Below are positions 1-47,863 of a stretch of DNA of 47,863 nt, in pieces. The notes beneath the pieces were generated by a model, which saw nothing but the letters and a program-made list of their open reading frames with translations, searched no databases and was not told where the DNA came from. The DNA comes from Deltaproteobacteria bacterium (lineage in GTDB: Bacteria; Myxococcota_A; Polyangia; JAAYKL01), in contig JAQTNF010000022.1 in NCBI GenBank assembly GCA_028713995.1, positions 1-47,863 on the forward strand, read 5' to 3'. Position 1 is the stretch's first letter; each line of letters opens with the position of its first letter. The position numbers and the translations under genes are program-made.

Positions 1-1767
1 AGCGGGAGCCACGTCTGGCGCATCGGCTCTGGCGGGCCCCTCGACGGCAAGAGGTTCGCTTTCGACACTCCGCTGTACGACGCCGGGCTCTTTACGCTCA
101 TCGGAGGAGCGAGGTTCCGCGTGGAGTTCAGCTACACGCGCTCGCCCTTCACGATCGAATCGGCGGCCACCATCCCCAACACGAGCTGCTCCTTCGACGG
201 CGACTCGGACCTCCCGGGGCTGGTCGTGTGCGACGAGCCGGGAACGGGAGCGTGGGTGCCGTCCTTCGCGGCCTCGGCGCAACGGGTCGTGTACTGGCGA
301 GTGGTGCAGACCTACAAATACGACTCCACGGTGGGCGACCTGGAGCAGGCCTCGACCGTGTGGCCGCTGCGCATCGGCGCGCCCAACGACGTGGACGACA
401 GCGGGAAATCGGATCTCCTGGTCGGCGGGGCGGTCCCGAGCCTCTTCCTCGACGGCAAGGCCCTGACGTCGACCGCGAGCACACAGGCCGACGTGCGCAT
501 GGCGAGGACCTCGACCACGCCCTTCAGCTACGGTTGGGTCGAGATCGTGGAAGACATCACGAACGACGGCTACGACGACATCGTGGTCACGGACGACAGC
601 GGCTCGAGCACCATGACATGGGTGCTCAAGGGGCGCTCGTCCGCCAACTGGGCGGCCGTCGCCTCGCTCAAGATGGACACCGAGGTCGGCGCGGGCCGCG
701 CCTACACGATCTCGCCGCCGTCCGGAAGCTACCCGCAATATTTCGGAAGGGTCGTGGCCTGGGCGGATCTCAACAACGACAAGGTTCCGGATCTCGTCAT
801 CGGGCAGTACGCGAGCACCACCGACGAGGGACGGCTGTTCATCTTCTACGGACCGATCACGGGCAACAGGACCGCGGATACGGCGGACGCGATCATCTCG
901 GGCGATAGCACGCCCTTCCGGTTGGGCATCTCCGTGGCGCGGGCCGGCGACGTGAACGGCGACGGGATCGACGACATCATCACCGCGGCGGACAGCAAAG
1001 ACGCGGCCTGGATCATCACGGGCTCGAGCACGAACCTCACGAGCGGCACGATCTCCAACCGCGCGTCGATGAAGATCTCGGGCTGGAGCGCCTCCAAGAC
1101 GGGCCGCGTCGTGGCCACCGCGCGCGACGTCAACCAGGACGGGTACGCCGATCTGCTCGTCGGCTCCCCGAGCTACGACAAGCCGAGCTCGGAATCTGGA
1201 GCGACGTTCATCGTGTACTCGCCCGGAGCGACGCTCTCCAACGTGACCGTCACGGACAGCACCGGGTGGAACCGTTTCGAGACCGTGAGCTCATCCGCAT
1301 GCCAGAACTGCCGGCTCGGCTCCTGCGCCGCGATCGGCAGGCTCTATAGCGACGCGCGCCTTTCCCTCATCGCGGGCGCCCGCGCCGAGAACTCGACGTA
1401 TCCCCCGGCCTCGATGAAGGCGGGAACCGTCTATGTGGTGAACAATCTGACGGCCCTCGCTTCCCAGCTCGTGATGGAGACGTCGGCCACTGCGATCGCT
1501 CGCGGCACGGCCGCAGGCGACGATTTCGGGCGCTGGTGCTCGGTGGTGGGCGATCTCGACGGCGACGGTCGCGAGGACGTGGCCATGAGCGCGTGGGCCC
1601 ACAACAGCCTGGCAGGCCACGTGTGGATCTTCACGGGAGCCACCCTGGCCACGAAGACCGGCACACTGGGAGAGAGCGACGCGACGGCCGTGATTGACGG
1701 AACCGCGTCGGAGATGTTCGGCTGGGATCTGAGCTCGTATCCGTCGGCCGGAGAGCCCGGCTACTGA
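1..1767 (+). CDS. FG-GAP / integrin-alpha-type beta-propeller repeat protein (5' truncated)
   Basis: The frame is open from base 1, so the true start lies outside the window; the GTG at 121 is only the first internal start codon. Six calcium-loop motifs of the D-x-D/N-x-D/S-G-x-x-D type recur about every 60-130 residues (for example DVNGDGIDD near base 949 and DLDGDGRED near 1552), each followed by a hydrophobic strand ending in a small residue. This is the signature of FG-GAP/integrin-alpha beta-propeller blades, which bind calcium and act outside the cytoplasm. A CQNC pair sits near 1303-1314. The signal sequence, if any, is missing with the N-terminus. The next gene follows after 36 bases, so the two are probably cotranscribed. 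Fold is confident; ligand and role are unknown. Confidence 0.85.
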   Translation, partial: SGSHVWRIGSGGPLDGKRFAFDTPLYDAGLFTLIGGARFRVEFSYTRSPFTIESAATIPNTSCSFDGDSDLPGLVVCDEPGTGAWVPSFAASAQRVVYWRVVQTYKYDSTVGDLEQASTVWPLRIGAPNDVDDSGKSDLLVGGAVPSLFLDGKALTSTASTQADVRMARTSTTPFSYGWVEIVEDITNDGYDDIVVTDDSGSSTMTWVLKGRSSANWAAVASLKMDTEVGAGRAYTISPPSGSYPQYFGRVVAWADLNNDKVPDLVIGQYASTTDEGRLFIFYGPITGNRTADTADAIISGDSTPFRLGISVARAGDVNGDGIDDIITAADSKDAAWIITGSSTNLTSGTISNRASMKISGWSASKTGRVVATARDVNQDGYADLLVGSPSYDKPSSESGATFIVYSPGATLSNVTVTDSTGWNRFETVSSSACQNCRLGSCAAIGRLYSDARLSLIAGARAENSTYPPASMKAGTVYVVNNLTALASQLVMETSATAIARGTAAGDDFGRWCSVVGDLDGDGREDVAMSAWAHNSLAGHVWIFTGATLATKTGTLGESDATAVIDGTASEMFGWDLSSYPSAGEPGY

Positions 1768-1803
1768 TTCGGAGATTGCATCCATGGAAGGGAGGAATGG
1801 ATC

Positions 1804-4800
1804 ATGGCACTGAAGAATTCGCAAATCACTCTATTCGCCGTGGTGCGGGAAAACGGCGCCGTCTGGGTGAAGGTGGCGGAGCAGGACAATCAGCCAGTGT
1901 TGGAGGAAACCATCAATCCGCAGGGCGGGCCGTGGGGATGGGACATCGAGCAGCCGACGGGTTTCGTAGGAGCCCCCAACATCTCGCTGGACGTGGACCT
2001 GGTCGACGGCAAGACCGCGCAGATATCGTGGAGCAACTTCACCGTGGGAGACTGGCGGGACGGCAAGGTCGGGTCGTTCCGGGTCCAGCTCACGGACGGC
2101 AACGACAACCAGACACCCTGGTATACTGTGGATCTCGCGCTCCGGACCATCCCGTGGATCGACTTCACGGCAATCGAGGACCAGAGCAGCGCCGGAGCCA
2201 ACGCGGTCCGGCAGGCTCCCTGCTTCGGAGGTGCGTGGGGCTTCTCGGCCACGCCGCAGCCCGGGTTCGGGATCACGGTCGACGGCGAGGGCCGCATCAC
2301 GGTCGTTCACGGGGGCGATTGGAGCGACAAGAGCACGACCTTCGAGCTGACCATCGGCGACGGCGTTCCGGACCATCCGGAATCCACCTTCGACGGCTCG
2401 CGGGCCGGGTCGGGCAACGCCTCCCAGCCGACCCTGGCATTGCGGAAACTCACGGGCGACGGGTACACGATCGTCGCGGGACAGACCTCGGGCGGCAACG
2501 CCATCAGCGCGGACGCGGCCACCGGGACCGGCAACTTCAAGTTCACGCCCTCGAACCTGCCTTCAGGCGTCACCCTGACCCTCGACACCATGGGTCAGGT
2601 CAAGACCTTCACAGGCAACCATTCCGGCAGCTTCGACCTCGAGATCCAGGACGGCACGAGGCCCTCCTCCTTCATCTCAAGAAACCTCGACTTCAGGGCG
2701 CTCACGACCACGGACGGGCTTGCGCTCTTCAAGGAGCAGGTCGACAGCGAAGCGCTCTTCTCGGCCGGGCCTGCGATCGCCACGAGCTATTCGCTGCTCC
2801 TCATGGACCATAGTGGGCTCCCGACCGATCTCCAGCTCGAGCTCAATCCGTTGCCCGGCACGGTGCTCGGGGTACGACCGAAGCTCGACGACCCGGACGC
2901 TCCGACCTGGCTCGAAACCGGCACCGCCACCCTGTGCGTGCAGGATGACGTGCGACCATGGTCCTACATCGCGGCCCTCCCGATCCGGCTGCGAACGCTC
3001 ACCCCGAAACCCGTGCGCCTTCCCGGCAGCAATCTGCTCAAGACCGCAGACGCCGGCTCGCTCGATATCGATGTGCCTCCTACGAGCTCGCCCGAGGAGG
3101 TCTGGAGCTGGTCGGGCTTCGCGGCCTCGTTCGCCCACGGTTCGGTCCTCAACGCGATCGCTCCCATGGACGCGCCACAGCTCACGATTTCGTGGAACGC
3201 GAGCGCTCTCAAAGCCACCGATCAAGGCACGCTCGAAGGATGGGCGAGGCCCGCGGCGACAACCATTCCCAAGGTCAAGGTCGCGCTGCCTGTGCGCGTG
3301 CGCGGCGCGCTGGCTCTGACGCCCGTCGCGCTTCCTTCGGCAACGGAGAACCGCACCTACCAGACGGAGATCGCCTGCATCCTCGATCCCGAGGCCGAGC
3401 CGCTTTTGCCCGGCGACACCTTCAATTGGTCGTTCCCGACATCCGCGCCCGCTGAAATCACGGATGTGCTCGAGCTCGTGGACGGCATGGACGGCCAGCA
3501 CAAGATCCTGCGCACCAAGCAGTCGCCAACCGTGCTCTACCTGCCGTTCTGGGGCGGCTCCACCAAGACCATCCCCGTATCCATCAGGCGCTCGCGCGCA
3601 GGTCTCGACCTCGACGGCGAAGGCTCCATCGATCTCGCGCTGCCCGTGACCGACACGGTCGACGATCGCGACGTCGCGATCCTGCTCGACCGCTCCGGTT
3701 CCATGACCGGAGATCGCTGGGAGGCGGCGGTGAACGGCGCCCAGATCTTCGCGGATCTCGTGAAGGTGGCCAACACCAACCACGTCGATGGAGACCCGAC
3801 GAACCCCCTGCACGGCCACCGCGTGGGCGTGTACTGGTTCTGGGGCAACCCCGCTGCGGCCAACTACCCCGATCCCACGACAGCGAAACCGGGCTATCCC
3901 GAGGGATACGCCAACGTGCTTTCGAGCGGCACGACGAGCTTCGCCATCGACGTTAATACCGCCGTCGATCCGGCGGCCACCGTAAAGGTCGTGGACGCGG
4001 GGCTCGCGAGCGCTCCGGGCAACTTCACGGCGCTCGGCACGGGGCTCCTCCTGTGTCGCGACGAGCTCGTGGCCAAGTCCGACGCGGCCCACGGCCGCAA
4101 CCGGCTGATCCTGGCGCTCACCGACGGCATGGAGAACTCCAATCCCCTCATCGCCGACGTGTTCGCCGGCTCGACCCCGATTTGGAAGGTGCCCGTGGAT
4201 CCGAAAATCCGGATCTACACGGTGGCGGTGTTCACCGGCGCCTCGTACGCCGACAAGCTGAAGCAGCTTGCGACGTGGACGGGCGTCGATCCCACGGAAG
4301 GCGTCAAGGCCATCGACGATCCCACGGACTACCAGACGAGGCTCCTCAACTGGTTCTGCTTCCGCTTCAGCGACGAGTTCGACTTCTCGAGCACCAGCGC
4401 GACCCCGGATCCCGAGCTGGCAAAAGGGGGCGTCGCGACGCGTTCAATCGAGGTGGCGCCGGGACAGGACCGGCTCGTGTTCACGGCGCTCTTCGCCAAG
4501 CCCGATCGCCAGGGCAACGAATGGGACCTCACGCTCACGCCGCCGCAGGGACGGCTCGTGGGCGAAGCCCTGCCGCAGCCCGGCGTCGCCTGGTTCCGAG
4601 GCTCCATGTACCGCATGGTCGCGGTCGACGTTCCGGCCTGGGAGGAAGGCTCGGGCCGCAGCCCCTACGGCCGCTGGACCATGACGCTCACCCGGAAAGG
4701 CGCGAGCTCGTGCGGCTACGCCTTTGGCACCATGGCCCACGGGATTCCCGCGCTCACCTGTGAGCTCATCGCGCCGCCGCTGCCCGCAGCAGGGCTCGAC

Positions 4801-5898
4801 CAGGGAGGGCTGCTCGTGACCACATCGGCTCCGGACGCGACGATCGCGCGCGCCACGGCCCGCATCTCGACTCCGGGCCGGTGGCGGGGGCACGACGTCG
4901 CCTGTCGCGTGGCCACGGACCGCAAGCTCGTGCTCGAGCTCCAGAAGAAGCGCAAGGGCAGCGTCTCCTTGCGCGACTGCAACCAGGTCGCGGACAACGT
5001 GCTGCGGCTGATGCTCGACAAGGGCTCGTTCGATCCTCCGAGCGAGACCGTGCTCAAGCTCGCGAAGGATCCAGGCGGCTCCTTGAGCGGACATTTTCCG
5101 CTGCCGACACCCGGGCAGTACACGATCGACGTGGGAGTGGACGGCAAGGACGCGGCCGGGAAGAAGTTCCACGTGGAATTCCGCAAGCAGCTCTTCGTCC
5201 CCTTCCCCACCGACGCCGTGCGCACGCCGACCCAGGGCTACTTCTCGGACGCCAAGACCGTACGTCTCGGTGTACAGCCGCGAGACAAGGACGGCCTGCT
5301 CCTCGGCCCGGGGTTCGGCGACGATGTGGCGTTCGTGACGCCTCTCGGCGATCAGCACGTCTTCCCCGCGGACGACACGGGCAACGGCAACTACTGGGCG
5401 GACATCCCTATCGAGGGTGTCGACATCCGCCTCAGCCGCGGCGGCAGATCCATCGCGGGAACCGGCCTATCGCTCCGTCACCCGCACGGCCTCCTGCGCC
5501 TGCCCGGAGACGAGATCCGGCTCGACGAGTGCGCGGCCGTCGTCCAGGGCGTGCGCGTCCCGATCCGCGTCATGGCCATCATCGGCAACGAACGGACGCA
5601 CGTCGCACACCTCGCGACCTGCCGGTATCTAGGCGCGGCGAGCACGGGGCGGGCGTGGTTCCACGATCTGCACGAGGCCCGCGCGGCAGGGTACAGGTCC
5701 TGCGAGCACTGCCTGCCGCTCATCGGCAACGCGAGCCCCAACTCCCTCGAAGTCCACAGACCTTACTGCCCCTTCGTGAGAGCCATCCGGCCCGACAGGA
5801 GGCTCACTCTTTCGTCGTGGGAACAGGCGAAGGCCCTGGGCTTCGACGGCTGCCACCACTGCCTGCCCGAGCACGACACGCGCCACCGGCACAAATAG
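1804..5898 (+). CDS. Large von Willebrand factor A protein with two C-terminal Ada-like zinc modules
   Basis: 1364 residues. The ATG at 1804 is preceded by a GGGAGGA ribosome site. Residues 1-620 look like consecutive beta-sandwich (Ig/cadherin-like) domains with no motif I can name. A vWA domain spans about 622-850: the MIDAS motif appears as LDRSGSM near 629-635, with a later LALTDGMEN strand. More beta-rich sequence follows. Residues 1262-1356 hold two copies of an H-x3/4-C ... G-[YF]-x2-C-x2-C-L-P module resembling the Ada zinc-binding domain: HLATC with SCEHC, then HRPYC with GCHHC. The N-terminus (MALKNSQITLF) is not a signal peptide although the architecture looks extracellular, so either export is non-classical or the protein is cytoplasmic. 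It lies between an FG-GAP protein and a cupin on the same strand. Substrate unknown; domain calls are by eye. Confidence 0.85.
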   Translation: MALKNSQITLFAVVRENGAVWVKVAEQDNQPVLEETINPQGGPWGWDIEQPTGFVGAPNISLDVDLVDGKTAQISWSNFTVGDWRDGKVGSFRVQLTDGNDNQTPWYTVDLALRTIPWIDFTAIEDQSSAGANAVRQAPCFGGAWGFSATPQPGFGITVDGEGRITVVHGGDWSDKSTTFELTIGDGVPDHPESTFDGSRAGSGNASQPTLALRKLTGDGYTIVAGQTSGGNAISADAATGTGNFKFTPSNLPSGVTLTLDTMGQVKTFTGNHSGSFDLEIQDGTRPSSFISRNLDFRALTTTDGLALFKEQVDSEALFSAGPAIATSYSLLLMDHSGLPTDLQLELNPLPGTVLGVRPKLDDPDAPTWLETGTATLCVQDDVRPWSYIAALPIRLRTLTPKPVRLPGSNLLKTADAGSLDIDVPPTSSPEEVWSWSGFAASFAHGSVLNAIAPMDAPQLTISWNASALKATDQGTLEGWARPAATTIPKVKVALPVRVRGALALTPVALPSATENRTYQTEIACILDPEAEPLLPGDTFNWSFPTSAPAEITDVLELVDGMDGQHKILRTKQSPTVLYLPFWGGSTKTIPVSIRRSRAGLDLDGEGSIDLALPVTDTVDDRDVAILLDRSGSMTGDRWEAAVNGAQIFADLVKVANTNHVDGDPTNPLHGHRVGVYWFWGNPAAANYPDPTTAKPGYPEGYANVLSSGTTSFAIDVNTAVDPAATVKVVDAGLASAPGNFTALGTGLLLCRDELVAKSDAAHGRNRLILALTDGMENSNPLIADVFAGSTPIWKVPVDPKIRIYTVAVFTGASYADKLKQLATWTGVDPTEGVKAIDDPTDYQTRLLNWFCFRFSDEFDFSSTSATPDPELAKGGVATRSIEVAPGQDRLVFTALFAKPDRQGNEWDLTLTPPQGRLVGEALPQPGVAWFRGSMYRMVAVDVPAWEEGSGRSPYGRWTMTLTRKGASSCGYAFGTMAHGIPALTCELIAPPLPAAGLDQGGLLVTTSAPDATIARATARISTPGRWRGHDVACRVATDRKLVLELQKKRKGSVSLRDCNQVADNVLRLMLDKGSFDPPSETVLKLAKDPGGSLSGHFPLPTPGQYTIDVGVDGKDAAGKKFHVEFRKQLFVPFPTDAVRTPTQGYFSDAKTVRLGVQPRDKDGLLLGPGFGDDVAFVTPLGDQHVFPADDTGNGNYWADIPIEGVDIRLSRGGRSIAGTGLSLRHPHGLLRLPGDEIRLDECAAVVQGVRVPIRVMAIIGNERTHVAHLATCRYLGAASTGRAWFHDLHEARAAGYRSCEHCLPLIGNASPNSLEVHRPYCPFVRAIRPDRRLTLSSWEQAKALGFDGCHHCLPEHDTRHRHK

Positions 5899-5914
5899 CG
5901 AGAGGAGGGCTTCG

Positions 5915-6256
5915 ATGAAATCGATCTTCCCGGAACCGATTCGTAAGCTGCCGCAGGCCGACATCCCGCTCGACGGGCTCAAGGCCTACTTGTCGCAGGC
6001 GGAGAGCCACCAGATCCTCTTCATGGAGTTCGCAAAGGACGTCGAGCTCCCGGAGCACAGCCATGCGGCCCAGTGGGGTATCGTCGTCGAAGGTCAGCTC
6101 GAAATCGTCGTGGACGGCGAGCCGCGGACCTACCGAAAGGGGGAGCACTATCACATTCCGGCGGGTGTGCGGCATTCGTCGAAGATTCATGCGGGCTACG
6201 CCGATGTGACCTTCTTCGATCAACCCGATCGCTATTCTCCGAAGTCCGATCGCTAG
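5915..6256 (+). CDS. Small single-domain cupin protein
   Basis: 113 residues; AGAGGAGGG lies just before the ATG, and the gene starts 16 bases after the vWA gene, so it is probably the last gene of that operon. The cupin core is clear: motif 1 is PEHSHAAQWGIVVEGQLEIVV (G-x5-H-x-H-x-E type, with Glu partly replaced by Gln) and motif 2 is HYHIPAGVRHS. These strands form the small double-stranded beta-helix that usually binds one metal through His residues. Stand-alone cupins of this size serve as dioxygenases, isomerases or ligand sensors, and sequence alone does not tell which. Cytoplasmic: no signal peptide. Confidence 0.85.
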   Translation: MKSIFPEPIRKLPQADIPLDGLKAYLSQAESHQILFMEFAKDVELPEHSHAAQWGIVVEGQLEIVVDGEPRTYRKGEHYHIPAGVRHSSKIHAGYADVTFFDQPDRYSPKSDR

Positions 6257-6295
6257 ACCCAGGAGGACGAAGCCCTGTTCCTCGTCGCCGAGCGC

Positions 6296-6312
6296 GGCTC
6301 ATAAAAAGAGCC
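6296..6312 (+). terminator. Short GC hairpin after the cupin operon, possible terminator
   Basis: GGCTC (6296-6300) pairs with GAGCC (6308-6312) around an A-rich seven-base loop, 40 bases after the cupin stop. There is no clear T-run, so intrinsic termination is uncertain. Confidence 0.25.
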
Positions 6313-6351
6313 TCGCCTTCCTGGCCACGCCTTTTCTGGTAGACTCGGGCC

Positions 6352-6891
6352 ATGCCCCGTCTCGCATCCATCGTCCTAGCGATCGCGTTCCTCGCCGGGC
6401 CATCCGTCGCGATTGGCGAGGAGCGCAGGGCCTTGCGCGCGCAGGGCGCGGTGGCGTTCGGCTCGGTGGAGGACACGGGCTACGGCGCGACCGCCATCTT
6501 CAACGGCGGCTACGAATTCGACGACGTCTTCTCCATCGAGGTGCAGGGCGGCATCGGCATCACGGACGAGATCGGCATCGGCCCGTCGCAGTTCTTCCAC
6601 GGGGAGCTGCTCCTGCCGGCCAAGATGACCCTCTGCTCGTCCGATTCGTGGGCCTGCCCGGGCTCCACGTTCGAGCTCGAGGTCTTAAGCGGCGTGGGCG
6701 GCGCGCGCTTCGAGGGCCGCTGGGCCCCGCACGTCGTGGCCGGGGTGGCGCTCGATTCCTTCCGGCCAGTCGGGCCGCTCGAGGTCGGCGTGCGCGCGGC
6801 CATCTTCGGCTACTTCGATCCCATGCACGCGGATCAGCTCATCACCATGATGCAGATCCACCTGGGGGTCATCCTGCGGGTGGGGATCTAG
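6352..6891 (+). CDS. Secreted or outer-membrane beta-barrel-like protein, function unknown
   Basis: 179 residues. The first 20 or so residues form a signal peptide (basic start, hydrophobic core, small residues before GEE). The rest alternates polar and hydrophobic residues with many Gly and aromatic turns (for example YGATAIFNGGYEF and PHVVAGVALDSF), as in small outer-membrane beta-barrels. It ends in a hydrophobic strand (LGVILRVGI) rather than a classical C-terminal Phe. No Shine-Dalgarno sequence is visible; TAGACT, a plausible -10 box, lies only 6 bases before the ATG, so the message could be leaderless. The TAG stop overlaps the opposing gene's stop (shared CTAG at 6888-6891). No family recognised. 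Confidence 0.7.
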   Translation: MPRLASIVLAIAFLAGPSVAIGEERRALRAQGAVAFGSVEDTGYGATAIFNGGYEFDDVFSIEVQGGIGITDEIGIGPSQFFHGELLLPAKMTLCSSDSWACPGSTFELEVLSGVGGARFEGRWAPHVVAGVALDSFRPVGPLEVGVRAAIFGYFDPMHADQLITMMQIHLGVILRVGI

Positions 6892-7456
6892 AGCGGGCCA
6901 CGGAGCCGCGGGGCCTCCGCCTGCATCGGCGGGATGTCGGAGCAGCCCCCGTCCGCCGTCGCGAACGCGGCCCCGCCGTCGAGGACCGCGTGCATTCCCA
7001 GCCTCGCCGAGTAGCTCCCCGACATCTGCGCGAGCGCCTTGCGGGTCTCGCACGCGGCGAGCGGAACCGCGCCGAGCGCGACGACGCTCTCGCCCATCCT
7101 GACGGTCGTGGTGCCGCCCTCGCTCGTGACCGTGAAGGCGCCCTCGCTTCCGGCCTGCTTCGCCCACACCGCGTACCAGCTCGCATCCGGATCTTCGAAG
7201 GCGATCTCGACGTCCAGCGTTCCTTCGAGCGTGGGCACCTGGTCCGGCGGGGTCACCGCGAGCTCGATGCCGGCGAAGGCCGGGCCGGGCGTGGTGTTCT
7301 CGAGCCACAGCTCGCAACCTGGACCCAGCCGCTCCCGTCGTCGACGTAGCAGCCTTCCTGGTCCGGCAGGGTGGGAGACGGCGGCGGCCCCACGTGGAAG
7401 CAGCCGGCGAGCGCGAGGAGCGCGACGAGCGCGGCGACCCGGGCGGGATTCTTCAC
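6888..7456 (-). pseudogene. Lipoprotein gene split by a frameshift
   Basis: A GTG at 7456, with AAGGGAG 8 bases upstream, begins a lipoprotein signal peptide ending in the lipobox LALAGC. The frame continues through CYVDDGSGWVQ and then runs into arginine/proline-rich sequence. From about base 7330 the neighbouring frame takes over convincingly, from CELWLENTTPG to the TAG at 6888, with strand-rich composition. A single missing base between about 7315 and 7335 explains the split. Joined, the product would be about 190 residues: a surface lipoprotein with an unknown beta-rich domain and four or more cysteines. It is either a real frameshift or a sequencing error. Its end overlaps the convergent gene on the + strand. 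Confidence 0.7.
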
Positions 7457-7580
7457 GATGGGCACTCCCTTCGCTCCCGATGCTAGCACGCAATGCGCGA
7501 TCTCGGGGCACGAGCTTGAGGGCGAAGAGAGCCTCGAAATTCGTAATGCCGCCCTCGATGCGGAGGTGACACCCACCGGC

Positions 7581-8387
7581 TCACTGTAGGTAGATGCGCG
7601 TCATGTAGTCCCATCCCGGCTGGGGGTCGATACCGGGACCGCCATTGTAGAGTACGACCTCGCTCCCGGGATCGAGGTCGCTCATGTAAATCCCCGACAC
7701 AGCCCCCTCATCGTAGGCCTGCGACCATCCGCTGAACACGACGTCAATCGTCTGATCTCGCCTCACGGGCACCGGCGGCTCGAGGTCGAAGAAGGTTGTC
7801 CGGCACTCGGAGTAGCAACCCGCGTACGCGGGGAAAGAGGAAGCCGGAAGATTCTTTTCCGCGAGCAGCTGTGGCTGCACCCCATCATCGGGCGCGTAGA
7901 TGTCGAGGGTGACGCGCGCATCCTGCTGGTCGCCCGGTATCCATTCGGTCCACAGGGCCGCCTCGACGCGGCGGAGCAGGCCGGTCCATTGCACCGTGAA
8001 GCGCTGGCCTTCCCCGCCGTCGTCGTAAAGGCCCCGCATCAGGACGTCATCGGCCCACAGATTCGTGGGCGGCGGGGGCCCCTGGATCCAGAAGCACTCG
8101 AGGTCGAGGCACGCGAACCCGTCCCGGCACGCGCCGCAATCGACGCCCCCGAGTCGGATTCCGCATCGATCGACGCACTCGGAGTCGGTCGACGTCCCAG
8201 CTCCCAGCGTGTCGGGATCATCGACCGGAAAGCCGTCCGCCCCGGTGCCGTTTCCCGCGCCAGCGTCCGCCGAACCGTCCAGCGACGCGGGATCATCGCC
8301 GTCGAGCGTCTCTACGTGGTAGCAGCCAGCCGCCGCGAGAAACCCCAGCAACGGCAGCACTGCGTCGCGCCTTCCCCGAGTATGCAT
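7581..8387 (-). CDS. Lipoprotein with Cys-rich linker and beta-sandwich C-terminus, unknown function
   Basis: 268 residues from the ATG at 8387, which has GGGAGGTG six bases upstream; the frame stays open further upstream but only as a shadow of the next gene. The signal peptide ends at lipobox AAAGC, so the protein should be anchored in a membrane by lipid. An Asp/Gly/Ala-rich linker follows, then a cluster of seven cysteines (ECVDRCG, DCGACRDGFACLDLEC) resembling small disulfide-knotted modules. The C-terminal 160 residues are strand-rich (RFTVQWTGLLRRVEAALW, GWDYMTRIYLQ), like a jelly-roll or carbohydrate-binding-like fold, but I cannot assign a family. Confidence 0.8.
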   Translation of the reverse strand: MHTRGRRDAVLPLLGFLAAAGCYHVETLDGDDPASLDGSADAGAGNGTGADGFPVDDPDTLGAGTSTDSECVDRCGIRLGGVDCGACRDGFACLDLECFWIQGPPPPTNLWADDVLMRGLYDDGGEGQRFTVQWTGLLRRVEAALWTEWIPGDQQDARVTLDIYAPDDGVQPQLLAEKNLPASSFPAYAGCYSECRTTFFDLEPPVPVRRDQTIDVVFSGWSQAYDEGAVSGIYMSDLDPGSEVVLYNGGPGIDPQPGWDYMTRIYLQ

Positions 8388-8416
8388 GTCACCTCCCACC
8401 CGCCGCATCTGGATCG

Positions 8417-8422
8417 ATTGTA
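8417..8422 (-). promoter_or_regulatory. Probable -10 box (TACAAT) of the lipoprotein gene at 8387
   Basis: TACAAT on the minus strand, five of six matches to TATAAT, about 30 bases before the start codon. No convincing -35 box was found. Confidence 0.3.
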
Positions 8423-8500
8423 AGGGAAATCGCGCCGGGGTGCGCGAATTCTCGAGCGCACCGGGCGCGAGCGATCCGACTTGGCTCCCGCGGGTCGGGC

Positions 8501-9352
8501 CTACGGCGCGTAGAACCCCCGGCTGCACCCCGCGGCCGCGGCCACGGCCGTCTCGAGGCGCGTCCGCAGGTCGCGATCGCGGCGCACGGCTTCGCGCAGC
8601 TCGTCGAACGGTGACGCCTCGTCGCACTTGGCCGCCACCGAGATGTCCGGGTTCTCCTCGATGGCGCCGACGGTCGAGCCGAGCAGCGCCTTGGAAAGCT
8701 CGGCGGCCGGTTCGTTCCGGTTGAGCACGAGCGCCAGGCTGACCAGACTGCGGTACAGGCGCCAGGCCTGCTTGGCGTCCGCCCCGCGCAGGGAGCCTCC
8801 GAGGCACGCGAAGCTCCCGTTCCAGATGTCGAGCATGCGGTCCATGGAGACCGGCCTGTCGGCGCGCGACATGGCGAAGGACACCGTCTCGAGCAGGCTC
8901 ACCGCGAGCTCGCGCAGCTTGCCGGCGTCACCCGCGCGCGGCGGCGGCTTCGGCGCGTATGACCCCTGCCCCACCCCGCCCAGGACGGCCTCCACGAGCA
9001 GGAGCGACTGATCCACGTCCCACGGGATCGGCACCTTGGGTGTCAGCGCGACCATCTCGACCCCGGCGAGGGCCGCATGGTCGCCCCCCCGCGCGGCGAG
9101 TGCCTTGGCCGCGTCGATTCCCCCGCCCGGCCCGCGCGGCTCCGCGATGAACGTGAGCGCCAGGATGGCCGTGTTCACAGGAGGGGCGTTGCCGTCCGCC
9201 TCGATGACGAGCGCCGCGGCGCGCGCCTCCTTGTACTTGCCGGCCGCGAGCAAGGGCAGCGGATCCGGCCTGCCCTTGACCTGCGCTCCGCCGCACGACG
9301 TGAGGCCCATGGCCAGCGCCGCGCACACCGCCCACTCAAGCGCGCGCCTCAT
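8501..9352 (-). CDS. Helical lipoprotein coupled to valS, unknown function
   Basis: 283 residues. The ATG at 9352 overlaps the valS stop (ATGA), so translation is probably coupled to ValS. The signal peptide ends at lipobox GLTSC followed by GG. The mature part is mainly helical, with Ala/Leu-rich segments (LLAAGKYKEARAAALVIEADG, then KQAWRLYRSLVSLALVLN), which suggests TPR-like helices. Four cysteines lie in the mature part, one near the C-terminus (AAAGCSRGFY). Being downstream of valS does not imply a role in aminoacylation. No family recognised. Confidence 0.8.
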   Translation of the reverse strand: MRRALEWAVCAALAMGLTSCGGAQVKGRPDPLPLLAAGKYKEARAAALVIEADGNAPPVNTAILALTFIAEPRGPGGGIDAAKALAARGGDHAALAGVEMVALTPKVPIPWDVDQSLLLVEAVLGGVGQGSYAPKPPPRAGDAGKLRELAVSLLETVSFAMSRADRPVSMDRMLDIWNGSFACLGGSLRGADAKQAWRLYRSLVSLALVLNRNEPAAELSKALLGSTVGAIEENPDISVAAKCDEASPFDELREAVRRDRDLRTRLETAVAAAAGCSRGFYAP

Positions 9353-12129
9353 GACTCCTTTGCCTCCCGCAGGACATCGAGCGCAGCGTCGATCCGGACG
9401 AGCCGCGCCCGCGCGTCTTCCACCCTCTGCCGTTCCTTCTCCACCACCTCGGCCGGCGCCCGCGACACGAAGCCCTCGTTTGCGAGCTTCTTCGTGGCGA
9501 CGTCCATCTCCTTTGCCGTGCGCTCCTTGTCCTTGGTCAGGCGCGCGGCCTCGGCCGTGAGATCCACCACGCCCTTGAGCGGCACGAGCACCTCCGCGTC
9601 CGAGGTGGCGGCCGTGGCGCACCCGGCGGGCCGCGGCGCGGCGGTCGCGATCACGGACAGGCTCTCGACTCGCGCCAGGGCCGCGAGCAGGGCCGAGCTC
9701 TCTGTCGCGATGCCAGCCAGGACCGGGTCGTCGGTGCGCACCGTGACCGGGATGCGCAGCGACGGGCTCACCCCGTACTCCGAGCGGATCGTCCGCACCG
9801 CGGCGATGACGCGCATGAGCCTCGCGGCCCGGGCCTCGCTCGCCGCGTCGGGGCGCCCGTCCGCGGCCGTGGGGAACTTCGCCAGCATGATGCTCGCAGG
9901 AGAGCCCGCGGGCTTGGGCAGCTCCTGCCACAGCACCTCGGTCACGAACGGCATGAACGGATGCAGGAGCCGCAACGAAGCGTCGAGCACGTGCCGCAGC
10001 ACGCGGCGCCCGGCCTCCCTGGCGCCCTGATCGTCGCCCGTGAGCACGGGCTTCTGCAACTCGATGTATGAGCTGCACAGGTCGTCCCAGAAGAACGAGT
10101 ACAGCGCGCGCGTCACGTCGCCCACCCGGAACTCCTCGAGCCCGGCGTCCACCTCGGCGGCCACGGTCGAAAGGCGCGCCAGGATCCATCGGTCGGCGAG
10201 CGTGGCCGGGTCAGGAACCCCGGCCTCGGGGACGAGCCCCTCGAGGTGCGGCATGGCGAAGCCCAGCACCGCCTGCCAGATCTTGTTGCCGAACTTGCGG
10301 TAGCCCTCGACCCGGTCGAGGGAGAAGCGGATGTCCTGGTCCTGCCCCGTGTAGGCCGCGAGCGTGAAGCGCAGGGCGTCGGTGCCGCACTCCGGGAAGC
10401 CCTTGGGGAAGTGCTCGCGGTTGTACTTGATGGCGCTCTCGATCTCCGCGGCGGGCAGCGTGTAGCCGCGCGTCTTCTCGACGAGGCCCTCGAGCGTGAT
10501 GCCCTCGATGACGTCGAGCGGGTCGATGACATTGCCGCGCGACTTGCTCATCTTGTTGCCGTCGTGGTCGCGCACCATGGGGTGCAGGAGCACCTTGCCG
10601 AACGGAGAAACGCCCATGAGCTCTAGGCCCATCATCATCATGCGCGACACCCAGAAGGTGATGATCTCGTAGCCGGTCTCGAGCACGGACGTGGGGTAGA
10701 ACGTGGCGAGCGCGGCCGTGCGCTCCGGCCAGCCGAGCGTGGAGAACGGCCACAGGGCCGAGGAGAACCACGTGTCGAGCACGTCCTCGTCACGGCGAAG
10801 AGCCTTCCCGCCGCAGCTTGCGCACGCCGTGGGATCCTCGCGCGACACGATCGTGGCCCCGCACGCGTCGCAGTACCAGGCCGGGATGCGGTGGCCCCAC
10901 CAGAGCTGGCGCGAGATGCACCACGGCAGCTTCTTGCCGAGCCAGTCGAAGTAGCGGTGCTCCTGGTGCCGCGGCACGAACGCGGTGCGCCCGTCGCGCA
11001 CGGCCTGCATGGCCTTCTCGGCCATGCCCGAGGTGTCGACGAACCACTGCAAGGAGAGCTTGGGCTCCACCACGGTGCGGCAGCGCTGGCAGCGCCCCGG
11101 GGCATAGGCGTGCGAGACGCGCCCACGGTGGAGGCCCATGCGCTCGAGCTCTGCCTTGACCCGTGCGCGCGCCTCGAAGCGATCGAGCCCGGCAAAGGGC
11201 GCGCCGTTCGCGTTCAGCGTGCCGTCGTCGTTCAAGATGTCGATGAGCGCGAGCCCGTGACGCCTGCCGCACTCGAAGTCGTTGGGGTCGTGCGCTGGCG
11301 TGACCTTGACCGCGCCCGTGCCGAGCGCGGGATCGGCCAGGATCGGATCCGCGACCACGGGGAAGGCGCGATCCTGGAACGGGTGGCGCACGAGCTTGCC
11401 GACCATGGCGCGGTAGCGCTCGTCGTCCGGGTGCACGACCACCGCCGTGTCGCCCAGCATGGTCTCGGGCCGCGTGGTGGCCACCACGATCTCCCCGCCG
11501 TCCACGAGCGGGTACGCGAACGACCACAGCTCGCCGTCCTCGGGCGCGTCGCGGTCGACCTCCACGTCCGAGAGCGCGGTGCGGCACGAGACGCACCAGT
11601 TGATGAGCCGGTTGTCGCGCGTGATGAGCCCGCGCTCGTAGAGCGTCACGAACGCCTCGCGCACCGCCCGCGAGAGCCCCTCGTCCATGGTGAAGCGCTC
11701 GCGCGACCAGTCGAGGGACGCGCCCAGGCGCTTGTGCTGCTCCGTGATGCGGTTGCCGTACCTCCCGCGCCACTGCCACACGCGCTCGAGGAACTTCTCG
11801 CGGCCGATGTCGTGGCGGCTCGTGCCCTCGGCGCGCAGCTGGCGCTCCACCACCATCTGGGTGGCGATGCCGGCGTGGTCCGTTCCGGGCAGCCACAGGG
11901 CGTTCCTGCCCTGCATGCGGCGCCAGCGGATGAGCAGATCCTGAACCGTGGCGGTGAGCGCATGGCCCATGTGCAGGGCGCCCGTGATGTTGGGCGGCGG
12001 CAGCACGATGCAGTACGGCGGCTTGTCCGACGTGTCGGCGGCCGCGAAGAACCCGCCCTCCTCCCAGAAGCGGTAGGTGTCCTGCTCGATGGCGCGCGGC
12101 TCGTAGGCCTTGGGAAGCGGCTTTCTCAT
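9349..12129 (-). CDS. valS: Valine--tRNA ligase (ValRS)
   Basis: 926 residues, usual length for class Ia ValRS. It charges tRNA-Val with valine using ATP in the cytoplasm. The HIGH motif is LHMGH near residue 55 after PPPNITGA, and the KMSKS loop is NKMSKSRGN near residue 525. A CP1 editing domain lies between (for example TTRPETMLGDTAV). Residues 400-450 hold a zinc-like knuckle (YCDACGAT ... CASCGG). The last 65 residues form the heptad-rich coiled coil typical of ValRS, ending REAKES. GGAGG precedes the ATG and a good sigma70-type promoter lies at 12150-12178. A lipoprotein gene overlaps the stop by four bases. Confidence 0.98.
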   Translation of the reverse strand: MRKPLPKAYEPRAIEQDTYRFWEEGGFFAAADTSDKPPYCIVLPPPNITGALHMGHALTATVQDLLIRWRRMQGRNALWLPGTDHAGIATQMVVERQLRAEGTSRHDIGREKFLERVWQWRGRYGNRITEQHKRLGASLDWSRERFTMDEGLSRAVREAFVTLYERGLITRDNRLINWCVSCRTALSDVEVDRDAPEDGELWSFAYPLVDGGEIVVATTRPETMLGDTAVVVHPDDERYRAMVGKLVRHPFQDRAFPVVADPILADPALGTGAVKVTPAHDPNDFECGRRHGLALIDILNDDGTLNANGAPFAGLDRFEARARVKAELERMGLHRGRVSHAYAPGRCQRCRTVVEPKLSLQWFVDTSGMAEKAMQAVRDGRTAFVPRHQEHRYFDWLGKKLPWCISRQLWWGHRIPAWYCDACGATIVSREDPTACASCGGKALRRDEDVLDTWFSSALWPFSTLGWPERTAALATFYPTSVLETGYEIITFWVSRMMMMGLELMGVSPFGKVLLHPMVRDHDGNKMSKSRGNVIDPLDVIEGITLEGLVEKTRGYTLPAAEIESAIKYNREHFPKGFPECGTDALRFTLAAYTGQDQDIRFSLDRVEGYRKFGNKIWQAVLGFAMPHLEGLVPEAGVPDPATLADRWILARLSTVAAEVDAGLEEFRVGDVTRALYSFFWDDLCSSYIELQKPVLTGDDQGAREAGRRVLRHVLDASLRLLHPFMPFVTEVLWQELPKPAGSPASIMLAKFPTAADGRPDAASEARAARLMRVIAAVRTIRSEYGVSPSLRIPVTVRTDDPVLAGIATESSALLAALARVESLSVIATAAPRPAGCATAATSDAEVLVPLKGVVDLTAEAARLTKDKERTAKEMDVATKKLANEGFVSRAPAEVVEKERQRVEDARARLVRIDAALDVLREAKES

Positions 12130-12149
12130 GCGATCCTCCAGGGGCGGAT

Positions 12150-12178
12150 TCTATACGGGATGGGGGCGCGACGGGCAA
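12150..12178 (-). promoter_or_regulatory. valS promoter (TTGCCC - 17 bp - TATAGA)
   Basis: On the minus strand TTGCCC (12173-12178) and TATAGA (12150-12155) are separated by 17 bases, about 20 bases upstream of the valS ATG. Spacing is ideal for sigma70-type polymerase, and the -35 sequence matches the TTGCC pattern seen at other promoters in this window. Confidence 0.6.
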
Positions 12179-12194
12179 GCGGGGACCAGAGATC

Positions 12195-13250
12195 TCAGGG
12201 TCTCGGATCGAGCACCACGCCCCACTCCACGGCCGTGAAGCCGGCGCGGTCAAAGGGCGCGGCCTGCCATGGCTCGGGGGCGACGCAGTCGTCCGAGCCG
12301 CGGACCACGAGCCACAGGCGCAGGAGGCTGTCCGGTGCAGGGTCGATCGCGAGACCCATGGTGAGGCCGATGCGCTCCGCAGGTTGCGGATACACGAGGT
12401 AGCACGACGCGTCGGGAAGGTACTGCGTCCAGTAGGCCAGGAAGTCGTCGGTCTCGTCCGCGGTGAGGCCGAGCACTGGCAAGGTGTCCGCGAACCAGCC
12501 GAAAATATCCGCGGCGGGCACGGCGTACCCCTGCTCCTCCTGGAACACCCAGCGCACCGTGGCCTCGTAGAACAGGTAGTCCCACGTGCCGTCGAGCCGG
12601 CCCGAAGGCTCGGCAATCACGTCCCAGCCGCTGCCGTACGCGGGCTCCGAGGTTTCGATGCCCGTGCCCGGCGCGGGCGCGAGCGTGACGCGCACGTCCG
12701 TGGTCGCCTCTGGGTACAGGTAGATGTAGGGCGCGTCGACCATGCCGTCGAAGGTGAAGTCCTGCTCGACGCTGCCGTTCGCCGGGACCGCGACGCCGCC
12801 CGCGCTCTGCTCGCTCGAGAAGCACCCGGCCGTGACCGTGTACGTTCCGGGCGGCACGGGCAGCAGGTATTCGCCATCCGTGCCGCTCTCGACCGGGCCG
12901 AAGCTGTCCGACGACTGCTCATCTACCGCTTTGATCGTGACCCCCGGCAGGATTTCGAGCTCGGGCCCACCACCTGTGTCCACGGACTGGTAGGTCGTGC
13001 CGTGGATGTCGCCCCAGTCCGTGGTGTCGGTGTCGCCGTCCGTATCGGCATCGCTGTCGGCGTCAGCATCGCTGTCCGAGTCGGAGTCGCTGTCGCCATC
13101 GGCGTCCGTATCTCCGTCGGCGTCGCCGTCCGTATCGGTGTCGCTTCCTGTGTCGGTCCCGTCGCCCGCGTCCACGGCCGGCGGCCCGCCCGACTGGCAC
13201 GCGCCCGCGAATGCGAGCAGAAGCCAGAGGATCCCTGTCATGCGTCTCAT
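12195..13250 (-). CDS. Lipoprotein with Asp-rich linker, carboxypeptidase-regulatory-like and YLYPE-type domains
   Basis: 351 residues from the ATG at 13250, which follows AAAGGAGG at ideal distance. The signal peptide ends at lipobox FAGAC. About 50 residues of almost pure Asp alternating with Thr, Ser, Gly or Ala follow, a flexible and possibly calcium-binding stalk. Next is a small beta-sandwich (GTDGEYLLPVPPGTYTVTAG) of the carboxypeptidase-regulatory kind. The C-terminal half opens with PYIYLYPEATTDVRVTL and contains GWDVIAEPSG and WDYLFYEA, resembling secreted bacterial proteins with a KPVIYLYPE motif. Function of that domain is unknown to me. Surface or outer-membrane location is inferred from the lipobox. 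Confidence 0.85.
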   Translation of the reverse strand: MRRMTGILWLLLAFAGACQSGGPPAVDAGDGTDTGSDTDTDGDADGDTDADGDSDSDSDSDADADSDADTDGDTDTTDWGDIHGTTYQSVDTGGGPELEILPGVTIKAVDEQSSDSFGPVESGTDGEYLLPVPPGTYTVTAGCFSSEQSAGGVAVPANGSVEQDFTFDGMVDAPYIYLYPEATTDVRVTLAPAPGTGIETSEPAYGSGWDVIAEPSGRLDGTWDYLFYEATVRWVFQEEQGYAVPAADIFGWFADTLPVLGLTADETDDFLAYWTQYLPDASCYLVYPQPAERIGLTMGLAIDPAPDSLLRLWLVVRGSDDCVAPEPWQAAPFDRAGFTAVEWGVVLDPRP

Positions 13251-13269
13251 CTCGACCTCCTTTCTCACC

Positions 13270-14745
13270 TTATGGACCTCGACGCGCGCAGCGAGCCGGA
13301 TTGAAATCATTGCCCTTGTCGAAGGCAGCATCCAGGCCACCTAAATAGATATCGACGTACCATGCAAAGGACGCGTCGACCTGATAGGTCGACGACGACC
13401 AAGTGGATGGCAGATCGAACAACGAGGTCGGAAATGCGACCGGGTCGATGGCTTGGTATTCCCTGCTGACGTCCATGATGCTCTGTAGCTCCTTCACGCT
13501 CGGCAAGTACCAGTCGGTCCGGCCTCCCCAATCGAGATTCTGGCAGTATGCCAGAGCTTGCTGCCACGTGAGCTCCGAGGCCACCCCCGTTTCGCAGGAG
13601 CCACCAGTGAGACCGGAAACGCAGCCCTGCCAGGAGAGCCCGGTGACGAGGTCTCGCACCACGAACTCGCCAATCACGGGCTCGGTCCGCTCGAACCGGG
13701 AGTGCGGAACCGGGGCGCCAAGACGAACGCAGCGACAGTAGTTGCCAGGAGCCTCGGGTTCAATCTGGCCTGTGTTGAAATTCACACCCCATTCCCCGTT
13801 CGGGGGCGCAGGCGACGGATCGGCGGAGGATGAAGACCAGAACCAGTTGGACGGCGTGGCCGGAAAGGCGCTCGTGTCTATGGATGGGCTGTATGTCCCC
13901 TCATCCACAATCGAGAGGAGCTCGTAGACGTCCGGGAGCCGCCAATCCGCGTGCCCTCCCCAGGACAAGCCATCGCAATATGCGAGCGCCGAAGCCCAGT
14001 CACCGTACGCGGCGCTGCCCGTGCCGCACGAGTCCCCGATGAGCCCGCGGGCGCAGCCCTGCCACATCAGGCCGGTCACCTTATCGGTGACGATCGGCTC
14101 ATTCGCAACCGATGTGTCACGTGTGAAGCGCTCGTCGGCTGAGTGTTCTGCGTCCCACCCGTACTGCGCGTCCTGACCGCAGAAGGCCGTGGAAGCGCAG
14201 CCCGCGCCCTCGTCAGGGTCGCCGGGGCAGGCGATTTCCGTCTCGGCGTCGTAGCACAGGCGCAGGCCCGTGTCGGGAATCGGAAAGTGCGGCTCTGTCG
14301 GGTTGCAACTCGTGTCGCCGCAGCCGGGCGAGACACAGGCTCCCCCGATACAGATATCGTAGGAACGGTCCGGGTTCGTCACCATCTCGCACGGCGTGAA
14401 GTCGTCCGCGCCCATACAGCTCGAAACCGCGCAGATGCCCCAATTCTCGTTGCAGATCAGGCCCAAGCCGGTGCACGGCGTATCGTCCGAGCACGCGACG
14501 CTCGTGTCCGAATCGGGCGCAGCATCCTCCCCTGCATCGCCCGCATCCAGCCCTCCATCCGAGGCCGTGTCCGAATCGGAATCCGCGTCACCGTCGGTAT
14601 CCGTGTCGGCATCAGCATCGGTGTCCGCATCGGTGTCCGTGTCCCCGTCAGACGACGCGTCGCCGGCGTCCGGGGTCACATCTTCCGCTTGGTTGCACGC
14701 CGCGCACAGGGTCAGCGCCAGAACTGTCAGCAGCATCGCTCTCAT
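13270..14745 (-). CDS. Lipoprotein with two DUF1566-type (Lcl-like C-terminal) domains
   Basis: 491 residues; GAGGAGG lies 5 bases before the ATG at 14745. Signal peptide with lipobox CAAC, then an Asp/Thr/Ala linker of about 45 residues and a Cys-rich segment. Two homologous domains follow. Each has the D-x-V-T-G-L-x-W-Q-G-C start (DKVTGLMWQGC, then DLVTGLSWQGC), a W-x-x-A-L-A-Y-C-x-x-L-x-W-G-G core, D-W-x-L-P-[DS]-V-x-E-L near the middle and a C-terminal R-C stretch (CRCVRL, CARRG). This is the fold of DUF1566/Lcl C-terminal domains, which in other bacteria occur in cell-surface proteins and adhesins. Probably a disulfide-stabilised surface protein; ligand unknown. Confidence 0.9.
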   Translation of the reverse strand: MRAMLLTVLALTLCAACNQAEDVTPDAGDASSDGDTDTDADTDADADTDTDGDADSDSDTASDGGLDAGDAGEDAAPDSDTSVACSDDTPCTGLGLICNENWGICAVSSCMGADDFTPCEMVTNPDRSYDICIGGACVSPGCGDTSCNPTEPHFPIPDTGLRLCYDAETEIACPGDPDEGAGCASTAFCGQDAQYGWDAEHSADERFTRDTSVANEPIVTDKVTGLMWQGCARGLIGDSCGTGSAAYGDWASALAYCDGLSWGGHADWRLPDVYELLSIVDEGTYSPSIDTSAFPATPSNWFWSSSSADPSPAPPNGEWGVNFNTGQIEPEAPGNYCRCVRLGAPVPHSRFERTEPVIGEFVVRDLVTGLSWQGCVSGLTGGSCETGVASELTWQQALAYCQNLDWGGRTDWYLPSVKELQSIMDVSREYQAIDPVAFPTSLFDLPSTWSSSTYQVDASFAWYVDIYLGGLDAAFDKGNDFNPARCARRGP

Positions 14746-14835
14746 CTCATCCTCCTCGCTTTCGGCTCACACGTCCGCGCAGCTCTGGTGCACAGCCGTG
14801 TTGCCGCTCCAAGGTTTGCAGAGCCGGAAAGCCGG

Positions 14836-14985
14836 AAAGGTGCCAGGCACTTCCATTTTCTACTTTCCGGACGGCCCAACCCATTGTGATCAAAAAGAGT
14901 CTTGTCATTGCCTATTCCGCGCTCATTCCCAGAGACGATACTGCCGGGTCGACAAAAGTGGAAATAGGAAGTGCCTGGCACCTTT
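14836..14985 (-). repeat. 150-bp inverted-repeat element (MITE/REP-like)
   Basis: AAAGGTGCCAGGCACTTCC at 14836-14854 is the exact reverse complement of 14967-14985. Pairing continues imperfectly inwards, so the arms are about 31 bases (14836-14866 and 14955-14985) around an 88-base centre with no gene. The arm core GTGCC-A-GGCAC is itself a palindrome. Two partial copies of the arm end (CTGGCACCTTTCC) follow at 14995-15007 and 15009-15021. Short, non-coding and palindromic-ended, it looks like a non-autonomous mobile or REP-type element. It interrupts the lipoprotein at 14912-15088. Confidence 0.6.
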
Positions 14986-15088
14986 CTTCCTTTCCTGGCA
15001 CCTTTCCTCTGGCACCTTTCCTCTCGCCCGACTGGCACGCGCCCGCGAGCGCGAGCATGGCCAAGAGGCAAAGGCTTCGTCGTGTCAT
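14912..15088 (-). pseudogene. Truncated lipoprotein (signal peptide fused to repeat-element sequence)
   Basis: The ATG at 15088 has GGGAGGA upstream. The first 25 residues are a good lipoprotein signal ending LAGACQSGE, close to the start of the neighbour at 13250 (FAGACQSGG). After that the frame runs through the GGCACCTTT repeats and into the inverted-repeat element, giving arginine/lysine-rich nonsense that stops at 14912 after 58 residues. It is best read as the 5' remnant of a third linker lipoprotein whose body was lost when the element arrived. A short product might still be made and lipidated. Confidence 0.6.
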
Positions 15089-15099
15089 GCCGTCCTCCC

Positions 15100-15804
15100 T
15101 CAGTCGCACGGCGGCCGCTTGTAGAGGCACGTCTCGGGCTGCCCGGCCGTGCCGACCACGAACGCCAGGCTGCCCGGCGTCTCGGAGTCGCAGTCCGAGC
15201 CGTTCGTGTCGAACGGGTTGCCCGGATCCCAGATGAACAGCTCCAACTCCACGCCGCCGGCGTCGGTGGTCCACGTCCGCAGGTCGTGCTCGAGCGTTGT
15301 GCCGCACGTGGCGTCGCTCAGACCCGCGAGCACCACCTTCTCGCTCGCCCAGTCGACGTCCGCGGGCAGCACGAACGCGCCGCACACGCCGCTCATGGCG
15401 TCGGCCGCGGCCTGACTCCCAATGACGACGATCACGGCGGAGGCCCTGGCGCCGAAGTGGCAGTCGAGACCGGGCTGCGACGCGCAGGAGTCGAGCAGCG
15501 CCTGGGCCGGGTTCACGCAACTCCAGTCCAGGTCGAACTCGTTCACCTGAAGGGCCGCGGGCGTCTTGACCGCGGCCTCGTCGCAGTCGCCCGCGACGGC
15601 CGGGGACTCGACGCACTCCCCGCCGTCCGCGCCGGCGTCCACGTCCGTGTCCCCGTCCGAGTCGGCGTCCGTGTCCGTGTCAGCATCGGTATCACCATCC
15701 GCACCTGTGTTGCCGCCGTCCGCGGCCTTGTCATCGCTGTTGCTGCAACCCGCGGCGAACGCGGCCGCGAGAGCCAGGATCGAGAACAGAAGATTACGTT
15801 TCAT
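15100..15804 (-). CDS. Lipoprotein with Asp/Thr linker and Cys-rich domain, unknown function
   Basis: 234 residues; GAGAGGAGATG lies just before the ATG at 15804. Signal peptide with lipobox FAAGC, then an alternating Asp/Thr/Ala/Gly linker of about 30 residues, then a compact 165-residue domain with eight cysteines and mixed strand/helix character (ASAVIVVIGSQAAADAM, VELELFIWDPGNPF). It ends in KRPPCD. Its start lies 27 bases after the predicted transcription start of repeat-borne promoter copy 1. I recognise no family. Confidence 0.8.
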   Translation of the reverse strand: MKRNLLFSILALAAAFAAGCSNSDDKAADGGNTGADGDTDADTDTDADSDGDTDVDAGADGGECVESPAVAGDCDEAAVKTPAALQVNEFDLDWSCVNPAQALLDSCASQPGLDCHFGARASAVIVVIGSQAAADAMSGVCGAFVLPADVDWASEKVVLAGLSDATCGTTLEHDLRTWTTDAGGVELELFIWDPGNPFDTNGSDCDSETPGSLAFVVGTAGQPETCLYKRPPCD

Positions 15805-15834
15805 AGTTCATCTCCTCTCGCCCGACAAATACAT

Positions 15835-15939
15835 ACAATTATCGTGCCGACAGGAACGCCGTGGCAACCATTGAATTTCCTTGGAGTTTGGCGCGAGGCA
15901 AGAAGGCGTGATGTCCACGGAGGTGGACAGACCGCGCAA
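15835..15939 (-). repeat. 105-bp promoter cassette, copy 1
   Basis: Aligns without gaps to 19199-19303; about 75 of 105 positions match by eye, including 30 of the first 33. Conserved blocks are the promoter box region (15835-15867) and a palindrome, GTCCAC-GGAG-GTGGAC (15913-15928), whose distance to the -35 box is identical in both copies. It fills the gap between the sugar-transferase stop (15956) and the lipoprotein start (15804). Confidence 0.7.
15838..15867 (-). promoter_or_regulatory. Promoter of lipoprotein 15100-15804 (TTGCCA - 18 bp - GATAAT)
   Basis: On the minus strand TTGCCA (15862-15867) and GATAAT (15838-15843) each match the sigma70 consensus at five of six bases, 18 bases apart. 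Predicted start of transcription is near 15831, giving a leader of about 27 bases. The same boxes and spacing recur at 19202-19231. Confidence 0.65.
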
Positions 15940-15955
15940 GGGGATACAGATGAGG

Positions 15956-17512
15956 CTAATCGGGTTTCCCCGTCACGTTGGCCGAGGTCCGCCTGGGCAG
16001 GTAAAGCAGTCGGGGGCGCGTCCGCATCCCGGTCACAGGCCACAGGACATTGGGAGCGAGAGGCAGGGAGTGCCGCGAATAGTAGGTCCCGATGTCGGAC
16101 GGCAGCCAGCTGGGCCAGCCGATCGAATCCTCGATGATGGCACCGAATCGCCGTTCCCTGACGGCCCGCTCGAGCTCGCCGACCAGTCTCTCCTTGGTTC
16201 TCTCGTCTCGGGCGAGGTTGAAATCGTCGATCGCCATCGGCCGGGCGTGAGCCCGCTTCCCCGCGAGAACCGTCAGGTAGCCGTGCTGGGACATGAGGAC
16301 GTCGCCATCGATCCTTCTCATGGCTGCGACCAACCGCTCGCCGGCCCGCCGGTCCCTTGCGGTCGGGACCTGTCTGCGCGGATCGTAGCAGAGGCCGGCG
16401 AGCTGCATCACGCACAGAGCGTAGATTGCGAATTGGACCCAAGGCATTGCACGCGCCGGCACGCTCCTCGCGCGTTCCAATGCCGCATGCGCGCCCATCG
16501 CCGCCAGCACTGCGACAACCGCGTAGGCGGGCATGAGGACGTTGTCATACCCCCCGTAGTGCGCGCGCGACGCCCACGTTCCTCCAACCGTCCCGACCGC
16601 CGTGGCCAGCCAGAAGAAGAAGCTCCGCCTGGTCTCATGCCGGAACCGGACGACCAGAAAATAGACCGCCAGAGCGGAGGCGATCGGCAGCACCCGGATG
16701 ATATCACGCCAGAGAAAGTCGATGGCGCCGCCGGCCGTCAGCACCCCGGGAAGCAGCTTCTGCTTCCCGGGCAACGCGAACACATAGAGCTCGTACCATC
16801 CATCCGACAGGCGACTGAGCAGCATCACGCTGCCGCCCAAAAGGGCGAGCACCGCGCCTGCGAGGAGGATCCCGAGCCGTCTGTGGTAGCTGACCGACCA
16901 CGCGATCAGCGGCAGCAGCATGGCAAGGGCCATCTGCTTGGTCTGGAACGCAGCGGTCATCAGCACCGCCGCGGTCAAGCAGACGGCCAGCGACGCGTTC
17001 AGCTGGAGCAGATGGATGGCGGCAAGCAGCAGGAAGAGCCCGAGCGTGTCCACGCGGGCGAGGTCGAACCAGGCGCCGGCGGCCCGGTAGCACGCCGCGA
17101 AGAGCCCCGTCGCCAACCCCGCCGCGAAGTTGCTGGCGGTCTGCCTCCTGACCATCTGGAAGATCACGACGAAGCAGCCGAGGGAAGCGGCAAAGGATAC
17201 CAGCCGCAACGGGAAGAAGCCGATGCCCACGATGCGCGCGACCAACGCCGAGACGTAGAAATACAAGGGCGTGTATATGAAGGGCACGAAGTCGAGCGAG
17301 GGAGGGACGTAGAGCCTTTGACCCGCGAGTATCCGCCGGACCTCGTCTACCGCCCCGCCTTCCATCCACTCCAGCTCGAACGGATACCGCATCCGCAAAC
17401 AGGCGATGGTGACGTACGCGACGATGTAGAGGGCGCTCAGTCCGAGCACGGCCTTGCAGATGGCGGTCGAGGGTTCTCGAGGGGAGTTGCGGTGCGGCGT
17501 CAGCAGGGGCAT
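15956..17512 (-). CDS. Multi-span membrane glycosyltransferase of the GT-C type (PMT/ArnT-like)
   Basis: 518 residues with about ten hydrophobic spans. After the first span comes FELEWMEGGAVDEVRRILAG, then a periplasmic LYVPPSLDFVPFIYTPLYFY loop. The acidic E-x-x-x-x-E region and P-x-x-Y-x-P-L-Y-F motif resemble family-39-like transferases that move sugars from polyprenyl-phosphate carriers to acceptors outside the membrane. The C-terminal 130 residues form a soluble domain. The ATG at 17512 is four bases after the stop of the upstream gene, so the pair is coupled. Donor and acceptor are unknown; a polymerase or uncharacterised GT-C enzyme is also possible. Confidence 0.75.
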   Translation of the reverse strand: MPLLTPHRNSPREPSTAICKAVLGLSALYIVAYVTIACLRMRYPFELEWMEGGAVDEVRRILAGQRLYVPPSLDFVPFIYTPLYFYVSALVARIVGIGFFPLRLVSFAASLGCFVVIFQMVRRQTASNFAAGLATGLFAACYRAAGAWFDLARVDTLGLFLLLAAIHLLQLNASLAVCLTAAVLMTAAFQTKQMALAMLLPLIAWSVSYHRRLGILLAGAVLALLGGSVMLLSRLSDGWYELYVFALPGKQKLLPGVLTAGGAIDFLWRDIIRVLPIASALAVYFLVVRFRHETRRSFFFWLATAVGTVGGTWASRAHYGGYDNVLMPAYAVVAVLAAMGAHAALERARSVPARAMPWVQFAIYALCVMQLAGLCYDPRRQVPTARDRRAGERLVAAMRRIDGDVLMSQHGYLTVLAGKRAHARPMAIDDFNLARDERTKERLVGELERAVRERRFGAIIEDSIGWPSWLPSDIGTYYSRHSLPLAPNVLWPVTGMRTRPRLLYLPRRTSANVTGKPD

Positions 17513-17516
17513 GGGG

Positions 17517-19169
17517 CTACGGCTCCTCGGGGACCCCGGCGCGATCCTCGTGACATCCCTTGGGAACCCGCTCCCACAGGACGTCCGGAGAGCCCTTCAA
17601 CAAGTAGAACCATTCGTTCCTGTATTCCACGCATGTGTAGTGGTCGATGACGTATCGAGTCAGGTCATCCTTCCCCCACCTCGCCACGCCGATGTAGGTG
17701 GGAGCCTTCGCGACGATGGAGTAGCGAAGATCGTATTTCTCGTGGCCGGGGATGTAGATCATGCCGTCCGGATGCTCGCGATGTCGCGCCAGCCTCGGTT
17801 CGAGGTGCGCGACGTGCCTGTCGGTCTTGCCCAGGAAGTCCACGCCCCGACGGTCGGAAAAATACGGGAGCGCACCGGCCCAGGTGACACCCACCGAGGC
17901 GGTGGATCTCGTGATTTCCTCGAGCGCCATGCCCGTGCGGGCGTAGTACGAGTGCTTTCTCATCATGTCGCTCAGCAACGACCTCTCCTCGGCGAACCAC
18001 CGACCCGTTGGCCAGACGGTCATCAGGAAAGCCACGAGCATGATCGTTCTTTGGAGAACGGCCAGAGCCATCCCGGCGGATGGCGACGCCCGTGGACAGA
18101 TCCGCGCCGAGAGCCTGGCGATCGCGCAGGCCAAACCGGCCACGGCCAGCACGGAGCACAGCGGAACGTACGGAGCGAGCATCCTCCACATGCCGAACGC
18201 GTCACCTCCCACGAAAATCTGCCAACCGACCATCGAAGCGACGACGAGAAGGACGAGGAACATGGAGCGCCTCGCATCGACCGACACGGCGGCCACGCAC
18301 AGGAGCAGGAGAGGCCACGAGGATTTCGAGAACGTCCTCAGGTAGAGCAGACCGTTCTCGATTCTCAGGCCGAGCGGGAACCCAGCCACCTTCAGGGCGT
18401 ACGTGTTCGGCACGAGGTCGCCATAGTAGGCGAGACGGAAGACGCAGACCCCCGCGGCGAACGCGACCGCGATGAGCGCTTCCTTGCCGATGGTCCGTGC
18501 CGATCCCTTCGCTTCTGCGATCGAGCAGAATCTGTAGGCGAGGATGAGGCAGATGGGAAACGCCGTGTCCGGCCTGGCCAGGAAGAGGAGGCCGATGACG
18601 ACCGGAAGGGACGGGGTGAACTCGGCCCTGCCGTTCGACGCGAGCGCCATCGAAAGCGACGCGTAGGCCAGAACGGCGACGAGGCCGGTCTCCATGCCCA
18701 CGAGCGTCCAGTAGCCGAGGGGGTAATACAGGAGCGGTGCCGCGAAGAACAGGAGGGGGTAGAATACCGGGCTTGAAACGCCGCGCTCCGCGAGGAGGTG
18801 CTCGCCGATCCTCATGGAAAAGAAGGCCGCGGCGAGCATGAGGACGATCCCCAGGATCTGCACGGCGAGCACGGCCGTGCACTTGTCGAGGCACGAGGTC
18901 GCGAGCGACATCACGAGCGTCATGAGCAGGTTCGTGACCCCCTCCACCCGCTCGCCCGGGTTCCAGACCAGGCCGTCGCCGTGGGACAGGTTCCACGCGT
19001 AACGCATGGAGATCATGGCGTCGTCGAAGAGGCAATGGCACCTGTGACCGCCGAGCCCCACGAACGACATCCTGTCGATGAACGTCGCAGCCCGGTTCAC
19101 GAAGGAGGCACCCAGCAGGGCCAGCAGGGTCCACTTGAAGACGAAGGCGCGTAGAAGATCGCGTTTCAC
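17517..19169 (-). CDS. Multi-span membrane transferase resembling AftB-type arabinofuranosyltransferases
   Basis: 550 residues from the GTG at 19169. I chose this start because AAGAGGTGG precedes it and the repeat-borne promoter would begin transcription near 19195; an upstream TTG at 19202 lies inside the -10 box. About ten membrane spans are visible. After the first span comes CLFDDAMISMRYAWNL, then GDGLVWNPGERVEGVTN. This acidic loop plus N-P-G-E-R-V-E-G-x-T-N is the hallmark I associate with AftB/GT89-like enzymes using decaprenyl-phospho-sugars. A C-terminal soluble domain holds YFSDRRGVDFLGKTDRHVA. Probably glycosylates an envelope polymer together with the downstream gene; it need not use arabinose. 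Confidence 0.75.
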   Translation of the reverse strand: MKRDLLRAFVFKWTLLALLGASFVNRAATFIDRMSFVGLGGHRCHCLFDDAMISMRYAWNLSHGDGLVWNPGERVEGVTNLLMTLVMSLATSCLDKCTAVLAVQILGIVLMLAAAFFSMRIGEHLLAERGVSSPVFYPLLFFAAPLLYYPLGYWTLVGMETGLVAVLAYASLSMALASNGRAEFTPSLPVVIGLLFLARPDTAFPICLILAYRFCSIAEAKGSARTIGKEALIAVAFAAGVCVFRLAYYGDLVPNTYALKVAGFPLGLRIENGLLYLRTFSKSSWPLLLLCVAAVSVDARRSMFLVLLVVASMVGWQIFVGGDAFGMWRMLAPYVPLCSVLAVAGLACAIARLSARICPRASPSAGMALAVLQRTIMLVAFLMTVWPTGRWFAEERSLLSDMMRKHSYYARTGMALEEITRSTASVGVTWAGALPYFSDRRGVDFLGKTDRHVAHLEPRLARHREHPDGMIYIPGHEKYDLRYSIVAKAPTYIGVARWGKDDLTRYVIDHYTCVEYRNEWFYLLKGSPDVLWERVPKGCHEDRAGVPEEP

Positions 19170-19198
19170 GGCCCACCACCTCTTGCCCGTCGAAGGGG

Positions 19199-19303
19199 AC
19201 AATTATCGTACCGAGAGGAACGTCGTGGCAAATGCTGATTTTCATTGGGGTTCTGATGCGAGCCGAGTTGCGCGGTGTCCACGGTCGTGGACAGCCCCCG
19301 CAA
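19199..19303 (-). repeat. 105-bp promoter cassette, copy 2
   Basis: Gap-free partner of 15835-15939, in the same orientation. Contains the same promoter boxes and a longer palindrome, GTCCACG-GT-CGTGGAC (19277-19292), at the same distance (46 bases) from the -35 box as in copy 1. The palindrome begins 27 bases after the preceding gene's stop, so it could be an operator or a terminator stem; no T-run follows. Confidence 0.7.
19202..19231 (-). promoter_or_regulatory. Promoter of the glycosyltransferase pair (TTGCCA - 18 bp - GATAAT)
   Basis: TTGCCA (19226-19231) and GATAAT (19202-19207) on the minus strand, 18 bases apart. Predicted transcription start near 19195, leaving about 26 bases before the GTG at 19169, which supports that start codon. 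Confidence 0.65.
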
Positions 19304-19318
19304 CCGGCCACATGCAGG

Positions 19319-20293
19319 TCACGGTCGCGTCGCGCCCTCGACCTCGGGCAGCACGCGCCCTTGTGCGCCCGGAATCCCAAAGCCGAGGACGTGGGCGATC
19401 GTCGCGGGGATGTCGATCTGCTCGCGGCGCACGTCGTCGACCTCGCCCTTCGGGAAGTCCGGCCCCGTCGCCACGAGCCCGATGTGGCGGCAGCACTGGC
19501 AGCCGTCGCCGTGGTTCGCGAAGCCCGCGCCGCAGTGGCGGCCGTGGTCGTTGGTGACGAAGAGGTCAGTCGTGCCTGCGTAGAACGGATCGGCGCGCAG
19601 GAGCTCCCAGAGCCTCGCGACCAGCTCGTCGGCGCCACGCACGGCCGCCAGGTAGGCCTGCCAATCGCCGCCGTGCCCGGCCGCGTCCGGTCCCTTGAAG
19701 TTGACGAGCATGAGCCGCGGGTGGTCGCGCCTCAGGATCAGGAGGGCGCGCTCAAAGGTTTCCTTGTCCTCCCGGTAGCCCGAGCCCAGTCCACGTCCGC
19801 CCTTGCCGGCGTCCACGGACGCGGTGAAGCGCCCCTTCCATCCCGGATCGCTCGAGTCGCCGAGCACGGCGAGCTTGTCCTTGCTCGTCACGGCCCACGC
19901 GGCCGAGGCGTCCGCGCGCGTGGCCTTGCGGAAGAGCTGGAAGATCGTGGGGTGGGCGGGGAGCTCGGAGCCGTCGTTGGCGATGCGCTCGTGGAAGCCG
20001 GTCACGAGCGTGGCGTGGCCCGGGTTGGTCTCGGTCAGCCCGTCGTCCCAGAAATTCGTATAGGCCGTGCCCGCCGGCATGATCCCGGTCGCGATGCGCG
20101 GAACCTGCTCGTGTTTGGGATCGCACAGGAACTCCGAGCAGCGCACGCCGTCCATGACCACGATCACAGCGTTCTTCGCGACGTGGGAATGCCGAGACGG
20201 GGTATCGCCCGCCGCCTGCGCCACGCACGCCGCGACGGCGACGACAATCGAGAGGAGAATCAGCGCCGCCGCAGGCGGAATGCGAACGGACAT
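19319..20293 (-). CDS. Secreted alkaline-phosphatase-superfamily phosphodiesterase-like enzyme
   Basis: 324 residues from the ATG at 20293, which begins directly with a signal peptide; an in-frame ATG at 20323 is possible but has a poorer ribosome site. Motifs of the metal-dependent phosphodiesterase/nucleotide pyrophosphatase branch are present: VIVVMDGVR (first metal Asp), ETNPGHATLVTGF (likely Thr nucleophile), and FVTNDHGRH (Asp and His ligands). A CQCC cluster sits near residue 295. It should hydrolyse phosphoester or sulfoester bonds in the periplasm or outside; substrate unknown. The gene ends just before promoter cassette copy 2. Confidence 0.85.
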   Translation of the reverse strand: MSVRIPPAAALILLSIVVAVAACVAQAAGDTPSRHSHVAKNAVIVVMDGVRCSEFLCDPKHEQVPRIATGIMPAGTAYTNFWDDGLTETNPGHATLVTGFHERIANDGSELPAHPTIFQLFRKATRADASAAWAVTSKDKLAVLGDSSDPGWKGRFTASVDAGKGGRGLGSGYREDKETFERALLILRRDHPRLMLVNFKGPDAAGHGGDWQAYLAAVRGADELVARLWELLRADPFYAGTTDLFVTNDHGRHCGAGFANHGDGCQCCRHIGLVATGPDFPKGEVDDVRREQIDIPATIAHVLGFGIPGAQGRVLPEVEGATRP

Positions 20294-20312
20294 GGGACGA
20301 ACCTGGATCGTT

Positions 20313-20675
20313 TCAAGCGTCATGTGGCGGATCTTGACCCCCTACCTCTCCCTCCGTCAGCGCGATGATCTTCGTTTGCGGCGCCTCGGCGAGGATCCTC
20401 CTCGTCGCCTCGATGCTGTCCATCCCCGGCATGCGCACGTCCATCAGCACCACGTCCGGTCTAAGATCGGAGGCGAACCTCACGGCCTCCTCGCCGTTCC
20501 TCGCCTGCCCGACCACCTCGAAATCGGGATTGAGCTCAAGAATGCGCTTCAAGCGCAACCGGACGGAATCGTCGTCATCGGCGATAAGCACACGGATCGG
20601 CGCCCTCCCGCGCCCGTCGTCAGCCTTGAGTGATGTTTCCCCCCGCTTCCTCTGAATTTTGCCCCCGCGTGGCAT
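20313..20675 (-). pseudogene. 3'-truncated response-regulator receiver domain (NarL-like)
   Basis: The ATG at 20675 follows AAAGGA. Residues 28-110 match the first two thirds of a receiver domain: IRVLIADDDD (acidic pocket), VVLMDVRMPGMDS (phospho-acceptor Asp) and KIIALTEG (switch Thr strand). The sequence then turns into unrelated EVGGQDPPHDA and stops. Missing are helix 4, the fifth strand with its conserved Lys, helix 5 and any DNA-binding domain. Only about 20 bases separate the stop from the next start codon, so the 3' end has been deleted, not frameshifted. No histidine kinase is visible nearby. Probably non-functional. Confidence 0.75.
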
Positions 20676-20766
20676 GCATTCGTCCTTTCTCTTTCAAGTC
20701 TTCAACAAAGACGAAAGATGGGGTCGCGACCCGCCCATTCCCCGGGTTCGCTTCCGTTTGGACTAA

Positions 20767-20795
20767 ATCGTAACGCCGTTGCCCGTTGGCCTCAA
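20767..20795 (-). promoter_or_regulatory. Candidate promoter of the truncated response regulator (TTGAGG - 17 bp - TACGAT)
   Basis: TTGAGG (20790-20795) and TACGAT (20767-20772) on the minus strand with 17-base spacing, leaving a leader of about 85 bases before the ATG. Confidence 0.35.
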
Positions 20796-20886
20796 TGACT
20801 TTCCCCTATTCACCCCTTTCTATCCTCAACCATTTTTTTGATGGAGGATCAGGGGAAAGATAAAAGTCGTGTCCGGCCCTATTGCC

Positions 20887-20915
20887 TTGCCGCAAGGGCG
20901 ACGCGCGGCTATCCT
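20887..20915 (+). promoter_or_regulatory. Candidate promoter of the selenoprotein gene (TTGCCG - 17 bp - TATCCT)
   Basis: TTGCCG at 20887-20892 and TATCCT at 20910-20915, 17 bases apart, about 60 bases before the ATG. The -35 box lies in the small palindrome CTTGC-C-GCAAG. Confidence 0.45.
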
Positions 20916-20975
20916 GAATGGAGGTCGTTTGCAGCTGTCTGACCGGCGCCCGCGGGGCGCCTCAAGGAGATCCCG

Positions 20976-21833
20976 ATGAAGCACATGCACATCCTGCTGC
21001 TCGTCGCGGCCGTTGCCCTGGCCATCCCCATCGCCGGGTGCGACAAGGGCGGCGGCGGGGACGACGACACCGTAACGGATGCGGGCAAGGACGCGGCGCC
21101 GGACGCGAACGAGGACACCGGCTCCGAGAGCGACACGGGCAAGGACTACTCCTGCGTGGAAAAGCCCTGGGACGGCGTGCACAAGTACGGCGAAGATTAC
21201 GTGGATGGCCCATACGGTTTCAAGGGCTCCATCTGCCGCGACCCGGTGGCCACGACGCAGGAGTGGATCGAATACGGCGACACGATCCCGGACATCTGCC
21301 TGCCGAACCAGGACAACGAGGAGGTCTGCGTCCACGACTTCTACAAGAGCCCGGACTTCGACCTGCTCGTGGTCAACTTCAGCGCCCTGTGGTGACCGGG
21401 CTGCAACCTCATGGGCGATGAGGACACGATCCTGACCGAGTACTTCGAGAGCCTGGGATTCAAGACCTTGATCCTGACCATCCTCCTGGACGGCAATTCC
21501 CCCGGCAAACCCGCCTCGCAGTGGGACGCGATCGTCTGGGGGGCGAGCCACGACATCACGAACGACATCCTCTGGGACGCCAAGGGCACCTGGGGCATGA
21601 GCCCCTTCACCGACATGTGGCCGGGCGACGGCTTCGAGGGCGCGCGCGGGACCCCCCAGTGGTTCATCGTGGACACGAAGACCATGCTGATTTGGGACTC
21701 GCCGACCGGGTATGCGCCCGACATGCACACGACCAGCTATCTCTCCGACATCCTCGACCTCTGCAAGGACGGCTCCGGATGGGCTCCGGACTCGGACGCG
21801 GGTGTGGACGGCGGAATCGACGCCGGGATCTGA
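20976..21833 (+). CDS. Thioredoxin-fold lipoprotein with predicted selenocysteine (UPGC active site)
   Basis: 285 residues if the in-frame TGA at 21393-21395 is read as selenocysteine (residue 140). AAGGAG precedes the ATG. The signal peptide ends at lipobox PIAGC, followed by an Asp-rich linker. Then DLLVVNFSALW-TGA-PGC matches the active-site strand of TlpA/redoxin proteins (typically VVNFWATWCxxC), so TGA replaces the first, attacking cysteine. The same frame continues uninterrupted: GFKTLILTILLDG (next thioredoxin strand) and RGTPQWFIVD (cis-Pro loop). A hairpin suited to a bacterial SECIS follows the TGA. Expected role: thiol-disulfide or peroxide chemistry in the envelope. Alternative: a nonsense mutation, less likely because the codon falls exactly at the redox position. 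No selA/B/C/D genes are in the window. Confidence 0.8.
21393..21423 (+). promoter_or_regulatory. UGA selenocysteine codon and candidate bacterial SECIS hairpin
   Basis: TGA at 21393-21395. CCTCAT (21407-21412) pairs perfectly with ATGAGG (21418-21423) around the five-base loop GGGCG. Seventeen bases separate the codon from the loop, and the loop begins with G. This fits the known bacterial SECIS rule (apical loop 16-37 bases downstream, G in the first two loop positions). A weaker lower helix (GG at 21399-21400 with CC at 21431-21432) is possible. Confidence 0.65.
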
Positions 21834-21861
21834 GCCTTAGGGACGCGCGAAACACGCCCCC

Positions 21862-23133
21862 ATGGATCTGACGATCATCCACGAGAACGGGGACCGCAAG
21901 GGAGCTCGCCAGATCTTTGCCGGCAAGGCCATCGTCCGCATCGGCCGGCACCTCGACAACGACTGCGAGCTCAACTCCAACGGGGATCGGGGCGTGTCGT
22001 CGTTCCACGCGGAGCTCCGCATCGAGGATGGACGCGTGCGGGTCGTGGACACGGGCTCGACGAACGGGGTTTTCGTCAACGCCGTTCGCGTGAGCGACGC
22101 CTTTCTTTCACCGACGGATCTGGTGGAGCTCGGCGAGGGCGGCCCTGCGTTCCGGGTCGAGGGTGCGCCCCCCATGCCCGCGGGCGAGAAGAAGTACGGC
22201 CAGCGCACGGTGGGCATGATGATCGAGAGCGCGCTCGCGCGGGCAGGCCTGGCGCGAAAGGGCGGCACGTCCAAGTCGACCGAGTACTTCGAGGCCCTCG
22301 TGGAGAAGAAGGTGCGGCGCACGTCCGCAGTCCTCCGGTGGACCATCGCCGCGTCGGTCCTCGTCCTCGCCGCCGCCGGGACCGCGTCCGGCGTGTACCT
22401 GTACCGCAATCGCTCGGTGCAGGTCGTCCAGACGACGCAGGTGAACTACGGCGACGCGACGGGAAGCGCCGTGGCCGCGGCGAACCGATATACGATCTTC
22501 ATGCTGGCCGGCCAGCCCAGGCTGCCCCAGGGATTCGGCCCGTTGCAGGGATTCTGCTCGGCCTTTGCCGTGAAGGACGACGTGCTCGCCACGAACGCCC
22601 ACTGCGTCCGCGTGGCGTCCGAACAGTTCGCGGGCATCGTGGCGATCATGAACGGCGTGCCCGCCGGGCGCTATCCCGTGTCGCGCATGGTGGCGCACCC
22701 GGGCTACGTGAAGGGCGAGATCTCGCCGGACGTTGGCCTCATGCGGGTCGCGGCGAGGCTCCCCTACGTGGTGTCGATCGCCCCCGCGACCGAGCTGGCC
22801 CAGATCGCGCCCGGCGCGCCCATGTTCCTGTACGGCTTCCCGGGCCGCCTGAACCGCGAGGATGCGCCAGAAGCCACGTTCGTGAACGGAGACATCGGCC
22901 GCGTCACGACCTTTGACCAGCGCCTCGGCAACTTCGGCGAGAACACGCTCCTGCAGCACTCGGCGTTCTCGACGGGCGGCACCTCGGGCAGCCCCATGTT
23001 CAACTCGGCGGGCCGCGTCATCGGCATCAATGCCGGGGGCTACCTGGAGGGCGCCGAGGTCCTGCACGGTTACAACTTCGGGATGCGCATCGACCTCATC
23101 GAGCCTCTCTTCGCCATGCTGGGGAGCGGATAG
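21862..23133 (+). CDS. FHA domain - transmembrane helix - trypsin-like protease
   Basis: 423 residues. Residues 1-100 are a forkhead-associated phosphothreonine-binding domain: RIGRHLDNDCEL, VSSFHAEL and DTGSTNGVFVN are the conserved loops. A basic linker leads to one membrane helix near 155-178. Residues 205-420 are a trypsin-like serine protease with His247 in TNAHC, Asp290 in PDVGLM and Ser375 in GGTSGSP. The FHA domain should face the cytoplasm and the protease the periplasm, an arrangement suited to passing a phosphorylation signal across the membrane (inference). Followed after six bases by a small membrane protein gene. The ribosome site before the ATG is weak. Confidence 0.9.
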   Translation: MDLTIIHENGDRKGARQIFAGKAIVRIGRHLDNDCELNSNGDRGVSSFHAELRIEDGRVRVVDTGSTNGVFVNAVRVSDAFLSPTDLVELGEGGPAFRVEGAPPMPAGEKKYGQRTVGMMIESALARAGLARKGGTSKSTEYFEALVEKKVRRTSAVLRWTIAASVLVLAAAGTASGVYLYRNRSVQVVQTTQVNYGDATGSAVAAANRYTIFMLAGQPRLPQGFGPLQGFCSAFAVKDDVLATNAHCVRVASEQFAGIVAIMNGVPAGRYPVSRMVAHPGYVKGEISPDVGLMRVAARLPYVVSIAPATELAQIAPGAPMFLYGFPGRLNREDAPEATFVNGDIGRVTTFDQRLGNFGENTLLQHSAFSTGGTSGSPMFNSAGRVIGINAGGYLEGAEVLHGYNFGMRIDLIEPLFAMLGSG

Positions 23134-23139
23134 GCGCCC

Positions 23140-23655
23140 ATGCGGATTCTCGGCAGGCTCCTGTGGCTCATCCCGCTCGCGGTGCACACGGGATACCTGC
23201 TGGCGGTGCGGAGCACCCTGCCCGCCTTCCTGGGCGCCGGGCCTGGCGAGAGGGGCACGTCCACCGCGATCTTCATGGCCGAGTGGATCCTCGTCATCGT
23301 CCTGTCGAACGCCGCGTTCGTGTTCATCCACGCACGCCTGCCGCGCTTTCGCGACTCCATGCTGGCCGTCCCGGGCCGGCGGCACTGGCTCTCCACGCCG
23401 GAGCGCCGCGCCGAGCTCGTCGAGAAGCTGCGCGGCCTGTGCGAGACCGCCCTCTTCTTCCTGAACGTGTTCTACCTGGCCGTGTTCCAGAGCATCTACC
23501 AGATGAACGCGCCGAAACCGCTCGTGACCTTCCCCCGCCCCGTGCTCTTCTCCTTCTTCATCGCCCTGCCCGCCCTCGCCATGCTCGCGAGCGTGCTCGT
23601 CACCATGCGGAGGCTCGCGTCGGCTGCGAGGCGGAGCGGCGAGGCGCGGCCCTAG
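23140..23655 (+). CDS. Small membrane protein, unknown function
   Basis: 171 residues with four hydrophobic spans: near residues 5-22, 44-64, 98-118 and 128-150. The loop between spans two and three carries LPRFRDSMLAVPGRRHWLSTPERRAE, rich in Arg and probably cytoplasmic. The gene begins six bases after the FHA-protease stop, so the two are probably cotranscribed and may work together. No family recognised. Confidence 0.75.
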   Translation: MRILGRLLWLIPLAVHTGYLLAVRSTLPAFLGAGPGERGTSTAIFMAEWILVIVLSNAAFVFIHARLPRFRDSMLAVPGRRHWLSTPERRAELVEKLRGLCETALFFLNVFYLAVFQSIYQMNAPKPLVTFPRPVLFSFFIALPALAMLASVLVTMRRLASAARRSGEARP

Positions 23656-23745
23656 GCGGAAGAGCCGTCTTTCCAGTCGGCCCGCGACCCGCTATGCTTC
23701 CTTTCGCAAGACGCGAACATCGACCCCTTGACCGGAGGACGAGCC

Positions 23746-24846
23746 ATGGCAAAGACGACCGCGATCCTTTTCATCATCATGCTCGCATCCGCGTGCGGTG
23801 GCGCGCCCCCGCCCGTGGCCGAGCCCGAGAAAACCGGCGATGACAAGGCCTTGGCCGCGGCCGAGGTCATCCGGCAGTCGTACGCGGCAATGGGCGGCAT
23901 CGAGCGCCTGCGCCTGACGGGCGGGAAGGTGGTGATCCGGGCTACAGCGACGGCCGACGACGCAAGCTTCCCGGTCGAGATTACGCTTGGAGGCCCGGGC
24001 CGCTCGCGCTTCGATTACGTGGACAGCCGCATCGCTTTCGTCCACGAGGCCGGTGAGTGCCGCAGGACGGCGTTCGGCCTGTCCGCGCGTTGCACGCCAT
24101 CAGAGGCCCTGTGGGTCGAGCCCATGCGCGTCTTCACTGGGCTCGTCTTCCCGTCCAAGGACGCTGCGCAGCTCGACGCCACACTCAGGCTCAAGGACGA
24201 CGCGAGCGTCGACGGGGTGACGTGCCGGATGGTCGAGGTCAGGCCCGACAACACCAACCTGCGCGTCCGCGCGGCCTACGACAAGGCCACGAGCCTGCTC
24301 GTGCGCATGGACTTCGATCTCAAGCTCGACGACGGCAGCAAGAGCTCCTTCGGCGTGAAGCTGGGCGACTGGCGCGAGGTGAAGCGCATGCGGGTGCCGT
24401 TCTCCCGCCAGCTCTTCCGCGACGGAAAGCTCATCTACGACGAAAAGGCCGCCGAGGTGAGCTTCGACGCCTACGACGATCGCGCCTTCCGCGCGCCCGT
24501 GCCGCCCACGACCGATCAGCCTCGCCTCGAAAGCGTGCCCGCGCGGCGGGTCCTGCGCGCCACGATCGAGCAACAGGCGGTCGAGGTCCCGATGCCCTCC
24601 CCGGCGCCCGGCGGCGGTGCGATCTTCTCCGGGACGGCGCAGGATCTTCCCCGGACGGAGGCCATGGTCATGATCCACCGCGGCTCGCTCACGGACGCGG
24701 GCCGCATGAACGAGGCGCTCAAGGGCGGGGCGCTGACCGCGGGACGCAAGACCTCGGGCGAGGCCGGCATCATCCTGCTCGAGAGCCCCCCGGCGCAGGG
24801 CGAACCGGCGCTCATGGTCCTCTACATCCCCCTCGTGTCGAAATAA
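23746..24846 (+). CDS. Lipoprotein with LolA/LppX-like fold, unknown function
   Basis: 366 residues from the ATG at 23746, chosen over a TTG 18 bases upstream because GGAGGAC lies seven bases before it. Signal peptide with lipobox LASAC. The mature part opens with a helix typical of outer-membrane lipoprotein-sorting domains (EVIRQSYAAMGGIERLRLTG), then long antiparallel strands (GKVVIRATATADD, VTCRMVEVRPD, DFDLKLDDGSK, FGVKLGDWREVKRMRVPFS) as in LolA/LolB/LppX half-barrels that carry lipids. A second part of about 100 residues at the C-terminus has no assignment. The downstream gene converges 20 bases away with no clear terminator between. Confidence 0.8.
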   Translation: MAKTTAILFIIMLASACGGAPPPVAEPEKTGDDKALAAAEVIRQSYAAMGGIERLRLTGGKVVIRATATADDASFPVEITLGGPGRSRFDYVDSRIAFVHEAGECRRTAFGLSARCTPSEALWVEPMRVFTGLVFPSKDAAQLDATLRLKDDASVDGVTCRMVEVRPDNTNLRVRAAYDKATSLLVRMDFDLKLDDGSKSSFGVKLGDWREVKRMRVPFSRQLFRDGKLIYDEKAAEVSFDAYDDRAFRAPVPPTTDQPRLESVPARRVLRATIEQQAVEVPMPSPAPGGGAIFSGTAQDLPRTEAMVMIHRGSLTDAGRMNEALKGGALTAGRKTSGEAGIILLESPPAQGEPALMVLYIPLVSK

Positions 24847-24866
24847 CGGACTCCCCCCCGCCCCCG

Positions 24867-27800
24867 CTAGGACTTGTCCTCCTCCACTTCGTCGAGGAGA
24901 TCGGCATCTATCTCCTCGATGTCGCCGTCCAAGAGCGTCTCCTCGCCAACGACCAGATCGTCCGCCGAGATCTCGTCGGCTTCTTGTTCGACGTCGGGTT
25001 CGAGATCGAGATCGGGTTTGGCCTCTTCGGCCGCGGCCGCTTCCCCTTCCGGCGGTGCGGGATCCAGGAAACTGTGCAGCTCTCCGCCGCTTTCGATCGA
25101 CGGCTCCTCATCGGCATCGGGTTCGGGTTCCTTCTCCGGCTCAGGTTCCGGTTCAGCCCCCGGCTCCGGCACGGCCTCGGGTTCAGCCTCGGGCTCCGGC
25201 ACGGCCTCGGGTTCAGCCTCGGGCTCCGGCACGGCCTCGGGTTCAGCCTCGGGCTCCGGTTCACTCTCGACCTCCGGCTCCGGCTCGGCTTCAGGCTCAG
25301 CCTCGGGCTCGGGTTCCTTCTCGTGCCCGGGCTCCGCGACATTTTCGGCCTCGGGCTCTGCGACGTCCGGTTTGGTCGGCGGAGGAATCGAAATGAGATC
25401 CTTGAGCTCGTCGTCTTCCTCGTCCTCTTCGACGACCTTGCCCGCGCCCTTGCCCACCGACAAGCGCGCGAGCCCGGCCTTGGCCTCGTCCGAGTCCGGC
25501 CACGAGGTGAGCACCTGCTTGTACCAGTCGCGCGCCTCGTACCTGTTCTTGATCTTCTGCTCCCAGACGCCCGCGATCTGCAGCAGGATCTCGCGCTTCC
25601 GGTCCGGATCCTGCGTGTTGTCGAGCTGGCGCTCGAGCAGGTTGACGAGCTCGTTCCACCTGGCGGTGCGCTCGTAGAAGGCGAGGAGCTTCGTATAACC
25701 CACCTGATCGTTGGCATCGAGCTGGATGATCTGCCAGTAGTGCTCCGACGCCTCGTCCGCGCGATCGAGCTCCTGCTCGAGGATGCGCGCCCTGCGCCTG
25801 TGGTACATCACCGCCACGTCCATTTCGAACGTCTCGTCGAGGATGTCCGCATAATGGTCGGACACGCCCTCCCAAAAGTTGTACTTGCGCGCGATCGCCT
25901 CGAGCTTGTCGATGGTCGCCTCGCTGCGCGGATCGATCTGCTGCGCCTCCTTGAGGCACTCGAACGCCGCGCCCACGTCCTTGATCTCGTCCGCGTAGAT
26001 GCGGGCGATCACGATGAGCAGGTCGACCTGGTTCTCGCGCTCGTGGCGGTTATCCGTCACGAGCTCGCGGTAGAGCTCGATGAGCTTGCTCCAGTAGACG
26101 CCCTTTTCAGTGGTGAGGAGACCATCCTCCAACGAGCGGACCACCTCCCACGCCTTGCCGGTGGCACCCTCCTCCGAGAACGGCTCCAACCTGACCACGT
26201 CCAGGGCCATGGCCAGCGCGCCATCTCCGTTGTCGAGCTTGTCGCGCAGCATCGTCGCCGCGCGCAGCTTGAGGTCGATCTTGCGCTCCTTGTCCTCCGA
26301 CAGATCGGCGGACACGGCGTACACCTTGACGAGCTCGTTCCAGCGCTCCGCCTCAATGCCGACGCGCTCCACCACCGCGAGCAGCTCGTCGTTCGTGGGT
26401 TCGAGCTCGAGCGCCTTGACCGACACGTCGAACGCGTCGCTCGCCCGGTGCGCCTTTTCGGCCAGCACGTCGGTGTACCTGCGCAGGAGCGCGATCTTGC
26501 CGCCCTTGTCGGTCTCCCGGCCCACGAGCACGCCGTAGACCGTCGCGAGCCGCTGCCAGTTGCTCGCGGCCACGCCGAGCCGATCCACGCTGTCGAGCAG
26601 GTCCTTGTTGTCCGGGTCGAGACCGAAGGCCCGCAAGGTCGCCTCGAGAGCCTGGGCGGGCTCGTTCAGCTTGTCCTCAAAGATGCGGCTCACCTTCCGC
26701 CACCACGAGGCCTGCTCCTCCTTGCCCTCGGCCGTCCGCGTCATGACGCCGTAGATGTCGATGAGCTCGCGCCACAGGCCCATGCGGTGCGCGGCCTCCT
26801 CCACGGCCGGGATGGTCTCGTCCACGTGGCGCAGCACGTCGAAGGCCTGCCGGTACCACGGCCACACCTTGGTCGCGTCCTTGACCTCCTCCTCACACAG
26901 CTTGCCGCCGCGCAGGAGCAGCGCCAGCCGCTCGCCGTCCTCCTTGGTCCCCAAGGAGCGGTCCCACAGGAGCTTGAGCAGCTTGTCCCACTCGGAGAGC
27001 GCTGTGTAGACCTCGTCGAGCACGTCGAGCAGCTTGCCGTCGCCCGCCTCGATCTGCACGGCGCGCTCGTAGGCGTCCATGGCGCGCTCGAGGTCTTTGA
27101 GCTCGTTCTTCGACCAGTCGCCGAGTGTCGTCAGGAGCTCCTTGAGCTGGCCGCGATCCTCGGTGTGCGCGATCTGCTGCTCGAGGATCTCCGCCGCGCC
27201 CTTGTGGTCCCCGCTCTCGACGAGCACGTCGCGCAAGAGGGCGAGGGTCGGCAGATGGGTCGGATCGACCTCGCCGAGAATCTGGCGCAGGGCATCCCTG
27301 GCCTTGTCGCGCTCGCCGAGCTTCTCCCTCAGGATCGACGCGCGCTTGAACAGAATATCGGCGCGCTCGACATGATCCGCGGCGTGCGGCGCCTGGCGCA
27401 GGAGCACGCCCTCGAACTCGCTCCAGTCGGAGATGCGCTCGTAGTAGCGCGACAGGGCGCCCAGAGACTCCACGTCCTCACCCGCCTCGAGCACCAGGCG
27501 CCACGACTCCATGGCCGCATCGGGCTGGTTGAGCTCGTCCTCGAGCGTGCGCGCGATTTGGCGGTGCACCTCGGCCCTGTCGTTGGCGGTCTTGAGGGTC
27601 TTGAGCTTGAGGCGCAACACGTCGACCATCTCGCCCCACTGACCCGCGCTCCTGTGGAGATCGACGAGGGCGTCGAGCGCCTCGATGTCGCCGGGGATCG
27701 CGTCGAGAACCTCGTGCCACGCGCGGGCTGCGCGCGGGGCGTCCTGCAGACGGTGCGCGGCGACCACGGCCTTCTTGCGCAGGAGCACGGACTTGAGCTC

Positions 27801-30020
27801 GAGGTCCGCGGCGGCCTTGGCCCGGAAGTCGAGCACATCGACGAGGCGTTTCCAGTTCTCGCTCTCCTCGTCGATTGCCTCCATGAGCTCGAGCACCTCG
27901 TCGTCGTCGGGCATGATCGAGCGAATGTCCTTGGCGATCGCGTAAGCGTCTTCCGGGCGATCGAGCCTGTCGCGCAAGGTGACCGCGGCGCGCAGGAGGA
28001 AGTTGCGCCGATCGCCGCGCTCGCGCGACAGCTCGGCCCTCTTCTTGAGCAGAGGCACGAGCTCCTCGTAGTGCTGTTCCCGCAAGTAGATCTCGTCGAG
28101 AGCCTCGAGCGCCTCGACGTCGTCCGGCGCCAGGTCGAGAACGTTCTTGTAGGCCTCGGAAGCGGCGCCCACGTCGCTCAAGCGGATGCGGTGGATCTCG
28201 GCCATGCGCCGGTACGCGTCGATGCGCTTCTGCCGGCTCTTGGTGGTCTCGGCCTCCTGCTTGATGATCGCGAGCAGGTCGTGCCAGCGCTCGGATTGGC
28301 CGTAGAGCCGCACGAGGGCGTCGGCCGCGTCCCGCACCTTGGGATCGTGCTCCTGGATGGCCTTCCATGCCTCGATGGCACCGTTCAGGTCGGAGAGCTG
28401 CTCCTCGGACAGCCTCGCGGCCTCCCGGAGCCGCACGGTCTGCACCGGCGGCGGCAGGTGCGGCGCGCCCGCGGACCGAAGCAGGAGATCCCGCAGCGAC
28501 GCCCAGTCCCCGCGCGCCCGGAAGCGTCGCTCCAGGTACGTGGTGGCCTTCTGGTCGTACGGAGACATCTCAATCACGGAGAGCATGCGCTCCTCGGCCG
28601 TGGCGTCATCCCCGGCGCGCCTCGCCTTTTCCGCCATGGCGTGGAGCTCCTGGACGTATTCCTCGGTCGACTTGCCATCGGGCGGATGGGCCGGACCGTG
28701 GACGGCCTTGGCCGGGGCCGGAACCGGGGCCGGGCGCTTCTCCGCGACCTCCTCCACAGCCTCCTCGTCGTCGAAATCGAGGCTTGCCATGGACGCCGCG
28801 GCCTTGACCGGCCTCGCGGCGGCAGCCTGCCCGATCGGTCCGGGAGGAGGCGGCGGAGCCTGGGACGCGCGCACCCGAACTCCCTTGGACAGCTGCTCGA
28901 TGGCGCGCCTGTCCTCCTCGTAGCCCAGGGACTCGATGCTCTTGAACATTCTGAGCGCCTGCTCGGGCGAACCGATCTCCTCGACGTAGATCTTGGCGAG
29001 CCTGCGGATCATGGGCGCCTTGCCCGCCAAATCCGGGATGGCGTCGATGATCTGCTGGTATGCGGCCGCCAGATCCTCGGGCGCACCCTGCTCCCTCGCT
29101 CTGGCCTCGATGAACTCCATGGCCCTGGCGTTCTCCGGCATGGCCAGCACGGCCAGCCTGGCGAGCTGCAGGTTCTCTTCCGGAGAAGCATCCTTGGCCG
29201 CGCGCAGCAGGTACTCGGACGCCCACCTGTGATCCTTCTGTGTATCCGGCGTGGCGGGCGTGCCCGCGATGGCGCGTGCCAGGTCGAGCTTGATGTCCTC
29301 GCTCTCCGGGCTGAGCTTGAGAGCGCGCTTCAGCGCCAGGACGGCCTGCGGCGCATCCGCCAGGTTCTCGGAGAGGATGTGCGCGAGCTCGCGGTACAGC
29401 GCGATGCGTCGCTCCAAATCCTTTTCGACACGCGCCTCGAGCTCGCAAAGCTTGGCCGCGTTCTTGTACTTTCCGGCCGCGTAATAAATCTCGCGCGCGG
29501 CGTACAACGCGAGCAGGTTGGTCTTGTCGAGCTCGATGGCCTTGCGGTAGTGGCCGAGCGCGCGATCCGCGTCTGAGAGCGCCTTCTCCCAGATCTCGCC
29601 CGCCTGCTGGTGGAGGTCGGAACGGATCGTGACCTTCGTGTCGTTGACATCCGATTGGGCCAGCGCCTCGAGGCGCTGCTCCATGATCTGGATGGTGGCC
29701 TCCCAGTCCTCGGCACCGCGGTAGATGGCGTCCAGCCGATCGCCGATGCCCGCGTGGGTGCGATCGTGCTCGAAGCCCTTGAGCAGGACCTCCACGCCGC
29801 GGGTCACGTCCCCGAGCTTGTCGAGGTAGACCTCGCCGGCCCTGAAGTACAGGTCGCCCACCTCCTGGTCGTCCTTTATCACCTGCGCCCGATAGATATA
29901 CAGCTCACCGAGATATTCGTAGTCCCCCCCCCGCTCCGCGATGTCGCAGAGGCTCACGAACGCCTGCGTGTCGGTGGGATCCTGCTCCAAACGTGCTCGG
30001 TATTTCTCGGCGTCTGACAT
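24867..30020 (-). CDS. Giant TPR-repeat protein with Glu/Pro-rich tail
   Basis: 1717 residues; AGAGG precedes the ATG. No signal peptide, so probably cytoplasmic. From residue 1 to about 1520 it is built from helix-turn-helix repeats of TPR type, recurring every 34-38 residues, with typical lines such as [19 protein letters not shown] and [11 protein letters not shown]-like segments ([21 protein letters not shown]). The repeats form a long superhelical scaffold for protein binding. Residues 380-450 are a Pro/Ala-rich break between two TPR blocks. The last 190 residues are acidic, Glu/Pro-rich and encoded by a tandem repeat, ending [10 protein letters not shown]. Such proteins are common in myxobacteria; the partner is unknown. 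A promoter lies at 30052-30081. Confidence 0.9.
25171..25260 (-). repeat. Three tandem copies of a 30-bp unit in the TPR protein tail
   Basis: Three near-perfect 30-base units, beginning at 25171, 25201 and 25231, encode [10 protein letters not shown] repeats. The surrounding 25080-25320 is lower-copy, degenerate Glu/Pro coding. The whole-codon unit means copy number could change without breaking the frame. Confidence 0.85.
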
Positions 30021-30051
30021 GGTCTTGGACCTCTCCCGTGGTGGACAACGC

Positions 30052-30081
30052 AGAGTACCACATGGATAAAAAGGGGTTCAA
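30052..30081 (-). promoter_or_regulatory. Candidate promoter of the TPR gene (TTGAAC - 18 bp - TACTCT)
   Basis: TTGAAC (30076-30081) and TACTCT (30052-30057) on the minus strand, 18 bases apart, 32 bases before the ATG. Moderate matches only. Confidence 0.35.
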
Positions 30082-30142
30082 CGTGCAAAAAGTTGCGGAA
30101 TTCCGGGAGCATCAGCGATTCACGTCGAGCCCGTGAACCCGG

Positions 30143-30172
30143 TTGACGTTTACGGAGCGGGCGTACTAGGTA
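30143..30172 (+). promoter_or_regulatory. Candidate promoter of the formiminotransferase gene
   Basis: TTGACG at 30143-30148 is a strong -35 match. The -10 is weak: TAGGTA at 30167-30172 with 18-base spacing. Confidence 0.25.
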
Positions 30173-30209
30173 CGGCGATAGCCGGGGGTGACAGCCAGGA
30201 GGATTGAAT

Positions 30210-31916
30210 ATGAAGCTCGTCGAATGCGTGCCGAACATCAGCGAGGGCAAAAACCGCAAGATCATCGACGCCGTTGCGGCCGAGGCCGAGACCGTGGAGG
30301 GGGTGCGCCTCCTCGACGTGGATCCCGGCGCGGCGACCAACCGTACGGTGATCACGTTCGTCGGGCCGCACGAGGCGGCCGCCGAGGCGGCCTTCCGCAT
30401 CATCCGCAAGGCCGCGGAGCTCATCGACATGCGCCAGCAGAAGGGCGAGCACCCGCGCAACGGCGCGACCGACGTGTGTCCGTTCGTGCCTCTCGCGGGC
30501 GCCACCATGGACGATTGCGTCGACCTGGCGCGCAGGCTCGGCGCCCGGGTCGGCGGCGAGCTCGGCATCCCGGTCTATTTCTACGAGCACGCGGCCACGC
30601 GACCCGAGTGGAAGAACCTCGCCGCCATCCGTCAGGGCGAGTACGAGGCGCTCAAGGACAAGCTCGGAACCGCGGAGTGGAAGCCCGACGCGGGCCCGAA
30701 CGCGTGGACCGACGCAGTGGCCCGCACGGGCGCCACGCAGATCGGGGCGCGCCAGTTCCTCATCGCCTACAACATCAACCTGAACACGCGGCTCGTCTCG
30801 GTCGCGCGGCGCATCGGCATGCTCATCCGCGAGCAGGGCGGTGCGGTCGTCAAGGACGAGAGGGGCAACAAGGTGCGCGGAGCCGACGGCCAGCTCAAGA
30901 AGCATGAGAAGGGCCTGTTCGAGCACTGCAAGGCCACGGGTTGGTTCATAGAGGAGTACGGCATCGCGCAGGTGACCATGAACCTCACGGACTACCGCGT
31001 CACGCCGCCGCACGCGGTCTTCGACACAGTGTGCCGCCTGGCCGACGAGGCGGGCTGCCGCGTGACGGGGTCGGAGATCGTGGGCCTCGTACCGCTCGAG
31101 GCCATGCTCGCGTCGGGCCGGCATTATCTCGCCAGGCAGGGCGCAAGCGCGGGCGTGCCCGAGTCCGATCTCATCGACGCGGCACGCCGCAGCCTGGGAC
31201 TCGACCAGGTCTCGCGGTTCGATCCGAACGAGCGGATCATCGAGTACCGCGTGGCCGCCAAGCGGCCGCTCGTATCGCGCACCGTGACCGGGTTCGTGGA
31301 CGAGCTGTCGCGGGACTCGGCCGCCCCGGGCGGCGGCAGCGTGGCGGCGCTGTGCGGCGCGCTCTCGGCGGGACTGTCGGCCATGGTGGCGAACCTGACC
31401 GTGGGCAAGAAGGGCTACGAAGGCGCGCAGGACGAGATGAAACGCGTGGCCGCCGCGGGCCAGTGGGTGAAGGACTCCCTCGTGCGGGCGGTGGACGACG
31501 ACACGTTCGCCTTCATGAAGGTGATGGCCGCGCTCGGCCTGCCCAAGACCACAAAGGAGCAGACCGCGACGCGGATCGCCACGTTGCTCGACGCCAAGAA
31601 GGAGGCGACGCTCGTGCCCCTTTCGGTGCTGGCCGCGATCCCCGGCGCGCTCGATCTCGCGCTCGCGGTCGCCGAGCGCGGCAACGCGAACTCCCTGTCC
31701 GACGCGGGCGTGGCCGTGCTCACGGCCCGGACCGCGGCCATGGGCGCCTACTACAACGTGCTCATCAACCTGCCGGGCATCGAGGACGCCGCGTTCGTGG
31801 ACGAGATCCGCAGCCGCGCCGAGGGGCTGGTGCGCGACGTGACCGCGCGGTGCGACGATCTCGACTCGCGAATCGTGGGAAGGCTCAGGGGAGCGCTCGA
31901 CAAGAAGCCGTCATGA
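30210..31916 (+). CDS. Bifunctional glutamate formimidoyltransferase / formiminotetrahydrofolate cyclodeaminase
   Basis: 568 residues from the ATG at 30210; CAGGAGG lies seven bases before it. Residues 1-325 are the formiminotransferase: LVECVPNISEG at the start and GEHPRNGATDVCPFVPL with the catalytic His. Residues 345-568 are the helical cyclodeaminase, opening FVDELSRDSAAPGGGSVAAL. The enzyme moves a formimino group from formiminoglutamate (histidine breakdown) to tetrahydrofolate, then releases ammonia to give methenyl-tetrahydrofolate. The fused form is standard in animals and found in some bacteria; others have separate proteins. No hut genes are adjacent, so it may mainly feed one-carbon metabolism. 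The stop overlaps the convergent polyprenyl synthase gene by six bases. Confidence 0.95.
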   Translation: MKLVECVPNISEGKNRKIIDAVAAEAETVEGVRLLDVDPGAATNRTVITFVGPHEAAAEAAFRIIRKAAELIDMRQQKGEHPRNGATDVCPFVPLAGATMDDCVDLARRLGARVGGELGIPVYFYEHAATRPEWKNLAAIRQGEYEALKDKLGTAEWKPDAGPNAWTDAVARTGATQIGARQFLIAYNINLNTRLVSVARRIGMLIREQGGAVVKDERGNKVRGADGQLKKHEKGLFEHCKATGWFIEEYGIAQVTMNLTDYRVTPPHAVFDTVCRLADEAGCRVTGSEIVGLVPLEAMLASGRHYLARQGASAGVPESDLIDAARRSLGLDQVSRFDPNERIIEYRVAAKRPLVSRTVTGFVDELSRDSAAPGGGSVAALCGALSAGLSAMVANLTVGKKGYEGAQDEMKRVAAAGQWVKDSLVRAVDDDTFAFMKVMAALGLPKTTKEQTATRIATLLDAKKEATLVPLSVLAAIPGALDLALAVAERGNANSLSDAGVAVLTARTAAMGAYYNVLINLPGIEDAAFVDEIRSRAEGLVRDVTARCDDLDSRIVGRLRGALDKKPS

Positions 31917-32945
31917 CTCCCGCCCGAGAAGGGCGCCTGCGAGCTCCTTGAGGACTCTGGCGATCTCCAGGACCGCCCCGGGCACGCCGTCGATCGCGAC
32001 AAGCGCCTTGCCCGTGTGCTCGGACGCGACGGCGCGCGCGGCCTCGATGGCGCCCGTCCCGGCCACGAGAGCCGCGATGCGGGGCGCGATCTCCGCGGCG
32101 TCGTCGCCCGCCGCGAGCCTGTCGAGGAGCGGCTTGACGAGAGGCGACTCGCGCGCCGCGAGGATGACGGGCAACGTCATCTTGCCCTCGCCGATGTCGG
32201 AGAGCAGGGTCTTGCCGAGGACCTCTGGTGTCGCCGTCATGTCGAGAACATCGTCGATGACCTGGAAGGCCACACCGATGTGCCACCCGTAGAGGCCGAT
32301 ACGCTCGCACGCCCCGGCATCGGCCCCGGCCGCAAGGGCGCCGGACGCGGCGGCGAACCGGAACAGGCTCGCCGTCTTGCCCTCGATGATGCGGAAGTAT
32401 TCCGCAGTCGATGTCTCGGCCGAGCCGCGCTGCCCGAGTTGCGTGACCTCGCCGTCGACGAGCTCGCGCAGCGTGGCCACGAGCTCGGCCATCATGCGCG
32501 GCCCACGCGCCGACACGATCTCCACGGTCTTCATGAGCAGGTAGTCGCCGCCCAGCACGGAGATCGCGTTGCCGTACACGACCCGTGCGGCGGGACGGCC
32601 CCGGCGCACGTCGCCCTCGTCGATGACGTCGTCGTGGAGCAACGTTGCGTTGTGCAGAAGCTCGCACGCGACAGCCAGATCCGCGGGTGCCCTGCCCTGG
32701 CCGCGCATGGCCTTGTATGCGAGCATGCATACGACGGGGCGGATGCGCTTGCCTGGCGCGTCGAGGATGTGGCGGCAGGCGTCCTTCACCCGGCCCGGAG
32801 CCGCAAGGCACGAGTCCACGAGGTGCCTCTCCAGATCGACCGGGCCATCGTCCATGAGGCGCAGAGCCTCCTCGACGGCATCCGCAACACGGCTATCCAC
32901 CGCGCTGCGGCTCGCGACCTCCCGGAGTAGCAATAGGGCATCCAT
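31911..32945 (-). CDS. Polyprenyl diphosphate synthase (trans-isoprenyl, IspB-like)
   Basis: 344 residues. The first Asp-rich motif is LLHDDVIDEGDVRRGRPAAR near residue 90-110, and the second is FQVIDDVLDMT near 220. Both bind the magnesium-pyrophosphate of allylic and isopentenyl substrates. GKRIRPVVCMLAYKAM upstream is the usual isopentenyl-binding region. The enzyme should make the long prenyl chain of quinones (octa- or nonaprenyl type, judged by overall similarity and small residues before the first motif); exact chain length cannot be set. No clear ribosome site precedes the ATG. The first 50 residues (MDALLLLREVASRSAVDSRV) are an unassigned N-terminal extension. Confidence 0.93.
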   Translation of the reverse strand: MDALLLLREVASRSAVDSRVADAVEEALRLMDDGPVDLERHLVDSCLAAPGRVKDACRHILDAPGKRIRPVVCMLAYKAMRGQGRAPADLAVACELLHNATLLHDDVIDEGDVRRGRPAARVVYGNAISVLGGDYLLMKTVEIVSARGPRMMAELVATLRELVDGEVTQLGQRGSAETSTAEYFRIIEGKTASLFRFAAASGALAAGADAGACERIGLYGWHIGVAFQVIDDVLDMTATPEVLGKTLLSDIGEGKMTLPVILAARESPLVKPLLDRLAAGDDAAEIAPRIAALVAGTGAIEAARAVASEHTGKALVAIDGVPGAVLEIARVLKELAGALLGRES

Positions 32946-32983
32946 TTAACAAAAGGACCGTGGACCGGCTCGCTCGGGACGAT

Positions 32984-33060
32984 TGGTGCGCCAAGAAGGA
33001 ATCGAACCTTCAACCTCCGGATTAAGAGTCCGCTGCTCTGCCTAGTTGAGCTATTGGCGC
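32984..33060 (-). tRNA. tRNA-Lys (CTT), CCA encoded
   Basis: Acceptor arms GCGCCAA and TTGGCGC pair fully. D-arm is GCTC/GAGC. The anticodon loop CTCTTAA gives anticodon CTT. T-arm GAAGG-TTCGATT-CCTTC; discriminator A followed by genomic CCA at 32986-32984. Pair 27-43 is G-G mismatched. Last tRNA of the three-gene unit. Confidence 0.93.
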
Positions 33061-33078
33061 ATCCGCACTTTCTTTTCG

Positions 33079-33152
33079 CGCGCCCGGGGTGGCTCGAACA
33101 CCCGACCTGCGGATTCGAAGTCCGACGCTCTATCCAACTGAGCTACGGGCGC
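33079..33152 (-). tRNA. tRNA-Arg (TCG)
   Basis: Acceptor GCGCCCG pairs with CGGGCGC. D-arm GCTC/GAGC. Anticodon loop CTTCGAA gives TCG. T-arm GGGTG-TTCGAGC-CACCC; discriminator G. CCA is not encoded, so it must be added enzymatically. Confidence 0.93.
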
Positions 33153-33221
33153 TCGTCCGATCCACCACGCGGCGCGGCGGTTTTGTATGTCACGCCGCAT
33201 CGCGTTGTCAAGGGACCGAGG

Positions 33222-33294
33222 GGTGAGTGATGGGGCTTGAACCCACAACCACCGGAGCCACAGTCCGGTGCTCTGCCATTGAGCTACACTCACC
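33222..33294 (-). tRNA. tRNA-His (GTG)
   Basis: Acceptor GTGAGTG pairs with CACTCAC. The G at 33294 can supply the extra 5' G-1 opposite discriminator C73, the identity mark of tRNA-His. The anticodon loop CTGTGGC gives GTG. No encoded CCA. First tRNA of the unit. Confidence 0.93.
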
Positions 33295-33332
33295 GCGAGT
33301 TTTCAAATCCGGCCCCGCCGGAGCAAAGGGGG

Positions 33333-33681
<349 letters not shown>

Positions 33682-33708
33682 TCATGCCCGGGCACGCAAG
33701 GAGTCGCC

Positions 33709-34188
33709 ATGGTCGACAGGAAGAAGCAATCCGGGAGCAGCGGCAAGAAGATCGCGCGGCGCGAGGAGCCGGGCACGAAGGCGGCCGAGCCCCAGGGGAA
33801 GACGCGGCCCGAACCTGAGACTGAGCCCGAGGGGCCGCCCATCCGTCAGCGCGTTCGTGAGGAGGGTGCGGGCTTCGGCGTGATCAAGGTCGTCTGTGGC
33901 ATCGTGATCGTCATCATCATCGGTGCGGGTATCCTGGGCCGGTTGGCGGGTTCGGACCAGTCGGACCGTGGCGACAAGATCGAGGGGGCGCGCTGCGGGG
34001 CCACGCCCGAGTGCGGAAAGGGCCTTCTGTGTTTCGCTTACAAGGACGAGGAGTCACGTTGTATGAAGACGTGCAGCCCGCAGAAGCCCTGCGACACGGG
34101 GTACACGTGCACCTCCTCCATGGAGCGCGTCGGGCGCAAATCCACGCGCGTGCGGGCCGTCTGCGTCAACAATGCCCGACTCAAGTAG
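33709..34188 (+). CDS. Single-span membrane protein with Cys-rich extracytoplasmic domain
   Basis: 159 residues from the ATG at 33709 (AAGGAG seven bases before); upstream open frame is not coding. The first 60 residues are Lys/Arg/Glu/Pro-rich and probably cytoplasmic. A membrane helix follows (GVIKVVCGIVIVIIIGAGI, about 64-84). The remaining part has eight cysteines in a pattern common in myxobacterial surface proteins: CGATPECGKGLLCF, CMKTCSPQKPCDTGYTC, with a last Cys in RAVCVN. This should form a small disulfide-rich knob in the periplasm. The end overlaps the next gene by 17 bases. Function unknown. Confidence 0.8.
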   Translation: MVDRKKQSGSSGKKIARREEPGTKAAEPQGKTRPEPETEPEGPPIRQRVREEGAGFGVIKVVCGIVIVIIIGAGILGRLAGSDQSDRGDKIEGARCGATPECGKGLLCFAYKDEESRCMKTCSPQKPCDTGYTCTSSMERVGRKSTRVRAVCVNNARLK

Positions 34189-35590
34189 GCTCGCGCTCCT
34201 GGCTGGCCCTCTTTTCGTTCTCGCCTGCGTCGGCGGCGAAGCGACCGCACCCACGGATCCCTCGGGCGATCGCCCCCCTTCCGGCCGGTTTCAAGGCGAA
34301 AACCGCCCGTCCGCCGAGAAACCCGCGCCCGCTCCTGTGCCGCCTCCCGGAGATACAGGTTCCGGAAAACCGTCCGGCCGGCCGGACGCTCCGGGCTCCG
34401 TGAGATGGACCGTGGCGCAGGACGCGCCGGTCTCGGCCGTGCGCGCCACCTTGCTCGGCGGCCTCCTCCTCTCCGCCGGGCGCGACGTCATCAACGTGAC
34501 GAGCCGCGGCGAGCAGCGCTGGCGCGTGGCCGCGGGCCGGGGCCATGAGCTCCTCGAGGTGGGCGGCGAAGAGATCATATGGTCCCCGGAGTACGGCCTC
34601 ATCACCCATCTCATGCCCAAGGGCCGCAAAGGCTGGTCGCGGCCGTGGACCGGTACGCTCGCCGCGGACGGCGGGGACGGCGTGTACCTCGTCGACGCCT
34701 CGACCGTGTCCGCCATGGGGCCGGACGGCGCGGATCGCTGGCGCGCCACGCCCGAAGCCCTGCGGCACATGGAGGGCCCCTTCCCGTGCGACGACGGCGT
34801 CCTGTTCCAGGGCACGCGCGGCATGGAGAGCGTGGCCATCCGCATCACGCGACGCGGCACCGTGCTGACCGAGACGCCTCTCGATCGGGGGGCCATCGTC
34901 ATCGGCGCCGGAGCCGCCTGCGAGCCGCTCGTGTGGCGCGGCGACGAGGTGTCGCTGCTCGACTCGCGCGGGCTGCCCAAGTGGACCTACCGGGTCGGAG
35001 AGGCGCCGTTCACGAAGCGCATCCGTGGGGGCTTCCTCCTCGTCAATACCGGGGCCGGCCACCAGGTGAGGCTCCACGTGCTCGGCGACCAGGGCCGCGC
35101 GGTCTCGGCCCGGGAGATCCCCGCCTCGGGGCGCGTCACACGCGTGGAGGTGGCGGACAAAGGGAAGCTGGCAGTGGCTGCGGTCGGGCTGTGCCTCGAC
35201 AACTCGAGTCCGTGCTCGCGGCGCGAGGAGACGCGCGGGCCGTTCAACACGCTCGTCACGTACACCGCGTCCGGAGAGCCACGCATCCTCCTGCGCCACA
35301 CCCAGGGCCACCTGGGCTTCTCCGCGGCGCGCCAGGGCGGCATCATCGTCGCCAGCTCGGCCGGTCCGGAGCTCACCGAGGTCTCGCGTCGCGACGCGTC
35401 GGATCGGGTCCTGTGGGAGACCGCGCTGCAAGGAAGGCTCACGGCGGGACCGTACGAATCACCCGCGGGCCATGTCTACGTGGCCACGTGCCAGGGCTGG
35501 GACTGCCGGCCGCCTTTCAACCTCGTGTCGCTCGTGGGCGATCCCGTCCCCGAGTCCGCGGGCGCTCCGGCCGAAAAGGAGGTCAAGTGA
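34172..35590 (+). CDS. PQQ-like/WD-type beta-propeller lipoprotein
   Basis: 472 residues. The start overlaps the upstream gene, suggesting coupled translation; the ribosome site is weak. Signal peptide with lipobox LACVGG-like (VLAC), then a Pro/Gly/Ser-rich linker of about 55 residues. The body has repeated blades of the PQQ-like type: GSVRWTVAQDAPVSA, GEQRWRVAAG, GADRWRATPE, GLPKWTYRVGEAP and DRVLWETALQGRL share the x-x-x-W-x-x-x core. Such propellers usually scaffold outer-membrane or periplasmic complexes (as BamB does) or bind quinone; no cofactor residues can be named here. The stop overlaps the following flavoenzyme start (GTGA). Confidence 0.85.
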   Translation: MPDSSRLALLAGPLFVLACVGGEATAPTDPSGDRPPSGRFQGENRPSAEKPAPAPVPPPGDTGSGKPSGRPDAPGSVRWTVAQDAPVSAVRATLLGGLLLSAGRDVINVTSRGEQRWRVAAGRGHELLEVGGEEIIWSPEYGLITHLMPKGRKGWSRPWTGTLAADGGDGVYLVDASTVSAMGPDGADRWRATPEALRHMEGPFPCDDGVLFQGTRGMESVAIRITRRGTVLTETPLDRGAIVIGAGAACEPLVWRGDEVSLLDSRGLPKWTYRVGEAPFTKRIRGGFLLVNTGAGHQVRLHVLGDQGRAVSAREIPASGRVTRVEVADKGKLAVAAVGLCLDNSSPCSRREETRGPFNTLVTYTASGEPRILLRHTQGHLGFSAARQGGIIVASSAGPELTEVSRRDASDRVLWETALQGRLTAGPYESPAGHVYVATCQGWDCRPPFNLVSLVGDPVPESAGAPAEKEVK

Positions 35591-37536
35591 GCTTCGCGAG
35601 GCTTTTTTCGCCCGGCCGCCTCGGGCCGCTCTTCGCGCAAAACCGCGTGGCCATGCCGGCCGTGCATCTCGGGCTCGCCGCCGGGGGGCCGGGCGAGGCG
35701 CTCTTCGCCTTCTACGAGCGCAGGGCCCGCGGCGGCGCCGGCCTCCTGACCGTGGGCGTGTGCAACACGTGGGATGGCCCCACCCGCGGACTTGCTGGCG
35801 CGGTCGACCTGTCGCGCGACGGATGCGTTGCCCCTATGGCCGAGCTTGCGGGTCGCGTCCACGTCCATGGCGCGCTCGTCGGTGCCCAGCTCGCGCCGCT
35901 CGCGGACTACAACAACCCCGGGTGGAAGATGGGCGCGGGCGACGTCCTGCGTATCGTGGAGGGCCTTGCCGCGGCCGCGGCGCGCGTCAAGGCCGCCGGG
36001 CTCGACTTCGTGGAGCTCATGCTGTCGGGCGGCAGCCTGCTCAGCTATTTCCTGTCGCCGGCCTACAACACGTTCGCGATCCCCGGATACTCGAACGGCT
36101 GGGAAGAGCGCCTGCGGGCGGCTCGCGAGGCCGTGCGGGCGATCCGCGCCGCGTGCGGGCCCGGCTTCCCTGTGCTGGCGCGCATCCACGGCCACGAGTT
36201 CTTGGAGGGCGGTTACGGAAGCGACGACGCCGCCATCGTGGCGCGCGCCCTGGTCGAGGAGGGCATTGCCGCGATCAACGTGACCGGCGGCGGCCATCGC
36301 ACGCGGCTGCCGCAAATCACCATGCAGGTGCCGCCCGCGGGCCTCGCGTACCTGGCGCGCGTCGTGCGAAGCAGCGTGCCCGTGCCGATCCTGGCCGGCG
36401 GACGGGTGCGCGTGCCGCGTGAGGCCGAGGCCCTTCTCTCGTCGGGCAACGCGGATTTCGTGAACGCGGCGCGCGCCCTGCTCGTGGATCCGGACTGGCC
36501 GCGCAAGGCCGCAAGCGGCGACGCGGGGGCGATCGTGCCGTGCATGGCGTGCGGGGCGTGCTTCGACGCCGCCATCTCAGGGAAACCCGTACGTTGCTCG
36601 CTCAACCCCGAGGCCGGGCTTTCCGAGGAGCTGTCCGGCCCCGGCAGATCCGCGGCGCCGGGCCGCGCGATCGTGGTCGGCTCGGGTCCCGCGGGGCTCA
36701 CGGCCGCGTGGGAGCTCGGACGCCGCGGGCATTGCGTGACCGTGCTCGAAAAGGACGCGCGAGCGGGCGGCGCGTGGAACCTGGCCGCCATGGTCCACGA
36801 CCGCACGGACCTGGCGTCCGCGCGCGACGCCTTCGTGGCGAGGCTCGGGAAGGCTGGCGTGTCGCTCGAGGCCGGACGCGACGCCACCCCCGGTTCGGTG
36901 AAGGCCCTTGGGGCCGAAATCCTCGTGCTGGCCGCGGGCAGCCGCCGGCGCACGCCCGACATCTTGGGGCTCGACACCCACCCCTGCGTGCTCGACGCCG
37001 CGACAGCCGTCCGCGAGCAGGACCGAGTCGGCCGCCGCGTGGCCATCGTCGGCGCTGGCGGCACGGGCCTCGAGCTCGCCATCCACCTCGCCTCCTTGGG
37101 CGAACCGCGTCCGGACACGCTCGGGTTCCTGGCGCGCTACGGGAACCGGGCGTGGCTCGACGAGGCGCTGCGCGTCCGCTCGGATCGCGAGATCACGCTG
37201 CTTCGACGGCGGGGCTTCGTGGGCAAGGGCCTCGGCCGCTCCGTGCGCTGGACGCTGATGCTCGATCTCGAGCGCCTCGGCGTGCGCGTCATCGATCGCT
37301 GCTCCTACGAGTCGGCCTCGTCCGAGGGTCTCGCCATCATCGACGAGCGCTCCGGTGCCCGGGAGATCATCGCGTGCGACACCATCGTGCTCGCCTGCGG
37401 CTCGGATCCGAGGCCCGATCTCGTCGCGACGTTTGAGGGCTGTGCGCCGCGCGTGGTGGCCGTCGGCGACGTGGCCTCGATCGGGAGCATCGGCGACGCG
37501 GTGCGCTCCGCGTACGAGGCGGTCAAGGATTTGTGA
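35587..37536 (+). CDS. Old-yellow-enzyme-type flavoprotein of the 2,4-dienoyl-CoA reductase (FadH) architecture
   Basis: 649 residues from the GTG at 35587, with AAAAGGAGG eight bases upstream and a four-base overlap with the propeller lipoprotein. Residues 1-315 form the FMN TIM barrel (NRVAMPAVHLG, VPILAGGRVRVP). An iron-sulfur motif follows: C319, C322, C325 and C337 (CMACGAC ... VRCSLNPEAG). The C-terminal third binds FAD/NAD(P): GRAIVVGSGPAGLTAAWELG near 360 and AIVGAGGTGLELAIHLAS near 485. Members move electrons from NAD(P)H through FAD and the cluster to FMN to reduce enoyl-type or other alpha,beta-unsaturated substrates. The barrel lacks some residues I would expect for dienoyl-CoA (HLGLAAGG in place of MxT), so the substrate is uncertain. 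Cytoplasmic. Confidence 0.9.
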   Translation: MSFARLFSPGRLGPLFAQNRVAMPAVHLGLAAGGPGEALFAFYERRARGGAGLLTVGVCNTWDGPTRGLAGAVDLSRDGCVAPMAELAGRVHVHGALVGAQLAPLADYNNPGWKMGAGDVLRIVEGLAAAAARVKAAGLDFVELMLSGGSLLSYFLSPAYNTFAIPGYSNGWEERLRAAREAVRAIRAACGPGFPVLARIHGHEFLEGGYGSDDAAIVARALVEEGIAAINVTGGGHRTRLPQITMQVPPAGLAYLARVVRSSVPVPILAGGRVRVPREAEALLSSGNADFVNAARALLVDPDWPRKAASGDAGAIVPCMACGACFDAAISGKPVRCSLNPEAGLSEELSGPGRSAAPGRAIVVGSGPAGLTAAWELGRRGHCVTVLEKDARAGGAWNLAAMVHDRTDLASARDAFVARLGKAGVSLEAGRDATPGSVKALGAEILVLAAGSRRRTPDILGLDTHPCVLDAATAVREQDRVGRRVAIVGAGGTGLELAIHLASLGEPRPDTLGFLARYGNRAWLDEALRVRSDREITLLRRRGFVGKGLGRSVRWTLMLDLERLGVRVIDRCSYESASSEGLAIIDERSGAREIIACDTIVLACGSDPRPDLVATFEGCAPRVVAVGDVASIGSIGDAVRSAYEAVKDL

Positions 37537-37621
37537 GCGCGATACGCGCCGAAATGCTACATTCCCCGGCACTCGCCTTCCGCTCAAGGCCCGGCGCCCC
37601 GGGCCAGGAAAGGAGTTCCCC

Positions 37622-38677
37622 ATGAATAGGCCGGCTTGGCTTCTTTGCGCGATTCTTTTCGGCGCGGTCCTCGGCGGCGCCTCGGGCAATGGTTGCGAAG
37701 CGATCGAGACGGTGCCCCTCGATTTGTCATCCCTCGACAACGACCGGCCAGGCTTTCACGGCATCGTCGGCGGCGAGGCGACGGGTTACACGCAGTGGAA
37801 GGGCGTCGTCGCCCTGTCCCTCGGCCAGGGCGGTCTGTGCTCGGGCACGCTCATCGACCCCGAGGTCGTCCTGTCCGCGGGACACTGCGTCTACCTGCCG
37901 TCCGAGAACATCGACGAGATCTCGAACCCGGCCCAAGTGCGCATCCTGGGAGGCGCCGACCTTATGGCGGGTCCCATCAACGTCGCGGGCGTGACCGAGA
38001 TCGTGAAGCACCCCACGTGGAACGGCAACCTGAACGGCGGCACGGACCTTTCTCTGCTTCATCTCGATACCAAGGTCACATCGGTGGAGCACTACCCGAT
38101 CCGCCTTACCCCGTCGCCGGCAGTGGGCACGAAGGGCAAGATCGTTGGCTACGGCACCATCGCCTACAACGACCAGAACAACGCCGGGATCCACCGCATG
38201 GGCGACACCACGTGTCTGGTCGTGCAGCCCGATCTCATCGAGGTGGGCGACCCTGCCAGCACGTGCCAGGGAGACTCGGGGGGGCCCTTGTTCACCGAAC
38301 AGAACGGGCAGTGGGCGGTCACAGGCGTAACATCCTACGGCACGAGCGCGTACTGCGACGCCATGAAGGACGGTTGGGACGTGAACGTGACCGCCTACCG
38401 CGACTGGATCAACGAGGTGGTCACGCAATGGACGGGACACGGCATCGACGAGGGTGACACAGACACCGCGGGCACGGACACGGGCACCGGCTCGGACACA
38501 GGGGACGACACCTCCGTGGATAGCGACACAGGGACGGAGACGGACGGACTGTCCGGGAACGACGCCGACGATCTCTCGTCGCCCGACGCCATCGGCGATT
38601 CCGGGTGCGGCTGCCGCGAAGCGGGCCGGCTCGCCCCTACGCCCTTTCTCGGCTTCCTGCTCGCCGCCCTTCCCTGA
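37622..38677 (+). CDS. Secreted trypsin-like serine protease with MYXO-CTERM-like tail
   Basis: 351 residues from the ATG at 37622 (AAAGGAG upstream). Signal peptide about 1-24. The mature protease should begin at IVGGEATGY after cleavage behind FHG, as in trypsins. Catalytic residues: His in VLSAGHCVY, Asp in GTDLSLLHL, Ser in CQGDSGGPLF. After residue 280 comes a Thr/Asp/Gly-rich linker of about 50 residues, then DSGCGCREAGR and a short hydrophobic helix ending LLAALP. This resembles the MYXO-CTERM surface-sorting tag (Cys pair, helix, basic end), but the basic cluster is missing; a TGA falls where it should begin and the next codons would read RTPARRSR. Confidence 0.9.
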   Translation: MNRPAWLLCAILFGAVLGGASGNGCEAIETVPLDLSSLDNDRPGFHGIVGGEATGYTQWKGVVALSLGQGGLCSGTLIDPEVVLSAGHCVYLPSENIDEISNPAQVRILGGADLMAGPINVAGVTEIVKHPTWNGNLNGGTDLSLLHLDTKVTSVEHYPIRLTPSPAVGTKGKIVGYGTIAYNDQNNAGIHRMGDTTCLVVQPDLIEVGDPASTCQGDSGGPLFTEQNGQWAVTGVTSYGTSAYCDAMKDGWDVNVTAYRDWINEVVTQWTGHGIDEGDTDTAGTDTGTGSDTGDDTSVDSDTGTETDGLSGNDADDLSSPDAIGDSGCGCREAGRLAPTPFLGFLLAALP

Positions 38678-38695
38678 CGGACGCCCGCTCGCCGC

Positions 38696-39841
38696 TCACG
38701 CGAAATCGCCGTGATGCCCGCCCGCGATGCGGTAACGGTGGATGGACACATTCATGAGCAGCCCCACGCAGAGCATGAACGTGAGGATCGACGACCCGCC
38801 GTATGAGAAAAGCGGCAGCGTCACGCCCACTACCGGCAGCACGCCCATGACCATTCCGAGGTTGATGAGGATGTGCCAGAAGAAGATCGAGCCCACGCCG
38901 ACGGCCAGCACGGACCCGAAGCGGTCGCGTGCGTTGGCAGCGATGCGCACCGACCACAGCACCAGCGCACAGTAGGCCGCGATGAGCAGGAACGCGCCCA
39001 CGAATCCCTGCTCCTCGGCGAAGATGGAGAACGGGAAGTCGGTGCGCTGCTCCGGCAGGAAATGGTGCGGGCCGGCCGTGCCGCGCAGGTAGCCTTTGCC
39101 GAACACTTCGCCCGAGCCGATGGCCACGATGGACTGGTAGGCGTGCCATCCCGCCCCGAGCCGGTCCGCCTCGGGGCTCACGAACGAGTTCCAGAACGAT
39201 GTGACGCGCTCCTTCTGGTACGGCTTGAGCAGGTAGTTCCAGGCCAGGACTCCGATGAGCGGGGTGGTGGCCACGAGCAGGAAGAGCGACCTCGCCTTGA
39301 GCCGCGTGAGAAGCATGATGCTGAGAAAGATGAGCAGGCACAGGAGCGCCGTGCCCAGATCGGGCTCCTTGAGGATGAGCGCCATGGCCACGGCCGTCAT
39401 CGCGGCCGGGATCACAAGATCGTACAGCGTGCGACCCTCGCTGCGCGGATCGTGGTGCAGGAGCTTGGCCAGGGCAACCACCAGAAAGACCTTCATGAGC
39501 TCGGAGGGCTGGAAACCGAAGTCCGGACCGAACGTGATCCAGCGCTTGGCGTTGTTGACCTCCGTGCCGACGACGAGCACGAGCACGAGCAGGGCGATCC
39601 CGATGCCGAACAGGACGTAGCCCAGGTGCTCGTAGTGGCGGTAGTCGACGATCGCCACGGCAAAGGCCATGCAGCCGCCGAACACGAGCCAGTAGATCTG
39701 GGTGAGGTAGAGGTCCGGGGAGCCCGACGACTTGCCGGTGCTGTACAGGTTGATGACGCCCGCCAGCGAGATGAGGAACGTGAGCCCGAAGAGAACCCAA
39801 TCGAACTCGTCGCGGAAACGGTGGGCGAGAACCCGCGGCAT
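38696..39841 (-). CDS. rodA: RodA, SEDS peptidoglycan polymerase of the elongasome
   Basis: 381 residues, about ten membrane spans. SEDS landmarks: AKRWITFGPDFGFQPSELMK, ILKEPDLGTALL (E-P-D), FLPEQRTDFPFSIFAEEQGF and PLFSYGGSS. RodA polymerises glycan strands from lipid II in the inner membrane, paired with PBP2, for side-wall growth. Last gene of the mreBCD-mrdA-rodA operon, ten bases after mrdA. It converges with the trypsin gene 18 bases away. Confidence 0.97.
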   Translation of the reverse strand: MPRVLAHRFRDEFDWVLFGLTFLISLAGVINLYSTGKSSGSPDLYLTQIYWLVFGGCMAFAVAIVDYRHYEHLGYVLFGIGIALLVLVLVVGTEVNNAKRWITFGPDFGFQPSELMKVFLVVALAKLLHHDPRSEGRTLYDLVIPAAMTAVAMALILKEPDLGTALLCLLIFLSIMLLTRLKARSLFLLVATTPLIGVLAWNYLLKPYQKERVTSFWNSFVSPEADRLGAGWHAYQSIVAIGSGEVFGKGYLRGTAGPHHFLPEQRTDFPFSIFAEEQGFVGAFLLIAAYCALVLWSVRIAANARDRFGSVLAVGVGSIFFWHILINLGMVMGVLPVVGVTLPLFSYGGSSILTFMLCVGLLMNVSIHRYRIAGGHHGDFA

Positions 39842-39851
39842 GGCGAGTCCG

Positions 39852-41834
39852 CTACCTGCGGTGGGTCGACGCGGTCACGGCTTCGGTCTCGTCCGCCACG
39901 ACTCTCTTCGGACGTTGCCGGGCCTTGTCGTTCTTCTCGGCCACGAGCGGCGCTTCCTCTCGCGGGGCGACCTCGTCGAAGTAGCGGCGGGCGATCTCGA
40001 TGCCGACGGGCGCCGCGTTCTCTCCGCCGGCGCCGCCGTGCTCGATGAGAACCACGATTGCGATCTCGGGCGCGGCGGCTGGCGTGACCGCCGCGAACCA
40101 AGCGTGATCGCGGTTCATGTAGTAAAAGCGCTGCATGTCGTCGCCCGGCTGCCTTGCACGCCGCGCGACCTGGGCCGTCCCTGTCTTGCCCGCCACGCTC
40201 ACGCGCGGATCGCGAGCGCCGTAGGCCGTGCCGTCCTTGTCCTCCACCACTCCCGTCAGGGCCTCCATGATGAGGTCGAGGCTGCGCTGGGAGACCGCCG
40301 TGCGCCGCACGATCTCGGGATGAAATTCCTTCACCACGTCGCCCTCGGGCGTCTCGATGCGCCGGATGACCTGCGGGCGGTAGAGAGTTCCGCCGTTGGC
40401 GATGGCCGAGTAGGCTGAGACCACCTGCATGAGCGTGACCTTTGTGTTGCCCTGGCCGATGGCCGCGTTCAGCGTGAACCCGATGCGGAACTGCCCCGGG
40501 AACTTCTCGTCGTACCAGGCGCGCGTCGGGATGGAACCCGCCGCCTCGCTGTTGTACCCGGCGCCGGTGCGGGCGCCGAATCCGAACTCGCGGGCGTACT
40601 TGGCGATACGGTCCATTCCCGTCATTTCGGCCAGATTGTAGAAGAGCACGTTGCACGAGACGGTGATGCCTTCGCGCAAGGTGAGATCGCCGTGCGGTTT
40701 GGGACAACGGAACGTGCGGCGGCCGAACTCGTGGAAGCCCGAGCAGTGAAAGACATCCTCCGACGTGACGATCCCCTCCTCGAGGGCGGCCATGGCCGTG
40801 AAGGGCTTGAACACAGAGCCCGGGAAGTAGTTTTCGTAAATCGTCTTGTCGATACGCGGCCTGAAGGGGTTCTCGTCGAGGGCCCGGTTCTCCTCTGCCG
40901 TGAGCCCTCTCGTGATCAGGTTGGGATCGAACGAGGGCTTGCTGGCCGCTGCCAGGATGCGCCCGCTGTGCACGTCCATCACCATGACCGCAGCCGATGG
41001 GTGCCCGCGCAGGCTCTCGTCGACAATCTTCTGTAATCCCATGTCGATGGTGAGCGTGATGTCACTGCCTGGCCGCGGCTCTTGCAGCTTCGGCTCGATG
41101 ACGAGGGTCTCTGCCTCCTCGCTCGTGAGCGCGAGGCCGCGCGCGTCGACCGTCTTCTTGCGCCAGCCCCGCACCCCGCGAAGCTCGGCCTCAAACTTTC
41201 GCTCCAAGCCGCTGCGGCCGATCCGGTCGCTGGCGCGGTAAGGATCTTCCACGGTCGCGACCGGCTTCTTGATGTCGTCGGCATTCACCTCGTTCATGTA
41301 CCCGATCAAGTGGCTCGCCATGTTGCCGTAAGGGTAGTAGCGCACCGGCACGTCGAGAATCTGGACGCCCGGCAGCTCGTCCTCGTGGCTCTTGATCGCG
41401 GCGAGCTGCTCCTGGCTGATGCCATCGGCAACCGTGATCTGCTGGAACCGCCGCATGTCCTTGGGGTTGGCGAGCCGCTCCGAGATCTTGGCCATCATGG
41501 CTTCGGCGTCGGCCTCGGACAGCCCGAGGAACTCTACCAAGCGCGCGAACCCCTTGCCCGTGTCGAAATAGTGGGGGATGACCGCCACCGCGTGGGACGG
41601 GATGCTCGTGGCGATCACGCGGCCCTTGGCGTCGAATATCCGTCCGCGAACTGCGGGGATCCACTCCTTGCGCACGACGTTCGAGATGCTTTCGTCGCGG
41701 TGCTCGCGCCCGTCCACGATCTGCAACTGCACGAGCCGGCCCACGAGCACGAGGAACGTGAGCACGACGAACAGCCGCATCCAACGGTACCTTCGCCGGA
41801 ACTCGGAGAGCTCGCTACGAGACGAAATGTACAT
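39852..41834 (-). CDS. mrdA: Penicillin-binding protein 2 (elongasome transpeptidase)
   Basis: 660 residues. One membrane helix near 17-37 (RLFVVLTFLVLVGRLVQLQIV). The dimerisation domain follows. The transpeptidase motifs are present: SVFK in FPGSVFKPFTAM near 340, SCN in TVSCNVLFYN near 393 and KTG in VAGKTGTAQVA near 548. It crosslinks stem peptides in the periplasm with RodA. The C-terminus has a basic, cytoplasm-like extension of about 30 residues (KNDKARQRPKRV) beyond the family core. Its ATG shares one base with the mreD stop (TGATG), implying coupled translation. Confidence 0.97.
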   Translation of the reverse strand: MYISSRSELSEFRRRYRWMRLFVVLTFLVLVGRLVQLQIVDGREHRDESISNVVRKEWIPAVRGRIFDAKGRVIATSIPSHAVAVIPHYFDTGKGFARLVEFLGLSEADAEAMMAKISERLANPKDMRRFQQITVADGISQEQLAAIKSHEDELPGVQILDVPVRYYPYGNMASHLIGYMNEVNADDIKKPVATVEDPYRASDRIGRSGLERKFEAELRGVRGWRKKTVDARGLALTSEEAETLVIEPKLQEPRPGSDITLTIDMGLQKIVDESLRGHPSAAVMVMDVHSGRILAAASKPSFDPNLITRGLTAEENRALDENPFRPRIDKTIYENYFPGSVFKPFTAMAALEEGIVTSEDVFHCSGFHEFGRRTFRCPKPHGDLTLREGITVSCNVLFYNLAEMTGMDRIAKYAREFGFGARTGAGYNSEAAGSIPTRAWYDEKFPGQFRIGFTLNAAIGQGNTKVTLMQVVSAYSAIANGGTLYRPQVIRRIETPEGDVVKEFHPEIVRRTAVSQRSLDLIMEALTGVVEDKDGTAYGARDPRVSVAGKTGTAQVARRARQPGDDMQRFYYMNRDHAWFAAVTPAAAPEIAIVVLIEHGGAGGENAAPVGIEIARRYFDEVAPREEAPLVAEKNDKARQRPKRVVADETEAVTASTHRR

Positions 41835-42352
41835 CAGGCGCGCAACACCTTTCCTTCACCGCGACGCTTCAAGGTCACCTTCTCGATCCAGCGCATAATC
41901 CCGAAAATCGCCGGCGATACAATCGCCGTGGCCACGGCCCGAGGTGCGATGATCTTCATGTAAATCGGAAGGCTGCCAAAATCCTTCTCGAAGACCATCC
42001 GCAGGCTCAATACAATGAAATTTGTGACAAGAGTCAGGATGAAAGTCAAGACGATTTCAAATATGAAACCCTGCATGAACAGGCGTAGCGCGGCCATGCG
42101 CGACATGAGGAAAAGCGCAACCGTGACGAAGGTATAGAGCCCCATGGGGCTCCCGGAGAAGACGTCCATCAGGTAGCCCAGGGCAAAGGAAAGGATGGCG
42201 CCCTTGGACGCGTTGTAGTCGTGAATCCCCATATAGAGAACTATTGGGAAAACGAGATATGGAACCGCGAAGTCGAACGGGACGATCTGCGCGAAGGTGG
42301 ACTGCGCCACGAGCAGGAAGAAGCCGGTGAGGATTATGGCTGCGCTCTGCAC
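41834..42352 (-). CDS. mreD: MreD, rod-shape membrane protein
   Basis: 172 residues, GTG start at 42352 three bases after the mreC stop. Five or six hydrophobic spans; AVPYLVFPIVLYMGIHD and ILSFALGYLMDVFSGSPMG match the MreD family, the latter being its best conserved loop. It sits in the inner membrane with MreC and RodA. Overlaps the mrdA start by one base. Confidence 0.93.
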   Translation of the reverse strand: MQSAAIILTGFFLLVAQSTFAQIVPFDFAVPYLVFPIVLYMGIHDYNASKGAILSFALGYLMDVFSGSPMGLYTFVTVALFLMSRMAALRLFMQGFIFEIVLTFILTLVTNFIVLSLRMVFEKDFGSLPIYMKIIAPRAVATAIVSPAIFGIMRWIEKVTLKRRGEGKVLRA

Positions 42353-42355
42353 GCC

Positions 42356-43228
42356 CTACCCGCCCTGCTTCGATTCCGCAGCTCTGCCGCCTTCGCCGGT
42401 CTCCGGGACGCTGGTGATGACGAAGACTTCCTCGATGCGCGAGAAGTTCACGGCCGGCTCGACGATCACCTTCTGGAACAGGCCCATGTTCTCCCGCTGG
42501 ACCGACACGATGCGTCCGGCGAGGATGCCTTCGGGAAACTTGCCCCCCGCACCGGATGTGAAGAGCTGGTCACCCTCGCGGACCTCGTCCGAGCGCAACA
42601 GGTACTCCACGTCGCACGTGTACCTGTCGAGCTCGCCCGTGCCGCGCAGGATGCCCTGCGCGCCGTTGCGCTGCACCACCACCGGGACCTGGCTCTTGCG
42701 GTCCACCGTGAGCAGGACGTCCGAGTACTGACCCGCGAATCTGCTCACTTGCCCCACGAGGCCGTCGAACGTCACGACCGGCATGCCCTTGGCCACCGTG
42801 TCCGGCCCGCGATCGATGCGGATGCGCACGATCCGGAACTGCTCGGAGGTGCCGCGGCCCACGACGCGCGCCGCGAGCAGGTCGCCGCGAAAGGTCTCCT
42901 TGAAGGTGAGCATCTGTCGCAGGCGCCGCACCTCGGAGGTGGTCTCAAGACACAGGTTGTTGTCGGCTTTGAGCCGCTGGTTCTCGAAACGCAGCCGTTC
43001 ATTCTCCCGCTTGAGATCGACCAAGTAGAAGTAGTCCAACCACACCTTCCCCACGACCTGTGCGGCCGCGGTGGACGCAAACTGGATCGGCGTCGAGAGG
43101 GTGAGGATGACGCGATCCATTGCGGTCAGGCGCGTCGCGTCCTTGAGGTTGGCCTTGAGGAAGAAGAACGGGACCACGAGCGCGACGATGCAGACGATGA
43201 TGTCCCTGTAACGTTGAAGGAAAGACAT
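42356..43228 (-). CDS. mreC: MreC, rod-shape scaffold protein
   Basis: 290 residues: a membrane helix near 10-25, a coiled coil near 65-100 (LVDLKRENERLRFENQRLK), then the two beta-barrel domains (AARVVGRGTSEQFRIVRIR, GMPVVTFDGLVGQVSRF, DQLFTSGAGGKFPEGILAGRI). It assembles in the periplasm and activates PBP2-RodA. The ATG follows mreB by ten bases with a GGAG ribosome site. Confidence 0.96.
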   Translation of the reverse strand: MSFLQRYRDIIVCIVALVVPFFFLKANLKDATRLTAMDRVILTLSTPIQFASTAAAQVVGKVWLDYFYLVDLKRENERLRFENQRLKADNNLCLETTSEVRRLRQMLTFKETFRGDLLAARVVGRGTSEQFRIVRIRIDRGPDTVAKGMPVVTFDGLVGQVSRFAGQYSDVLLTVDRKSQVPVVVQRNGAQGILRGTGELDRYTCDVEYLLRSDEVREGDQLFTSGAGGKFPEGILAGRIVSVQRENMGLFQKVIVEPAVNFSRIEEVFVITSVPETGEGGRAAESKQGG

Positions 43229-43238
43229 GGCTCCGGCA

Positions 43239-44639
<1,401 letters not shown>

Positions 44640-46454
44640 ATGCTGGACTTTTTTCGACAACACGTGGGCGGAATGCTGGGCATCGTCATCATCGGGATGA
44701 TCGTTTTCGTTTTCGCCCTCAACTTCGGCGTACAAAGCAAGGGCTGGGGCCAGGGCGGCTCCGAGGAATTCGTGGCCACGGTCGACGGCCACGACATCTC
44801 CGAGATGACCTTCAAGTATGCGGTGAACCTACTCGGCGGCAGGGAGATCGGGCGCGAAGATCCCTCCTGGGCTCCCTTCCGGCAGAGCGTCATGGAAGGG
44901 CTCATCGAGCGGGAGCTGCTCCTCCACATGGCCGAGGCCGCCGGGATCACGGCGTCCAAGGAGATGGCCGAGGAGCGCATCGCGAACAACGAGATCTTCC
45001 TGACCCGCCCCATCAAAGAGCTGGCCGAGGAGCTCAACCGAAACTTCTTCGTCGACCCCGCGATCGCGGCTCGCGTGCTCGTGAAGGATGGCCACCGCAT
45101 CCGGCACAGCTTCGCGGACGAGAAGGGCGTGTTCGATCTCGATGGGTTCCGCAAGTTCGTTCGCTACTACCTCCAGTCGACAGAGGAAGGCTTCGTGGAG
45201 CAGCAGCGCCTGGAGATCGTGGCGGAACGCATGCGCGAGCTGCTCGTGATGGGCGTGCGCGTCTCCGAGAGCGAGATCCATGACGCGTATCTGCGCGATC
45301 ACGATACGGTGAAGCTTTCCTACATCCGGCTCCTGCCGTCTTACTTCATGGATCGACTCGCGCCGACACCCGAGGAGCTGGTCACGTTCGCCGCCGAGCA
45401 TGCGGACGAGATCAAGCAGTATTATGAGACCAACAAGTTCAACTATACCAACCTGGAGAAGCTGGCCCGCGCGCGCCACATCCTCATCAAGGTGGCCGAG
45501 GACGCCACGGACGAGGAGAAGAAGGTCGCGCGAGAGAAGATCGACGGGATCCTGGCGCGGCTCAAGGCGGGTGAGGACTTCGCTACGCTCGCGAGGCAGG
45601 AGAGCGAGGACACGGGCAGCGGCCAGAAAGGGGGCGATCTGGGCTACACCCCCAAGGGCCGCATGGTCCCGGAGTTCGACGCGGCCATGTTCGCCCTTGA
45701 GCCGGGCAAGATGTCCGAGGTCGTGACCACCAAGTACGGGTTCCACATCATCAAGCTCGAGGCGTTCCGCGAGGGGAACGTGTCGCTCGAGCAGGCCACG
45801 CCCGAGATCGCGGAGGAGATCTACCGCAAGCAGGTGGGCGAGAAGCAGATGCAGGAGACTGCGGACGGCTTCCTCGCGAGGCTCAACGCGGGCGAGCAGA
45901 TGGCGGCGCTCATCCCGCCGGCCGAGGGCGACCCAACACCCGAGGCGCTCAGGCTGCAGGTCAGGGAGACGCAGCCCTTCCCCAGATCCGCGGCGACCAT
46001 TCCCGGGATCGGGGAGGCGCGCGACCTGGTGGCCGCGGCCTTCGCGCTCTCCCCTGAGAAGCCGCTTGCGGACAAGGTGTTCAAGGTGCGCGGCGACCTG
46101 TTCGTGGTGCGCCTGGCCGAACGCAGCGCACCGACCCAGGAGGAGTACGAAAAGCTCAAGGACCGGATCGCCGAGAAGATGCTGGCGTTCAAGCAGGCGT
46201 CCTGGCTCAAGGAGCGCATGCGCGCGCTCGTCGATCTCGCGGAAAAGTCGGGGAACCTGGAGCGGCGCTTGCAGCTGGCTCCTGCCGCGAGCCCGGTGGA
46301 AGGCGCCCCCCCCACCGGACCCAAGGGCGACACGCCGGTCGGGTCTCCCGGCAAGGCTGGGAAAACCGGAAAGGCGAGCCAGCCCGACAAGTCCGCCAAA
46401 CCGGTCGAGGCCGATCAGGCCGACAAGCAGGCCGAGGCGCCGGAGGGCGAGTAG
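44640..46454 (+). CDS. ppiD: PpiD-like membrane-anchored peptidyl-prolyl isomerase / chaperone
   Basis: 604 residues; CGGAGGA precedes the ATG. One N-terminal membrane helix (GMLGIVIIGMIVFVFALNFGV, about 11-31) places the rest in the periplasm. A SurA/PpiD-type helical chaperone domain spans 45-260. One parvulin domain spans about 275-385: ARHILIKV, GQKGGDLGYTPKGRMVPEF and VVTTKYGFHIIKLE hold the catalytic and binding residues. A second helical part follows, and the last 70 residues are Pro/Lys/Ala-rich linker. PpiD binds proteins leaving the Sec channel and helps outer-membrane proteins fold. Followed 12 bases later by an M16 peptidase gene. Confidence 0.92.
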   Translation: MLDFFRQHVGGMLGIVIIGMIVFVFALNFGVQSKGWGQGGSEEFVATVDGHDISEMTFKYAVNLLGGREIGREDPSWAPFRQSVMEGLIERELLLHMAEAAGITASKEMAEERIANNEIFLTRPIKELAEELNRNFFVDPAIAARVLVKDGHRIRHSFADEKGVFDLDGFRKFVRYYLQSTEEGFVEQQRLEIVAERMRELLVMGVRVSESEIHDAYLRDHDTVKLSYIRLLPSYFMDRLAPTPEELVTFAAEHADEIKQYYETNKFNYTNLEKLARARHILIKVAEDATDEEKKVAREKIDGILARLKAGEDFATLARQESEDTGSGQKGGDLGYTPKGRMVPEFDAAMFALEPGKMSEVVTTKYGFHIIKLEAFREGNVSLEQATPEIAEEIYRKQVGEKQMQETADGFLARLNAGEQMAALIPPAEGDPTPEALRLQVRETQPFPRSAATIPGIGEARDLVAAAFALSPEKPLADKVFKVRGDLFVVRLAERSAPTQEEYEKLKDRIAEKMLAFKQASWLKERMRALVDLAEKSGNLERRLQLAPAASPVEGAPPTGPKGDTPVGSPGKAGKTGKASQPDKSAKPVEADQADKQAEAPEGE

Positions 46455-46465
46455 GTCCCACGCCC

Positions 46466-47788
46466 ATGACGTCCTTCCAGATGGACCCGGCCGGCGAAGA
46501 CGGCTGGGGCTACACGCGAACGAAAAACACTCTCGCGAACGGGCTCAAGATCGTGCGGATCCTCCAGCCCCACCTCCACCGGGGCTCGGTCGCGGTCTAC
46601 TTCCGCGCCGGATCGCGTTTCGAGTCGCCCGAGGAGAACGGGCTCGGCCACTTTCTCGAGCACATGATCTTCCGGGGCTCCGGGAGTCACCCGAGCGCGT
46701 TCGCGCTCAACCTGGCGGTCGAGGAGCTCGGCGGCACGCTGTTCGCCGCCACGGCCCCGGACTGTACGGTTTTCGAGATCACCTTGCCGCGAGAGACGCT
46801 AGAGCAGGGAGCGCGCCTCCTCGCCGAAATCGTGACGAAGCCGCTCTTCGCGGACATCGATATCGAGCGCCGCATCATCGTCGAGGAGATCCGCGAGGAC
46901 GTCGACGAACGGGGCGCGCCCATTGATATCGACTTCCTCTCGCGCTCGCGCATGTGGCCGGGTCACCCGCTCGGCCAGGCTGTGACCGGTCCGCCCGCCA
47001 ACGTGGCCGGGTTTCGCATCGAGGACGTTCGGCGCATGTTCGAGCGTTCCTACGCCGGGCGAAACGCGGTGGTGGCGGTGAGCGGTTCGTTCGATTCGGA
47101 TCGCCTCGGACGCGCCGTTGAGGAATCCTTCTCAGCCATGCCCGCGGGGGCACCCTCCCCGCCCTCGCTCAGACCGGCGCCGGCGCCAGGTCCGACCGTG
47201 CTCCATGCCCACCACGGCGGCAGCCAGACCCTTGCCCGCATCGCCTTCCACGCGCCCGGCGAGGATGACCCGGATCGGACGGCGCTCGCCATCCTGATGT
47301 CGGTCCTCGACGACGGCATGTCGACGCGGCTGCACCGGCGCATCTTCGAGGAGCAAGGTCTCGCGTACAATGTGTCGGCCGAGCTCGACCAATACGAGGA
47401 TGCGGGCGTGCTCGATATCGAGGCCGCGTGCGTGCACGAGAACGTCCCTTCTCTCGTGGCCGAGGCCCTCTCGATCGTGGCCGACCTGCGCGACAGGCCC
47501 GCCTCCGACCGCGAGCTCGCAAAGGCCAAGCGGCGCGCGATCTGGGGGCTGCGCCTCACGCTCGACGATCCGCACGGGATGAGCAGCTGGTTCGGGGAGC
47601 AGGAGCTCTTCCGCGAGCCGGAGCCGCTCGAGGAGCGTGCCCGCGCCGTGGAGGCGGTCACGGCGGCGGACGTGAGGAGGGTCGCGGCGCGCGTGTTCCG
47701 GGCCGACGGGCTTCACGTCACGACAGTGGGAGTGCTGGACGGCCGCTGCCGCGCCGAGATCGAGCGCATCGCCTCGAGCTTCGCGTAA
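46466..47788 (+). CDS. M16-family zinc metallopeptidase (pitrilysin/processing-peptidase-like)
   Basis: 440 residues, a single pair of M16 domains. The inverted zinc motif is HFLEH near 61-65 (GLGHFLEHMIFRGS), with the third ligand Glu in RRIIVEEIRED near 140. R/Y-type residues of the C-terminal half are present in GMSTRLHRRIFEEQGLAYNVSAE. This size matches bacterial M16B enzymes (YmxG/PqqL-small type), which cleave peptides or signal-like sequences as dimers. No signal peptide, so cytoplasmic unless cotransported. Probably cotranscribed with ppiD. Confidence 0.93.
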   Translation: MTSFQMDPAGEDGWGYTRTKNTLANGLKIVRILQPHLHRGSVAVYFRAGSRFESPEENGLGHFLEHMIFRGSGSHPSAFALNLAVEELGGTLFAATAPDCTVFEITLPRETLEQGARLLAEIVTKPLFADIDIERRIIVEEIREDVDERGAPIDIDFLSRSRMWPGHPLGQAVTGPPANVAGFRIEDVRRMFERSYAGRNAVVAVSGSFDSDRLGRAVEESFSAMPAGAPSPPSLRPAPAPGPTVLHAHHGGSQTLARIAFHAPGEDDPDRTALAILMSVLDDGMSTRLHRRIFEEQGLAYNVSAELDQYEDAGVLDIEAACVHENVPSLVAEALSIVADLRDRPASDRELAKAKRRAIWGLRLTLDDPHGMSSWFGEQELFREPEPLEERARAVEAVTAADVRRVAARVFRADGLHVTTVGVLDGRCRAEIERIASSFA

Positions 47789-47818
47789 AAGCGCGGCCGG
47801 TGGTACGTTCCCTTTGAG

Positions 47819-47863
47819 ATGACGCCACCCGAAGACGGATTCGAAGATCCCCGCGCCGTGCTG
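47819..47863 (+). CDS. Start of a further gene, cut by the window end
   Basis: ATG at 47819 opens a frame MTPPEDGFEDPRAVL that runs to the last base. Only 15 codons are visible and the ribosome site is weak, so no function can be given. Same strand and 30 bases after the M16 gene. Confidence 0.4.
   Translation, partial: MTPPEDGFEDPRAVL

Follow-up and report, generated by a model that had tools for sequence, protein, structure and literature searches.

A TGA-interrupted redoxin gene in a Myxococcota genome as a probable lipid-anchored selenoprotein

A gene interrupted by a TGA at its likely catalytic residue may be broken or may encode selenocysteine (Sec), and one such gene lies in the window, the whole 47,863-nucleotide stretch of Deltaproteobacteria contig JAQTNF010000022.1 analyzed here. 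A single forward-strand frame runs from an ATG at position 20976 to a final TGA at 21831 to 21833, spanning 285 residues (20976 to 21833), and is preceded by AAGGAG (20965 to 20970, same strand), probably its ribosome-binding site. The sole internal TGA is codon 140 (21393 to 21395), which sits in the motif VVNF, then SALW-U-PGC. A first-pass annotation made from the sequence alone had placed this TGA at the first Cys of a C-x-x-C motif in a thioredoxin-fold lipoprotein, proposed a likely new selenoprotein, and expected automatic annotation to report two broken genes. The sequence confirms the observation of one redoxin frame with a single internal TGA, and plain open reading frame (ORF) calling does split the gene into 20976 to 21395 and 21411 to 21833.

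Codon-position base composition is alike in the two halves of the frame and resembles that of neighboring genes, with GC at positions 1, 2, and 3 of 0.63, 0.40, and 0.93 before the TGA and 0.54, 0.49, and 0.92 after it. The Pfam AhpC-TSA model (PF00578) aligns across the TGA and defines the AhpC-TSA/redoxin domain core (residues 101 to 203; 21276 to 21584, + strand), with an E value of 2e-5 and a score of 24.9 bits that is just below the curated cutoff of 26. PF08534 scores 19.2 bits against a cutoff of 26.6. Among relatives, 20/22 match PF00578 and 19/22 match PF08534 at E values up to 0.001. Because the domain match crosses the TGA, third-position GC is kept at 0.92 to 0.93, and relatives align on both sides, the continuity of the frame is not due to chance. 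An antisense ORF that overlaps the gene (20826 to 21728) was rejected, as it has no Pfam match and its codon-position GC (0.88/0.46/0.58) is noncoding at the third position.

Homologs align over the full length of the protein and continue past the TGA. A single-sequence scan of genome contigs found no relatives, and an alignment scan found five. Within the same taxonomic family, among records named Myxococcota or Deltaproteobacteria MAGs, three relatives have Cys at the site (CPYC, CPIC, and CSIC) and two relatives from another genus have TGA (GFGUPSC and GFGUPTC). Cys/Sec positions 108, 118, 140, and 143 are invariant in the window subfamily, and the TGC for Cys143, the probable resolving residue of U-P-G-C (21402 to 21404, + strand), is invariant across 22 aligned members. 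A profile search over 379 Myxococcota genomes extended the family, with counts that are lower bounds since only a few candidates per genome were scored; among the matches listed, at least about 79 have a TGA and roughly as many lack one. The active-site codon in 71 distinct members is TGA (34), TGC (21), or TGT (16). A tree of these 71 domains contains 11 Sec/Cys changes, at least 4 of them forced by well-supported branches; with many weak branches and some long ones, it gives the number of changes and not their direction. The window protein and its close relatives form a long, well-supported branch in this tree, ~20% identical in alignment to the main group of a fast-evolving family. The placement of the TGA at the first Cys of C-x-x-C is thus borne out, as every homolog has Cys (TGC or TGT) or TGA aligned there.

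These comparisons bear on the possibility that a Cys codon was mutated to, or misread as, TGA, leaving two dead fragments. The assembly is uncultured and fragmented (218 contigs), and TGA is one base away from both TGC and TGT. However, the same TGA occurs at the same residue in many independent genomes from several taxonomic families, and all internal stops listed in the searches of the 379 genomes are TGA, never TAA or TAG, which is not what random decay gives. Third-position GC of 0.92 after the TGA also argues against decay, as does purifying selection in two close relatives, with a dN/dS of 0.39 downstream of the TGA. A pseudogene or sequencing error appears largely refuted by these sequence patterns, and we regard it as highly improbable.

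The source assembly (4.98 Mb, 97% complete) encodes all four components of the Sec machinery whose absence, according to the first-pass annotation, would have spoken against a selenoprotein: selA (E = 4.5e-103), selB (E = 1.4e-104), selD (E = 2.8e-110), and a tRNA-Sec gene, selC (70.7 bits, anticodon tca [UCA]). SelD (locus L023, G000:C59:12778-13698, minus strand) has an in-frame TGA of its own in GSGU-AGK, the known Sec/Cys site of this protein, and is itself a predicted selenoprotein. Although it is an unrelated cytoplasmic enzyme, its Sec would come from TGA via the same machinery, making it an internal positive control for the redoxin. With these genes present and a TGA at that site in SelD, it is very likely that the organism uses Sec, independently of the redoxin gene. 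Reassignment of TGA to Trp or Cys throughout the genome, as opposed to Sec insertion at a signal, would likewise open the frame. We give that explanation almost no credence, since the final stop of the gene is itself a TGA, the aligned residue in homologs is Cys and not Trp, and the genome has a full set of Sec machinery, with the SelD site as the only other internal TGA found. None of the seven other AhpC-TSA matches in the genome is interrupted by an internal stop, TGA included; on sequence grounds, the window protein is the only predicted Sec redoxin of this type found in its genome.

Of the 27 genomes with TGA members that were compared for this purpose, 24 have SelB. The other three (G126, G238, and G331) are 92, 76, and 83% complete, and their lack of a SelB match probably reflects assembly gaps. 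SelB was also present in 36/53 genomes lacking a TGA member and so is no predictor of the Sec form by itself. In the taxonomic family of the window organism, a homolog occurs in none of seven genomes without SelB and in five of seven with it (Fisher P = 0.02).

A SECIS-like upper stem-loop, CCUCAU-GGGCG-AUGAGG (21407 to 21423, + strand), follows the TGA. Its 5-nt loop, 6-bp stem, spacing of 17 nt from the UGA to the loop, and energy of -10.5 kcal/mol fit the bacterial SECIS constraints given in PMC13188914, namely, a loop of 3 to 9 nt, a stem of 4 to 16 bp, a G within the first two loop bases, a spacing of 16 to 37 nt, and a minimum free energy of at most -7.5. Synonymous recoding yields an equally strong hairpin in 11% of cases at this locus (P of about 0.11), and of all TGA triplets in the window, 63% pass the permissive published model. 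Taken singly, the hairpin thus carries little weight, and we rejected it as stand-alone proof. A search of Rfam returned nothing relevant. At the level of the family, a hairpin at one energy cut is found in 34/34 TGA members and 11/37 Cys members (Fisher P = 5e-11, for rows that are related and not independent). Compensatory stem changes (C-G to G-C, G-C to A-U, and others) occur in two sister groups whose hairpins sit at different positions, and the covariation score there is above those of all shuffles and all slid controls.

Taken together, the Cys and TGA homologs, the hairpin in TGA members, and the sel genes support the selenoprotein reading, and we infer that codon 140 is very probably read as Sec, giving one lipid-anchored redoxin of 285 residues. 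The UGA would be decoded by SelB-bound Sec-tRNA, aided by the hairpin just downstream. Release factor is a competitor for the UGA in known bacterial Sec genes, and it is conceivable that termination predominates here, with a 139-residue lipoprotein as the main product and Sec read-through as a minor, selenium-dependent event, in part a selenium-controlled switch. The truncated form would retain the signal peptide, lipobox, and linker. However, it would be missing almost the entire redoxin domain, both catalytic residues included, and conservation extends through the downstream half of the gene, making predominant termination very unlikely.

The full-length Sec protein, as we read its sequence, is extracytoplasmic and lipid anchored. 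A lipobox is recognized in its N terminus, MKHMHILLLVAAVALAIPIAGC, by pattern and inspection alone. A signal peptide with the lipobox IAGC (residues 19 to 22; 20976 to 21041, + strand) ends in Cys22, the predicted site of lipidation, and this Cys column is at least 90% conserved in 22 members. A low-complexity linker rich in Gly, Asp, and Ala (21042 to 21155, + strand) connects the anchor with the redoxin domain. Other members have SD or TSP3 repeats in this region, and two relatives (L026 and L064) bridge it with EG or SD dipeptide repeats of great length, which varies between genomes. The first-pass annotation had described the protein as surface anchored and lipidated. The lipobox supports lipidation, but surface placement is not supported, because the +2 residue after the lipobox Cys is Asp, which by E. 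coli rules signals retention in the inner membrane and so argues for that location. After export and lipidation at Cys22, the linker would hold the redoxin domain flexibly outside the cytoplasm.

An AlphaFold model of the protein has a mean pLDDT of 56, with values of about 80 to 90 around the active site, and is reliable in the domain core alone. The first helix to follow the central strand starts with U140, and the CCC codon for Pro227 (21654 to 21656, + strand), invariant across the 22 members, marks the conserved cis-Pro position, in agreement with the thioredoxin fold and GTP cis-Pro loop noted in the first-pass annotation. In a PDB fold search with this model, ResA proteins were the best matches and GPX4 was close behind. 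The ResA/TlpA-like arrangement, consisting of a thioredoxin fold, U/C-x-x-C, and cis-Pro, is therefore present in a moderately confident model. The most likely task of the protein is to reduce disulfides or other oxidized substrates of the cell envelope, perhaps peroxides, although both the substrate and the direction of electron flow are our reading. Within the U-x-x-C pair, Sec140 would attack and Cys143 would resolve, and the pair might be recharged via DsbD/CcdA; membrane proteins of this type, potential electron donors, are present in the same genome.

The main functional alternative is a selenoprotein that acts as a thiol peroxidase of the GPx/AhpC type and not as a ResA-type disulfide reductase. 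AhpC-TSA is the best Pfam match, GPX4 structures rank just behind ResA in the fold search, and 10/22 family members match the GSHPx model. Nevertheless, ResA proteins are the top fold matches, and U-x-x-C with cis-Pro is the thioredoxin/ResA arrangement, as opposed to the T-x-x-U of the selenocysteine peroxiredoxins catalogued in PMC13188914. A peroxidase thus seems unlikely, if a serious candidate. A role in defense was rejected, as the redoxin has no PADLOC match. A gene encoding an FHA domain and a trypsin-like peptidase (21862 to 23133) begins 28 bases downstream on the same strand and is possibly cotranscribed. We do not claim it as an operon partner; the flanks of relatives hold no shared gene neighbor that would hint at a substrate.

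How new the disulfide reductase-like selenoprotein is depends on how it relates to known systems. It resembles ResA/TlpA thiol-disulfide oxidoreductases in its CxxC-to-cis-Pro layout, extracytoplasmic position, and membrane tether, but differs in having Sec in place of the first Cys and a lipid tether in place of a transmembrane helix, and it has here no link to cytochrome c maturation. The NCBIfam ResA model matches 18/22 family members, and no NCBIfam model matches the window protein. NF041054, a ResA-like WAxxUGC motif protein, shares a ResA-like domain with an active-site Sec and weakly matches 7/22 members; its motif is UGC, whereas that of the window protein is U-x-x-C (LWUPGC), and the window protein falls outside that model. 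Three papers catalogue UxxC redoxin and Prx-like selenoproteins (PMC13188914, PMC2398784, and PMC1088965). The "Redoxin family protein" (PF08534, UxxC) and "Prx-like" UxxC groups, as described in PMC13188914 and PMC2398784, have in common with our protein a redoxin/AhpC-TSA-type domain, Sec first in UxxC, Cys homologs, and a bacterial SECIS-like hairpin. They are told apart from it by description and may overlap with the wider Myxococcota group. The searched text of those two papers makes no mention of lipoproteins, signal peptides, TSP3 stalks, or Myxococcota, nor do searched passages of prokaryotic selenoproteome reviews speak of lipoproteins or Myxococcota. A search of freely available literature, together with NCBIfam, yielded no description of a lipoprotein, stalked, tandem selenoredoxin group from Myxococcota. 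Selenium use in the phylum is already known, as eleven selenoproteins, including a thioredoxin and a peroxiredoxin, are reported for Anaeromyxobacter dehalogenans in PMC1794560. The earlier claim of a new selenoprotein accordingly holds for the lipid-anchored subfamily and not for the kind, and should the catalogued "Redoxin family protein" turn out to be this very group, ours would be a new member of it.

Beyond the window, most TGA members have a lipobox, and TSP3 repeats lie between lipid and domain in 14/22 aligned proteins; the window protein has none. The TSP3 part weakly matches CglD and MtsD, which are myxobacterial motility/cohesion proteins. In several Myxococcota genomes (L112, L116, L117, L075, and L086), two or three TGA members follow each other head to tail. 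Some TGA redoxins (L070, L083, and L082) end in a C-terminal Cys, a hydrophobic stretch, and an Arg tail, and the MYXO-CTERM sorting model matches one family member; a selenoprotein with a MYXO-CTERM-like tail would be handled twice by the cell.

We tentatively propose, at somewhat less than even confidence, that lipid-anchored selenoredoxins, often TSP3 stalked and in tandem, make up an undescribed group spread across the phylum Myxococcota and form a selenium-dependent redox layer in the envelope, with the window protein as a divergent subfamily. The lipid anchor, extracytoplasmic position, TSP3 stalks, and tandem copies suggest that selenium is invested in envelope redox chemistry, a context that goes undiscussed in the catalogues cited here. 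With Cys and Sec forms found among closely related genomes, the family lends itself naturally to studies of what Sec contributes and how Sec and Cys exchange. At this locus, two apparently broken genes would become one working selenoprotein, and the case signals a large group of such genes broken up at the TGA by routine gene calling.
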